A program made the position numbers and the translations under genes. The notes beneath the pieces are model-generated. The model was not told where the DNA came from and ran no database searches. It saw only the letters and a program-made list of their open reading frames with translations. A stretch of DNA of 51,174 nt. Origin: Archaeoglobales archaeon. GTDB taxonomy: Archaea > Halobacteriota > Archaeoglobi > Archaeoglobales > Archaeoglobaceae. The stretch covers positions 1 to 51,174 of the forward strand of contig JARQZL010000026.1 of assembly GCA_029984855.1 (NCBI GenBank), written 5' to 3'. Shown here one piece after another: positions 1 to 51,174 of this stretch; positions within the stretch are counted from its first letter, which is position 1; each line of letters starts with the position of its first letter.

Positions 1-76
1 CTACAGGCTTACCGAGAGAGGCAAAAACCTTTTAGAAAAGTTAAGAGAGCTGAACTCAGAGTTCAAAAAGCTTTAG
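1..76 (+). CDS. C-terminal end of a winged-helix protein (partial)
   Basis: The frame starting at base 2 is open from the window edge to a TAG at 74-76. It encodes about 24 residues beginning YRLTERGKNLLEKL. The Y-x-L-T-x-x-G pattern is the wing and last-helix signature of archaeal winged helix-turn-helix regulators, so this is the tail of such a protein whose start lies outside the window. Its last 21 bases overlap the convergent small gene at 56-265. Only the tail is visible, so neither the family nor the target can be named. Confidence 0.55.
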   Translation, partial: YRLTERGKNLLEKLRELNSEFKKL

Positions 77-265
77 CCCCAGACTGGTGATTCTTACCTC
101 TTCTCCCCTCACTTCTGCAAAGCTGAACTTGTTGAGGAATTCTATGGCTTCTCTGGCTTTATCTTTGCTGACCTTCGTTCTCTCTACGATCTCATCGATT
201 CTGTGCCAGTCTTTATTGCTAAGCAGTTTAAGAATCGTGTTGACCACTTCATCAAACTTGTGCAT
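56..265 (-). CDS. Small winged-helix DNA-binding protein
   Basis: A 69-residue protein consisting of one winged helix-turn-helix domain: a first helix (VVNTILKLL), a helix-turn-helix (RIDEIVERTKVSKDKAREAIEFL), and a wing ending in VRITSLGLKLFEL. I chose ATG at 265 because an A/T-rich TATA-like element lies about 25 bases upstream, fitting leaderless transcription. A GTG at 283 would add six residues. The domain is related to the protein at 405-617. Such proteins usually act as transcription regulators or DNA-binding accessory proteins; no target is evident here. Confidence 0.7.
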   Translation of the reverse strand: MHKFDEVVNTILKLLSNKDWHRIDEIVERTKVSKDKAREAIEFLNKFSFAEVRGEEVRITSLGLKLFEL

Positions 266-404
266 GTACTTTCGAATTTCCACACATATTTATTTTTTTC
301 TCTTATTTTTTAATAAGTACTCTTGGTATCATTTGTAGTACATATTACTGATACCTATCTGGAATTCTTACATGCTTTTACATTATTAAACCTAAGAACC
401 AAGC

Positions 405-617
405 ATGAGAGCCCTTGTAGTTATGGGCAAAATTCTCAATCTGCTGAAAATGAGAGAATATGATGTAAAAGAGATATCGGAAAGCTTGAAGGTTCCTGAA
501 CCAGAAATCAGGGAAATTCTGCAGGCAATGGTAGGGATCGAGCTTGTTGAAATCAACGGAAGTGTCAGGCTTACATCTTTCGGCAAAGCAATTGCAGATA
601 TGAAATTGAAAAAATAG
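405..617 (+). CDS. Small winged-helix DNA-binding protein
   Basis: A 70-residue single-domain protein. The helix-turn-helix covers about residues 20-42 (DVKEISESLKVPEPEIREIL), followed by a wing with VRLTSFGKAIADM. It resembles the divergent neighbour at 56-265 in length and fold and is probably a paralogue. A TATA-like ATTATTAAAC lies about 20 bases before ATG 405. An in-frame ATG at 423 would give a 64-residue product and is also possible. It is likely a transcription factor or nucleoid-associated factor; no partner is visible. Confidence 0.7.
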   Translation: MRALVVMGKILNLLKMREYDVKEISESLKVPEPEIREILQAMVGIELVEINGSVRLTSFGKAIADMKLKK

Positions 618-671
618 CGGCTGGTGAACAAACACAGAAAATAAGAAAATAAATAAAATATTTGGAGACTG

Positions 672-2442
<1,771 letters not shown>

Positions 2443-2517
2443 TCTATCACCTTTTTGGAATGCAAGCACACTTTTTAAAAAAATTTTTAATAGTTCAGCT
2501 TAATTACTGTTAATTTT

Positions 2518-2545
2518 TCACAAAACTTGTGATTGCCTCACAAAA
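2518..2545. promoter_or_regulatory. Two TCACAAAA sites between amt and the RHH gene
   Basis: TCACAAAA occurs at 2518-2525 and again at 2538-2545, exactly 20 bases apart, about two helical turns, so both face the same side of the helix. The first copy is also part of an inverted repeat, CACAA-AAC-TTGTG (2519-2531). A TATA-like TTTTTAAATA follows directly at about 2546-2553. The position suggests a ribbon-helix-helix operator that could control both the downstream regulator and amt-glnK. This is inference from spacing and placement. Confidence 0.45.
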
Positions 2546-2576
2546 TTTTTAAATACATAGCTGTGAAGCTGGGGGC

Positions 2577-3107
2577 ATGAAAAATCCAGTTAGAGTTACT
2601 ATCGCCTTCGATGAGGAGAGCCATGAGATATTTAACAGCCTCAGGGAGAAGTTGAAGTTATCACAGAGCGAAATCATCAGGAGAGCCCTCAGGTTCTATT
2701 ACAGGTATCAGGATCTTGAAAAATACGAGAGCGAGAAGATCAAGATTTACGTTGAGATGCTTGCCGAGGGTGAGCACGTAATCCTTGATATAGATCACTG
2801 GATAGCTTTTCTCAGGCTTGTGGAAACACATCCGGAGAAGGAGGAGTTCTGGGAGCTGCATAGAGAGGTTGCAAAGAGTCATGCAGAGCAGTTCAAAGGC
2901 AAATCTGCCGAATACATCCTTGAAAGGCTGGAAGCATGCAACTTCTTCAGAATAAACAGAACAGGCAAGAATGAGTTCACTCTTATCTTGGGAAACGAGA
3001 TTACAAAGGATTTTATAAGAGTGTTTCTGGAGGAGGTTTTTGCTGGTGTTGGTATCAACGCTGAGATAAAGGAGGACTTAACGAAGCTGAGGGTTAGAGT
3101 ACTTTGA
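2577..3107 (+). CDS. Ribbon-helix-helix transcription regulator
   Basis: A 176-residue protein. Residues 5-50 form a CopG/Arc-type ribbon-helix-helix: the DNA-contacting strand PVRVTIAFDEE, then SHEIFNSLREKLKLSQSEIIRRALRFYYRY. The remaining 120 residues form a separate acidic domain that could bind a ligand or mediate oligomerisation; I do not recognise it. GGGGG lies just before ATG 2577. It is divergent from amt-glnK and sits next to repeated TCACAAAA sites, so it may autoregulate and regulate ammonium transport. That link rests on location only. Confidence 0.8.
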   Translation: MKNPVRVTIAFDEESHEIFNSLREKLKLSQSEIIRRALRFYYRYQDLEKYESEKIKIYVEMLAEGEHVILDIDHWIAFLRLVETHPEKEEFWELHREVAKSHAEQFKGKSAEYILERLEACNFFRINRTGKNEFTLILGNEITKDFIRVFLEEVFAGVGINAEIKEDLTKLRVRVL

Positions 3108-3141
3108 CTTTATACTTTGCGAACCTTGCATCTTTAATAAC

Positions 3142-3918
3142 TTACTCGGATCTCATAAACTCCTTCATCTCAAAGCTTAGCTCTTCGTCAATGAGCCGCC
3201 GCAGCAGATCGTTAAGCAGGCTTTCGGTACACGCAACTATCACGCCACTTCCTTGGTGAGCAGCCTCAATGCAGGCATCCTTCGCCCCGAAAAATATCGG
3301 TTCCACTCCTGCCTTTCTGCATGCAACGAGTGCTTCAACCCCTATTGCGACAACTATACTTCGCGGTCTGTTTTTTATAAGCTGCCTGAAAGCATCGGCA
3401 TCAACCTTTCTGCTCCCTCCTCCCCCAACGTCGGGAACCTTTAAAACAATAATCTCCCCCTTCCTTGGCGGCTCGAAACCACTCGTTGCCTTAATGAGTA
3501 CGTCTTCTCCATCGCCCGCCGACATCAAAGCAATACCATTCCCGCTTTTCTCACTCTTCGCATATATGTACCCATCCTGAAACCAGTAAAATACTTCATC
3601 CCCTTCTTTTATATCTCCAACCGCAATCGCTACTACTGACCTGGAAAAGAGCTTTCTCACAAGCTCCTCACTGAAGAGATGCAAGTCTAAGAGGTTTTTT
3701 GTCAGCCAGTTGATACCTTTCTCCGTCACTTCATAGTAGCCTTTATGTACGACGGATACGAGGTTCTCGGCAATTATATCTTTGAAGTGCTCTGATATTG
3801 CCTGTGGCGTTAAACCAAATTTTCTTGCAATATCTCTCTGGCTGCTTTGCTTATTCAAAACGAGCTCCGAGAGAATCAAAAGACGTATCGTATCCTTACG
3901 GCTAAGCAGCAATTTCAT
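3142..3918 (-). CDS. Winged-helix regulator with C-terminal sensor-like domain
   Basis: A 258-residue protein. The N-terminal 70 residues are a winged helix-turn-helix (SSQRDIARKFGLTPQAISEHF, then a wing ending YYEVTEKGINWL). The rest is an alpha/beta domain with a Gly-rich stretch (VPDVGGGGSRKVDAD) and a final part containing IVVAIGVEALVACRKAG and a HQGSGVIVACTES segment. This organisation occurs in a family of predicted archaeal regulators; I cannot name its ligand. The gene is monocistronic, with A/T-rich flanks, and the next gene upstream is divergent. Confidence 0.7.
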   Translation of the reverse strand: MKLLLSRKDTIRLLILSELVLNKQSSQRDIARKFGLTPQAISEHFKDIIAENLVSVVHKGYYEVTEKGINWLTKNLLDLHLFSEELVRKLFSRSVVAIAVGDIKEGDEVFYWFQDGYIYAKSEKSGNGIALMSAGDGEDVLIKATSGFEPPRKGEIIVLKVPDVGGGGSRKVDADAFRQLIKNRPRSIVVAIGVEALVACRKAGVEPIFFGAKDACIEAAHQGSGVIVACTESLLNDLLRRLIDEELSFEMKEFMRSE

Positions 3919-4052
3919 TAGAAATAAAAAAACTCGTAAAATACTTTAACTTTTCTGATTTCAATATGTATAACAATGTATGTGCCTGTATAGGTTTTAG
4001 GGAAAATTATTTCTACTCCTTTGATAACGAATGCTATCAGTGGTGGTCAATC

Positions 4053-4325
4053 ATGCACAAAGAGGAGCTTGTACTTTTGCACCTGACATTGTTCCATATG
4101 AAGAGATTTTTTGAGGAAGCAGGAATTGCAAATGGCCACTTTGATAGCTATGAAAATATCGGAATTCAACCTGTACACATCCATAAAAGCAAGGCCGAGC
4201 ATAAAAAAGCAATTCTGACCCTGTGCAAAGGTATTTCAGACATCTTTAAGGAGAAGCCGCCTGAAGACGTTCTGAAGAACCCAAAAATCCGGGAATTGCT
4301 TGAGGTCATTGCCCCCCAAGGTTGA
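4053..4325 (+). CDS. UPF0058 family protein
   Basis: A 90-residue protein matching the small, euryarchaeal UPF0058 family, whose function is unknown. Recognisable features are the opening MHKEELVLLHLTLFHMKRFF, the central HIHKSKAEHKKAILTL, and an acidic C-terminus. I chose ATG 4053, preceded by GGTGGTC, because it gives the family's normal length; the frame is open for a further 29 codons upstream but that stretch looks non-coding. The tail overlaps the convergent rimI gene by 20 bases. Confidence 0.75.
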   Translation: MHKEELVLLHLTLFHMKRFFEEAGIANGHFDSYENIGIQPVHIHKSKAEHKKAILTLCKGISDIFKEKPPEDVLKNPKIRELLEVIAPQG

Positions 4326-4752
4326 GGGCCATTACGTACGCATCCTCTCCATCGTTGTAGTAGGCAGGTATGACATCGATGATTTCGAATCCCTTTTTTT
4401 TGTATAACTGCTGTGCTATATTATTTGACACCCTTACTTCGAGAAAAAGCTGGGATTTTCCTTTCTCCCTGCATCTCTTAATGATCTCGTCAAGCAGTCT
4501 GTTTCCTATGCCCAGCCCTCTAAATTCCCTCTTGACTGCTATGGACATTATTTTTGCTTCGGAGCCCATTTCCATTGAGGCCACATATCCAACTACCTTT
4601 CTGCCGGCATCAGCCACGAGCACATCACTTCCGTATGTGAGATAGATGTACATGTCGTAGGCGGCACTTTGCGGGGCAAAAGCCTCTTTATCAATCTCCA
4701 AGATGTCTCTGTAGTCTGAGGGCCTGTAATCTCTAACAACTACCGAGATCAC
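4306..4752 (-). CDS. rimI: RimI-type N-terminal acetyltransferase
   Basis: A 148-residue GNAT-fold acetyltransferase. The acetyl-CoA binding motif is V-x-x-x-x-RGLGIGNRLL (about residues 78-90), with the family's conserved LEVRVSNNIAQQLYKKKGFE near the C-terminus. This matches archaeal RimI/Ard1, which acetylates N-termini of proteins such as ribosomal subunits and Alba. The start is GTG 4752. It is alone on its strand, convergent with the UPF0058 gene and divergent from the UPF0146 gene. Confidence 0.85.
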   Translation of the reverse strand: MISVVVRDYRPSDYRDILEIDKEAFAPQSAAYDMYIYLTYGSDVLVADAGRKVVGYVASMEMGSEAKIMSIAVKREFRGLGIGNRLLDEIIKRCREKGKSQLFLEVRVSNNIAQQLYKKKGFEIIDVIPAYYNDGEDAYVMALNLGGQ

Positions 4753-4784
4753 ATTTTTATGTAGGGCATATCAGAATATAAACT

Positions 4785-5168
4785 GTGCGGCCAGAGGCAA
4801 TTGCAGAGTATATAAAATGCAGGTACAGCAGGGTGATTGAGGTGTGTATTGGAAATTACATCGAGGTTGCAAAACTTCTTGGAAGCAGGCTGATTGCTGC
4901 TGTTGATACAAAAATCTGTAGGACTGCGGAAATTCCTTTCTACGTTGATGATATTGTCGAACCGTCAATGGACGTATACTGGCAGGCCGATCTGATTTAT
5001 GCCATAAGACCTCCTCCCGATCTCTGGGCAGATATCCAGCATCTGGCAGAAAAGGTAGATGCTGATTGCCTGATAAGGCCAATGGGTAATGAATTTCTCC
5101 CTTTCCCCTTCAGGCTCGTGAATTATATGGGAGAGCGTTTTTACATCAAACAAGCTCGAAGTGAATGA
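4785..5168 (+). CDS. UPF0146 family protein
   Basis: A 127-residue protein of the archaeal UPF0146 family. It looks like a reduced Rossmann methyltransferase-like fold: VIEVCIGNYIEVAKLL resembles a shortened nucleotide-binding loop, followed by VDTKICR, FYVDDIVEPSMDVY, and DLIYAIRPPPDL. The family has no assigned function and lacks a full AdoMet-binding motif. The start is GTG 4785, which fits the family's N-terminus. The end overlaps the convergent ASCH gene by 23 bases. Confidence 0.7.
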   Translation: MRPEAIAEYIKCRYSRVIEVCIGNYIEVAKLLGSRLIAAVDTKICRTAEIPFYVDDIVEPSMDVYWQADLIYAIRPPPDLWADIQHLAEKVDADCLIRPMGNEFLPFPFRLVNYMGERFYIKQARSE

Positions 5169-5454
5169 TTGTAACAAGCTCATTCTCATGCAGGTCTCCA
5201 TATATTTTCCTCAGCGCATTTATAAGCTCTTCCAAGCTGCTAAATCCGTCTCTTAACGCATCTTCTTCTGTGAGTTCTTTTACCCTTTTTATCACTGCTT
5301 TCCTGATTATCGCTCTTGCAAAAGGCTCGTTGCCGGCTGTGAGGGTGATAACATCCCCAACAGGGCAGGTCTTTATTCCTTTTCTGATTGTGGTTTTCTT
5401 TTTTCTCCGGAGGATTGGAACAACGTACTCCTCATCGAAGTTTATCGCTTTCAT
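5146..5454 (-). CDS. ASCH-domain protein, possible N4-acetylcytidine amidohydrolase
   Basis: A 102-residue protein, almost entirely one ASCH (PUA-like) domain. It contains KKTTIRKG (residues 19-26), CPVGDVITL (30-38), and a C-terminal strand VTIIHFEL. The ASCH protein YqfB of E. coli hydrolyses N4-acetylcytidine using a Lys and a Thr spaced as K-x-x-T; here Lys19 and Thr22 occupy that spacing, and Asp69 may stand for its Glu. I aligned YqfB from memory. I chose ATG 5454 by domain length; a longer frame exists upstream but lies inside tmcA. It overlaps the end of tmcA by 23 bases on the same strand, so the two are translationally coupled. Confidence 0.75.
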   Translation of the reverse strand: MKAINFDEEYVVPILRRKKKTTIRKGIKTCPVGDVITLTAGNEPFARAIIRKAVIKRVKELTEEDALRDGFSSLEELINALRKIYGDLHENELVTIIHFELV

Positions 5455-7726
5455 ACCATTTCCACACCTTCTGGATGGCTCCAACAAGAACCCTGAAGGG
5501 AACATCTTCAGGAACTTCAATCTGCCACCACGGTCTGAGCTGAAGGCACTTTGCAATTAAGGCTCTCTCTTCTTTCCCGTCAAGCTCAGCTCTATCCGCT
5601 CTTGAGTAGAAGTACTTTGCAAGGGGTCTTGCAATGTCGGATATATATTCATACAGGCTTAAACCCTGAAAGTACTTTTTCAGTCTCTTTCTGTCTATCT
5701 CGCATACCTCAGGTCTCACAATGCCAGTATCTTTGGAAAGACTGTGAAGGAGCTGAATGGCAGTTTCAACATCTAAATCCGACAGCTCGTCATTGAGCCA
5801 CTCGAGCAGCCTTCTCACAAACATGGAGTTCAGGCTCTCCACAACCCGTGTTTTGAGGTCTTTAAGAACGATGACTGTATGTTCTCCGGACGTCTCACTC
5901 CTCTGAGGGGTTATGTGTATCGGAGAGAAGCCGTTTTTCATCCAGAACCTCAATAATTCGGGTGAAACTCCAAAACCTGAACCCACCCAGGCCATCCCGC
6001 TTTTAACAGCCCACTCCACAAGCTTCTGCAGTCCGAAGCTTCCTATACCCATGCTCATGACGGAGGGATGCGTTGCTATCCTGACGATTCTCACACCCGG
6101 AAGCAGGGGAAAGTCGTAGTTCCAGTAGTGCTTGAGCACAAGATCAGGAATTATATGTCCTCTTGGCTTGTAGCCCTCTGTCATCTCCTGAATCATCTCC
6201 TCGCTCAGCCGTCCCTCAACTGCTATATGGATTGAGCAGACAGTTTTTCCGTTGACTGCAACACGGAAAGGAATGTGGTTTGGCATGTCTGCCAGGATTA
6301 CTACATCTGATGGTCTGTTTCTGTAGTGTGCGAGCACGTATATACCAAAGAACTCTCTCAGCAACCTCTCATCGTTGAACATTGCATCTTTGTTGATTAA
6401 TTCAAAGGTGAATTTTCCCTCCTTTATTGCCTCTATGTCTTCCTCATCAAGTTCTGCTGGCTGAGCATCGAGTAAAAGAACATCATAGAGCCACGTCTCA
6501 ATAGGGTCGCTCTTTCCATATCTTATGGGTTCTTCGAGATGTATCCTCTCGATTTCAACTGTTTTATCACTCTCAAGCTTTTTCAGAAACCTTATGCTGA
6601 AACCCCTTCCTGATCCCTCATATCCGTGAATTGTTGTTGAAAAAACGGCATAGCGTACACCCTTTGTGATCTCCCAGAGAACCGGTACGTCTATTCCTGC
6701 GGCTTCATCAACTATTATTATGTCAGCATACTCTTTTTCAATCATCGCCCTTCGGGGTACAACGTATTCCACTCTTGCAAACCTGCTGTTCAGAACGGTG
6801 ATGAGTCCATTACTCTCCTTGACCCTGAAATCCTTCATCCCCTGTCGTATGAGAGCTTTTTTCAGGAATCGAAAGTATGTCTGGACTGATTGGGGTGTTG
6901 GAGCCACTACCATCACTCTGACAGGTCTTCTCAGAACACGGTGCATTCTTGATATTAGATATGGAGTAACTATGCCCAGAACTGCTGTTTTTCCTCTCCC
7001 CCTATCTGCCGTTATAACCACGGACTTTCTTTCTTTCATCCTGTTGAAGAAGTTCTCAAACATCTGCAGTACTCTAACCTGATCCTGTGTTGCGCAGAGC
7101 TTGTAGAGTTTTCTCTTTATCTCCTTTGCCTCAGGAATCCGGATTTCTCTTTTTCTCTCTCTATCTTCTCTATACCCGTACTTTTTTATGAGTCTTCTTT
7201 TTTCGGCATCAAAGATTATCACTCCTTCGGCCTCAATTGTCCTTTTTATGAATCTGCGGTAAAATCTGGGGGTCACATCACTGGCCGTGTAGGGATCACT
7301 TACCAGCTCTTTATGCCATCTCCCGATGAGACTCCCCCAGCTCTCTGTGTGTGGGCCTATGGCCACGATCATTCCACCTTCGGAGATTGTCTCAACGATT
7401 ACACCCAGATCGTTTGGGTGAAAACCCTCTGTTAAGTCGAGAAGGAGAGAAGAGTAAGTTTCCCCGAGGATGGACGAGGATTCTCTGTAATGAACGAACT
7501 TTCCATTGAAGTACTCTTCTGCCATTTCGAGGAACCTGCTTCTTCCGACAACAATCAGGTCTCTATCTCCTGCAACTTCTCTGTATCTGCGGAAGACTCT
7601 TCTTGCGAGCTTGAATATTTTGCCTTCCAGTTCGGAACAACAGATCATAACCATAAAGCGGTGCCTGTTCTTAATCGCAATGCTGGCCGCATTCTGCACT
7701 TCAGCGAGCAGAGCTTTTACGGTCAT
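5432..7726 (-). CDS. tmcA: tRNA(Met) cytidine acetyltransferase TmcA
   Basis: A 764-residue enzyme that acetylates cytidine to N4-acetylcytidine (ac4C) in RNA, using acetyl-CoA and ATP. Domain order matches TmcA/Kre33: an N-terminal DUF1726-like region (about 1-200); an RNA-helicase-like ATPase with Walker A ADRGRGKTAVL (240-250) and a Walker B-like IIIVDEAAG; a GNAT domain with RIATHPSVMSMGIGSFGLQ; and a helical tRNA-binding tail. A TATA-like TTTTTATTTTC lies about 25 bases before ATG 7726, so it appears leaderless. In hyperthermophiles ac4C is abundant in rRNA and tRNA. The downstream ASCH gene overlaps it. Confidence 0.93.
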   Translation of the reverse strand: MTVKALLAEVQNAASIAIKNRHRFMVMICCSELEGKIFKLARRVFRRYREVAGDRDLIVVGRSRFLEMAEEYFNGKFVHYRESSSILGETYSSLLLDLTEGFHPNDLGVIVETISEGGMIVAIGPHTESWGSLIGRWHKELVSDPYTASDVTPRFYRRFIKRTIEAEGVIIFDAEKRRLIKKYGYREDRERKREIRIPEAKEIKRKLYKLCATQDQVRVLQMFENFFNRMKERKSVVITADRGRGKTAVLGIVTPYLISRMHRVLRRPVRVMVVAPTPQSVQTYFRFLKKALIRQGMKDFRVKESNGLITVLNSRFARVEYVVPRRAMIEKEYADIIIVDEAAGIDVPVLWEITKGVRYAVFSTTIHGYEGSGRGFSIRFLKKLESDKTVEIERIHLEEPIRYGKSDPIETWLYDVLLLDAQPAELDEEDIEAIKEGKFTFELINKDAMFNDERLLREFFGIYVLAHYRNRPSDVVILADMPNHIPFRVAVNGKTVCSIHIAVEGRLSEEMIQEMTEGYKPRGHIIPDLVLKHYWNYDFPLLPGVRIVRIATHPSVMSMGIGSFGLQKLVEWAVKSGMAWVGSGFGVSPELLRFWMKNGFSPIHITPQRSETSGEHTVIVLKDLKTRVVESLNSMFVRRLLEWLNDELSDLDVETAIQLLHSLSKDTGIVRPEVCEIDRKRLKKYFQGLSLYEYISDIARPLAKYFYSRADRAELDGKEERALIAKCLQLRPWWQIEVPEDVPFRVLVGAIQKVWKWYESDKLR

Positions 7727-7880
7727 CCATCAGAACCCGAGCCAGATGAAAATAAAAACGTTTGCTCGAGTTCGAGCAGAAGTTTACGGAGCAACCGATA
7801 AACATTGGAAGACGTATCAGTCCACATCGAAACTCAAGACTGACACAACTTTTAAATATCGTCTACAAGTGTGCCAAGCT

Positions 7881-8324
7881 ATGGGTGAATTCAAGCATAT
7901 AGTCAGGATTGCCGATACAGACCTTGATGGAAATCGAAGTGTCATGTTCGCTCTTACAGGAGTAAAGGGCATAGGCATGAGAATGTCAAAATCGATTTTA
8001 AATGCCATTGGAGTTGATGGAAGGCGGAAACTTGGAGAACTCGACGATGAGATGATAGAAAAATTGAAGAAGTTTGTGGAAGAAGATATCGATTCTCTGT
8101 CACCATGGCTCCTCAACAGGAGGAAGGATCCATATACAGGCAAAAACCTTCATCTGCTCAGTAAGGATGTTGATTTTGCGAAGATGGTTGATATCGAAAC
8201 CATGATCAGAATGAAGTGTTACCGTGGTATAAGGCATGCGAGGGGTAAGAAAGTAAGGGGGCAGAGAACACGCTCAACCGGCAGGTCTGGTAGAACGGTT
8301 GGTGTTGTGAGGAGAAAGAGGTAG
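7881..8324 (+). CDS. rps13: 30S ribosomal protein uS13
   Basis: A 147-residue archaeal uS13, located in the head of the small subunit. It begins MGEFKHIVRIADTDLDGNRS, contains the helix-hairpin-helix LTGVKGIGMRMSKSIL, and ends with the basic tail RGKKVRGQRTRSTGRSGRTV. The frame is open much further upstream, but a TATA-like CTTTTAAATATCG about 26 bases before ATG 7881 and homologous N-termini fix this start. It leads an operon with rps4, rps11 and rpoD, divergent from tmcA. Confidence 0.96.
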   Translation: MGEFKHIVRIADTDLDGNRSVMFALTGVKGIGMRMSKSILNAIGVDGRRKLGELDDEMIEKLKKFVEEDIDSLSPWLLNRRKDPYTGKNLHLLSKDVDFAKMVDIETMIRMKCYRGIRHARGKKVRGQRTRSTGRSGRTVGVVRRKR

Positions 8325-8333
8325 GGTGATTTT

Positions 8334-8885
8334 ATGGGCGATCCAAGGAGACATAGAAAGAAATATCTGACTCCTCCACGCCCTTGGGATAAGGTGAGGC
8401 TTGAGAGGGAGGTTCAGGTTGTTATTAAATATGGCCTCAGAAATAAAAGGGAGCTGTGGAGGTTTCAAAACATCCTGAGAAAGTACAGAAGAGTTGCGAG
8501 AGATCTGCTTGCCAAGGTCGATCTGCCTGGAAAAGAAGGCGAGTATGCAAAAGCAAAGGCTCAGATGGTCATAAAGAAACTTATTAGGATCGGTGTTCTG
8601 AAGGAAAATGCGACACTTGATGACATTCTAAATCTTGGTGTTGAAGATTTCCTTGAAAGAAGACTTCAGACCGTAGTTTACAGACAGGGACTTGCAAACA
8701 CAATAAAGCAGGCAAGGCAACTTATTGTACATGGCCACATCGCTGTTGATGGCAGGCGAGTTACCTCACCAAGTTATATCGTGGAGAGAGATGAGGAGAG
8801 CAGGATAATGTACTATGCCAACTCCCCCTTCGCCAAGAAGGAGCTTGTTGTGAAGGCTGGAAATGAGGCATATAAAGGGACATAA
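8334..8885 (+). CDS. rps4: 30S ribosomal protein uS4
   Basis: A 183-residue archaeal uS4, one of the primary 16S rRNA binders. It starts [19 protein letters not shown]. The central S4 RNA-binding domain begins at [21 protein letters not shown] and includes [20 protein letters not shown]. The start lies nine bases after the rps13 stop and is preceded by AGGGTGAT. Length and gene order are standard for euryarchaea. Confidence 0.96.
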
Positions 8886-8899
8886 GGAGGAGGTATATA

Positions 8900-9298
8900 A
8901 TGTCTGAGAAAAAAAAGAAAAGATGGGGAATTGCGCACATATTTTCATCATACAACAATACAATAATCACGATAACGGATATTACAGGCAGTGAGACTGT
9001 TGCAAGAATAAGCGGTGGTATGGTTGTAAAGGCGGATAGAGATGAAGGAAACCCCTACACTGCAATGCAAGCAGCCTTAAGAGTTGCAGAAGTGGCAAAG
9101 GAGAAGGGGATAGAGGGAGTTCATATCAAGGTAAGGGCACCCGGTGGTAACAGGCAGACTGCACCGGGGCCCGGGGCACAGGCTGCAATAAGGGCTCTGG
9201 CGAGAGCAGGTCTTAAGATTGGAAGAATAGAGGACGTTACGCCAATACCGCACGACGGAACGAGGCCACCTGGTGGAAAGAGAGGCAGGAGGGTCTGA
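8900..9298 (+). CDS. rps11: 30S ribosomal protein uS11
   Basis: A 132-residue uS11, which sits in the platform of the small subunit near the decoding region. It begins with a Lys-rich leader [20 protein letters not shown] and shows the family signature [15 protein letters not shown], followed by [20 protein letters not shown] and a basic C-terminus. GGAGG lies about ten bases before ATG 8900. It is the third gene of the rps13-rps4-rps11-rpoD operon. Confidence 0.96.
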
Positions 9299-9306
9299 AG
9301 ATAATT

Positions 9307-10104
9307 ATGAAACTCGAATTTGTTGAGGATGGTGAACTCAGAGCATCATTCATTCTTCGTAATGCTTCTGCAGCTTTTGCAAATTCAGTAAGGCGGGCGA
9401 TGAAAAGCCTGGTACCGACAATGGCTGTTGACTATGTAGACATATATCTCAACACATCTTGCCTTTATGATGAAGTACTTGCTCACCGTATCGGCCTGAT
9501 ACCTCTCATTACCAAGCTTGATAAATTCAATATGCCGGAAGAGTGCTCATGTGGTGGAGAGGGTTGCCCAAACTGCCAGGTCTCTCTGAGACTCAACGTT
9601 GAGGGCCCAAAGCTGGTGTACTCAGGGGATTTTGTTTCTGATGATCCCGAAACCGTTCCTGTTTACGGAAATATACCTGTAGTAAAGCTGTATAAAGGCC
9701 AGCAACTCATGATTGAGGCTGTTGCTAGGCTCGGGACGGGAAAGGAACATGCAAAGTATCAGCCTGTCTCGGTATGTGCGTACAAAATAATTCCGAACAT
9801 CCAAGTCAGCAGCGAATGCAGTGGATGCGAGGAGTGCGTTAAAGCATGTCCCAGAAGTGTTCTGGAGTTTAAAGATGGAGAGGTTAAGGTTAAAGATGTT
9901 CTTGCATGCTCCATGTGTATGGAATGTGTTAATGTATGCAGCGAGGGAACCATAAAAGTGGAAGAAACGAATGACTATCTGTTTACTGTTGAGAGCATAG
10001 GTTCAATGCCAGTGAAGAATATAATACAAAAAGCTCTTGAAATTCTAATAGATAAGGCAAAAGGAATGAATGAAACTCTTGCGGTGTTGGGCGAAGAGAG
10101 TTAG
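9307..10104 (+). CDS. rpoD: RNA polymerase subunit Rpo3 (D) with two Fe-S motifs
   Basis: A 265-residue subunit D, which dimerises with L and starts RNA polymerase assembly. The N-terminal dimerisation part contains RNASAAFANSVRRAMKSLVP. An insert carries a zinc-like CSCGGEGCPNC and, at about residues 170-217, two ferredoxin motifs: C-x2-C-x2-C-x3-C-P (CSGCEECVKACP) and C-x2-C-x2-C-x3-C (CSMCMECVNVC). Subunits with two full motifs can hold two [4Fe-4S] clusters, and clusters in this subunit are thought to stabilise it and sense redox. The rpl18e gene that often follows is absent; the next gene is convergent two bases away. Confidence 0.95.
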   Translation: MKLEFVEDGELRASFILRNASAAFANSVRRAMKSLVPTMAVDYVDIYLNTSCLYDEVLAHRIGLIPLITKLDKFNMPEECSCGGEGCPNCQVSLRLNVEGPKLVYSGDFVSDDPETVPVYGNIPVVKLYKGQQLMIEAVARLGTGKEHAKYQPVSVCAYKIIPNIQVSSECSGCEECVKACPRSVLEFKDGEVKVKDVLACSMCMECVNVCSEGTIKVEETNDYLFTVESIGSMPVKNIIQKALEILIDKAKGMNETLAVLGEES

Positions 10105-10106
10105 AG

Positions 10107-11288
10107 TTAGAAAAAAGACGAAAGAGTTGTTTGAAATCCAAGTTTCTGTATCCACAGTTCTTTATCTGTCTTCATTCTCTCATTTGCTCTTTTAACCGCT
10201 TCGCTGAATGAATCGAAGTACTCTGGTTTACTCTTTAATGCTCTTCTTACACCCTCTTCCACAACCCACACTCCGAGGGGCGCATAGTAGTCGGGAGTTA
10301 TTTCTCTTAAAATTGTCACTCTTGCCTGCTTTCTTATTCCTCTCAGATACTCAAGTGCTGGCAGGCGGGCAGCATAATAACCGCCGGAAAGCTCTGAATA
10401 CTTCTTCTTCCTCCCTATCCTCTCGCTGTCGTAGCCCACCCAGGTTGAATCCGGACTCCAGAAGCTCTTCCTTATCCATATCTCCACAAGCTGGAAGAAG
10501 TAGCCTCCGGGAGAGAGTATGACCTCAAACCGGTTCCCGAAGTGCTCCCAGGTAAAAAGCATGTGCATGTCGATGGTATCAAAATCCGCAATCTCCTTCT
10601 TTATTTCTTCACCGAGGATATCATGAACGGCTGTTATGCTCCATCTTGTTGGAACGAGCTTTCTGCTTCCTCTTTCTCCAAACATTCCCACTGAGAACAC
10701 TTTCTGGAGATAGTACGTGCTGAATCCGTGGTTAAAAAGGGATTTTACTGCCTCAACTGCTTTTACATCATCGTAGTAGAGCTTTTCGAGCTTATCAGGA
10801 ATTTTTGGATTCTCTGTGAGCTTAAATTCCCCAATTCTTGCAGCAACACCCACCGGCTGTGTGACATCATCGAATAGAGGCCTTCTTATCACCTTTGTTA
10901 TCTCGGCCTCGACATCAACGTGTTTTGTGGAGGCAGCGACCTCCTGCAGTTCAAGTGTGAACCTTTTATCGGTATTTGATGCCTCAACAGCTTTCATTCC
11001 TCTTGTCAGGGACATCCTGAGCCTCAGGACATCTTCCACTCCTCCTCTCCACAGCCAGGGAGCATCGAGAAGTTCCGGGTTGGGAGCTGTAGTTATTAGC
11101 GGGCCAGCGTAGACCTTCGGATAGCCAATCCTGCCGATGAAAACGGATGGAGGTGTGGCTCCTTCAATATCGCCCTCGCTAAGCCTCGCAGCGAACCGAA
11201 ACTTTTCCGTCAGCGGACACTTTGTTTTTCCACAGAGCAACCTGCCCTTGCACTTTGCACAGAGCACAACTCTAATTGTATCAGCCAT
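10107..11288 (-). CDS. nreA: NreA-type DNA repair protein with PCNA-binding tail
   Basis: A 393-residue member of the archaeal Nre family. The N-terminus carries a Cys-rich zinc-like motif (CAKCKGRLLCGKTKCPL). The two conserved Nre regions follow (PSVFIGRIGYPKVYAGPL, then WEHFGNRFEVILSPGGY and DYYAPLGVWVVEEGVR). The last eight residues, QTTLSSFF, match the PCNA-interacting peptide Q-x-x-L-x-x-F-F. In Haloferax, NreA acts in repair of DNA damage and depends on this motif. I placed the start at ATG 11288; an in-frame ATG at 11318 would add ten residues. The start overlaps the end of the upstream membrane-protein gene by eight bases. Confidence 0.9.
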   Translation of the reverse strand: MADTIRVVLCAKCKGRLLCGKTKCPLTEKFRFAARLSEGDIEGATPPSVFIGRIGYPKVYAGPLITTAPNPELLDAPWLWRGGVEDVLRLRMSLTRGMKAVEASNTDKRFTLELQEVAASTKHVDVEAEITKVIRRPLFDDVTQPVGVAARIGEFKLTENPKIPDKLEKLYYDDVKAVEAVKSLFNHGFSTYYLQKVFSVGMFGERGSRKLVPTRWSITAVHDILGEEIKKEIADFDTIDMHMLFTWEHFGNRFEVILSPGGYFFQLVEIWIRKSFWSPDSTWVGYDSERIGRKKKYSELSGGYYAARLPALEYLRGIRKQARVTILREITPDYYAPLGVWVVEEGVRRALKSKPEYFDSFSEAVKRANERMKTDKELWIQKLGFQTTLSSFF

Positions 11289-12183
11289 TGAAAACTGTTG
11301 TGCAGAAGCCTGCAACATACAGTAGAAGTATTGCCATGATATTTGCTATAAACCGCCCGAATGCTATAGCCAGACTCACCTTCAGGCCGAGAGATTTTCC
11401 AAAAAGAGATGCAGTGACAGGAATTGTGTTTCTGGGCATTTCCACCATCATATGTAAAATAGAGGCTATATAGAGGGCAGTTATGGCATCCAGTCCAGAT
11501 ATTGCTCCACTGTTATAAGCAGATCCTGCCGCAGCTATTCCAGCAAGCATGCTGGGAATTCCCGTTGCAATTATGAACATGGCGGAGGGGCTGATAGCGT
11601 TAATTCTGATACTTTCGAGAAATTCCAAAAGACCGGCGTTAAATGCAAGCATTGTCAGGAAGATTGTAACTGACAGAGTGATTGTGATGTGGATAAATCT
11701 CTTCACGAGTTCTTGAAAACCGGGACGTGGAGAATAGACCTCAACTGTAGCGTCTTTAGAGTCTCCACTGGCTAAAATTGCGGCAAAAGCTATCAGCCCT
11801 CTCGTGAGCAACATGATTGTGATATACAGCAAACCCCAGTAACCCAGGGCTGGGATTACAACCGGTGCTACATAGAGAATCGCAAGTCTTACTGTCCTCG
11901 GTAAAATTCCCGCTATGGAAGCTACAACAACCTCCCTGTCGTCTATAATGCCCCTTCTTGACATCTCAGACAGCATTGAGAATGCTGTAACAGGGTGAAT
12001 GAGAAAGGCTGCCACTGCAGCTCCACTCTTCAGCCTTGCACTCATCAGAGAGGAAATAGCATTGACAAAACCAGTAAAGCGGGGAGAAGAGTAGATAACT
12101 CCTGAAATAAATAGTCCGAGGAAGAGTGGAGGAAATACGATCTCCATAAACCTTGCAGTTTCAAGCAGCGATTCAACCAGCAT
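11281..12183 (-). CDS. Nucleoside-recognition (GATE)-like membrane protein
   Basis: A 300-residue integral membrane protein with about eight hydrophobic segments. It resembles the archaeal proteins annotated as nucleoside-recognition domain or spore-maturation-like, seen in the pattern of short conserved loops such as HPVTAFSMLSEMSRRG, AGILPRTVRLA and MVEMPRNTIPVTASLFGKS. Substrate is unknown. It is upstream of nreA with an eight-base overlap, so the two are likely co-transcribed; this linkage to a repair gene may be fortuitous. The promoter side is an A/T-rich gap of about 230 bases. Confidence 0.65.
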   Translation of the reverse strand: MLVESLLETARFMEIVFPPLFLGLFISGVIYSSPRFTGFVNAISSLMSARLKSGAAVAAFLIHPVTAFSMLSEMSRRGIIDDREVVVASIAGILPRTVRLAILYVAPVVIPALGYWGLLYITIMLLTRGLIAFAAILASGDSKDATVEVYSPRPGFQELVKRFIHITITLSVTIFLTMLAFNAGLLEFLESIRINAISPSAMFIIATGIPSMLAGIAAAGSAYNSGAISGLDAITALYIASILHMMVEMPRNTIPVTASLFGKSLGLKVSLAIAFGRFIANIMAILLLYVAGFCTTVFNG

Positions 12184-12415
12184 TGTACGGAATACGGGTT
12201 CGAGATTTAAAAAACTTGGATTTCAGGATATATGTATGTCTTGGGACGTTCGAGTTATTGAACGTAAAGGAATAAAACGATAGATTTATACTTATGCGAG
12301 GATTTAAAAGATTAGATGTCCTGAAGTCCTCTGGATTATTTGAAAAACCCCCGGTGCCTCAATCCGCTCGAAACGCTAAGCAGCAGGGGATGAGACAATT
12401 GGGAGTTGAAGCAAA

Positions 12416-13009
12416 ATGCTTGATAAGAGATTTGAGCTATCAGAATCAGCGTGTAAGAAAGCAAAGGCTGAAATTGAGAATTGTCAGAAGAGGATAATTC
12501 AAATTATGGCCCCCACTATTGTTGCTTTTGGTATTACGGGGATAAGCAGTATCGGTGAAGGCTCAGGGGAAAATATATTGTTTATATTTTTGGCGCTCTT
12601 CGCTGTGCTTTTTAGTAGCAGTCTTTACATAGCAAGCCTTAGCTATAAAATTTTTAAAAATGCAGCCTATCTTAGAAAATATGCTAAAAAAGAAGATTGG
12701 GAAAAGCTTATGGAAATAGAGAGGGGGCTGTATCGAACATGGTTCATAGGTACTGAAACGAGTGCTATAGGATGTATTTATATACTGCTTTCTGTAATCT
12801 TTGGAATAATTTTTCCTGTGAGGTTCTGGATGACGTTTACTAATTTACTGTTGAGGTTATTACCAATCATTTGTGTTGCTATTCTCTTTGCAGTTGCTCT
12901 TCTAATATGGATGCTTCCACGTCCTTTTATGGAGAGAAGGATGAACAAAAGAATTGAAAAAGTAGTAAACAGATATTTAGAATTGGAGGGGAAGGGAAAG
13001 GGGGCATAA
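12416..13009 (+). CDS. Hypothetical four-helix membrane protein
   Basis: A 197-residue protein with a charged N-terminus (LSESACKKAKAEIENCQKR), then hydrophobic segments at about residues 31-48, 53-75, 114-135 and 145-168, and a basic C-terminal helix (ERRMNKRIEKVVNRYLELE). I do not recognise a family. It is isolated, with gaps of over 200 bases on both sides, and its A+T content is higher than that of neighbouring housekeeping genes, suggesting a lineage-specific or acquired gene. In the gap before it, ACGTTC (12246-12251) and GAACGT (12260-12265) form a small inverted repeat; nothing else was recognised there. Confidence 0.55.
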   Translation: MLDKRFELSESACKKAKAEIENCQKRIIQIMAPTIVAFGITGISSIGEGSGENILFIFLALFAVLFSSSLYIASLSYKIFKNAAYLRKYAKKEDWEKLMEIERGLYRTWFIGTETSAIGCIYILLSVIFGIIFPVRFWMTFTNLLLRLLPIICVAILFAVALLIWMLPRPFMERRMNKRIEKVVNRYLELEGKGKGA

Positions 13010-13025
13010 GTTTCAGTAGCTCGCT

Positions 13026-13085
13026 TGCTGTAGTAATTCGTGATGCTGCAACTCTCCACAAGTGCTTGGAGCTTTTGCTACAGCA
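13026..13085 (+). other. Nested hairpin after the membrane-protein gene
   Basis: The arms TGCTGTAG (13026-13033) and CTACAGCA (13078-13085) are perfectly complementary. They enclose a second stem, CTCCA (13054-13058) with TGGAG (13067-13071). Just downstream, GTAGTG-A-CACTAC (13092-13104) is a perfect palindrome. Together they could form a compact stem-loop RNA or a 3' end processing element for the preceding gene. No known RNA family was recognised. The remainder of this 290-base gap is A/T-rich and leads into the por leader. Confidence 0.3.
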
Positions 13086-13271
13086 GAAAGAGTAGTGACA
13101 CTACATCGACAATAGGTTAAGTAGAATACGTTCTTAACTGAAAACCATCAGATTAAATAATTATGGTTATTAATCGTGATGTTTAAATTGAAAGCAATTT
13201 ATGTAATTCGTCTTATTTACAAAACCCATTTTTTTTCGAAAAGTTTTTTAACTTTGAGCTAAACTAACACG

Positions 13272-13293
13272 ATTAATAGTTTAACTTGGGGGC
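13272..13293 (+). promoter_or_regulatory. Leader element of the first porG-like gene, repeated at 14045
   Basis: ATTAATAGTTTAACTTGG followed by GGGC ends nine bases before the start codon at 13302. A near copy, ATTAATAGTTTAGTTTGG followed by AGGC, lies at 14045-14066 before porG (19 of 22 bases identical). Both contain the ribosome binding site (GGGGG or GGAGG). Since both genes are PorG paralogues, the leader was probably duplicated with the gene or is kept as a shared control element. Confidence 0.5.
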
Positions 13294-13301
13294 GAAAATA
13301 A

Positions 13302-13910
13302 ATGATGGAGATAGGTATTTATGGAAAAGACGGGCAGGCAGTGAAGGTTCTTGCATACGCTGCGATGAGTGAGGAGAAATTCTGTCAGGCCTTTGTATCA
13401 GATAATTTATCTTTCTGTAGAATTGATGTTAAACCAATCAGGTTAAGAAGCCTGGAATGCAGGCCAGATGTAATGATATTTGATGAGGAAAGGCATCTAC
13501 TTGATTTTGATTGTAAGGGGATTGCATTTGTTAATTCACCCAGCGAGGACATCTGGTTTGCAGATATACCCGTTACAGCAGTTGATGCGTCTGGGTATCT
13601 TCTCGAATCTCTGTATCCAAAATTTAATGGCACAGACATGCCAGATACCTTTCATGTGAGAAGATACGAGGACATGGAACAAGTTCGTGAGCTGGTTGCA
13701 AGACCATTCGTAAATACTGTAATGCTTGGAGCGGTTGCAGCCCTCAATATAGTTTCAATTGAGTCTGTGACCGATGCGATAAGAAAGGTGTGGGAAAATG
13801 CATGTGAGGACACAGAGTGTCTGACTCATTCGGCAAGAATGGTTTATGAGGAAACAGTCGGAGGTGTTGAAGCTCCAGCCATGTACAGAGCTGCAAAAGT
13901 ATGTGTTTGA
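13302..13910 (+). CDS. Divergent gamma-subunit paralogue of 2-oxoacid:ferredoxin oxidoreductase
   Basis: A 202-residue protein that aligns with the adjacent PorG through most of its length: [14 protein letters not shown] versus [30 protein letters not shown] versus [12 protein letters not shown], and [20 protein letters not shown] versus [20 protein letters not shown]. It lacks the glycine-rich GRGGQG loop and the [10 protein letters not shown] segment of functional gamma subunits, and has an altered C-terminus with extra Cys. It may be a regulatory or alternative gamma subunit, or be in decline, although the frame is intact. It has its own leader and lies about 160 bases before porG. Confidence 0.7.
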
Positions 13911-14044
13911 GTTTGATAATGTTAAATAGTTATCTTTATTGTTCATTGTTTTTTAATCTTTATAACTATATTTTAATTTATTGGCGGAGAAAATCAATAG
14001 CAGAATCGAAAGATTTAAGAATCGTCATGCATCGAATTACAATA

Positions 14045-14066
14045 ATTAATAGTTTAGTTTGGAGGC
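14045..14066 (+). promoter_or_regulatory. Leader element of porG (copy of 13272-13293)
   Basis: This is the second copy of the leader described at 13272-13293. It contains GGAGG at 14061-14065, which sets ATG 14072 as the porG start. The preceding 130 bases are A/T-rich with several TATA-like stretches, so an independent promoter for porG and the genes behind it is plausible. Confidence 0.5.
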
Positions 14067-14071
14067 TCACC

Positions 14072-15765
<1,694 letters not shown>

Positions 15766-16587
15766 ATGGCAAGAATTCTGGAAAAAACTGAGCTCGCTCC
15801 GGACATAAAGGAAATGGTTGTTGATGCGCCGCTGATTGCGAGAAAGGCTGAGCCGGGGCAGTTTGTGATAGTTGTTGTGGATGATAAGGGTGAGAGAATT
15901 CCCCTTACAATTGCTGACTTTGATAGAGAAAAAGGAACAATTACCATAGTCTTCCTTGAAATTGGTAAAACAACAATGAAGCTCGGCAGGCTTAACGCTG
16001 GCGAGGAGATAGCGCACCTGACAGGTCCCCTCGGCAATCCGTCTGAGATACCCGAAGATGAGACCATTGTTTTTGTCGGAGGCGGTGTTGGAACGGCTGC
16101 AGTGTATCCGATAGCAAGAAAGGCGAAGAAATCCAATGAGATCATATCGATAATAGGGGCAAGAACAAAGGATGCCCTCATCTGGGAAGATAGGATGAGG
16201 AGCGTTAGCGATGAGCTGATCGTAACGACGGATGACGGCTCATACGGCAGGAAGGGTGTTGTTACCGAACCTTTGAAGGAGTTGCTGGAGGAAAAAAAGG
16301 TTGACAGAGTTGTTGCAATAGGGCCGGCGATAATGATGAAGTTCGTTGCCTTAACGACGAAACCCTATGGCGTTAAGACAATTGCAAGTCTGAACCCCAT
16401 AATGGTTGACGGAAGCGGGATGTGTGGAGCGTGCAGAGTTCAGGTTGGCGGAGTAACGAAGTTTGCCTGTGTTGATGGGCCAGAGTTTGATGCCCATGAA
16501 GTTGATTTTGATTTACTGATGAAGAGACTTTCAACTTACAGGGAAGAGGAGGAGCTTGCAAAGAAGCTCTTTGTTGAAGGTGGTTGA
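15766..16587 (+). CDS. nfnA: NADH-dependent ferredoxin:NADP oxidoreductase small subunit (NfnA)
   Basis: A 273-residue FAD/NAD reductase of the dihydroorotate dehydrogenase-B electron-transfer type, the small subunit of Nfn (SudB). The FAD-binding domain contains ERIPLTIADFDRE. The NAD-binding half starts with VFVGGGVGTAAVYPIARKAK. The C-terminus has the [2Fe-2S] region GSGMCGACRVQVGG and FACVDGPEFD. In Nfn this subunit binds NAD(H) and partners NfnB in flavin-based electron bifurcation. It is complete and lies between the two PorD/NfnB hybrids, immediately after the first. Confidence 0.92.
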   Translation: MARILEKTELAPDIKEMVVDAPLIARKAEPGQFVIVVVDDKGERIPLTIADFDREKGTITIVFLEIGKTTMKLGRLNAGEEIAHLTGPLGNPSEIPEDETIVFVGGGVGTAAVYPIARKAKKSNEIISIIGARTKDALIWEDRMRSVSDELIVTTDDGSYGRKGVVTEPLKELLEEKKVDRVVAIGPAIMMKFVALTTKPYGVKTIASLNPIMVDGSGMCGACRVQVGGVTKFACVDGPEFDAHEVDFDLLMKRLSTYREEEELAKKLFVEGG

Positions 16588-16588
16588 G

Positions 16589-17062
16589 ATGGAGCTAATT
16601 GAATTTCAGCGTAATAAAACTCCCATACCAGAAAGGCCTGTGGAGGAAAGAATCAGGGACTTTAAGGAAGTCGCTCTTGGATACACCCAGGAACTTGCAG
16701 AAAATGAAGCAAAGCGATGTCTTCAATGCCTCGAGCCCAACTGCATCTCCGGGTGTCCCGTAGAGATCGACATCCCCGGCTTTATAGCCTGTATAGTTGA
16801 GGGTAACCTTGAAAAAGCTGCAGAAATCCTTAGAGAGAAGAACGCCCTGCCGGCGATATGTGGCAGAGTATGCCCTCAGGAGACGCAGTGTGAGATAAGA
16901 TGTGTTGAATGTGGTATATGCTGGATGTACTGCCCGGAGGGCTGCCTTGTTCTCAACGAGAATGGATTTTTTGAACCGGACTATGACTACTGCAAGGGAT
17001 GTGGTATATGTGCTGAAGTTTGCCCTCTCGGAGCAATAACGATGGAGGTAGAAGTTAAATGA
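16589..17062 (+). CDS. Hybrid: NfnB N-terminal Fe-S domain fused to PorD ferredoxin domain
   Basis: A 157-residue hybrid. Residues 1-105 are the N-terminal Fe-S domain of NfnB/GltD: RCLQCLEPNCISGCPVEIDI (Cys 44, 47, 52, 56) and CGRVCPQETQCEIRC (Cys 91, 95, 101, 105). From residue 105 it is the PorD bacterial-type ferredoxin: CVECGICWMYCPEGC and YCKGCGICAEVCPLGAI (Cys 135, 138, 141, 145). Cys105 is both the last Cys of the NfnB motif and the first of the PorD motif. I chose ATG 16589 just after the nfnA stop; a frame from 16556 would overlap nfnA. The end overlaps porA in ATGA. Confidence 0.9.
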   Translation: MELIEFQRNKTPIPERPVEERIRDFKEVALGYTQELAENEAKRCLQCLEPNCISGCPVEIDIPGFIACIVEGNLEKAAEILREKNALPAICGRVCPQETQCEIRCVECGICWMYCPEGCLVLNENGFFEPDYDYCKGCGICAEVCPLGAITMEVEVK

Positions 17063-18210
17063 AGTATGTTGTGCAGGAAGGCTCCCACTCCGTCGCCGAA
17101 GCGGTCTCTCTCTGCAGGCCGGGTGTTATTGCTGCATTTCCGATCACGCCTCAAACACATATAGTTGAAAAGCTCGCTGAATTTGTTGCAAATGGAGATC
17201 TGGATGCAGAGTTCGTAAACGTTGAATCAGAACATTCTGCTCTATCTCTCATTGCTGGAGCAGAGGCGTGTGGAATAAGAACATTTACAGCAACATCATC
17301 ACAGGGTTTAGCGTTAATGCATGAGGTACTGCACGCCACTTCCGGTATGAGATTACCAACAGTAATGGTTGTTGCTAACAGGGCTTTGAGTGCTCCGCTT
17401 AATATATGGAACGATCATTCAGATTCGATGGCTCAGAGAGACACCTCCTGGCTGCAGTTCTATGCTGAATCCGTGCAGGAAGCAGTCGATCTTACAATCC
17501 AATCATACAGGGTGGCAGAGAGTAAAGATGTAATGCTCCCAGCGATGGTCTGTATGGATGGCTATGTCTTAACCCACACGTATGAATCAGTTCTCATTCC
17601 CGACCAGGCGATGGTTGATGAGTTCTTACCACCATTTGAGCCAGAGTACCGGCTGGATCCAGAAGAGCCGATGACCTTCGGAGTCTACGCTCTGCCAAGC
17701 GATTACATGGAGTTCAAATGGGAGCAGCAGAAGGCAATGGAGAATGCAAAAAGGCACATAATGAGAATAAACCGGGAATACAGAAAGATGTTTGGAAGAG
17801 CATATGGAAACGGGATGGTAGAGCTGTACAATATGGATGATGCTGAAGTCGCCATTGTTGCAATGGGCTCCATATGCGGAACGATAAAAGAAGCAGTAGA
17901 TGAGATGAAGGACGTTGGGCTTGTTAGAATTCGAACCTATCGTCCGTTCCCGGTGGAGGAGCTCAGAGATGTACTGAGGGATGTTGAAATAGTTGCGGTA
18001 GTAGACAGGGCATTCAGCTATGGATATGAGGGGCCCGTTTTCAGTGAAATTAAATCTGCACTTTACGTACTCAGGAACAGGCCAATTGTGTGCAACTTCA
18101 TAGTCGGACTTGGAGGGAGAGATACACGTGTTGAAGATGTTTTCAGGCTTGTTAAAAGAGCAAAAGAATCCGCAGGAGGAGAGGTGATATGGCTCAACCT
18201 CAAAGCGTAG
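17059..18210 (+). CDS. porA: 2-oxoacid:ferredoxin oxidoreductase alpha subunit (PorA)
   Basis: A 383-residue alpha subunit. The N-terminal pyrimidine-binding (Pyr) domain shows [20 protein letters not shown] and [18 protein letters not shown], which place the substrate and activate thiamine diphosphate. The C-terminal transketolase-like half contains [20 protein letters not shown] and [13 protein letters not shown]. The combination with gamma, delta-type ferredoxin and beta is the four-subunit archaeal POR. The sequence is closest to pyruvate enzymes by motif, though the exact 2-oxoacid cannot be proven. It overlaps the hybrid before it and porB after it. Confidence 0.94.
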
Positions 18211-19088
18211 CGGGGATTCCTGTAGAGGAACTGCTCGCTCCGGGTCATGCTGCATGCCCGGGATGCGGGCAGACGCTTGCTGTCAGAATAGCCCTCAAGG
18301 CGATAGGCAGGAATGCCATAGCTGTCATGTCTACGGGCTGCTTAGAAGTTTCTACAGGACTGTACAACCGCTCAGCCTGGAAAATTCCATGCATCCACAT
18401 GCTGTTCGAGAACGCTGCTGCAGTAGCCTCTGGAGTAGAAAGGGCGTTGAAGAGGAAGGGAAGTGATGCAAGGGTTGTTGTGTTTTCGGGTGACGGTGGG
18501 ACGATAGACATCGGATTTGGTTCACTCTCAGGAATGCTCGAAAGAGGGCACGACGTGATATACATCTGCTTGGATAATGAAGCGTACATGAATACAGGTG
18601 TTCAGAGAAGTGGAGCAACGCCGTATGCTGCCCACACAACAACTTCGCCCAGCGGAACTGCAAGTGTGGGAAATCCGAGGCCAAAGAAGGATGCTCCGGC
18701 CATCGCTGCTGCTCACCACATCCCGTATGTGGCAACCGCCTCATCTTCATTCCCGAAGGATTTATACAGGAAGGTCAAGACTGCCTGCGATTTAACGCCA
18801 GCTTACATACAGGTTCATGTTCCCTGCCCAACCGGATGGGGCTTTGATACATCAAAGACGATTGAGGTGGGAAAGCTTGCGATTGAAACCGCTCTGTGGG
18901 TGAATTACGAGGTTGTCAGTGATGAAATAACAAATGTTATGAAGATTGGAAGGAGAAAGCCGGTTGAGGAGTATCTAAGAATGCAGAAGAGGTTCAGGCA
19001 TTTGTTTGCGAGTGAAGAAGGAAAAAGGGAGATAGAGAGGATACAGGCTATGGCGGATTACAATGCGAAAAAGTTTGGGCTGGATTAA
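18189..19088 (+). CDS. porB: 2-oxoacid:ferredoxin oxidoreductase beta subunit (PorB)
   Basis: A 299-residue thiamine-diphosphate-binding subunit. It has the N-terminal Cys motif [14 protein letters not shown] for a [4Fe-4S] cluster, the thiamine diphosphate motif [38 protein letters not shown], and a later CPTGWGFD. This set is typical of pyruvate oxidoreductases. GAGGTGAT lies directly before ATG 18189, inside the porA end (22-base overlap). A T-rich stretch at about 19093-19113 follows the stop and may be the operon terminator. Confidence 0.94.
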
Positions 19089-19197
19089 TTCATCTTTTAC
19101 GCTTTTTATTTTTGTGGCATGTTAATTGCTTTTCACGGGATTCTGGACAAAACTCTCAGACAAAACTTTAATAATCCACCTGCTTGAAATCTAAGCA

Positions 19198-20061
19198 ATG
19201 AAAATATCTCCCCAATGTCCGGCCTGTCTTCTCAATAGAGTGTACATGGAATCGAGCATCGCAACAGAGGATGAAGAGAAAATCAACAGGGCCGTTGAAG
19301 AGGCAATTAAGATTCTTGCAAAAAGATTTCCTGAAAGAGGCATCAATGCCGTAATTGCAACAGAAATGCACAGGAAGGTCTATGAGGTTCTTGGGGTTGA
19401 AGATCCATATAAAAAGCTTAAGGATAGGGCGAACGAGGTGGCTCTCCGTTTTCTTCCAGCAATAAGGGATTTCGTCGAGAAACATGACGACAGGTTCAGA
19501 GCTGCTGCAATAGCGGCGATAATCGGCAACACCTTTGACTATGGTGTTATGGGGCATGAAGTGGCTGAAGAAAGTTTTATGGAGTACTTCAAAAAACAGT
19601 TCTCGAAGCTTGTAATAGACCACACTCCGGAAATTAAAGAGCTGTGTTCGGGAAAAGTAGTTTACCTCACAGATAACGCCGGGGAGATTGTTTTTGATAC
19701 CCTGCTCATGGCGGAAATAAAAAAAATATGCGAGAAACTTACGGTTGTGGTGAGAGGTAAACCTATCCTGAGTGACGCAACACTGAGTGATGCAAAGCTT
19801 GCCGGAGTCGACAGAATTGCCGATGAGGTGCTTACGAACGGTGAGGGGGCTATAGGCATAATAGAGGAAGAGCTGCCCGCAGAAACTCTTGAAAGACTTG
19901 AAAATGCTGACGTTATAATGGCGAAGGGAATGGCAAACTATGAATGTCTTTCGGATAGCTGGTTTAAACCTATAGCGTTCATGCTAACAGCCAAATGTGG
20001 GCCGGTAGCAAAGGACATAGGCGTGGAAGTGGGAGACATGATTGCGATGCTCAGATTGTAA
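19198..20061 (+). CDS. DUF89/ARMT1-family metal-dependent phosphatase
   Basis: A 287-residue protein of the DUF89 family (the Archaeoglobus AF1104 type). It opens with the Cys-rich MKISPQCPACLLNR. The hallmark metal/phosphate site is VYLTDNAGEIVFDTLLM, and the downstream part has ADVIMAKGMANYECLSD, also typical. Family members are damage-control phosphatases acting on phosphorylated metabolites; the archaeal substrate is not known. It ends 11 bases before the Cys-rich gene at 20073, and the two probably form an operon. Confidence 0.85.
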   Translation: MKISPQCPACLLNRVYMESSIATEDEEKINRAVEEAIKILAKRFPERGINAVIATEMHRKVYEVLGVEDPYKKLKDRANEVALRFLPAIRDFVEKHDDRFRAAAIAAIIGNTFDYGVMGHEVAEESFMEYFKKQFSKLVIDHTPEIKELCSGKVVYLTDNAGEIVFDTLLMAEIKKICEKLTVVVRGKPILSDATLSDAKLAGVDRIADEVLTNGEGAIGIIEEELPAETLERLENADVIMAKGMANYECLSDSWFKPIAFMLTAKCGPVAKDIGVEVGDMIAMLRL

Positions 20062-20072
20062 AGGGTGATAGA

Positions 20073-20645
20073 ATGGAAGAACTCAGAGAAAGAGCGCTTG
20101 TGGAGCTTTTTGGGGCGCTTGAGGGTAAATATGGGCCTAACTACGAATGCAAGTACTATCCATGCCATTTTCATGGTCAGGACTGCTCTCTTTGCTTCTG
20201 CCCGTTCTATCCATGCCTGCTCTATGATCTTGGAGGTGAGATAAAGATAACTTCGAATGGTTACGTCTGGAACTGCCAGAACTGTTTCTGGATTCACAGG
20301 CCAGAGAACGTCGAAGAGGTACTTGCTGCGCTGAGCGGGTATTCGAGGCAGCAGCTCATTGAAGGGGACTGGTACTTTTTCAACTCCATACTTCAGAGGC
20401 TTTACTATGGAAGTGAATTTGGCATATGGGAGGGAGAGGCGTACAACCTCATGCCTGCAATGCTCAGAAATGAGTGTGAGCCTGTTGAAAAAGCTGAATT
20501 CCTGAATGTAATTCTTGAAGGCTTTGAAATCCAGAGTATTCACAGATGCACGTCTGTTGAAGGAGAAGGAGTATTTATTCCGCTAAAAGAAGATGAAAAG
20601 TTGTTTGGGTTGCTAAATGGAAACTTTGTTGTCTGTAAGGTTTAG
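20073..20645 (+). CDS. Cysteine-rich small-domain protein
   Basis: A 190-residue protein. Its N-terminal 80 residues hold a cysteine-rich motif: YECKYYPCHFHGQDCSLCFC, then PFYPCLLYDLGG and WNCQNCFWIHRPENV. This resembles the 'cysteine-rich small domain' family (PF04071 type), found in archaea, for which metal binding is likely. The second half (from about residue 90) is unrecognised. ATG 20073 is preceded by GGGTGATA. It follows the DUF89 gene closely. No function is assigned. Confidence 0.7.
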   Translation: MEELRERALVELFGALEGKYGPNYECKYYPCHFHGQDCSLCFCPFYPCLLYDLGGEIKITSNGYVWNCQNCFWIHRPENVEEVLAALSGYSRQQLIEGDWYFFNSILQRLYYGSEFGIWEGEAYNLMPAMLRNECEPVEKAEFLNVILEGFEIQSIHRCTSVEGEGVFIPLKEDEKLFGLLNGNFVVCKV

Positions 20646-20757
20646 CCGGTTTTAGTTCATAATGCCTGGTTATTTGAATTGGCATAAGGGACAGTATGGG
20701 GATATTCAAGTTTAAATTAATATACTGCCAGAAAATACTTATAGTATCAAGAAATAA

Positions 20758-20779
20758 CACAAAACAGAGTGTTTTTGTG
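20758..20779 (+). terminator. Hairpin with T-run in the gap before speD
   Basis: CACAAAACA (20758-20766) can pair with TGTTTTTGTG (20770-20779), with a three-base loop and one bulge. It lies 110 bases after the Cys-rich gene, within a 394-base gap before speD. It may end the 19198-20645 transcript, but archaeal termination relies mainly on T-runs, so this is a weak call. Confidence 0.25.
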
Positions 20780-20887
20780 GATTATAGCTGATGGAAGTTA
20801 ATTTAGCTTAATTGATATCTAAACTAAACCCGATAGCTCTTTTCGTTTCGTGTATGGTCTTTTATCCTCAGTCCAATTATGCGAAAA

Positions 20888-20898
20888 CTTTAAAAATC
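20888..20898 (+). promoter_or_regulatory. TATA element of the speD transcript
   Basis: CTTTAAAAATC lies in the gap before speD and matches an archaeal TATA box. Transcription would start at about 20915-20920. This gives speD an unusually long leader of roughly 120 bases that contains a small open frame and a palindrome. Confidence 0.4.
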
Positions 20899-20915
20899 AA
20901 TGTACCTATGAAGTG

Positions 20916-21104
20916 ATGCGCAAGCTTGGATGTAAATTCATTATAAACAGTGTCACGGGGATAAAAACAGTTTATCCCCTCAGAACGTTGTTAAAATTGG
21001 GAAAAGTCCTTCAAGAGGTGAAAAAAATGGGTGATGACCATGATAGTCGGGAAGCACATAATTGCAGAGCTGTATGGAGTTCCAAAGGAGCTAATTTCAA
21101 ATGA
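20916..21104 (+). CDS. Possible 62-codon leader frame overlapping speD
   Basis: ATG 20916 lies about 23 bases after a TATA-like CTTTAAAAAT, where leaderless translation would begin. The frame encodes 62 residues starting MRKLGCKFIINSVTGIKTVY and runs 65 bases into speD in another frame. I find no family match. It could be a regulatory upstream frame for polyamine synthesis, or coincidence, since the region is small and unprotected by homology evidence. Confidence 0.25.
   Translation: MRKLGCKFIINSVTGIKTVYPLRTLLKLGKVLQEVKKMGDDHDSREAHNCRAVWSSKGANFK
20957..20979 (+). promoter_or_regulatory. Perfect 9-base inverted repeat in the speD leader
   Basis: GGGGATAAA (20957-20965) and TTTATCCCC (20971-20979) are exact reverse complements around a five-base AACAG loop. 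The element is downstream of the inferred transcription start and about 60 bases before the speD start codon, so it could fold in mRNA or serve as a repressor site. Confidence 0.45.
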
Positions 21105-21378
21105 GAAGGCTGTCAGGGAGATAGTGGAAGATGTTGTGAAGAGGGCGGGATTGACCAAGGTGGGCAGCGTCTATAAGCAATTCAACCCGCATGGCGTAAC
21201 CGGTATTGTTTTGATTGCTGAAAGCCATGTGAGTATACATACATGGCCGGAGTACGAACTTGTAAACCTCGACGTATTTACATGCGGGGATACAGGAAAA
21301 GTGGATGAGGCGTTTGAGCTATTTCTGAAGCGTTTTAAACCAAAATCTTACAGGCATTATATCCTGGATAGAGGCTAA
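21040..21378 (+). CDS. speD: S-adenosylmethionine decarboxylase proenzyme
   Basis: A 112-residue class 1B AdoMet decarboxylase, which supplies the aminopropyl donor for polyamines. The chain begins MIVGKHIIAELYG. The proenzyme cleaves itself at the Ser in ESHVSIHTWPEY, generating the pyruvoyl cofactor. A conserved VFTCGDTG follows. Three start codons lie close together (GTG 21031, ATG 21034, ATG 21040); I prefer 21040 because GGGTGAT is correctly spaced before it and the N-terminus matches homologues. It is two bases from bpsA, which uses its product. Confidence 0.93.
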   Translation: MIVGKHIIAELYGVPKELISNEKAVREIVEDVVKRAGLTKVGSVYKQFNPHGVTGIVLIAESHVSIHTWPEYELVNLDVFTCGDTGKVDEAFELFLKRFKPKSYRHYILDRG

Positions 21379-21380
21379 AA

Positions 21381-22391
21381 ATGATGGACCGTATTCGCAG
21401 ACAGGTGCTACAGGCAATCGATGGAGAGGTCTCAGTTTACAGATTGATAGATTCACAGGATTCAAGTCTTCCTGAATTCTTCGAACTGCTTCAGGCTATG
21501 GAAAAGGAAGGGCTGATAGCTGTAAAGGGTGGAAAGGTCTCGCTGAGAGAGAAGGGAGTAAAACTCAAGAGACTTGCAAGTGCGGACGTTGAATGCAGAT
21601 GCTGTAGAGGCACAGGATATATGATAAGGGGGTTTTTTGAAGACGTTATGAAGCAATATATAAACATTGCCAGAGAAAGACCTGAGGCGATTGAAGTTTA
21701 CGATCAGGGATTCATAAGTCCGGAAGATGTTATGAGAAGGCTTGAATTTGTTTACGAAAGAGGAGACCTGCCGACGAAGATATTTGTGGTTGGAGATGAT
21801 GACCTCTTTAGCATTGCGGCATCTCTCACAGGCATACCAGATAAGATTACGGTTGTTGAAATCGATGAAAGACTTGTGAACTTTATAAACAGAAAGGCAG
21901 ATGAGTATGGCCTGAACGTTGAGGCTGTAACTTACGACGTCCAGCAGGCATTCCCGGATGAATACAGGAAGAAGTACGATGTTCTTGTTACCGATCCCGT
22001 CGAGACAATTCCCGGCTTGAAGCTCTTTCTTTCAAGGGGAGTTTCCACGCTTAAGGGCAGGGGATGTTCCGGGTACTTTGGAATTACAACGCTTGAAGCT
22101 TCAAGGAAAAAATGGTATGAAATCCAGAGAATGATATACGATATGGGCTTTGTAATAACCGATATAAGAAGGAAGTTCAGTGTCTATCCTTCTGAAAGCA
22201 AGAACTTCTTCCGATTTCAGGAGAAGTTACCGATAGTAAGCAAATTAGGGGCTGCTGTTGACTGGGACTGGTACACCTCATCGCTTTTCAGAATAGAATC
22301 TGTTAAGGAGCCAAAACCCCTCGTGGAAGGTGAGATGATAATCGATGAAAAAGTTTACAAGGATGAGGAGAGCTGGGCTACCCCATATTGA
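21381..22391 (+). CDS. bpsA: Branched-chain polyamine synthase BpsA
   Basis: A 336-residue aminopropyltransferase that makes N4-bis(aminopropyl)spermidine, a branched polyamine of hyperthermophiles. An N-terminal winged-helix-like domain precedes a small Cys motif (CRCCRGTGYM). The catalytic domain contains FVVGDDDLFSIAASLTG, whose GDDD is the signature of this family, then VTVVEIDERLVNFI and LVTDPVETIPGLKLF. It is two bases after speD, which makes its substrate, decarboxylated AdoMet. A second in-frame ATG at 21384 is possible. Confidence 0.93.
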   Translation: MMDRIRRQVLQAIDGEVSVYRLIDSQDSSLPEFFELLQAMEKEGLIAVKGGKVSLREKGVKLKRLASADVECRCCRGTGYMIRGFFEDVMKQYINIARERPEAIEVYDQGFISPEDVMRRLEFVYERGDLPTKIFVVGDDDLFSIAASLTGIPDKITVVEIDERLVNFINRKADEYGLNVEAVTYDVQQAFPDEYRKKYDVLVTDPVETIPGLKLFLSRGVSTLKGRGCSGYFGITTLEASRKKWYEIQRMIYDMGFVITDIRRKFSVYPSESKNFFRFQEKLPIVSKLGAAVDWDWYTSSLFRIESVKEPKPLVEGEMIIDEKVYKDEESWATPY

Positions 22392-22400
22392 GGTGATAGC

Positions 22401-23174
22401 ATGCAGGAGAAAATAATTACGGGTAAGGATATCGCCGAACGGATGAAAAACGTGAAGCACAAGATAGTGGTTACAAGCGGAAAAGGTGGTGTTGGAAAGT
22501 CAACAATCACGGCTTTGCTTGCAACACACTATGCCAAGAAAGGCTACAAAGCTGGAATTTTTGATGCAGACTTTCTTGGCCCATCAATTCCAAAACTCTT
22601 CGGTATCGAGAGAAAGGCTAAGGAACTCACAATAGGTGAATCAGGCATAACTCCGGTTTACAGCGACAGATTCGGGATAGAAATACTCTCCATACAGTTC
22701 ATGCTTCCAAGCAGGGAGTCTCCGGTTATATGGAGGGGCCTTGCAATAAATACGGCAATAAGAAGCTTTCTTGGAAGTGTGGACTGGGGTGAAATAGATT
22801 ATCTACTTTTTGACATGCCTCCAGGTACAGGAGATGCAATTCTCACAATCCTGGACTTCGTAGAGCTCGATGGCCTTGTAATGGTCACCACACCCCAAGA
22901 TATGAGTGTCTCAATCGTTGAGAAGGCCATAAACATGGCAAAGAAGATGGATAGCGAAGTTTTGGGTATAGTGGAGAACATGAGCTATCTGGAGTGCCCG
23001 AAGTGCGGTGAAAGGATCTACCTTTTCGGGGAAGGAAGAGGAGTCGAACTTTCGAGGAAGTATGGCATCGACCTGATCGCCGAGATACCATTTGATCTTG
23101 AGCTTATGGATTATGCGGAGAGGGGAAGAGTAGAAGACTATGAGGTCGACTACTTTGAGTACTTTTACTATTGA
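22401..23174 (+). CDS. Mrp/NBP35-type Fe-S cluster carrier ATPase
   Basis: A 257-residue P-loop ATPase of the Mrp/ApbC/NBP35 family. It has the deviant Walker A SGKGGVGKSTIT, the switch FDADFLGPSIPKLFG, and YLLFDMPPGTGDA. The conserved CPKCGERIYLFG carries the Cys pair that bridges a [4Fe-4S] cluster between two subunits. Such proteins transfer Fe-S clusters to apoproteins. GAGGTGATA precedes ATG 22401. It follows bpsA by nine bases. The operon link may reflect general growth control. Confidence 0.9.
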   Translation: MQEKIITGKDIAERMKNVKHKIVVTSGKGGVGKSTITALLATHYAKKGYKAGIFDADFLGPSIPKLFGIERKAKELTIGESGITPVYSDRFGIEILSIQFMLPSRESPVIWRGLAINTAIRSFLGSVDWGEIDYLLFDMPPGTGDAILTILDFVELDGLVMVTTPQDMSVSIVEKAINMAKKMDSEVLGIVENMSYLECPKCGERIYLFGEGRGVELSRKYGIDLIAEIPFDLELMDYAERGRVEDYEVDYFEYFYY

Positions 23175-23196
23175 TTTTTTACTATTGATTTTCTGT

Positions 23197-24234
23197 TTAA
23201 CTCCTGAAGAGTTTTTGGGAGATTAGGGCTGCAGGATACAGCATTGATAGAGAAGCGATGCAGGCTGCAACGGCATACATCTCAAAGGGAGAGCCGGCGG
23301 CAATTCTCGTGACAAGGCCCACAGGTGTGAGAGGGGATGAGAAGAAAAGGGGAATTATGGCGATAACAGCAAGAGAGAATACAAGCTGGGCTTTCTCTCT
23401 GTCACCCGCAAGTGTTGCAATGGATGCAATTGAGATGAATATGGCACATGTTACAAGCGATATCACCACAACAAGCAGGTAATTGTGAACCTCCACATGG
23501 TTCAGGATAAGCAGCACTATCCACGTGGGTGTTAAAGCGGCAGAGAGAATCATTGCTGCAAGCATCTTGCTCGTTATGAGTTCGAGAGGTGTTAGAGGAG
23601 AGGCAAGGAGAACATAAGATGTCTTTGATTCAACCTCCTCCGTTATCAAATCAATATACATTCCTGCAACAGTGGCTGCGGTAGTGAGCATGAGCAGCGG
23701 AATGAGAGCAACGTATATCAGCTTGAATGGAATGGAAGCACCTTCGGGAACATCCTCTTTCTTGAAACTGGTAGAGTAGATTTTCAGTCCGGAATCCCCC
23801 GGAATTCCCCTTAACTCCCTCATCCTCTTCTCATATTCAATGAACCTGTTTTTGAGAAACACTGAGGCCTTTATTGAGGTAATCTCTTCTTTTGGGAGGT
23901 ATATTCTTACAAAATTTGTTGAACTGAGGTTTTCTTTTGGCAACCACACAATAGCTTCTATCTTCCCTGCCTTAAAATCTTCCATGGCTTTCTGTATTGA
24001 GTCGTACTTCACAGCTTTCAGCACACTTTCGAGGACTGGAGCATCGCCTACAAGACCCACGTTTGCAGTTTCTCTGATGTCTGCATAGGTGGGGTTGTAT
24101 AGGACGAGAAGACCGAATGTTAGGACGGAAGCAAACATTGCAACGAAGAGCTGCAATGCTACGGCCATCAGGAATGTCCTCTCTTTCAGCACACTTCTCA
24201 GATCCTTCAACGCAATAGCGAGGACTCTATGCAA
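23197..24234 (-). CDS. ABC-2 type transporter permease
   Basis: A 345-residue ABC-2 permease. It has one N-terminal membrane segment, then an extracytoplasmic domain of about 130 residues (from NPTYADIRETANVG to GDSGLKIYSTSF), then five membrane segments beginning LIYVALIPLLMLTTAATV. The cytoplasmic loop ITEEVESKTSYVLLASPLTP is typical of NatB-like exporters. It overlaps the larger permease gene by eight bases. The divergent ATPase gene at 25941 completes the transporter. Substrate is unknown. Confidence 0.8.
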   Translation of the reverse strand: MHRVLAIALKDLRSVLKERTFLMAVALQLFVAMFASVLTFGLLVLYNPTYADIRETANVGLVGDAPVLESVLKAVKYDSIQKAMEDFKAGKIEAIVWLPKENLSSTNFVRIYLPKEEITSIKASVFLKNRFIEYEKRMRELRGIPGDSGLKIYSTSFKKEDVPEGASIPFKLIYVALIPLLMLTTAATVAGMYIDLITEEVESKTSYVLLASPLTPLELITSKMLAAMILSAALTPTWIVLLILNHVEVHNYLLVVVISLVTCAIFISIASIATLAGDREKAQLVFSLAVIAIIPLFFSSPLTPVGLVTRIAAGSPFEMYAVAACIASLSMLYPAALISQKLFRS

Positions 24235-25894
24235 GTACCATCACCACCGCCATGTTGTACAGGAAATGAACGAGTGATGCCACGGAAATTGCAAAAGATG
24301 GTCGATGTCTCAGGAAAGCGAAGAGAAGCGTTGTAGAGATGTGGATGATGAGGGGAAATACAAAGAACTGAGCAAGTAATAAGTTATTGTACTGTGTGGC
24401 TATGTTGAGAACGAGTATTAGTTTTTCTCCGGTAAAAAAGCCGGCTCCACATGCAATTGCGGACATATATGGTAATAGGTTTCTTTTCACAGCCGCAAGC
24501 ACTATGGATGCTTTGAACGTTTCCTCAACAATTGCAACGATCCCGATAAACACGGCAACCGAATAGTAAGGTGGAAGTACGAAGAGAACGGAAAGCAGCA
24601 TGAATTCAACCATGAAGACAAATGGAATGGCGGCTATGGCTACAAGAAATACGTGCCACTCCTTCCCCATTAGGGATGAAAGGGCAAATACTGCTTTTTC
24701 TGCAATACCTCTGGATGAGTGGGCTATCTCAGGAGTCATGGACTTGGCAGCTAAGAGAGATAGAACGGCGGCCATAGCATAGAACTGGAAGGTGGAAAAG
24801 AGATATTCCTTTACGCTTACCCTCTCACCTTCGAAGCTGGAAAGCATGAGCGTTATTGGAGAGACCTTGCTCACAGGTATCGTTCCAGAGAAGACGGCAG
24901 GAATGAAGATATAGGCTGTTACAAAGAGCGAGGTTGATATAACAAAGAAAGTCATCTCTTTGTAACTCCTTGAGTTAATAGCAAAAAACGCCTGAAGTGA
25001 TGAGAAGAAGAGGATTACAGGGATGACATATATGAGAGCTGCAATACTTTTTCCGAGGACGATGGATACAGCAGCAACTGATGCTATTGAGAGAACGAGA
25101 TACGGTAAGAACTTGCCCATCAGTACTGTGTGGGGTGATGCAGGGGTTGAAAGAAGAACATCGAGTCTTTTTGTAAGCCTGTCCTCTATGAGCGAAGACG
25201 AGAATATCTGTGCAGCGAAATAAGATGGAAGGATAAAGAAAAAAGCATAAATGAGCTTGCCAAGGAGATTCGGAGGAGAGAAGTTCCTCGGGGTTACGTA
25301 CTTTTCCTGGGCACTTATTACCGTTATAGGTTTTGTAATCGGCGCTGGCGGTTTTTCTGGAGTCTTAATGACCGGTATTTGAGCTTTTGATTGTTGAGCC
25401 TCCTTTTGCTCGCCTTTTATTCCCCCTTCTCTCCCCTGCCTTGCCAGCTCAATCTGGTAGCTAATTTCTCTTTTCACATATTCCACTGAAATAAAAACAG
25501 GAAAAGCCTTGCTACCGTACCTCTTGTAGAGTTCTCTGTCAAAAAGTTCCTGAATTATTGATCTCAGCTCGTCAGTTGCAGCAAGAGATTTTTCAGATTT
25601 ACCGGTAACTATGAACAGATTGCCAAGAGCAGCATCAGCTTTTCCTGCTTTAACGAGCGCAATACTTTTTTTGAGTGGTAGGGGGTAGCAGAGAAAGTGC
25701 CTTTCATTTACAGCATAGGGTCCTGCAACGACGTACAGCTTGTTGTCTGACTTTACACCCTCTATGGCTGAAAAATATGCGGAAATAAGGGCTACTGATG
25801 AAAGAAGAATCAGGACAAGAATTAAGCTTTTTGTGTACTTTTTCTTTGACTTTCTGAGCTCAAGGCGTGAGATGCTGAATAACCTCATTATCAT
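24227..25894 (-). CDS. ABC-2 permease fused to a PrsW-like intramembrane protease domain
   Basis: A 555-residue protein. Residues 1-410 form an ABC-2 permease with a large external loop containing an Ala/Pro/Lys-rich linker, and the loop EDRLTKRLDVLLSTPASPHT. The C-terminal 130 residues show PrsW-family (glutamic intramembrane protease) motifs in order: VEETFK (EExxK), GAGFFTGEK (FxxxE), HISTTLLFAF, and HFLYN (HxxxN). PrsW enzymes cleave membrane proteins such as anti-sigma factors in bacteria. The fusion suggests export coupled to proteolysis of a substrate or of the transporter. It overlaps the second permease and is divergent from the ATPase. Confidence 0.78.
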   Translation of the reverse strand: MIMRLFSISRLELRKSKKKYTKSLILVLILLSSVALISAYFSAIEGVKSDNKLYVVAGPYAVNERHFLCYPLPLKKSIALVKAGKADAALGNLFIVTGKSEKSLAATDELRSIIQELFDRELYKRYGSKAFPVFISVEYVKREISYQIELARQGREGGIKGEQKEAQQSKAQIPVIKTPEKPPAPITKPITVISAQEKYVTPRNFSPPNLLGKLIYAFFFILPSYFAAQIFSSSLIEDRLTKRLDVLLSTPASPHTVLMGKFLPYLVLSIASVAAVSIVLGKSIAALIYVIPVILFFSSLQAFFAINSRSYKEMTFFVISTSLFVTAYIFIPAVFSGTIPVSKVSPITLMLSSFEGERVSVKEYLFSTFQFYAMAAVLSLLAAKSMTPEIAHSSRGIAEKAVFALSSLMGKEWHVFLVAIAAIPFVFMVEFMLLSVLFVLPPYYSVAVFIGIVAIVEETFKASIVLAAVKRNLLPYMSAIACGAGFFTGEKLILVLNIATQYNNLLLAQFFVFPLIIHISTTLLFAFLRHRPSFAISVASLVHFLYNMAVVMVLA

Positions 25895-25940
25895 CTACAA
25901 CGAAAAAGACTAATATATGTCTGTCGCTCACATTATAATA

Positions 25941-26768
25941 ATGGTTGTGTTAAAAGTAGAGGACTTGAGGAAGAGATATGGAGATTTTGAGGCATTGAAG
26001 GGTGTCAGCTTTGAGCTTGAATCAGGAGAAATCCTCGGACTCATAGGAGAAAATGGAGCGGGAAAATCCACGATAATAAAGACTTTAACGGGATTGACTG
26101 AGCCCACAGGTGGCAGAATCGAGTACTTCGGCAAAGACTTCAGGGAATTCAGAGCTGTGAAGGAGAGTATAGGCTATCTACCTGAGGTGGACTCTCTCTA
26201 TGAGAATATGGAGGCTTTCGAGTATCTCTCCTTCTTTGCTTCTCTCTACGGAGTTAAGGACAGGATCAGGATTGAAAAACTAATGGATATGCTGAATATA
26301 CCTGAGGGAAAGCCGCTGGGGGAGTTCTCAAAAGGTATGCAGAGGAAGGTTGCAATAGCCCGTACGCTCGTTCACGACCCATTAATTCTTATATACGATG
26401 AGCCTACAGGCGGACTTGATCCGTCAACATCGCTCTTCATAGCTAACTTCATGAAAGAGCTTAAGAATGAGGGTAAGGCAATTCTTTTTTCGGCTCATAA
26501 CATGTACTATGTAGAGTCTGTATGCGACAAGGTTCTGATCCTGAAGAAAGGGGAAGCAGTATACTACGGACCAATAGACCGGCTGAAAACAGGAAAAGAG
26601 TACATAGTTCAGTACAGAGAGAATGGAAAAGTTGATAGATTTGCAACCAAAGATTTAAAGGAGCTTAATGAATTTATTCAGAACCTCACAACCTCTGGAG
26701 GTAAAATAGTCAATATATATTCTGAGGCTATGAGGCTCGAGGATATTTACTTCTCCATAGTCTCCTAA
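25941..26768 (+). CDS. ABC transporter ATP-binding protein
   Basis: A 275-residue ABC ATPase. Walker A is GENGAGKST, the signature is [14 protein letters not shown] (a variant of LSGGQ with SKGMQ, common in NatA-type exporters), and Walker B with D-loop is [15 protein letters not shown] chose ATG 25941 because a TATA-like ACTAATATATG lies about 30 bases upstream and the domain begins right after. A longer frame would start at 25917. It is divergent from the two permease genes and very likely powers them. The end overlaps the eIF1 gene by four bases (convergent). Confidence 0.85.
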
Positions 26769-27073
26769 ACCCTTATCCTGTCCGGATTGAAACCTTTTTT
26801 CACCAGGATATTTTTCACCCTGTTTATGTGATTTCCTTGGAGTTCTATTATTCCATTTTTAACAGTCCCACCGCACGCAAGCTTTGATTTCAAAAACTTT
26901 GCAAGCTCCTCGAGGTTTATCTCACTGCTGTTTATTCCTTTTATTATGGTCACTTCCTTTCCGTAACGCCTCTTGTTCACCTTTATGACAATCTGCTGCT
27001 GCTCTTTTGCCACCTCCTCACAGACACAAAGGTCTTTTGGTAGCCCACAAACGTTGCATATATCCGGGCTCAT
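26765..27073 (-). CDS. Translation initiation factor aIF1 (SUI1)
   Basis: A 102-residue protein of the SUI1/eIF1 family, which acts in start-codon selection on the small ribosomal subunit. An N-terminal Cys cluster ([16 protein letters not shown]) that could bind zinc precedes the SUI1 core: [28 protein letters not shown], and [19 protein letters not shown]. Length and motifs are typical of archaea. GGAGGTAAT precedes the start. Confidence 0.92.
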
Positions 27074-27220
27074 CCTCTGCTATTACCTCCTTTTTTAACA
27101 TCATCGGCAACCATTGGATTTTAAGCTTTCGGTAAGCTGAATAGAATCGTATTTTTCACGATTTTTGGAGTACAGAGATTCATTGGAAAGTAATTTTAAC
27201 ATCCATGCAAGCAAACTTAT

Positions 27221-27736
27221 GTGAGGTACATTCTTGATGCCGAGTATGAGAAGGTCGTGAAGGCTATAGAAAGTTTCCTCCGCTGGAAGAAGTTGAACTA
27301 TAAGATCAAAACATACGAAAGACCAAAAATGACGAAATTTGGACTTGGTTTTGCAAAGAGCGTAGTTGTCGCATCTGTTCGCAGTAAAGTTTACGTTAAA
27401 GCTCCTGCTGAACTGGCAGACGTAATTGCAGAATTTACAACCACAGCAAGCTTTGGAAAAATGAAAGACAGAGTTGAATTTGAGCTTGAGCTTGAGCAGC
27501 TTGAATGCAGGATCGAAGCAGCTAAAAAGGTCTTTCTGCTAATCTGTGGGCTCACACTCATAGCAACTCCCGTATTTATACTCAGAGAACAGCTCATATA
27601 CTCTCTTCTTCTACTTGCATTCACTCTCATACCTCTGAAACAGAATATTGAAGGGCTGGAATTCTACACTTTTCCGGCATTGTATCCTTATTACGTCTTC
27701 AGGATCAGAAGACTCAAAAAGAAGCTTGAAAGATAG
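27221..27736 (+). CDS. Hypothetical protein with C-terminal membrane segments
   Basis: A 171-residue protein. The first 105 residues form a soluble alpha/beta-looking domain (KVVKAIESFLRWKKLNYKI, and VKAPAELADVIAEFTTTASF), followed by two hydrophobic segments (VFLLICGLTLIATPVFIL and SLLLLAFTLIPL) and a basic C-terminus. The start is GTG 27221. No family was recognised. It is convergent with dacZ, separated by one base. Confidence 0.55.
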   Translation: MRYILDAEYEKVVKAIESFLRWKKLNYKIKTYERPKMTKFGLGFAKSVVVASVRSKVYVKAPAELADVIAEFTTTASFGKMKDRVEFELELEQLECRIEAAKKVFLLICGLTLIATPVFILREQLIYSLLLLAFTLIPLKQNIEGLEFYTFPALYPYYVFRIRRLKKKLER

Positions 27737-27737
27737 C

Positions 27738-28586
27738 TCAGAGCACTCTTGCAGTTATTTCGAGTATTTCCTCTCCATCCTTGTACAATGTGATATCTCC
27801 TCCGCTTTCAGAGACGACAACAGATATTGCATTTGTTTCTCTTGTTATTGCAGCACATGCAAGATGTCTTCCACCGAGCCCGCGTTTAAGCTTTATATCT
27901 CTGGCAGAGACCTCTATATATCGCCCGGCTGAGATTATAAACCCTTTTTCATTGAGAATGAAAACACCGTCAAGCTGGGCAAATTCCCTAATGCTTTCCC
28001 AGTTTGCCGGGTCTTTTATGTCTCTCTCCGATTCTGGATGCCCGTGATAGGGATTTGTAATGAGCTGCCTTGAACGCTTTAAAACCTCCTCAACATCGCC
28101 TATTACAAATGCAGTCCCGATAGGTCTACCTTCTCTCCCCTTCTGGGCTATGCTCAAGGCCACTGTTAGAACCGCTCGTATAACTCTTGGATCAACACGC
28201 TCTGCGCATTCAAACAATGCCCTCTGAATCTTGCTCTTGACCATATCTATAACCGCTATTCCCTTAAAGGATTCAACACTTATAACAGCAACTGCACTCC
28301 CCTCTAAGCCTATACCTTTGAAGTACAGCATTGTAGAAAGGTAATCCTTGGCCTGAGCAAGTATAATGAACCTTTCTGCAATTCTGGCAACTATGTTGTC
28401 CTGGCTTGTCTCCTCTATCGTGCTTATTGTGCTTTCAAGAAGAGTTGCATAGCTTTTTGGGGCAACGAAAATAACGGTGTCTTCGATAATTCTTTCTTTA
28501 ACATCTTCATCGGATATAACAACTATTGCCCTTGCATCCACTTTTTTCGCAATCTCTACTGCCCTGTCTATGAGAAAATCAAGCAT
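27738..28586 (-). CDS. dacZ: Diadenylate cyclase DacZ
   Basis: A 282-residue archaeal c-di-AMP synthase, which condenses two ATP. The N-terminal 150 residues form the archaeal domain (ARAIVVISDEDVKERIIEDT). The C-terminal DAC domain shows a DGA-like LDGVFILNEKGFI and the catalytic GRHLACAAITRET, which corresponds to the RHR-type motif. I chose ATG 28586 because a TATA-like GATTAAAATT lies about 25 bases upstream; an in-frame start at 28625 would add 13 residues. c-di-AMP acts in osmoregulation and is essential in some archaea. It is divergent from the universal stress protein gene. Confidence 0.88.
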   Translation of the reverse strand: MLDFLIDRAVEIAKKVDARAIVVISDEDVKERIIEDTVIFVAPKSYATLLESTISTIEETSQDNIVARIAERFIILAQAKDYLSTMLYFKGIGLEGSAVAVISVESFKGIAVIDMVKSKIQRALFECAERVDPRVIRAVLTVALSIAQKGREGRPIGTAFVIGDVEEVLKRSRQLITNPYHGHPESERDIKDPANWESIREFAQLDGVFILNEKGFIISAGRYIEVSARDIKLKRGLGGRHLACAAITRETNAISVVVSESGGDITLYKDGEEILEITARVL

Positions 28587-28686
28587 TGTATTATTCTTGA
28601 AGGTAGAGAATTTTAATCTTTTCACTTGTACACTCTTTCCTTCATTTTTAGCTTTTTAGCTTTGCACATGCAATTCGCCCTTAGCG

Positions 28687-28734
28687 TTTTGAGAGAATAT
28701 TGTTTTGAGAGAATATTGAAAAAGCTTAAATATA
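28687..28734 (+). promoter_or_regulatory. Tandem 16-base repeat and TATA box of the UspA gene
   Basis: TTTTGAGAGAATATTG occurs twice, back to back and identical (28687-28702 and 28703-28718). Six bases further on is CTTAAATATA (28725-28734), a good TATA box whose centre lies 26 bases before ATG 28755. The layout suggests an activator or repressor site directly upstream of the core promoter. It sits in the region between divergent dacZ and the universal stress protein gene. Confidence 0.6.
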
Positions 28735-28754
28735 CTGGAAAGGATGCTATAGCA

Positions 28755-29588
28755 ATGTTAGAACGGGTTCTGTATCCAACAGACTTCTCAGATTGTGCAA
28801 ACGAGGCAATGCGGTATCTTGTAGATCTTAAAAGTGCTGGACTTGAAGAAGTAGTGCTGGTCAGAGTGATAAACCTCACAAAACTTGTGGGAGTGACATC
28901 AGGCTTTGACATAGATGCTTGGATAAGAAGCGAAGAAGAGGAAACGATAAAGAGGTTTGAGGAGCTCGTAGAAAGTCTGAAAGATCGGGGGATTAAAGCA
29001 AGATTCATAAGTCCAGTACCTGCAGGGGATCCAGTATCTGAGATAGTAAAAGCAGCAGAAAGCGAAGATGCCCTGATCCTTATGGCATCCCGGGGAAAGG
29101 GCCTTTTAAAGGAAATTCTGCTTGGCAGCGTGAGCGAAGGAGTGGTGAGAAAGTCAACAAAGCCGGTAATTGTTGTGAAGGTTAAGAAGAGAGGAGATGA
29201 ATGTAGCTCGAAAGTTGAAAAACTCTTTGCCAGAATACTCTATGCTCATGACCTGTCTGAGTACTCTCACGGGGTTTTGGGCTATGTAAAGCATGCAGCT
29301 CTTTCAGGTGGCAGAGAAGTGGTTCTGCTGCACGTCAGAGAGGAAGAGAGAGATAAAGCAAAGCTGGAAGAGGCAAGAAAAGAACTTGAGGAGGGCGGGA
29401 TAAGAGTTAAGGTGGTAATCAGAGAGGGTGTGCCCCACAAGCAGATACTTCAGGTGGCGGAAGAGGAGAAGGTAACGCTTATAATGATGGGATCACGTGG
29501 CTTAGGGTTTGTGGAGGGCATGCTTGTTGGAAGTACCACCGACGCTGTAGTGCGGCACTCTGAAATTCCTGTATTTGTGCACCACTGA
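28755..29588 (+). CDS. Tandem universal stress protein (two UspA domains)
   Basis: A 277-residue protein with two UspA domains. Each ends in an ATP-binding loop: MASRGKGLLKEILLGSVSEG and MGSRGLGFVEGMLVGSTTDA, matching the G-x2-G-x9-G-S/T pattern. N-termini are MLERVLYPTDFSDCAN and FARILYAHDLSEYSHG. Such proteins bind ATP and respond to stress. I chose ATG 28755 because the TATA box at 28725-28734 makes the transcript leaderless there. Divergence from dacZ is notable because some universal stress proteins bind cyclic nucleotides. Confidence 0.88.
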   Translation: MLERVLYPTDFSDCANEAMRYLVDLKSAGLEEVVLVRVINLTKLVGVTSGFDIDAWIRSEEEETIKRFEELVESLKDRGIKARFISPVPAGDPVSEIVKAAESEDALILMASRGKGLLKEILLGSVSEGVVRKSTKPVIVVKVKKRGDECSSKVEKLFARILYAHDLSEYSHGVLGYVKHAALSGGREVVLLHVREEERDKAKLEEARKELEEGGIRVKVVIREGVPHKQILQVAEEEKVTLIMMGSRGLGFVEGMLVGSTTDAVVRHSEIPVFVHH

Positions 29589-29589
29589 C

Positions 29590-30054
29590 ATGATTCTCAC
29601 CACTTCAAGAAAGCCGGGCAGGAAAACAAGGAGGTTCGCAAAAGTTCTTGCGAGATTTATGAACTGGAATTACGTCCAGAGAGGAAAGCTGAGTGTAAAA
29701 TCTTCCGGGGACTTTGCTGTACTTCAGGAGATAAAGGGAAACCCGGCAGTACTTCGAGTTTTCAGGAATGGCCGGGAAGTTCTGAACCTGAGATTTAACG
29801 TGGGCAAGATAAATAAGATGGAAATGGGATCGGATCCAGTGATTTTTGCCGGTAAACTGGGGTTCGATCCGCTCATTCTTGGAGCAATTCCACTCAGGAG
29901 GGCTGGGCTCAGGCTTGCCATAAAGTTTAGGCCGAAAAAAAAGATTTATGTGAGGAGAAATGGAAAGATTATTGTTTTTGACTTCACGTATGATGGTAAA
30001 ACGATCATGAAGCTGAAGTGCTATGAAAGCGGAATTCGAGTTCAGGACAGATGA
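29590..30054 (+). CDS. Brix-domain ribosome biogenesis protein (archaeal Imp4-like)
   Basis: A 154-residue Brix-domain protein, expected to bind rRNA precursors during ribosome assembly. It begins MILTTSRKPGRKTRRFAKVL, a strong Brix signature, and continues with AIPLRRAGLRLAIKFRPKKK and a beta-rich end. It starts one base after the UspA stop and overlaps pcc1 by 32 bases, forming an operon with pcc1 and pfdB. Confidence 0.88.
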   Translation: MILTTSRKPGRKTRRFAKVLARFMNWNYVQRGKLSVKSSGDFAVLQEIKGNPAVLRVFRNGREVLNLRFNVGKINKMEMGSDPVIFAGKLGFDPLILGAIPLRRAGLRLAIKFRPKKKIYVRRNGKIIVFDFTYDGKTIMKLKCYESGIRVQDR

Positions 30055-30244
30055 CGTGGAGCTGATGTACAGAGCCCTGAAGGTTGAGGAGACTAAAACC
30101 AAGGCAAAGATTTATTTAGAGAAAGGTAAGCTCATGCTAACACTTGAAGCAGAAGACCTTACAGGCCTGAGAGCAGCCGTTAATGCATGGCTCAGGTTTA
30201 TTAAAGTATATAGGGATGTTATAAAAGCTGTTGAGAGGTGTTAA
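30023..30244 (+). CDS. pcc1: KEOPS complex subunit Pcc1
   Basis: A 73-residue protein matching archaeal Pcc1, the dimerisation subunit of KEOPS, which makes t6A in ANN-decoding tRNAs. It shows MKAEFEFRTDDVELMYRALK and the typical end DLTGLRAAVNAWLRFIKVYR. It overlaps Brix by 32 bases and is one base from pfdB, as commonly seen in euryarchaea. Confidence 0.88.
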   Translation: MKAEFEFRTDDVELMYRALKVEETKTKAKIYLEKGKLMLTLEAEDLTGLRAAVNAWLRFIKVYRDVIKAVERC

Positions 30245-30245
30245 G

Positions 30246-30596
30246 ATGGGTGAACTACCACCACAGGTTCAAAATCTGGTTGCTCAGCTCCAGCAGATCC
30301 AGCAACAGTTGCAGGCTGTGACAAGCCAGAAAATGCAGATTGAGGCAATGTTAAAGGAGACAGAGGAAGCTCTTCAGGAGGCACAGAATTCTTCAAATGA
30401 TACACCGATTTTTAAGGTTGCAGGGAGCATACTTGTGAAGGTCAACAAGGAGAAGGTTATTCAGGAGCTTCAGGAAAAAAAGGAAACGTATGACATCAGA
30501 ATAAAGACGTTGCAGAGACAGGAAGAAAGGTTAAAAGAAAGGCTTACCGATCTGCAAAAGAAGATTCAGTCTATGTTAACTCCACAGGCCGGATGA
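30246..30596 (+). CDS. pfdB: Prefoldin beta subunit
   Basis: A 116-residue coiled-coil chaperone subunit. The N-terminal helix is QVQNLVAQLQQIQQQLQAVT, the beta-hairpin core is FKVAGSILVKVNKEKV, and the C-terminal helix is TLQRQEERLKERLTDLQKK. Prefoldin beta and alpha form a jellyfish-like hexamer that holds unfolded proteins. ATG 30246 directly follows the pcc1 stop. It is the standard neighbour of pcc1 in archaea. Confidence 0.92.
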   Translation: MGELPPQVQNLVAQLQQIQQQLQAVTSQKMQIEAMLKETEEALQEAQNSSNDTPIFKVAGSILVKVNKEKVIQELQEKKETYDIRIKTLQRQEERLKERLTDLQKKIQSMLTPQAG

Positions 30597-30763
30597 TGAA
30601 GGAGGAGGCCGGGATAGTAAAAGGTCTGATTGTTTTTCACCTTGGCCTTCTTATGTTCTCGATTTCTGTTCTTGCCATGATTTTTGTCAGCAGGCTGGCA
30701 GGATTTGGAATTCCTGCAGGAGTTTTTTTAATGTTTGAGGGATATAGAATAGCTAAGCAATAA
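30593..30763 (+). CDS. Small two-segment membrane protein
   Basis: A 56-codon frame starts in ATG overlapping the pfdB stop (ATGATG). The protein starts MMKEEAGIVKGLIVFHLGLL and has two hydrophobic segments, one from LIVFHLGLLMFSISVLAMIF and a second in FGIPAGVFLMF, with a basic end GYRIAKQ. Coupling to pfdB and clean membrane topology support translation; no family was recognised. The last 11 bases overlap the convergent rad50 gene. Confidence 0.55.
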   Translation: MMKEEAGIVKGLIVFHLGLLMFSISVLAMIFVSRLAGFGIPAGVFLMFEGYRIAKQ

Positions 30764-33407
30764 CTGAAACTCCATTCTCCCTTCTTAACTTGATGGCGTT
30801 TTCCACCATCTCTTCGAACGTGTCATCATGGCTTATTACAAATATCTGTTTGAACCCCTCTATCCTTGAAAGCTGGGCTGCAAAATTTCTTCTTCTATCT
30901 TCGTCCATGTTCTGCGTCGGCTCATCAAAGAAGACAACGTTAACATTCGAAAGTACTCTCAGCAGTGCAAGCCTTACCGCAAGAGCAGCGCACATCTGCT
31001 CACCACCACTCATCTGAGCAAGCTCGATGTCTCTGCCCCTGTACTTTGCGACTATACCGAAATCTTCTATCCAGCGGAGCTCCCATGAGTAATCATCCAT
31101 AAGCTCGCAGAATATGCGATTCGCCTCAATAGAAACAGCCTCAACGTAGGCCATAGTAATCTCCGGAATTGACATTTTAAAGATCTCTCTCAGGTCTTTT
31201 ATGAATCTATGCTTTGCATTGAGCTTATCTTTTGCCTTGCTGAGCTCTCTAAACTCCTGCTCCTTTTTACTTAGCTCTTTTATCTCTTTCTCAACACCGG
31301 ATATCTCAGATTCGAGGGTTTTGAGTTCTCCTCTCATCTTCGCCTCTTCACTGATGAGCTCTCCAAGCTTATCTCTCAGTTTTTCATGCTCTTCTTTTGA
31401 ATATTCTTTTTTCACCTCATCAAGCCTGTTTTTCACCTCGTCATACTTCTTCCTCAGACTCTCAAGCTCTTTTTCTCTCTGCTTAACTTCGACTTCAATT
31501 TTTTCTCCATCTGCTATCTTTTCAGAGAGGCCTATGTATTTGAGGTATGCCTCTTTTCTCTCTTCCTTCAGCTTCTTAAGCGAGTTAAGCTCGCTCTCGA
31601 CCTCACTCAACTCTTTTTCAACTTCAGGCAGTTTTTTCAGCTCTTTACCGAGTTTATGTACAAGTTTCTCTTTCTTTCTTAGTTCCTCGAGGATAGTATC
31701 TTTTCTTTTAATCTCCGTCTTCAGAGCTGTAAGTTTCTCCATAGAGCCCTCAACTTCTTTTATATCGTCTGCGACATCCTCCCTCTTGGAGAGCTCCTCG
31801 GAGATTCTCTCACTCTCTTCTTTAAGATCTTCAAGCGTCTTCTCTTTCTCCTCAATCTCCTCTTTTAATGTGGTTAAATTTCTGAGCTCTCCTTTAAGTC
31901 TGCTGATTGCTTCTTCAAGCAATCTCTTTCTTTCAACTGCCTTTTGAGCCCTTAAGAACTTCTCTTCAAGTTTCGAAAGGTTCTCTTTTATTTTTGTGAG
32001 TTTTGCAAGAATTCTTTCCCTCTCTCCTGCAATTCTTTCGCAGTTTTCTTGGAGAATCGGGCATATTCCATCTTTTACCTGTTCGTACAGGTTTTTTGAC
32101 ATCTCAAACTTCGTTTTTAAACCGGAAATATCCTTCAGAAGTCTATCCCGGGCAGCCTCCACGCCTTTAATCCTGCAGAATTTTTCCTCAAGTTCTGATA
32201 GCTTTTTTCTTTTTTCTCCAAGCTCTCCAAGTACTTTTTTCTTGTTGTCTACCTCTTCGCTTATCGTTTTAAGCCTTTCTTCTATCTCCCGTTTTTTTAC
32301 AGATAGTATCTCGAGCTCCTTTAGCCTTTCCCGGAGTTTTTTCTCTCTCTCAGCTTTTCTCTCCAGCTCTTCTGCAATCTCTTCTTTCTTGCAAATGTCT
32401 TCAACTGTCTTTTTTGCTAACTCGATATCTTCTTTGAGGGCTTCAAGTCTCGCTTTACTCTCTATAAGTGATCGTCTCACTTTGTCCAGTCCTTCTCTTC
32501 TCTTTTCGACTTCCTCGATTCTTTTTTCAGCAACTACATACTCCTCATACTCATTCTTTAGCTTTTCAAGCTCCTTCTTCAGTTCATGTATTCTTCCCAG
32601 CCTCTCTTCCAGCTCTTTGATGGCTTTCTCTTCTGCCGATATTTTTTCTACCAATCGTGCCTTTTCAAGCGAAAGAGTATCAAACTCTTTTGATAGCAAG
32701 CTCATTCTCTCTATTTTAATCTTCAGTGGCGCTATTACTCTTGAAATTTCTTTGAGCTGTCTGTTCACCTCATTTCTCTTTTTGTTGAGATCCCTCAATC
32801 TCTCCTCAGCTCTCTGCTTCGCCTCAACATCTTTTGACAGGGCGACGAGCTTTTTCTCAATTTCCACAGTTCTGTCTTTTACAAAGTTCTCGTACTCTCT
32901 ACTCTTCTCATACGCCTTTCTGTAGCTGTCAACACCTATGAGTGGAGAGAAAATGGAATCTCTTACACTTGGGGGCTCAAGGAAATGTGAAACTATCTTT
33001 CCCTGCTGTACACCGATGGCATTCTCGAAAACAGTTCTGGCGTCAACCTCAAATCCGAAGTTTTCTGCTATCCATTCGGCAACTTCTCTACCCTCCGCAA
33101 CCCTGCCAACCTCGATGTCATTTACGTAGTATGCGGTTGTGCGTCCTTCCTCAATCCTCCTTACGACCTCGTACTCCCTTTCATCCCTTCCTATGAGCCT
33201 TATCCTAATCTCACCCTTTTTTTCCCCTCTTCTGAGGAAGTCACCTATCCTGTAGGGCAGGGTGTCGAAGAGGACAAAGCCGATTGCTTCAAGAACAGTT
33301 GTTTTTCCGGCTCCATTTTCTCCTATTATGGCGTTAACCCCATCTGTGAATTTGATGGTTGAGTCTTTGTAGCTCTTAATGTTTACGAGTCTTACCTCCC
33401 TTATCAT
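30753..33407 (-). CDS. rad50: DNA double-strand break repair ATPase Rad50
   Basis: An 884-residue SMC-like ATPase that works with Mre11 in break processing. N-terminal Walker A is GENGAGKTTVLEA; the C-terminal half has the signature MSGGEQMCAALAVR and Walker B VVFFDEPTQNMDED. A coiled coil of over 600 residues lies between. The apex, expected to hold a CxxC zinc hook, has CPILQENC (Cys449 and Cys456) instead. I chose ATG 33407, preceded by GGAGGGC; the frame is open to 33449. It overlaps the end of mre11 by 32 bases, the usual archaeal arrangement. Confidence 0.94.
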   Translation of the reverse strand: MIREVRLVNIKSYKDSTIKFTDGVNAIIGENGAGKTTVLEAIGFVLFDTLPYRIGDFLRRGEKKGEIRIRLIGRDEREYEVVRRIEEGRTTAYYVNDIEVGRVAEGREVAEWIAENFGFEVDARTVFENAIGVQQGKIVSHFLEPPSVRDSIFSPLIGVDSYRKAYEKSREYENFVKDRTVEIEKKLVALSKDVEAKQRAEERLRDLNKKRNEVNRQLKEISRVIAPLKIKIERMSLLSKEFDTLSLEKARLVEKISAEEKAIKELEERLGRIHELKKELEKLKNEYEEYVVAEKRIEEVEKRREGLDKVRRSLIESKARLEALKEDIELAKKTVEDICKKEEIAEELERKAEREKKLRERLKELEILSVKKREIEERLKTISEEVDNKKKVLGELGEKRKKLSELEEKFCRIKGVEAARDRLLKDISGLKTKFEMSKNLYEQVKDGICPILQENCERIAGERERILAKLTKIKENLSKLEEKFLRAQKAVERKRLLEEAISRLKGELRNLTTLKEEIEEKEKTLEDLKEESERISEELSKREDVADDIKEVEGSMEKLTALKTEIKRKDTILEELRKKEKLVHKLGKELKKLPEVEKELSEVESELNSLKKLKEERKEAYLKYIGLSEKIADGEKIEVEVKQREKELESLRKKYDEVKNRLDEVKKEYSKEEHEKLRDKLGELISEEAKMRGELKTLESEISGVEKEIKELSKKEQEFRELSKAKDKLNAKHRFIKDLREIFKMSIPEITMAYVEAVSIEANRIFCELMDDYSWELRWIEDFGIVAKYRGRDIELAQMSGGEQMCAALAVRLALLRVLSNVNVVFFDEPTQNMDEDRRRNFAAQLSRIEGFKQIFVISHDDTFEEMVENAIKLRRENGVSVIA

Positions 33408-34695
33408 ATGCCCTCCTCCAGTCCCAGACTTCCTCTTCCTGTCTTTCAACCTCTACCTCTGTTGTGCTGCTTTTTCTCTCTCTTTTTCTTTTTTCTTTAC
33501 TTTTTTTCTTCTCCTCTTTTTCTCCTCCTCTCATCTCAAGGATGCTCTCTATAAAGCGGTCAACTGAGGGTATGTCGAAGGATGAGGAGAATATTGATTT
33601 AAGTCTGAGAACCTCATCCGCAATGTTTCCGTAGCCGTAGTTCTGGACAAGCTGTTCGATTACACCTTTTTCTATATCCTTTCTGTTGTCCAGGACGGGT
33701 GTGAAGATACCATCGCTCACGCTCCAGGATGTCTTTACGACCAGCGGGTCTATCTCTTTTACAACCTCTTTTACCGCCTCTTCTCCTAAGTTTCTCTTTG
33801 TTTCCCTTTTACATGAAATGCTGAGGTGCACAACGGGTTTTTCGGCTTTGAACTTCCTGAGCTTCTCTTCCAGCCCACTCAATCCCTCCTCATCGATGTT
33901 AATATTAAGTACAATGAAGTCTCGCCCTTTAAACCTGACGAGCTCGTATTTCAGCTTCTCATCATATTCAACGTAGAAGAGTCCTCTCTCCACACCATAC
34001 TCACTCACCTCGCAAGTTTCAAGGCTTCCAGGGTTGAATATGAAGCTATCTTCTACAAAGCTCCTGTGAATGTGGCCGAGTGCAACATAGTCAACTCTGC
34101 CCTTCAGCCTGTGCAATTTGCTTGCAGGTATGCAACCGTATATGTTCATATATCCTTCTATGCCTACGTGGGCGGTGAATACTGTAAATCCACCTTTCCT
34201 GATTTTTGGAGCGTACATTTCCAGCACTTTTTCCGTCATCGAACCGTAGTACTTCATTCCGTAGATTCTCGCATCCCCGATGTCAACATACGAGCCGTTT
34301 TGTCCATTCCACTCCTCGACAACGATCCCGTTATCGAATGAGGGCTTGAGGTTTATCAGCAGGTCGTGAGCCGCAAGGTAGTCCATCCACGAGTACGAAT
34401 CTCTGAAGTACGTTGAATCATGGTTTCCTTCGACGGCAACAACTGGAATATCAGCTTTTCTTGCTTTTTCGAGAACTTTTGATGCCTGGGCGAGTGTTGC
34501 GGGATCCATTTCACTCCTTTTGTGGAAGAGATCGCCTGCGATTATTATGAAATCGACTTTTCTCTCAATTGCGAACTTGACAGCTCTCAGAAATGCCTGA
34601 GCAAAATCCAGAGCTCTTTCCTCGCTGCCATACTGTCTGTATCCCAGATGAATGTCGGCCATGTGGACAAACTTCACGCTACATGGTACTCTCAT
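33376..34695 (-). CDS. mre11: DNA double-strand break repair nuclease Mre11
   Basis: A 439-residue nuclease with all phosphoesterase motifs of Mre11: HMADIHLGYRQYG, IIAGDLFHKRS, VEGNHDSTYF, TAHVGIEG and ALGHIHRSF, which bind two manganese ions. The C-terminal third includes the Rad50-binding helices. The tail is highly charged (KKSKEKRKRERKSS) and ends WDWRRAYDKGG. The start is at ATG 34695, but a shorter form starting near VKFVHMAD is possible. It overlaps rad50 and is transcribed with it. Confidence 0.93.
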   Translation of the reverse strand: MRVPCSVKFVHMADIHLGYRQYGSEERALDFAQAFLRAVKFAIERKVDFIIIAGDLFHKRSEMDPATLAQASKVLEKARKADIPVVAVEGNHDSTYFRDSYSWMDYLAAHDLLINLKPSFDNGIVVEEWNGQNGSYVDIGDARIYGMKYYGSMTEKVLEMYAPKIRKGGFTVFTAHVGIEGYMNIYGCIPASKLHRLKGRVDYVALGHIHRSFVEDSFIFNPGSLETCEVSEYGVERGLFYVEYDEKLKYELVRFKGRDFIVLNINIDEEGLSGLEEKLRKFKAEKPVVHLSISCKRETKRNLGEEAVKEVVKEIDPLVVKTSWSVSDGIFTPVLDNRKDIEKGVIEQLVQNYGYGNIADEVLRLKSIFSSSFDIPSVDRFIESILEMRGGEKEEKKKSKEKRKRERKSSTTEVEVERQEEEVWDWRRAYDKGGKTRKH

Positions 34696-34740
34696 CAGGT
34701 TATCAGGCTTTCGACTGGTATGAAAGTTGTAAATGGAAAA

Positions 34741-35646
34741 TTAGCTGTACTTCTCAAGCAAATCTTTCAGATATATTCTGTATTTGCCAAGTCTTCCGCC
34801 GTAGTTTCCGGTTGAAAGCTTTACAACCCCATCTATTCTACTCGCAACGTCCATGCATATGTACATAGCCTTTTTCACGCTTTTAATGCTTATTCCGTTT
34901 ATGACAATCTCCGGGATGGATTTAACACCTTCAGGCACCTTTGAATTGGGGATTTTGCCCTTCAGCGTGGGGCAGTAGTAATGGTTCGTTGTCGGGCCGA
35001 TTTCGGGATACTTTGTTTCCACCTTTGAACCTGCCGAGCATATATCAAAAGAGGTTATGACGCCTTCGACATCCTTAAGCGCTTCAACCGATGCTTCTCC
35101 AGCTTCAAGTGCTGCATCCTCGCTCTCACAGAAGAACCAGATGTTTCCGCCAGCAACACCTTCTGCATAGCCTATTTTCCGCTCTATAACGAACTCACCG
35201 AACATGATGGGAACAACTACGACCTCTCTCCCCCAGCGCCTCTCCTCCCATTCATATCCGTCTCCACACCTTCCCACGTTTACCTCCGCATCGAAGTGAG
35301 TATCGCTTTGCGTTGCATTGAAAATCCTTGTCGTGGGAACTACGAGAATCCCCTGTCTTATTCTCTTTCCCATCTCCCTCATCAGCACGTCCATGGACTT
35401 CTTGCTCTTTGCAACCCATATCTGGAGTATGGCTCCAATCCTCCCGTCCGGCGTCTCCTGAGGAGAGAGCCACGCTTCAACGCCACCTTCTGACTCACCA
35501 AAGACTGTTGAAGGCAGAGCAGTTGCAGAATAAGCGGCTTTTTTTAACAGCCAGCGGTACTTTGCAGTAACGATAATTCTTGAATAGACTCCTTCGAAAG
35601 CCTCACAGAACGTATCCTCAACTTCCACGCCATTTATCTCGAGCAT
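34741..35646 (-). CDS. ftr: Formylmethanofuran:tetrahydromethanopterin formyltransferase
   Basis: A 301-residue Ftr, which moves the formyl group between methanofuran and tetrahydromethanopterin. In Archaeoglobus it works in the oxidative or reductive C1 pathway for CO2. It begins MLEINGVEVEDTFCEAFEG and shows GRCGDGYEWEERRWGREVVV and YAEGVAGGNIWFFCES, with the typical C-terminus STGNYGGRLGKYRIYLKDLL. I chose ATG 35646 by comparison with known N-termini; an in-frame start at 35694 would add 16 residues and overlap kptA by 11 bases. Confidence 0.93.
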   Translation of the reverse strand: MLEINGVEVEDTFCEAFEGVYSRIIVTAKYRWLLKKAAYSATALPSTVFGESEGGVEAWLSPQETPDGRIGAILQIWVAKSKKSMDVLMREMGKRIRQGILVVPTTRIFNATQSDTHFDAEVNVGRCGDGYEWEERRWGREVVVVPIMFGEFVIERKIGYAEGVAGGNIWFFCESEDAALEAGEASVEALKDVEGVITSFDICSAGSKVETKYPEIGPTTNHYYCPTLKGKIPNSKVPEGVKSIPEIVINGISIKSVKKAMYICMDVASRIDGVVKLSTGNYGGRLGKYRIYLKDLLEKYS

Positions 35647-35683
35647 GTTCTCAGTTGGCCCGGGGGAATAAAGTCTTTTCTCG

Positions 35684-36205
35684 TTAAGCATCAAAAACCT
35701 GTATAAATTCTGCCGGAACGAAATCTGCCGTATATACTCTACCTTTTTTCCTTATCTCATAGCCTTTTTTGAGCATGCCCTCCGCATCTATTTTCAGTAC
35801 AGCAGGCTTTTTGCAGTACCTTTTACCCACCTCTATCGCATCCTCAATGCTCTCACTCAGATGGACTTCAAGCCTCTTCATGGGTAATATGCCTTCTTTC
35901 AGAATTGGACTGACTGCCTGAGGTCTTGTTCCGTGATAGAGCACTGAAGGTATTTCTCCTTTTTCACTCCATTTGGTGTTTATTAGGATTGTGTGCCCGT
36001 ATTTTGCCCTGATTTTTCCGCATGCTATTTCAAACCTTCCTTTTGCGTCTCTACTGGCGATCTCTTTCACGTCAACGTTGTATCTTTCTTTCAGCACTTC
36101 CTCAACTTTTTCGAGGTTAGCCCACCCTTCCTCGTCAATTTCTATGTCAAACCTGTGACCGAAATGCCTCAGCAGTCCGCTCAGAAATTTGCTCGCTCTT
36201 TCCAC
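35684..36205 (-). CDS. kptA: RNA 2'-phosphotransferase KptA/Tpt1
   Basis: A 173-residue enzyme that transfers a 2'-phosphate from RNA to NAD+. It has the family's ordered motifs: LSGLLRHFGHRFDIEIDEEG, GKIRAKYGHTI (Arg and His of the active site), SVLYHGTRPQAV, VHLSESIEDAIEVGKRY, and a C-terminal Arg segment GRVYTADFVPAEFIQ. Archaea have few 2'-phosphate junctions, so its physiological role is not settled. It precedes ftr on the same strand and is the first gene of that group. Confidence 0.9.
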   Translation of the reverse strand: MERASKFLSGLLRHFGHRFDIEIDEEGWANLEKVEEVLKERYNVDVKEIASRDAKGRFEIACGKIRAKYGHTILINTKWSEKGEIPSVLYHGTRPQAVSPILKEGILPMKRLEVHLSESIEDAIEVGKRYCKKPAVLKIDAEGMLKKGYEIRKKGRVYTADFVPAEFIQVFDA

Positions 36206-36241
36206 ACTGGATGTGGAGACTCGGATATTAAGTTTTTTACT

Positions 36242-36328
36242 TTAAACATGCACAGTTAATAAACAAGTAACTGCTGTCGTTGCCACTGCTACACCTACTA
36301 TTGCCAGCACCAGCAGAATTCCAACCAC
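36242..36328 (-). CDS. Possible 28-residue membrane peptide
   Basis: GTG 36328, preceded by GAGAAGGT, opens a 28-codon frame beginning MVGILLVLAIVGVAVATTAV, a single membrane segment. A different frame from ATG 36354 encodes MRWNVRRYEWLEF before stopping; one inserted base near 36320 would join them into a 38-residue protein with a basic N-terminus and one membrane helix. It may therefore be a small gene with a frameshift. The rest of the 403-base gap (36206-36608) holds the two repeats listed below. Confidence 0.3.
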   Translation of the reverse strand: MVGILLVLAIVGVAVATTAVTCLLTVHV

Positions 36329-36428
36329 TCATACCTTCTCACATTCCACCGCATCCTGATTTCTCTACCATAAAACAATTTCCATATTTAAATTGTCAAC
36401 TATTAATAATTATTCTTTAAATTTTCAT

Positions 36429-36561
36429 TTCTCAAGTCATGATTAGAAAATTTATATAGTAGTTTTGAAGGCTGAAAATCCATTACAGTGAGCGAAGCAG
36501 GGAAACGAGCAAGCCAGTAACATTTCACATTTTTATATTCTCAAGTCATGGTCAGAAATGA
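36429..36561 (+). promoter_or_regulatory. Repeated TTCTCAAGTCATG elements before the truncated regulator
   Basis: TTCTCAAGTCATGATTAGAA begins at 36429 and TTCTCAAGTCATGGTCAGAA at 36540, 111 bases apart. Each is followed within a few bases by a TATA-like stretch (TTTATATAG, then GATAAATATA). They could be two promoters or two operator sites for the wHTH regulator at 36609. Confidence 0.45.
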
Positions 36562-36608
36562 TAAATATATCCACATCCACATCAAAATCACTTTCTGGAG
36601 GGAGTCAA

Positions 36609-37172
36609 ATGGATTTTAAATTTAAAAATATCCGCAGCATCACGACAACTTCTTTGAAGCTCAGGATTCTCAAAGAGCTGAAGGAGACAAAAACCGTATC
36701 TGAGCTCGTTAAATCCCTTGAAACTTCGAGGGATACAATTAAACCACACCTCAGGAGGCTCCTTAAAGCTGGACTGATTGAAAGATGCAGTGGAGGCTAC
36801 AGGCTAACAGTTCTCGGTCAGATTACCTTTGAAAAAGTTGTGGAGCTTGAGAGGACAATGTCTCTTGCCAGGGAGTCAGGGGAATTCTTTTCGAGCCACG
36901 ATATCTCTCAAATACCGGAAGAACTGGTCAAGAATATAAATCTCCTCTACGGGGGCTTCATCACCAGAAATAGGAATCCGTATGAATTGCACGAGAAATG
37001 GCTCGAGATTCTGAGGACTTCGAGTTGGGTAAAGGGAGTCTCACCAATTTATCATCCTGTGATCTGGGGGCTGAGGTTTTTCGACCACTTCAAGAGCAGG
37101 GCAAGAAAGATTGACAGACTGAATCACCCATGGGTATACAGAAATACCCATATAAAAGCTGAAAAAAAGTAA
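36609..37172 (+). CDS. Winged-helix regulator, apparently truncated (FilR1/DUF1724-like)
   Basis: A 187-residue protein. The N-terminal winged helix (SLKLRILKELKETKTVSELV, then SRDTIKPHLRRLLKAGLIE, ending GYRLTVLGQITFEKV) is typical of archaeal two-domain regulators. The second domain begins as the FilR1/DUF1724 sensor (EILRTSSWVKGVSPIYHPV), but stops early at ARKIDRLNHPWVYRNTH; such proteins usually run to about 250-270 residues. GGAGGGAG precedes ATG 36609, although the frame is open from 36558. It lies at the edge of a region of damaged genes. Confidence 0.7.
   Translation: MDFKFKNIRSITTTSLKLRILKELKETKTVSELVKSLETSRDTIKPHLRRLLKAGLIERCSGGYRLTVLGQITFEKVVELERTMSLARESGEFFSSHDISQIPEELVKNINLLYGGFITRNRNPYELHEKWLEILRTSSWVKGVSPIYHPVIWGLRFFDHFKSRARKIDRLNHPWVYRNTHIKAEKK
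37130..37151 (+). promoter_or_regulatory. Perfect inverted repeat at the 3' end of the regulator
   Basis: ATGGGTAT (37130-37137) and ATACCCAT (37144-37151) are exact reverse complements around ACAGAA. They lie in the last codons of the truncated regulator and about 65 bases before the lipoprotein gene, with a TATA-like TTTATATTC at 37175. It could be an operator or an RNA hairpin. Confidence 0.4.
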
Positions 37173-37213
37173 CCTTTATATTCTATTGCAAAGTTCGGGA
37201 GCTAGGTGGTGCC

Positions 37214-38201
37214 ATGAAGGTTAGGCTGGCGGTGACGGCTTTGCTGCTTGCAGCCCTGCTCGTCGGCTGCACTCAGATGAGTGCTGAGGAGATAGCAAAG
37301 AAGATGGAGGAAAAGTATGGCCAGTTGAAGGACTTCAAGGGTGTTCAGCGTATCGTTATGGAGATGGATGGTGTGAAGCATACGCAAGAATACTAGTTCG
37401 TTTTCAAGAAGCCGAACAGGATGAAGAGGTATAACAGGGAGATGGGCATGCTCATGATCTCTAACGGCAGGACAATGTGGAGCTATAACGAGAAGAAGAA
37501 CGAAGTATTCGTAATGGAGCTGAACCAGCCGAAAGACAACCCGGATTATGGAAAGCTCGTTAAAGATATGCTGAAATCAACGTTGAACTTCTGGGCAGCG
37601 AGAAGGTGCTGGACAGAGATTGCTACGTTTTGAGGCTGACACCAAAGGAGAACAAATCTGAACTTGCTCTTGAATACGTCATGTGGGTGGACAAGGAGTA
37701 CTGGTATCCACTCAAGACAGAAATGAAGGGAATGCGGATGAATATGACAACTGAATACGTGAAGTAGAATTCAACACCGGTGTCGGCGATGAAGAATTTA
37801 ACTTCACCCCGCCTGAGGGAGCGAAAGTTATTACCATGGAAGACCTCGGAATTAAGGAGTTCAGCAGTGTGGAAGAAGCTCAAAAAGCGGCAAATTTTGA
37901 CATCCTCAAACCTTCATACACTGCTGGCTATGAGCTAAAATCTGTTACAGTCATGAACAACTCTGTAACGCTCAACTACGTCAAGGGACAGGACGTAATG
38001 CTCATCAGTGAGTTTGTGCCGAAGTATGAGATACACGAAACTCCCAATGCAGAGAAGGTCAAGATTGGAGATATCGAGGGCGAATACGTAGAATTTTATG
38101 GCAGTGGAATGCTGAAATTCAAGAAAGGAGGCATAGTTGTAATGATATTTGGGAAGCTGGATAAGGAAGAAATGATAAAGGTTGCCGAGTCGGTGGAGTA
38201 G
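37214..38201 (+). pseudogene. Disrupted lipoprotein gene (LolA-like)
   Basis: This would encode a lipoprotein of about 328 residues. The signal is MKVRLAVTALLLAALLVGCT with lipobox LVGC. The frame is broken three times: TAG at 37394-37396 (probably from a Glu codon, in KHTQEY-stop-FVFKKPNRM), a one-base loss near 37572, and another near 37763. Joined, it reads on through LLGSEKVLDRDCYVLRLTP, YVMWVDKEYWYPLKTEMKG and VGDEEFNFTPPEGAKV to a C-terminal domain ending at 38201. The architecture resembles LolA/LppX-fold outer-lipoprotein carriers (outer membrane lipoprotein-sorting family). No single piece covers the domain. Confidence 0.75.
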
Positions 38202-38393
38202 CTATGAAGGGAAAGGTTGTTGCTGGAATTATTTCTGCAATTAAAGCCGGAGATTCGTTTACTACAGACTTACAAGAGAAGGCAGGAGCAGGAGCTACTT
38301 GAGCAATATTTTATTTAAATGTTTATTAATATTTTAACTAACGAAAACAAAAAATACTAAAAATAAAGATTTTAGAGGGTTTGAGGTGATGGA

Positions 38394-39622
38394 ATGGGAA
38401 AGGCTATGAAAGTGCTGGCTCTGATTCTGCTGCTGACACTGCTCTCCATTGCCCAGGCAGCTCAGGCTCAGGTTCCAGAGGTTGTTAAAGTCCAGTCGAT
38501 ATCTCAGACCTCGGGAGCTACTATCTACGCTCCAAATGCTAAACTCAAAATAACGCCAGCTTATAAGCACATCCGTCTTCAGCCGGGAGAAAGTGAAAGC
38601 TTTGAAGTGAAGGTGAAGAATACGGGGAGATAAGGAGGTAACGATTGAACCAAAGCTTGTTCAGATGCCATATGCTAACACCATAGACGAGGGCTGGTTT
38701 AAGATAGAGCCAGAAAAGACGGTGTTGAAGGCGAAGGAAGAATGCAAGATAAAGGTTGAGATAAACGTTCCCGGAGATGCGGAGAAGGGATACTACAGCG
38801 CGATGATAGCCCTTACAAACGACACCGTGAGTTCTCCATACCCTGCGTATCCGATGTATGTGAACAAGCTGATGCTGTCTGTCTACGTCTGGATTCCTCC
38901 GCAGGTTGTAATCAAGCAGCGCTGCATCCATGATATCGTTGAAGCAGGAAAGAGCTACGATTACAGGGTGGTAATTGAAAATATTGGAGACAAAAGCGTA
39001 AGCCTGAATCCACAGTTTGTAAAGGGAGAGTACGTTGTTCCCCCCGCCTTACGGGCAGTCCAGTCAGCTAAGTGAAGATTCCGTGAAAATAGAGAGTCCA
39101 AATCAGATTCCACCGAAGTCGAAGGCTGATGTGAAGATAAGGGTTAACGTTCCTGTAGATGCAAGGGGGATACTGAGAGGAGGCGTGCGGCTGAACATAG
39201 ACGATCCAGGCCTGGATGAGTGGATGCAGAGAGTGGACATAAACCTCAACGTCTGGCAGAAGCTGACGGAGCCATATGTGAAGAAGGTTGTGGTGGAGAA
39301 CGCCAGTAAACTGAGATTTGAGCTCTCTGCGTCGAGTCACATCTACAGGATGTACAGGAGTGTTGACGTTGGTTTTGACGTTAAGATCAAATCTCCAGAC
39401 GGCTACATCGACGTCAAGCCAAGTAAAAAGGTAGAGGTTGTTGGAGTAACGCTTTCCTCAGGATATCTGCCACCCTGGGAAGGGGAAAGTGAGGGAATCT
39501 ACAGAGTGATAAAGACAGAGAAAACGGAGGTTTACACCATCGAAAATCCGGAAAATGGTGTTTGGAGTATAGAAGTAACGCCTAAGTGCGATGAGTTTTC
39601 GCTGAAGGTGGAAGTAGAATGA
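38394..39622 (+). pseudogene. Disrupted secreted protein with Ig-like repeats
   Basis: It would encode about 409 residues. A signal peptide (MKVLALILLLTLLSIAQAAQ) precedes repeated beta-sandwich domains resembling archaeal NEW3/COG1470 surface proteins: IRLQPGESESFEVKVKNTG, VEAGKSYDYRVVIENIGDKS, and PPKSKADVKIRVNVPVDARG. Two one-base insertions break it: near 38628, where KNTGR-stop should continue DKEVTIEP, and in a six-C run at 39040-39045, where YVVPPALR should be YVVPPPYGQSS. Start ATG 38394 has GAGGTGA. The end overlaps the next gene in ATGA, showing an original operon. Confidence 0.75.
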
Positions 39623-40167
39623 AGAATATGTACAAATTTTTATTTTTTGTCTTCCTAGTATTGGCACTCACTGTTGCAGGATGTAACCGTCCAGAGCAGC
39701 CTGATAGTAAAAATACAAGCCTTAGCTTATCTGAGGTGATTGAGAAGGAAATAAGGAATTCCAGAGCACTTATACCATACGATGGATTCTCCTACGATCA
39801 AATAAACGTTACACGTGACGGTCTCGCTATAGAAGTAAGAGCATATTCAGCAGAACTCGATGGTGTTGACATCTACAGGTTTGTTTATGACAACGGGACA
39901 CTAATTTTGAAAGCATACTGTCTCGAAGCTCTACCTTCATCTCTGAAGGATAGGGCAATATGCATAGCAATGGGTGACGAAAAAGTTCGGAATTCGAGCC
40001 CAGATGGGGATGTAACCGTACGGAGGATTCTTCCCCACACAGCATCGAAGTTCTACCAACCAAAGGAGCTTTTCAGCGTTACGTGGCATGGAGAAAAAGT
40101 AATCTCAGCGCTTGTTGACGTTGAAGAGGAGAAGGTAGTGTCGGTCTGGAGTTCACAATCAGGTTGA
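39619..40167 (+). CDS. Lipoprotein of unknown function
   Basis: A 182-residue protein with an N-terminal hydrophobic signal and lipobox (LVLALTVAGC), so anchored outside the membrane. The mature part has a short Ser-rich stretch and beta-rich segments (DGLAIEVRAYSAELDGVDIY, VTWHGEKVISALVDVEEEK). No family recognised. ATG 39619 overlaps the stop of the preceding secreted-protein gene, so the two were co-expressed. Its own frame is intact. Confidence 0.6.
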   Translation: MKNMYKFLFFVFLVLALTVAGCNRPEQPDSKNTSLSLSEVIEKEIRNSRALIPYDGFSYDQINVTRDGLAIEVRAYSAELDGVDIYRFVYDNGTLILKAYCLEALPSSLKDRAICIAMGDEKVRNSSPDGDVTVRRILPHTASKFYQPKELFSVTWHGEKVISALVDVEEEKVVSVWSSQSG

Positions 40168-40286
40168 TTTTCCATTTTGCAAAGTTGTTTAACGCATTCT
40201 CCGTGATTTAAATTCAACCTTCAAGCACGCAAACTGTAACTTAAATCTCAAACCCATTGATACAGGAAAACGCCGGAACTTACCGA

Positions 40287-40937
40287 TTACAGCATTTCAA
40301 CTCTGCCAAGTGGTGTGCCATCGAGGAGCATTACCTCGCCCTTTCTGTAATTCCATCTCCGAAAAATCACTCCTGCAGGTCTTTCAATGTTCACAGCTGT
40401 TGAGGCACACAAATCGTTGAAGGCTGGCATTACAATTATTTCAACCTCCCTCCCATCGATTTCAGCCCTCCCTTCAAGCCATATTCTCTTTTTAATCCCT
40501 CCAACAGCATCTCTGATAAAAACCGCCGGATGTGCGTGACCCACAATTATGACATCTGCCTGCATGACATCATCGCTTGGCAGGGCGTGGCCATGTAGAA
40601 TTCCAAATTTGCCCAGCTTTATTCCATGTGAACTTGCAGTTTCGGCTATGTCATCAATTCCACCGTCATGGTTGCCCTTTACAACGAGAATGGGAACATC
40701 AATCGTTTTAACGAGCTCTTCAACCACTTTTCTCTCTCTCATTCGCATACCTATATTGTGCTTCACATCACCGGCAACGATTACCTCATCCGCCTCTGTC
40801 CTTTCTACAAGTTCTCTTAGCCTTTCAACCACTCCATCATTGATGAGCATACCCAGATGCAAGTCTGCAACTACGAGCCTCCTTGTTCTACCCTCAAGCA
40901 GCAATGCTGCTTCATCAGCAATCTTTAGCAACTTCAC
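40287..40937 (-). CDS. Metallophosphoesterase
   Basis: A 216-residue calcineurin-like phosphoesterase with ordered metal motifs: VVADLHLGMLI, VIVAGDVKHNI, VVKGNHDGGID, ILHGHAL and VGHAHPAVFI. It matches the archaeal family of predicted ICC-type phosphoesterases, some of which are encoded beside DNA-repair helicases. The substrate is unknown. It is alone on its strand, divergent from the transporter pseudogene. Confidence 0.88.
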   Translation of the reverse strand: MKLLKIADEAALLLEGRTRRLVVADLHLGMLINDGVVERLRELVERTEADEVIVAGDVKHNIGMRMRERKVVEELVKTIDVPILVVKGNHDGGIDDIAETASSHGIKLGKFGILHGHALPSDDVMQADVIIVGHAHPAVFIRDAVGGIKKRIWLEGRAEIDGREVEIIVMPAFNDLCASTAVNIERPAGVIFRRWNYRKGEVMLLDGTPLGRVEML

Positions 40938-40991
40938 AGAAATTGGTCTCTGTACAGTTATAAATTTAAATCGATGCTGACAGGGAGTAGC

Positions 40992-42231
40992 ATGCCACTT
41001 CGGAAGGATGTTACTCTTCTCCAGGCCGTTGGAATATTCGTTGCCGGAATTCTTGGCTCCGGCATCCTCATCCTTCCATCAATCGCTGCAAATGTTGCGG
41101 GTAGCTCATCACTTCTTGCCTGGCTACTCATGACCGTTCTTGCTGCTCCTATTGCCCCTCACATTTGGCTATCTTGCATCAGCTTATCCTTCCGCCGCTG
41201 GCGTTGCAGAATACTCGAGGAGAGCGATTGGTAAAATGAAAATTGGATCCTTTGTCTTCGATGCGGAATTCACAACCGGTATGATGTTTCTTTCTGTAAT
41301 CCCGACTGCTCCGCCGATAGTCCTGCTTGCAGGTGCAGCTTATCTTGCAATGGCCTTCAATCTTGGGGAAAAGGGGGCGATAATCATAGCACTCCTCATG
41401 CTTCTGGCCATATTATTTATGAATCTCAGAGGTGTCAAATTTACCGGAGATGTGCAGTTATTTCTCTCTGTTACTGTAATAATAATTTTGCTTTCAATAG
41501 CCCTCTCAGCCCTCCAGTTTGCGAGAGTTGGTAGCTTTAAGGTTGGATGGAGTACAGGAAGGGCTATGGCCTTGATATTCTGGAGCTACATGGGATGGGA
41601 GGCAGCAACACATCTATCCGAAGAGTTCAGGAATCCGAGGGATTTTCCCGTGAGCATACTGCTCTCTCTTGCCGTCATCGGGGCTGTTTACATGGTCGTC
41701 TCCTACGTGGTTGTTGGAATGCATGCCTATGGCAAGGGTCTTGAGGGTCTTACGGGTTTGCTCTACGTTGCAGAGAAAGTATTTGGAGATGCTGGAAAAA
41801 TTCTAATTGCAATTCTTGGCTCCATGACGTGTTTTGCAAGTGCAAACGTTTACGTTGCCTCCTCCTCCCGTTTGCTCTATGCTCTATCAAGGCGGGGATA
41901 TCTGCCAAGAACTCTTTCAAAGCTGAATTCAAAGAGCGTGCCGCATATCTCTCTGGCTATTGCGTTCTCCCTTATTGCTTTTACACTCATTGCCATGTTT
42001 TTTTATGGTGAAGCGGTTGAAGGCCTTGTAATTCTCTCAAACAGTGTATTTATGATCCTTTACATAGTTGGCTCGCTTGCAGGCGTCATCCTGCTGGACA
42101 AAAGATTTCTTCCAGCAATTTCACTTGTTGTTTGTGTTGCGCTACTGCTGTTCGTTGGAGTGAACCTTGTATATCCGGCAGTGGTGCTCTTTGTTTCACT
42201 GATTTACACGACATTGAGAGAAAGTAACTAA
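40992..42231 (+). pseudogene. Frameshifted amino-acid permease (APC family)
   Basis: It would be a permease of about 412 residues with about twelve membrane segments. The N-terminal part has the APC signature LLQAVGIFVAGILGSGILIL. At 41155-41158 a run of four C (three would restore the frame) shifts reading after AAPIA, and the second part resumes LTFGYLASAYPSAAGVAEYS, continuing through EEFRNPRDFPVSI to the end. The remaining 360 residues are an open frame with no stops. RBS GGGAG precedes ATG 40992. A simple one-base insertion explains it; sequencing error is possible. Confidence 0.75.
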
Positions 42232-42686
42232 GCTTCCTGAAATAGTTCCTTCTCCACTTCATCGAGGTATCCGGTAACATCCACGTCATAGCGTTTTGCA
42301 ACAAGCAACGCTGCAACTTCTGCATCGATAAGACCTCCAAGCCTCTCCTGTATGGCATTTACCTCTGCGATTATCTCGCTGACTTCTTTTCCTGTTTTTT
42401 CTGAAACTTCACTCACTATATCATCGAATATAGTGGAGGAGTTCAGCCTGCTGATATCGGGCTTGAAGTCTATTGGTATCTCAACGCTCGAAATGTCAAA
42501 TGCAGGTCTTACGGAATCACCCTCCTCTACAAGAAGCCCCTTCTTTATTGCAAGTTCAACTACCTGCTTGCTCCTGTCGTGGGAGAACCACTTGAAATCG
42601 AAGGAGAGGACATACGTAAGCTCGGACTTGGACATGCTTCTCTTTCCCTTCCCTCTGAATGCTGCAGCAATTACTTTACGGAGCAT
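42228..42686 (-). CDS. DUF2240 family protein
   Basis: A 152-residue protein of the archaeal DUF2240 family, function unknown. Recognisable parts are the start MLRKVIAAAFRGKGKRSMSK, the segment FDFKWFSHDRSKQVVELAIK, and the C-terminus AEVAALLVAKRYDVDVTGYL. The fold probably includes a winged helix in the first half. It is convergent with the permease pseudogene (four-base overlap). Confidence 0.75.
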   Translation of the reverse strand: MLRKVIAAAFRGKGKRSMSKSELTYVLSFDFKWFSHDRSKQVVELAIKKGLLVEEGDSVRPAFDISSVEIPIDFKPDISRLNSSTIFDDIVSEVSEKTGKEVSEIIAEVNAIQERLGGLIDAEVAALLVAKRYDVDVTGYLDEVEKELFQEA

Positions 42687-42808
42687 ACTTGGTATGGGGC
42701 TGTTGAAGCTTTAAAAGGTTGCCGTAGAATTCTATTTTGCGCATAACTGTGGGGAGAATTCCTGCAATCTAATGTAAGCTTTATATATTTTTTTAGTTAA
42801 GGACGACT

Positions 42809-43828
42809 ATGGATGTAAAAATCAGGAACTGGAGATGCATAAAAGAAGCTAATTTCGATCTGGGCAAAATCAATGTATTTTTAGGACAAAATGCAACAGG
42901 CAAGTCGAGTTTAGCTTATGCTCTATACTTTCTTTCAAAGGTCGCAAAATACGATTTCAAGAAGCTTTTGACCATGCTTTATGGGTGTGAACTGAAGGAC
43001 ATTGTAAGAATGGAGAGAAATAAGAGGTGTTATCCCATCGAGGTAAGTGTTGGCAAAAGCCTTGCTAAATTTGGTGGAAGGTCCCGTGAAACTCCTGACA
43101 AAAGTCCGTGGAATGATGAATTTTTGCTGCCATCAAGAAGAGTAGCGTACTTCCAAGCACTTCGCATCTTACCAAAAATTGCCAGAGAAGTTCAAAAAAG
43201 TCCCGATTCAGGCTCATTTTTGCCTATAGTTGTTAGTTTTATAAAACCGATACTCGAAGAGCTACCATTGTTTCCGCCTGCACAGGTATTTTTTACAGAT
43301 TTGAATAAAGCTCTAACGGGATACAGAATCGAGCCGATAAGAGGGGATTTGAAAAGCTTAGGCGGGTATGTTGTGGAAATCAGCCCACTTCTGTCACTGA
43401 TTGAATTTACTGTCAGGGATCCTTACACAAACTTTAAACTACCACCGGAAATGGCTCCGGACGGGCAGGTGGATGCTCTTCTAATAAACTTAATTTTGGA
43501 GAAAGCCGCTGAGAACAGCCTGATTGTAGTCGAAGAACCTGAAATATACAAGAATCCAGTATATCAATTTGAGATTATGGAGAAGATTCTTGACAAAGCG
43601 ATCAATAAAAATCTGACAGTTGTTATAACGACGCATTCGGAGATCATCCCGTTATCAATAGCCAAACTTGTTGGAGATGGCAGCGTAAGTACTGATGATG
43701 TCAGAGTTTATTACCTGGAAAGAACTAAAGATGAGCCTTGGACATCTGTAAGGAAAATAAACGTATACGAGGATGGGACTTTGGAGGTGTTGCCGGATTC
43801 GGAGAAGATTACTGCTTATCTGTTTTAG
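42809..43828 (+). CDS. AAA/ABC-type ATPase of the OLD/RecF-like class
   Basis: A 339-residue ATPase. Walker A is FLGQNATGKSSLAYALYF (residues 29-46), Walker B is SLIVVEEPEIYKNPV, followed by an H-loop TTHSE. The part between, LPPEMAPDGQVDALLINLIL, is the degenerate signature region. This is the AAA_21-like ATPase found in OLD nucleases and defence genes, but it has no TOPRIM domain; a PIN nuclease is encoded next door. A TATA box TTATATATTT is centred 25 bases before ATG 42809, so it is leaderless. The pair is A/T-richer than its surroundings. Confidence 0.85.
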   Translation: MDVKIRNWRCIKEANFDLGKINVFLGQNATGKSSLAYALYFLSKVAKYDFKKLLTMLYGCELKDIVRMERNKRCYPIEVSVGKSLAKFGGRSRETPDKSPWNDEFLLPSRRVAYFQALRILPKIAREVQKSPDSGSFLPIVVSFIKPILEELPLFPPAQVFFTDLNKALTGYRIEPIRGDLKSLGGYVVEISPLLSLIEFTVRDPYTNFKLPPEMAPDGQVDALLINLILEKAAENSLIVVEEPEIYKNPVYQFEIMEKILDKAINKNLTVVITTHSEIIPLSIAKLVGDGSVSTDDVRVYYLERTKDEPWTSVRKINVYEDGTLEVLPDSEKITAYLF

Positions 43829-43838
43829 GTGATTAGTT

Positions 43839-44393
43839 GTGAGATTTGTAATAGACACGGGAGTATTCATCCCATGTGGAGACAAAAGCAAAGATAAGAT
43901 TGAAGCCATAAAGCTTTTTGGGAACTTATTGCCCCAGATAGCAGAGGAAATCGGCGTGGAAATATTGTTATCGATCGATATTTTAGGAGAGTATCGAAAA
44001 ATTCCTGCTGAGATACGGAAATACGAGTGTCATCCTCTACCAAAATTTCATAGCAGTTTTTTGAGGACTTGGGATATGCTGCTAAGATTGAGGAAATCAA
44101 GCAAAAAATGTAGACCAAAAAAGATTGAACCCTACAGTTTCCATGTTATTGAATCGAGTAAACTCGAAAAATACGAAGTTGAGGAGTTTGTTGACGATAA
44201 AGAGGATGCAAAATTTTTGAGGGTAGCCTTAGCTGCTGCAAGTTGGAGAGATGTTTATTTAGTGTCTGTTGATGATAAGAGTCTGTTAAAGCTCAGAAAG
44301 GAGGAGGGTAGATTTAATTCACTTTGCAGTAAATATCAGGAAGCAAGAAATATTCGGATATGCCTTCCGCATGAAGCTGTTGCGTGGTATTAA
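43839..44393 (+). CDS. PIN-like nuclease partner of the ATPase
   Basis: A 184-residue protein. The first strand FVIDTGVFIP carries the first PIN aspartate, EEFVDDKEDAKFLRVALAAA supplies central acidic residues, and YLVSVDDKSLLKL the third-strand aspartates. These fit a PIN-fold RNase, although it is larger than VapC toxins and has an inserted Lys-rich segment (RKSSKKCRPKKIE). The start is GTG 43839, ten bases after the ATPase stop, so the two are an operon. No VapB-like antitoxin is present. Confidence 0.7.
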   Translation: MRFVIDTGVFIPCGDKSKDKIEAIKLFGNLLPQIAEEIGVEILLSIDILGEYRKIPAEIRKYECHPLPKFHSSFLRTWDMLLRLRKSSKKCRPKKIEPYSFHVIESSKLEKYEVEEFVDDKEDAKFLRVALAAASWRDVYLVSVDDKSLLKLRKEEGRFNSLCSKYQEARNIRICLPHEAVAWY

Positions 44394-44477
44394 TTATTGT
44401 GCGGGGCATCTTATGGGAGCTTCTAGTGCTCTTATGTAAAAAAATTAAATACATAAATACACTCAGCTTACCGAATG

Positions 44478-45896
44478 TCACTCCCCGAGAATCTCCCTCA
44501 TTATTTTAGCAGTCTCTCCCGGATCAGCCCTTCCCCTCGTTGCTCTCATGACCTGCCCGACGAGGAAATTCAAGGCTTTCTCCTTTCCCATGCGGTAGTC
44601 TTCGACAGCTTTCGGGTTATTCTCTATCGCTTCCCTGCACAACTTCTCAATTTCTGACTTTGGAATGGCAAAGAGCCCCTTCGCCTCTATTATTGCATCT
44701 ATGCTTCCGCCCTCATCCAGCTTTGTCCTTATTACCTCGATAACTCCTTTTTCGGTAATTTTTTCATCCTCGAAGTACTTCAACAGTTTTGCCATCTCTT
44801 CTGGCTTTAACTTCTCAAATGCCATGCTGAAGTCCCAGCTTCTGTAGTTCAGCTCTCCCCTCAGCACATCAACAATCCAGCTCGCCGCAAGCTTTGGGTT
44901 TATAGCTGATGCCACACTTTCAAAGTAGTCCGCCATCTTCACGTCGAGAACGAGAACCTTGGCAAAGGCGTCACTCAGGCCGTACTGCTTTATGAAACGC
45001 TCTCTCTTCTCTTCCGGCATCTCTGGCAGAAATCCTTCGACCTCTTTAATGAGTTCAGCAGTGTATATTGGAACCAAATCGGGTTCGGGAAAATAGCGGT
45101 AATCCTGTTCCTCCTCCTTGCTTCGGAGTGAGACCGTTATGTTGTTTGCCTCATCAAAATGCCTCGTTTCCCTTCTCACAGCCCTTCCACGCCTTATCAG
45201 GTTTCTCTGCCTGGTAATTTCATAGCTCAAGGCTTTTTCAACCCCTTTGAAGGAGGATATATTCTTTACTTCAACCCTTCCTCCTCCTTTAACGGAAACG
45301 TTGGCATCAACTCGCATAGCTCCTTCAAGGTTGCCGTCGAAGACGTCCAGATACTCGAGGATGATGCGGAGCTTGTTGAGGAACAGTCTTGCCTCCCTTG
45401 GCGAATGCATAACTGGTTCTGTAACAACTTCCAGTAAAGGCACTCCTGAACGGTTGTAGTCTATGAGGGAGTATGTAGCGGTTGTGATGCTGCCCCTGTA
45501 GCTCAGCTTTCCCGGGTCTTCTTCCATGTGTATGCGCTTGAGAGTTATCCTCTTCTCTTTGCCATCAATGTCTATCGTTACATGCCCTCCCCATGCGAGC
45601 GGCCTGTCGTACTGGCTTATCTGGAATCCTTTGGGCAGATCAGGGTAAAAATAGTTTTTTCTGTCGAAAACCGTGAAGGGCTGAATGTCGGCATTTAAAG
45701 CAAGAGCAACTTTTATGGCTGCTTTAACAGCTTCTCTGTTAATTACAGGCATAGCTCCGGGCATGCCGAGACAGACAGGGCAAACGTGTGTATTGGGTTC
45801 ACTCTCATGATAGTCTATGGGGCACGAGCAGAATAGCTTGGTTTTTAGCTTGTTTAGCTGGACATGGACTTCAAGACCGATAATCACATCATTCAT
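44478..45896 (-). CDS. gatB: Aspartyl/glutamyl-tRNA amidotransferase subunit B
   Basis: A 472-residue GatB, which activates Glu- or Asp-charged tRNA for conversion to Gln- or Asn-tRNA. It has the starting [20 protein letters not shown], the zinc-type [20 protein letters not shown], the kinase-like core [20 protein letters not shown], and a C-terminal YqeY-like domain ending [20 protein letters not shown]. Length and motifs are full. The other Gat subunits are not in this window. It lies downstream of the zinc-ribbon gene and birA on the same strand. Confidence 0.94.
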
Positions 45897-45923
45897 GCTC
45901 TGCGTTCGTGCTGCGATTAAAAA

Positions 45924-46124
45924 TTATTTCTCCTCCATTGGTGGGAAGTCCGTTATTTCTATTCCCAGCTCTCCTATCTTTATAATTCTTCCAACAATGT
46001 TACATCTGGTGCATTTAACTTCCATTATCATCCTCTTCCCCTTCTCTGCTTTGTTTAGTACGACTGCTTTGCTTTTTCCACAGTTGGGGCAGTCCATCTC
46101 AATCTCATCGCCTACTTCCACCAT
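45924..46124 (-). CDS. Small zinc-ribbon protein
   Basis: A 66-residue protein with two Cys pairs: CPNCGKSKAVVLN and CTRCNIVGRIIKI, a zinc ribbon. It resembles the N-terminal half of archaeal HVO_0476-type zinc-finger proteins, a family of unknown function. The start is ATG 46124. It lies between birA and gatB, 46 and 28 bases away respectively, on the same strand. Confidence 0.7.
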   Translation of the reverse strand: MVEVGDEIEMDCPNCGKSKAVVLNKAEKGKRMIMEVKCTRCNIVGRIIKIGELGIEITDFPPMEEK

Positions 46125-46169
46125 GGGTGCAAGTTCACCTCGCGGATAAAAGTGTTCGCTATTCAGTAC

Positions 46170-47108
46170 CTACCTTACGAGATAAAAACATTCACCTGAA
46201 AACACCCTCTGAACTTCCCCGTCTGAAATCAGTATAAGTGCTCCACTGTCGTCTATGTCAACGGCAATACCCTTGTAAGTTTTGTCTGCAATTTTAACTT
46301 CAACCTCTTTTCCAAGTGTATCGGATAGCTCCTTCCACTTCTCTCTTATTTCCTCCCAGCCTTCTGGTAGCTTCTTGTAGAGACTAAAGAAGTTTCTGAT
46401 TGTATCTTTGAATATCTCCTTTCTGCTCACGTTAAACTTCGAAAGGTTGGTTGCTATCCCTTTAATTTCATCTGGAATTGGGTTTGTTACGTTTATTCCC
46501 ACACCAACAACTACCGATGGAACGTCTGCTTCACCAAAAACCTCACATAAAATACCTGCAACCTTCAAGCCATCAACTCGCACATCGTTTGGCCATTTGA
46601 GCCTTGCATTTGCAAAAGAGAGGGCCTGGCAAACAGCCACACCTGCTGTGAGTGTTATCTTTGGTAAATCTTCCATCGACAGCCTTGGATGCAGGCTTAT
46701 TGAGAAGTATAGCCCACCTCTGTTACTGTACCACACCCTCCCAAGCCTTCCTCTTCCAGCAGTTTGCTCATCAGCTATGACAACAATTCCAGCTTTCTCC
46801 TTTGCTTTTTCATTTGTTGAATCTATTGCTGAATAGTAGTGAACCTCGTTAATACCTTCCTTGGCACCTTTTTCGAAGCAGACATCGGCAACCTCGTAGG
46901 CAGAGAATTCGGGGGAAGATACCAGCTCGTATCCCGTCTTTTTTTTCGCTCGGATGTTGTATCCAGCTTTTCTCAGCTTTTCAACAGCCTTCCAGACGGC
47001 AGTTCTGCTCACTCCAAGTTTTGAGGCCATCTCTTCTCCTGAACACATTCCTGCCTTCAGCTCCTTCAGGACGAGAAGAGCCGTATCATTTCTTGAAGCG
47101 ATCTTCAT
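46170..47108 (-). CDS. birA: Biotin-protein ligase/biotin operon repressor BirA
   Basis: A 312-residue bifunctional protein. The N-terminal helix-turn-helix contains SGEEMASKLGVSRTAVWKAV. The ligase core has the adenylate-binding EQTAGRGRLGRVWYS and RLKWPNDVRVDGLKVAGILC, followed by the C-terminal SH3-like domain. It attaches biotin to carboxylase subunits and may repress biotin genes. The only upstream neighbour, ubiX, is divergent with a 50-base gap that probably holds both promoters. Confidence 0.93.
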   Translation of the reverse strand: MKIASRNDTALLVLKELKAGMCSGEEMASKLGVSRTAVWKAVEKLRKAGYNIRAKKKTGYELVSSPEFSAYEVADVCFEKGAKEGINEVHYYSAIDSTNEKAKEKAGIVVIADEQTAGRGRLGRVWYSNRGGLYFSISLHPRLSMEDLPKITLTAGVAVCQALSFANARLKWPNDVRVDGLKVAGILCEVFGEADVPSVVVGVGINVTNPIPDEIKGIATNLSKFNVSRKEIFKDTIRNFFSLYKKLPEGWEEIREKWKELSDTLGKEVEVKIADKTYKGIAVDIDDSGALILISDGEVQRVFSGECFYLVR

Positions 47109-47160
47109 CAGATATATTATTTGCAGGAGACTTTATAAGCTTTAGAGGTAGTTTATATAC

Positions 47161-47721
47161 ATGAAGCTCGTCATTGCTTTGACAGGGGCATCAGGGCAGG
47201 TTTATGGAATAAGGATTCTCGAAGAGCTGGCAAAAAAGGGAGCTGAAACTCACGTAGTTATTTCTGAGGCAGCAAAGATAACACTTGGAGTAGAAGGTTT
47301 CAGTATTTCAGATGTTGCAAAATATGCAGATCATCTTTACTCGGAAGATGAACTTGCAGCCCCCATTTCAAGCGGGAGTTTCAGACACGACGGAATGATA
47401 ATTGCTCCGTGCAGTATGAAGACTGCTGCAAGTCTGGCATATGGAATAACTGATAACCTTATATTGAGGGCTGCGGATGTTACACTGAAGGAGAGAAGAA
47501 AACTCCTCCTCCTCGTTCGTGAGACACCACTTCATAGAGGCCATCTGAAAACGCTGCTTGCCCTGAGTGAGCTTGGAGCCATCGTGATGCCGCCTGTACC
47601 GGCATTCTACATAAGACCAGAGAGTCTGGAGGATATAATAACTCATACCGTCGCAAGAGCACTTGAATTATTTGGAATTGATGTTGAGACGAAAAGATGG
47701 GACGGAAGTTTACGGGGTTAA
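47161..47721 (+). CDS. ubiX: Flavin prenyltransferase UbiX
   Basis: A 186-residue enzyme that makes prenylated FMN, the cofactor of UbiD-type decarboxylases. It starts MKLVIALTGASGQVYGIRIL, has the FMN-binding APISSGSFRHDGMIIAPCSM, and the segment LRAADVTLKERRKLLLLVRE. Full length for the family. A T-rich stretch (TAATATTTTTTT) follows the stop. No UbiD gene is nearby in the window. Confidence 0.93.
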   Translation: MKLVIALTGASGQVYGIRILEELAKKGAETHVVISEAAKITLGVEGFSISDVAKYADHLYSEDELAAPISSGSFRHDGMIIAPCSMKTAASLAYGITDNLILRAADVTLKERRKLLLLVRETPLHRGHLKTLLALSELGAIVMPPVPAFYIRPESLEDIITHTVARALELFGIDVETKRWDGSLRG

Positions 47722-47776
47722 TGGACATCGACAGACATTAATAATTAATAATATTTTTTTGGTGCAGATATTAATA

Positions 47777-48991
47777 TCAGTGAGACCACCTCTTTTTCCA
47801 GTACTCTTTTATTACCTCAAGTGCTACGAGTTTTTCACCACTGAGAAACCGGATGCATGCCCCACCGCCGGTGGATACGTGGCTCATGCGCTTGTCCACT
47901 CCTATCATCCTTGCCGCCGTTGAGATATGCCCGCCTCCAACCACTGAAAAGCCAGCCTTTGCTACAGCCTTGAGAAGTTCGAATGTACCGAGAGTAAAGC
48001 GCTCGTCCTCAAAAACACCTGAGGGGCCGTTTATTACTGCAACGTCGTAGTTCCGGATCTCTTCTGTAAGCATGGATATTGTGTTTACGCCAATGTCCAT
48101 GATTTTTCTGTTGTCAATTTTATCTATTTTTACATCTTTTCTTTTTCCATTCTCCTCTACTGCAACATCAAAAGGAAGAACTATCCTGTCTCTGAATTTT
48201 TTGAACAGTTTCAGCATTTCTCCATCATCAACTTTTTCCTTGCAATCGCTTACAACCTTTTTGTTTACTTCACCTATGTCCTTACCTTCAAGCATCAGGA
48301 AGTAGTTCGCAACCACGCCTGTCAGTACAACCTTCTCTGCAATGTCTTTCGCAAACACGTTTTTCATCACCTTGACCGAGTCATCTATCTTCGCCCCGCC
48401 CAGTATGAACACCTTTCTCCCCTCACCCTTCAGTGCCTTACTCAATGCTTTGATCTCCTTTTCAACAAGCCTGCCGACTACAGAGGGCAGCACGGGGGGG
48501 AAGCCTATCAGAGATGCGTGCCCTCGATGTGACGCTGAAAAAGCATCATTGACAAAGAGGTCGAAGCAGGGTGCAAGCTTTCTTACAATAAACGACGTAG
48601 CATGCTCCTCAGCACTTCTTTTCATTCTCTCCTCGGCATAGAATCTGACATTTTCAAGCATCAACACTTCTCCCTTTTTGAGCTTTTTGACCTCCTCTAT
48701 TGCTCTTTTAGAAAAGCACTCATCTATGTATTCGACCTCCTTTCCCAGAAGACGTGACAGAACCTCTGCATGACTTTCGAGGGGTGTAAAATCCTTCTTT
48801 CCCGGTCTGCTCTGGTGCGCAATAATCACAAGCTTTGTGTTGTTCAATTCTTCAAGCGTCGGGATGTGGCTTTCGAAGCGAGTGGTGTCCAGAATTGTGG
48901 AGTTTACAATTGGGGCGTTGACATCCAGCCTTATCAAAACAGTCTTCCCCGCATACTCTATGTCGTCAAGAGTAGGCAGTCCATCAATCAT
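47777..48991 (-). CDS. pgk: Phosphoglycerate kinase
   Basis: A 404-residue archaeal phosphoglycerate kinase. It has the N-terminal GKTVLIRLDVNAPI, FVNDAFSASHRGHASLIGFP, the hinge VFILGGAKIDDSVKVM, and the ATP-site INGPSGVFEDERFTLGT and FSVVGGGHISTAA. Archaeoglobus uses it mainly in gluconeogenesis. ATG 48991 is preferred over GTG 49009; TTTAATAATG centred about 25 bases upstream is the likely TATA box. The left end of an IS element lies only 52 bases upstream, next to this promoter. Confidence 0.94.
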   Translation of the reverse strand: MIDGLPTLDDIEYAGKTVLIRLDVNAPIVNSTILDTTRFESHIPTLEELNNTKLVIIAHQSRPGKKDFTPLESHAEVLSRLLGKEVEYIDECFSKRAIEEVKKLKKGEVLMLENVRFYAEERMKRSAEEHATSFIVRKLAPCFDLFVNDAFSASHRGHASLIGFPPVLPSVVGRLVEKEIKALSKALKGEGRKVFILGGAKIDDSVKVMKNVFAKDIAEKVVLTGVVANYFLMLEGKDIGEVNKKVVSDCKEKVDDGEMLKLFKKFRDRIVLPFDVAVEENGKRKDVKIDKIDNRKIMDIGVNTISMLTEEIRNYDVAVINGPSGVFEDERFTLGTFELLKAVAKAGFSVVGGGHISTAARMIGVDKRMSHVSTGGGACIRFLSGEKLVALEVIKEYWKKRWSH

Positions 48992-49042
48992 CAAAAATTG
49001 TCTGCACATTCATTATTAAAGATTTTGGAATTGATAGCAAAA

Positions 49043-49820
49043 TGTATAGTCCCAAAAAAATTTGACTTTAAATACCCTCAAACAACTAATGGGTTACGGC
49101 AGACTTACAGAGAGGAAGGTGAGGTACATTGTGAGGCACAAGCAAAGAGGAAAGAGCAACAGAGAGATAGCGTTTGAGATGAGGGTCAGCATTTCAACGG
49201 TAAAGAGAGTGTGGTCTTACTGGCTTACACACAGAGAATATTTACCGATAAGAAAGAGGGGAAGAAAGGTGAAGGAGTTAAGCGAGAAGGAGAAAGAGGT
49301 CATAAAGGAAGCTAAAGCAAAGTACAAACTGGGAGCAAGAAGACTCGAAAAGGTAATAGAACAGGTTTATGGTATCCACATTCCACATAACCGCATACAC
49401 AAATTCCTCCTGGAGGAAGGCCTGGCAAGGGAAGAACCAAGGAAGAAGAGAAGAAGGAAGCCATACATAAGATACGAGAGAGAACATTCAATGTCAGCTG
49501 GTCATATTGACTGGTTTGAGAAAGATGGCATTAAGTTCTGTGCCATTCTGGATGATGCTTCCAGAAAGATCTTGGCTGCAGGAGAATTTGAGAATGCTAA
49601 CACAGATAACAGCATAGCTTTGGTAGACAAGCTTGTTGAGGATTACTGGGACATTCTGCCAATGAAAGAGCTAATCTCAGACAACGGAAGTGAGTTCGGA
49701 GCTCACAGGAAAGGTGATAAGGAGGAATGGGACAGCAGATTCAAGCGTCATCTTGATTCCCTTGGTATAGAGCTGATAACAACCAGGGTAAAGCATCCCC
49801 AGACAAACGGTAAGATAGAT
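49043..49820 (+). mobile_element. IS481-like insertion sequence, left part, interrupted by a second IS
   Basis: TGTATAGTCCCAAAAAAATT at 49043 matches the TGT-beginning ends of IS481-type elements. The transposase gene follows and continues to about 49820, where another IS begins. The rest of this element, including its right end, must lie beyond the window. It is inserted upstream of pgk. Only the left end was seen. Confidence 0.7.
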
Positions 49821-49850
49821 AGGGCCTCCCTTTATAAGCTTTCCGAATAA
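49089..49850 (+). pseudogene. IS481-family transposase interrupted by an IS
   Basis: The reading frame encodes an N-terminal helix-turn-helix (SNREIAFEMRVSISTVKRVW), a second HTH (LEKVIEQVYGIHIPHNRIHK), and a DDE domain with HIDWFEKDG and LISDNGSEFG. At VKHPQTNGKI the third acidic residue and the rest of the protein are expected, but the sequence switches at about 49820 to the terminal repeat of another IS and stops nine codons later. A TATA-like TTTAAATACC precedes ATG 49089. The protein is therefore inactive unless the insertion is excised. Confidence 0.8.
49820..49835 (+). repeat. Left terminal inverted repeat of the second IS
   Basis: TAGGGCCTCCCTTTAT at 49820-49835 matches the reverse complement of 51159-51174 (TAGGACCTCCCTTTAT) in 15 of 16 bases. 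Interior pairs also match: CAACTCCA at 49870 with 51117-51124, and an 18-base AACTCCAGAAGAGTGCCT at 49892-49909 with 51085-51102 (17 of 18). The two AACTCCA copies at each end may be separate transposase-binding sites. Confidence 0.75.
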
Positions 49851-49998
49851 AATAAAATAACATCTCCCACAACTCCATATTTTTATCTCTTAACTCCAGA
49901 AGAGTGCCTCAAAAAAATAAACCTAAAAATCAATCAAAATCAAAAAAGAAGGCAAATAAATCGAAAATTTTAAAAACAGAACCACCAAACTCCTTTTC

Positions 49999-51078
49999 AT
50001 GATTACGGATGAGATAAGGGAGAAAATAAACAGAGGAGAAATCTACGAAGAAGAATTGAGAATTCTCGTTTACAGCTTCGCTCAAACAATAAGCATAACT
50101 GCAAGAAAGCTGTTCAAAAGAAAAGAAGTCAAAGATGATGCTTTCATTGACTACTTCAAAGTTGAGACAATAAGGAGTTTCATGGGAATGATTCCAGCCT
50201 TCTTCTACCTCTATTTAAGCTTTGATGAGAAATTGAGAGAAATTCTCGATTTAAAGGTTTTAAAAACGATAACGGACTATGCAGAATACCACAGGAAGAG
50301 GAAAAATCTCTCTTATCACATTGACAGAATGATATTCAGAAATCTGAAGGTTAAAAACGGTGAGATATACGTTTTGGATACCTTCGTAGTTCCAGTCGAT
50401 CTGAACAAACGAAGAAATGGAAAGAAAATAGCTCAGGGAACTTTCGATGCTGAATTCGTCTTTGACTCCTTGAAGGGAACAACAGTTGGCTACATCGTGG
50501 CAGTTCTCATCAATCTCTCCAATCTAAGCCTAGTTGACGTTGAGATCTTCTCAAAGAAGACATCAAAGGTTAAGATATGGGATGAAATGGTGATATCGAA
50601 TCTTGGAACGCTGAACGGTAAAATAAAGGCCGTAATAGCGGATGCAGGTTTTAGCTGCTACAAGGTTTACGAGATGTCTATGTCGTACAGGATTATACCG
50701 ATTGTCAAGCCAAAGAATAACCTGAAGAAGCTTGACAGAGTTATTAAGGCTATGCCTGTGAATTTTGACTGGCTAAATTCGAGGTATTCTTCTGTTTTTG
50801 ATGATCTGGTTAAAGATTTGAACGAGATAATTAAAATGACCCTCCAAGGCATAAGCAATTACGAAGATTTTGCTGAAATGAGAGCTGAGATCGAGATTCT
50901 CTTCAAAGCTACTAAAGCTTTATTTGGTTTGAAGGATTTGCACATTTACTACAGAGATCTGGCGATTCCGAGGGTTACTATGTGCCTTTATGCTGGATCT
51001 CTGTTTATGCAGTTCTGCACGGAGAATGAACTTAAGGCTGACGTTATCATAGAGCATTTGAGAAGGAGAAGGTTGTAA
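49999..51078 (+). CDS. DDE transposase of the second IS
   Basis: A 359-residue transposase. The likely catalytic core begins with a first Asp in IYVLDTFVVPVDLNKRR, continues with a second Asp in IKAVIADAGFSCYKVYE, and ends with a late RAEIEILFKATKALFGLK, similar to the R-x-E region of IS4/IS5-like enzymes. An intact frame suggests the element could be active. I cannot name the exact IS family; A. fulgidus carries elements of similar length. The start is ATG 49999. Confidence 0.75.
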   Translation: MITDEIREKINRGEIYEEELRILVYSFAQTISITARKLFKRKEVKDDAFIDYFKVETIRSFMGMIPAFFYLYLSFDEKLREILDLKVLKTITDYAEYHRKRKNLSYHIDRMIFRNLKVKNGEIYVLDTFVVPVDLNKRRNGKKIAQGTFDAEFVFDSLKGTTVGYIVAVLINLSNLSLVDVEIFSKKTSKVKIWDEMVISNLGTLNGKIKAVIADAGFSCYKVYEMSMSYRIIPIVKPKNNLKKLDRVIKAMPVNFDWLNSRYSSVFDDLVKDLNEIIKMTLQGISNYEDFAEMRAEIEILFKATKALFGLKDLHIYYRDLAIPRVTMCLYAGSLFMQFCTENELKADVIIEHLRRRRL

Positions 51079-51158
51079 TGCAGAAGGCACTTTTCTGGAG
51101 TTGTTTATTTTAGATTTGGAGTTGTTAGATGCTGGTTTTGTTAAAATAGAGAGATTGG

Positions 51159-51174
51159 ATAAAGGGAGGTCCTA
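51159..51174 (-). repeat. Right terminal inverted repeat of the second IS
   Basis: ATAAAGGGAGGTCCTA at 51159-51174 is the inverted partner of 49820-49835, with one mismatch. It ends exactly at the window edge. Confidence 0.75.

Follow-up and report, generated by a model that had tools for sequence, protein, structure and literature searches.

An ABC-2 permease and a PrsW-type intramembrane protease domain are joined in a single protein of 555 residues in an Archaeoglobales archaeon. The gene lies on the minus strand at positions 24227–25894 of contig JARQZL010000026.1, of which a stretch of 51,174 nucleotides was analysed (the window), and these are exactly the limits given in the initial annotation. 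The fusion itself, the PrsW assignment, the conservation of the catalytic residues and the gene unit are established computationally. As to function, our preferred reading, to which we give a probability of about 0.45, is a three-gene heterodimeric ABC exporter whose built-in protease would cut membrane peptides and then expel them. The same fusion occurs in roughly half of the genomes sampled from the phylum to which this heat-loving archaeon belongs.

Architecture of the fusion protein and assignment of its C-terminal domain

The permease half (residues 1–395; positions 24710–25894, minus strand) contains six predicted transmembrane (TM) helices and matches PF12698 (ABC2_membrane_3) over residues 162–353 in a Pfam scan (E 3.3e-11). 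The large outer loop mentioned in the initial annotation is found as a segment of about 165 residues (46–209) between TM1 and TM2. The PrsW-type domain (residues 411–555; positions 24230–24664, minus strand), assigned by hhalign, AlphaFold2 (AF2) and an APH-1-like fold, has five predicted TM helices. The full-length AF2 model, built from an alignment of 28 orthologues, has a pLDDT of 79.5, rising above 90 across most of the C-terminal domain, and displays 11 long hydrophobic helices, six in the permease and then five in the last 145 residues. Positive charges occur in the short loops 471–474 and 528–531 and none in loops 438–441 and 499–511; this pattern fits a protein with its N-terminus in the cytoplasm and its C-terminus outside. 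According to the helix limits, the motif residues would sit in TM8 to TM11, from mid-membrane outwards. The best match of the full-length protein to a known structure is a weak one, to a mycobacterial ABC efflux pump (8k1m, E 0.03).

PrsW is a site-1 type intramembrane protease. Its four motifs had been read in the window protein as VEETFK, FFTGE, HISTTLL and HFLYN; all are present in that order in the C-terminal domain and, with the PF12698 match, they confirm the proposed permease/PrsW-type protease fusion. The family motifs are defined as EExxK, FxxxE, H and HxxxN/D (PMC4602095, PMC12943098). Among the 307 open frames of at least 60 codons in the window, the ordered set occurs in the fusion gene alone, and it was obtained in none of 20,000 shuffles of the C-terminal 145 residues. 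Conservation was assessed in 108 fusion sequences, which come from two sets sharing some species, so that independent species are somewhat fewer. In motif 1 (E457 E458 x x K461; positions 24512–24526, minus strand, as for the other three), the Glu pair, whose conservation in orthologues had been put forward as a check, is kept in 108/108 sequences, and K461 in 107 with one Arg. F486, E490 and K491 of motif 2 (F486xxxE490 K491; 24422–24439) are each present in 108/108. P514 and H518 of motif 3 (24341–24355) are found in 107/107 sequences where this region is covered, as are H543 and Y546 of motif 4 (H543xxY546 N547; 24254–24268) in 107/107, residue 547 being Asn (87) or Asp (20). Motif residues are the only invariant residues of the protease domain in the first set (28 orthologues), and the catalytic residues are unchanged in the 108 fusions although identity drops to about 25%. 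Finally, EK after motif 2 in all 108 fusions, against EN in stand-alone PrsW, is at the sequence level a clean signature of the fusion subfamily.

The window protein itself has no match to the PrsW family PF13367 in Pfam, NCBIfam or C-terminal-only Pfam scans, and no other PF13367 match exists anywhere in the genome. Orthologues and profiles were therefore used. At least 16 orthologues exceed the curated PF13367 cut-off (23.5 bits) inside the fusion frame, namely those of genomes G042, G047 and G005 and 13 further ones that match at the 3′ end of the frame, including G161 (38.6 bits, the best), G288 (37.0 bits) and G229 (36.6 bits). At E values up to 1, 7 of 28 orthologous domains match the family (best 1.7e-6). 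Thus the PrsW profile search suggested in the initial annotation fails for the window protein and succeeds, at the same position, for at least 16 orthologues. Since these pass the cut-off in the same place and the Glu pair is invariant in 108 sequences, the missing match does not refute the assignment. Moreover, hhalign comparison of the fusion-domain profile with one built from 14 stand-alone archaeal PrsW proteins gave a probability of 95.8% (E 8e-9), all four motifs being in register. Predicted alone, the domain reaches a pLDDT of 91.6 (AF2), and its top solved-structure match in Foldseek is APH-1 of gamma-secretase (probability 0.96, TM 0.55, E only 0.38), with Rce1 at rank 50; both are known relatives of PrsW (PMC4602095). 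Sequence searches of the PDB returned nothing useful. Each of these lines of evidence is moderate, and in combination they are convincing: the domain is of PrsW type.

The gene unit and its distribution

The fusion gene overlaps by 8 bases a gene for a second ABC-2 permease of 345 residues (positions 23197–24234, minus strand; PF12698, E 1.7e-12), which is likely the heterodimer partner of the fusion. Upstream, a divergent gene encodes an ABC ATPase of 283 residues (positions 25917–26768, plus strand; PF00005, E 4.9e-32). An ABC-2 permease associated with an ABC ATPase generally works as an exporter, and here a six-helix ABC-2 permease and an ABC ATPase occur in one gene unit. We compared 20 loci of 15–18 kb each. 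The second permease adjoins the fusion in all 20 and the ATPase is adjacent in 17; the three exceptions are Archaeoglobi genomes (G008, G017 and G033; loci L058, L059 and L062) that keep the fusion and the second permease and have no similar ABC ATPase within the stretch examined. These genomes may rely on an ATPase gene located at another site. At 81 further loci, a simple gene caller, which overlooks genes that overlap or are truncated, detected the second permease in 74–75 cases and the ATPase in about 63.

The same three adjoining genes occur from Archaeoglobi to Halobacteria. Across about 100 loci, the second permease and the ATPase are the only constant neighbours of the fusion; most of the other surrounding genes have housekeeping roles and differ from lineage to lineage. 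The survey of other archaea and of adjacent genes called for in the initial annotation thus recovered the fusion across the phylum, mostly in this company. The examined loci contain no linked substrate gene. Genes for RDD, TrkA-N/DHH, MptE-like, PEGA, DUF4112 and PQ-loop proteins were considered as constant partners and rejected as lineage-specific neighbours. The flanking genes in the window likewise serve housekeeping functions and encode BpsA, an ApbC/Mrp-type ATPase, SUI1, DacZ, a universal stress protein, prefoldin and Rad50/Mre11-like proteins.

Some of these neighbours can be described further. The DacZ-type c-di-AMP cyclase (PF02457 DAC, DacZ_A; positions 27738–28625, minus strand) is encoded a few genes from the ATPase, a neighbourhood common, among the 20 loci compared, only to the other genome of the window's genus. 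The branched-chain polyamine synthase BpsA and a neighbouring gene of 115 codons occupy positions 21031–22391 (plus strand); the product of the latter looks like a putative S-adenosylmethionine decarboxylase. In other Archaeoglobi, the two genes are often found next to the exporter. On a Haladaptatus megaplasmid (L151:5995-10038), the exporter unit is followed by DUF4112 and 20S proteasome subunit A/B genes. The location of this copy on a plasmid suggests that haloarchaeal versions of the unit can move.

The fusion protein has matches in 32 of 60 relative genomes. Its profile matches 157 of the 295 genomes of the phylum, about ten of them weakly and probably not as fusions, and 146 of the 234 good ones; by far most matches have E values below 1e-70, with usually one full match per genome. 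Named carriers belong to the Archaeoglobales (Archaeoglobi), Methanophagales, Methanoperedens, Methanomicrobiales and Halobacteria. At each of the 80 named loci, permease and PrsW domain are encoded as a single uninterrupted protein, two of these loci being cut by contig ends. In a tree, the sequences cluster by host group, the Archaeoglobi (including L104, an Archaeoglobus record) and the Methanomicrobiales forming one group each. Because the tree follows host groups, the fusion is best regarded as an old system of the phylum, passed on mainly by vertical descent. Some genera of the window's own family (g6 and most of g10) lack the fusion, which is therefore dispensable. Many fusion-bearing genomes also have a stand-alone PrsW and others, including those of the window's genus, have the fusion only; the two are thus not simply interchangeable.

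Proposed function and alternative readings

In the exporter that we propose, the ATPase (25917–26768), the permease (23197–24234) and the permease-protease (24227–25894) would act as one machine, the two permeases probably forming one heterodimeric pore. The PrsW-type domain would cleave a transmembrane segment or a membrane-bound peptide, for which a signal-peptide remnant, a small membrane protein or a pro-peptide are candidates, and the fragment would be handed over to the exporter and removed from the membrane. The permanence of the fusion and the strict selection on its catalytic residues argue for a shared substrate, or for linked substrates, of cleavage and transport. The initial annotation had suggested either cleavage followed by export or control of transport by the protease. 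Both ideas are reasonable because the fusion is real, ancient and catalytically conserved. Against the exporter proposed here stand the lack of a linked substrate gene, the 3 of 20 loci in which the ATPase gene is not adjacent, and the fact that APH-1, the best fold match, is a relative without protease function.

Coupling of this kind has precedents in Firmicutes. In Staphylococcus aureus, the production and export of peptides cut from the leaders of lipoproteins require both Eep and EcsAB (PMC7157817). When Ecs is lost, RasP no longer carries out intramembrane proteolysis, and given this effect Ecs has been proposed to clear peptides out of the membrane (PMC2996298). From these two cases we propose a one-complex version for the archaeal fusion. 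More tentatively, the unit could be a self-contained "cut-and-extrude" exporter in which fragments pass laterally into the pore, providing a phylum-wide clearing or secretion route and possibly a source of signalling peptides. Archaeosortase A (TIGR04125), whose cut-off anchors might need clearing, was considered as a functional partner and rejected; it is present in 285 of 295 genomes, so its co-occurrence is uninformative.

It is rather unlikely that the protease instead regulates the exporter or a signalling protein, with a site-1 cut in a membrane regulator, the transporter half as sensor and no export of the fragment. Sensing through a transporter is known from Bce-type systems, which would fit. 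So would the activity of the one functionally characterised PrsW, which cuts an anti-sigma factor (PMC4602095, PMC12943098). The loci argue the other way, as no linked regulator is found in any lineage. To our knowledge archaea also lack ECF sigma/anti-sigma pairs, which further weakens a regulatory role.

We hold it improbable that the PrsW-type domain does not cleave at all and has a structural or substrate-binding role, like APH-1 in gamma-secretase, within a conventional ABC exporter that moves ions, lipids or drugs. APH-1, itself not a protease, is the closest solved fold, no substrate is linked and the fusion is undivided in all loci examined, all of which this reading would accommodate. 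Nevertheless, the motif-1 Glu pair, the motif-2 Glu and the two His do not vary across 108 sequences, and such invariance is not expected of a scaffold.

A dedicated system for maturation and export of a bacteriocin or pheromone, like the PCAT transporters or SagE with SagGHI, appears very improbable. The partner permease does resemble SagH weakly (E 2.6e-4), yet no precursor, modification or immunity genes were seen among open reading frames of at least 60 residues at about 100 loci, a size limit below which shorter peptides could be missed. The mainly vertical inheritance, the single full copy usual in each genome and the housekeeping surroundings also speak against it. The comparison with bacteriocin or peptide export made in the initial annotation is therefore not borne out: across about 100 loci only the ATPase and the second permease are constant, without bacteriocin-type genes. 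Finally, a C-terminal domain unrelated to PrsW, with its motifs arising by chance, would agree with the missing Pfam match of the window protein and is practically untenable: the orthologues scoring above the PF13367 cut-off already refute it, and it is opposed by the weaker orthologue matches, the hhalign match, the practically invariant motif residues, the APH-1-like predicted fold and the frame and shuffle counts.

For the cut-and-export reading that we prefer, the setting is of interest since both the disposal of membrane peptide remnants and the secretion of peptide signals in archaea are poorly known. With exporter and protease covalently linked across an archaeal phylum and all catalytic residues kept, coupling of cleavage to export becomes testable in one complex.

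Comparison with known systems

Our literature search found no paper describing a PrsW-ABC fusion. The RefSeq record inspected, that of the Haladaptatus orthologue, carries no name beyond "ABC transporter permease subunit", so annotators may be missing the protease half. Fusions of ABC permeases with CPBP proteases are already known and named in NCBIfam (NF041647, "ABC_perm_CPBP"). They likewise combine, within a single polypeptide, an ABC permease and a protease of the same superfamily, whereas the window fusion is not a member: membership requires more than 435 bits over the whole protein, and the window locus has no match even at E 10. It has EExxK and FxxxE where CPBP (Abi/CAAX) proteases have EExxxR and FxxxH. 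The protease end of this model also has two other, weak matches in the window's genome (G000:C126:516-791 and G000:C35:22055-22486), which are probably separate CPBP proteases.

Bacillus subtilis PrsW (YpdC) and the stand-alone archaeal PrsW proteins (PF13367, M82) carry the same four ordered motifs in membrane helices. Unlike these, the fusion domain is placed behind a six-helix ABC-2 permease, is shorter (five helices), has an invariant Lys in place of Asn after the motif-2 Glu and has no anti-sigma partner. PrsW also occurs in multidomain proteins with toxin or PilZ domains (PMC3482391, PMC12943098), where partners and domain order are different and no transporter is involved. APH-1 and Rce1 share the fold of the fusion's protease domain; APH-1 is not a protease, whereas Rce1 has no His at motif 3 and no transporter joined to it. 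The parallel with EcsAB/PptAB and Eep/RasP is functional only, as no EcsB family match was found in the scan. These Firmicutes systems also combine an ABC exporter with an intramembrane protease acting on membrane peptides (PMC7157817, PMC2996298), with the difference that their protease is a separate site-2 metalloprotease, whereas in the archaeal system the PrsW-type domain is part of the permease.
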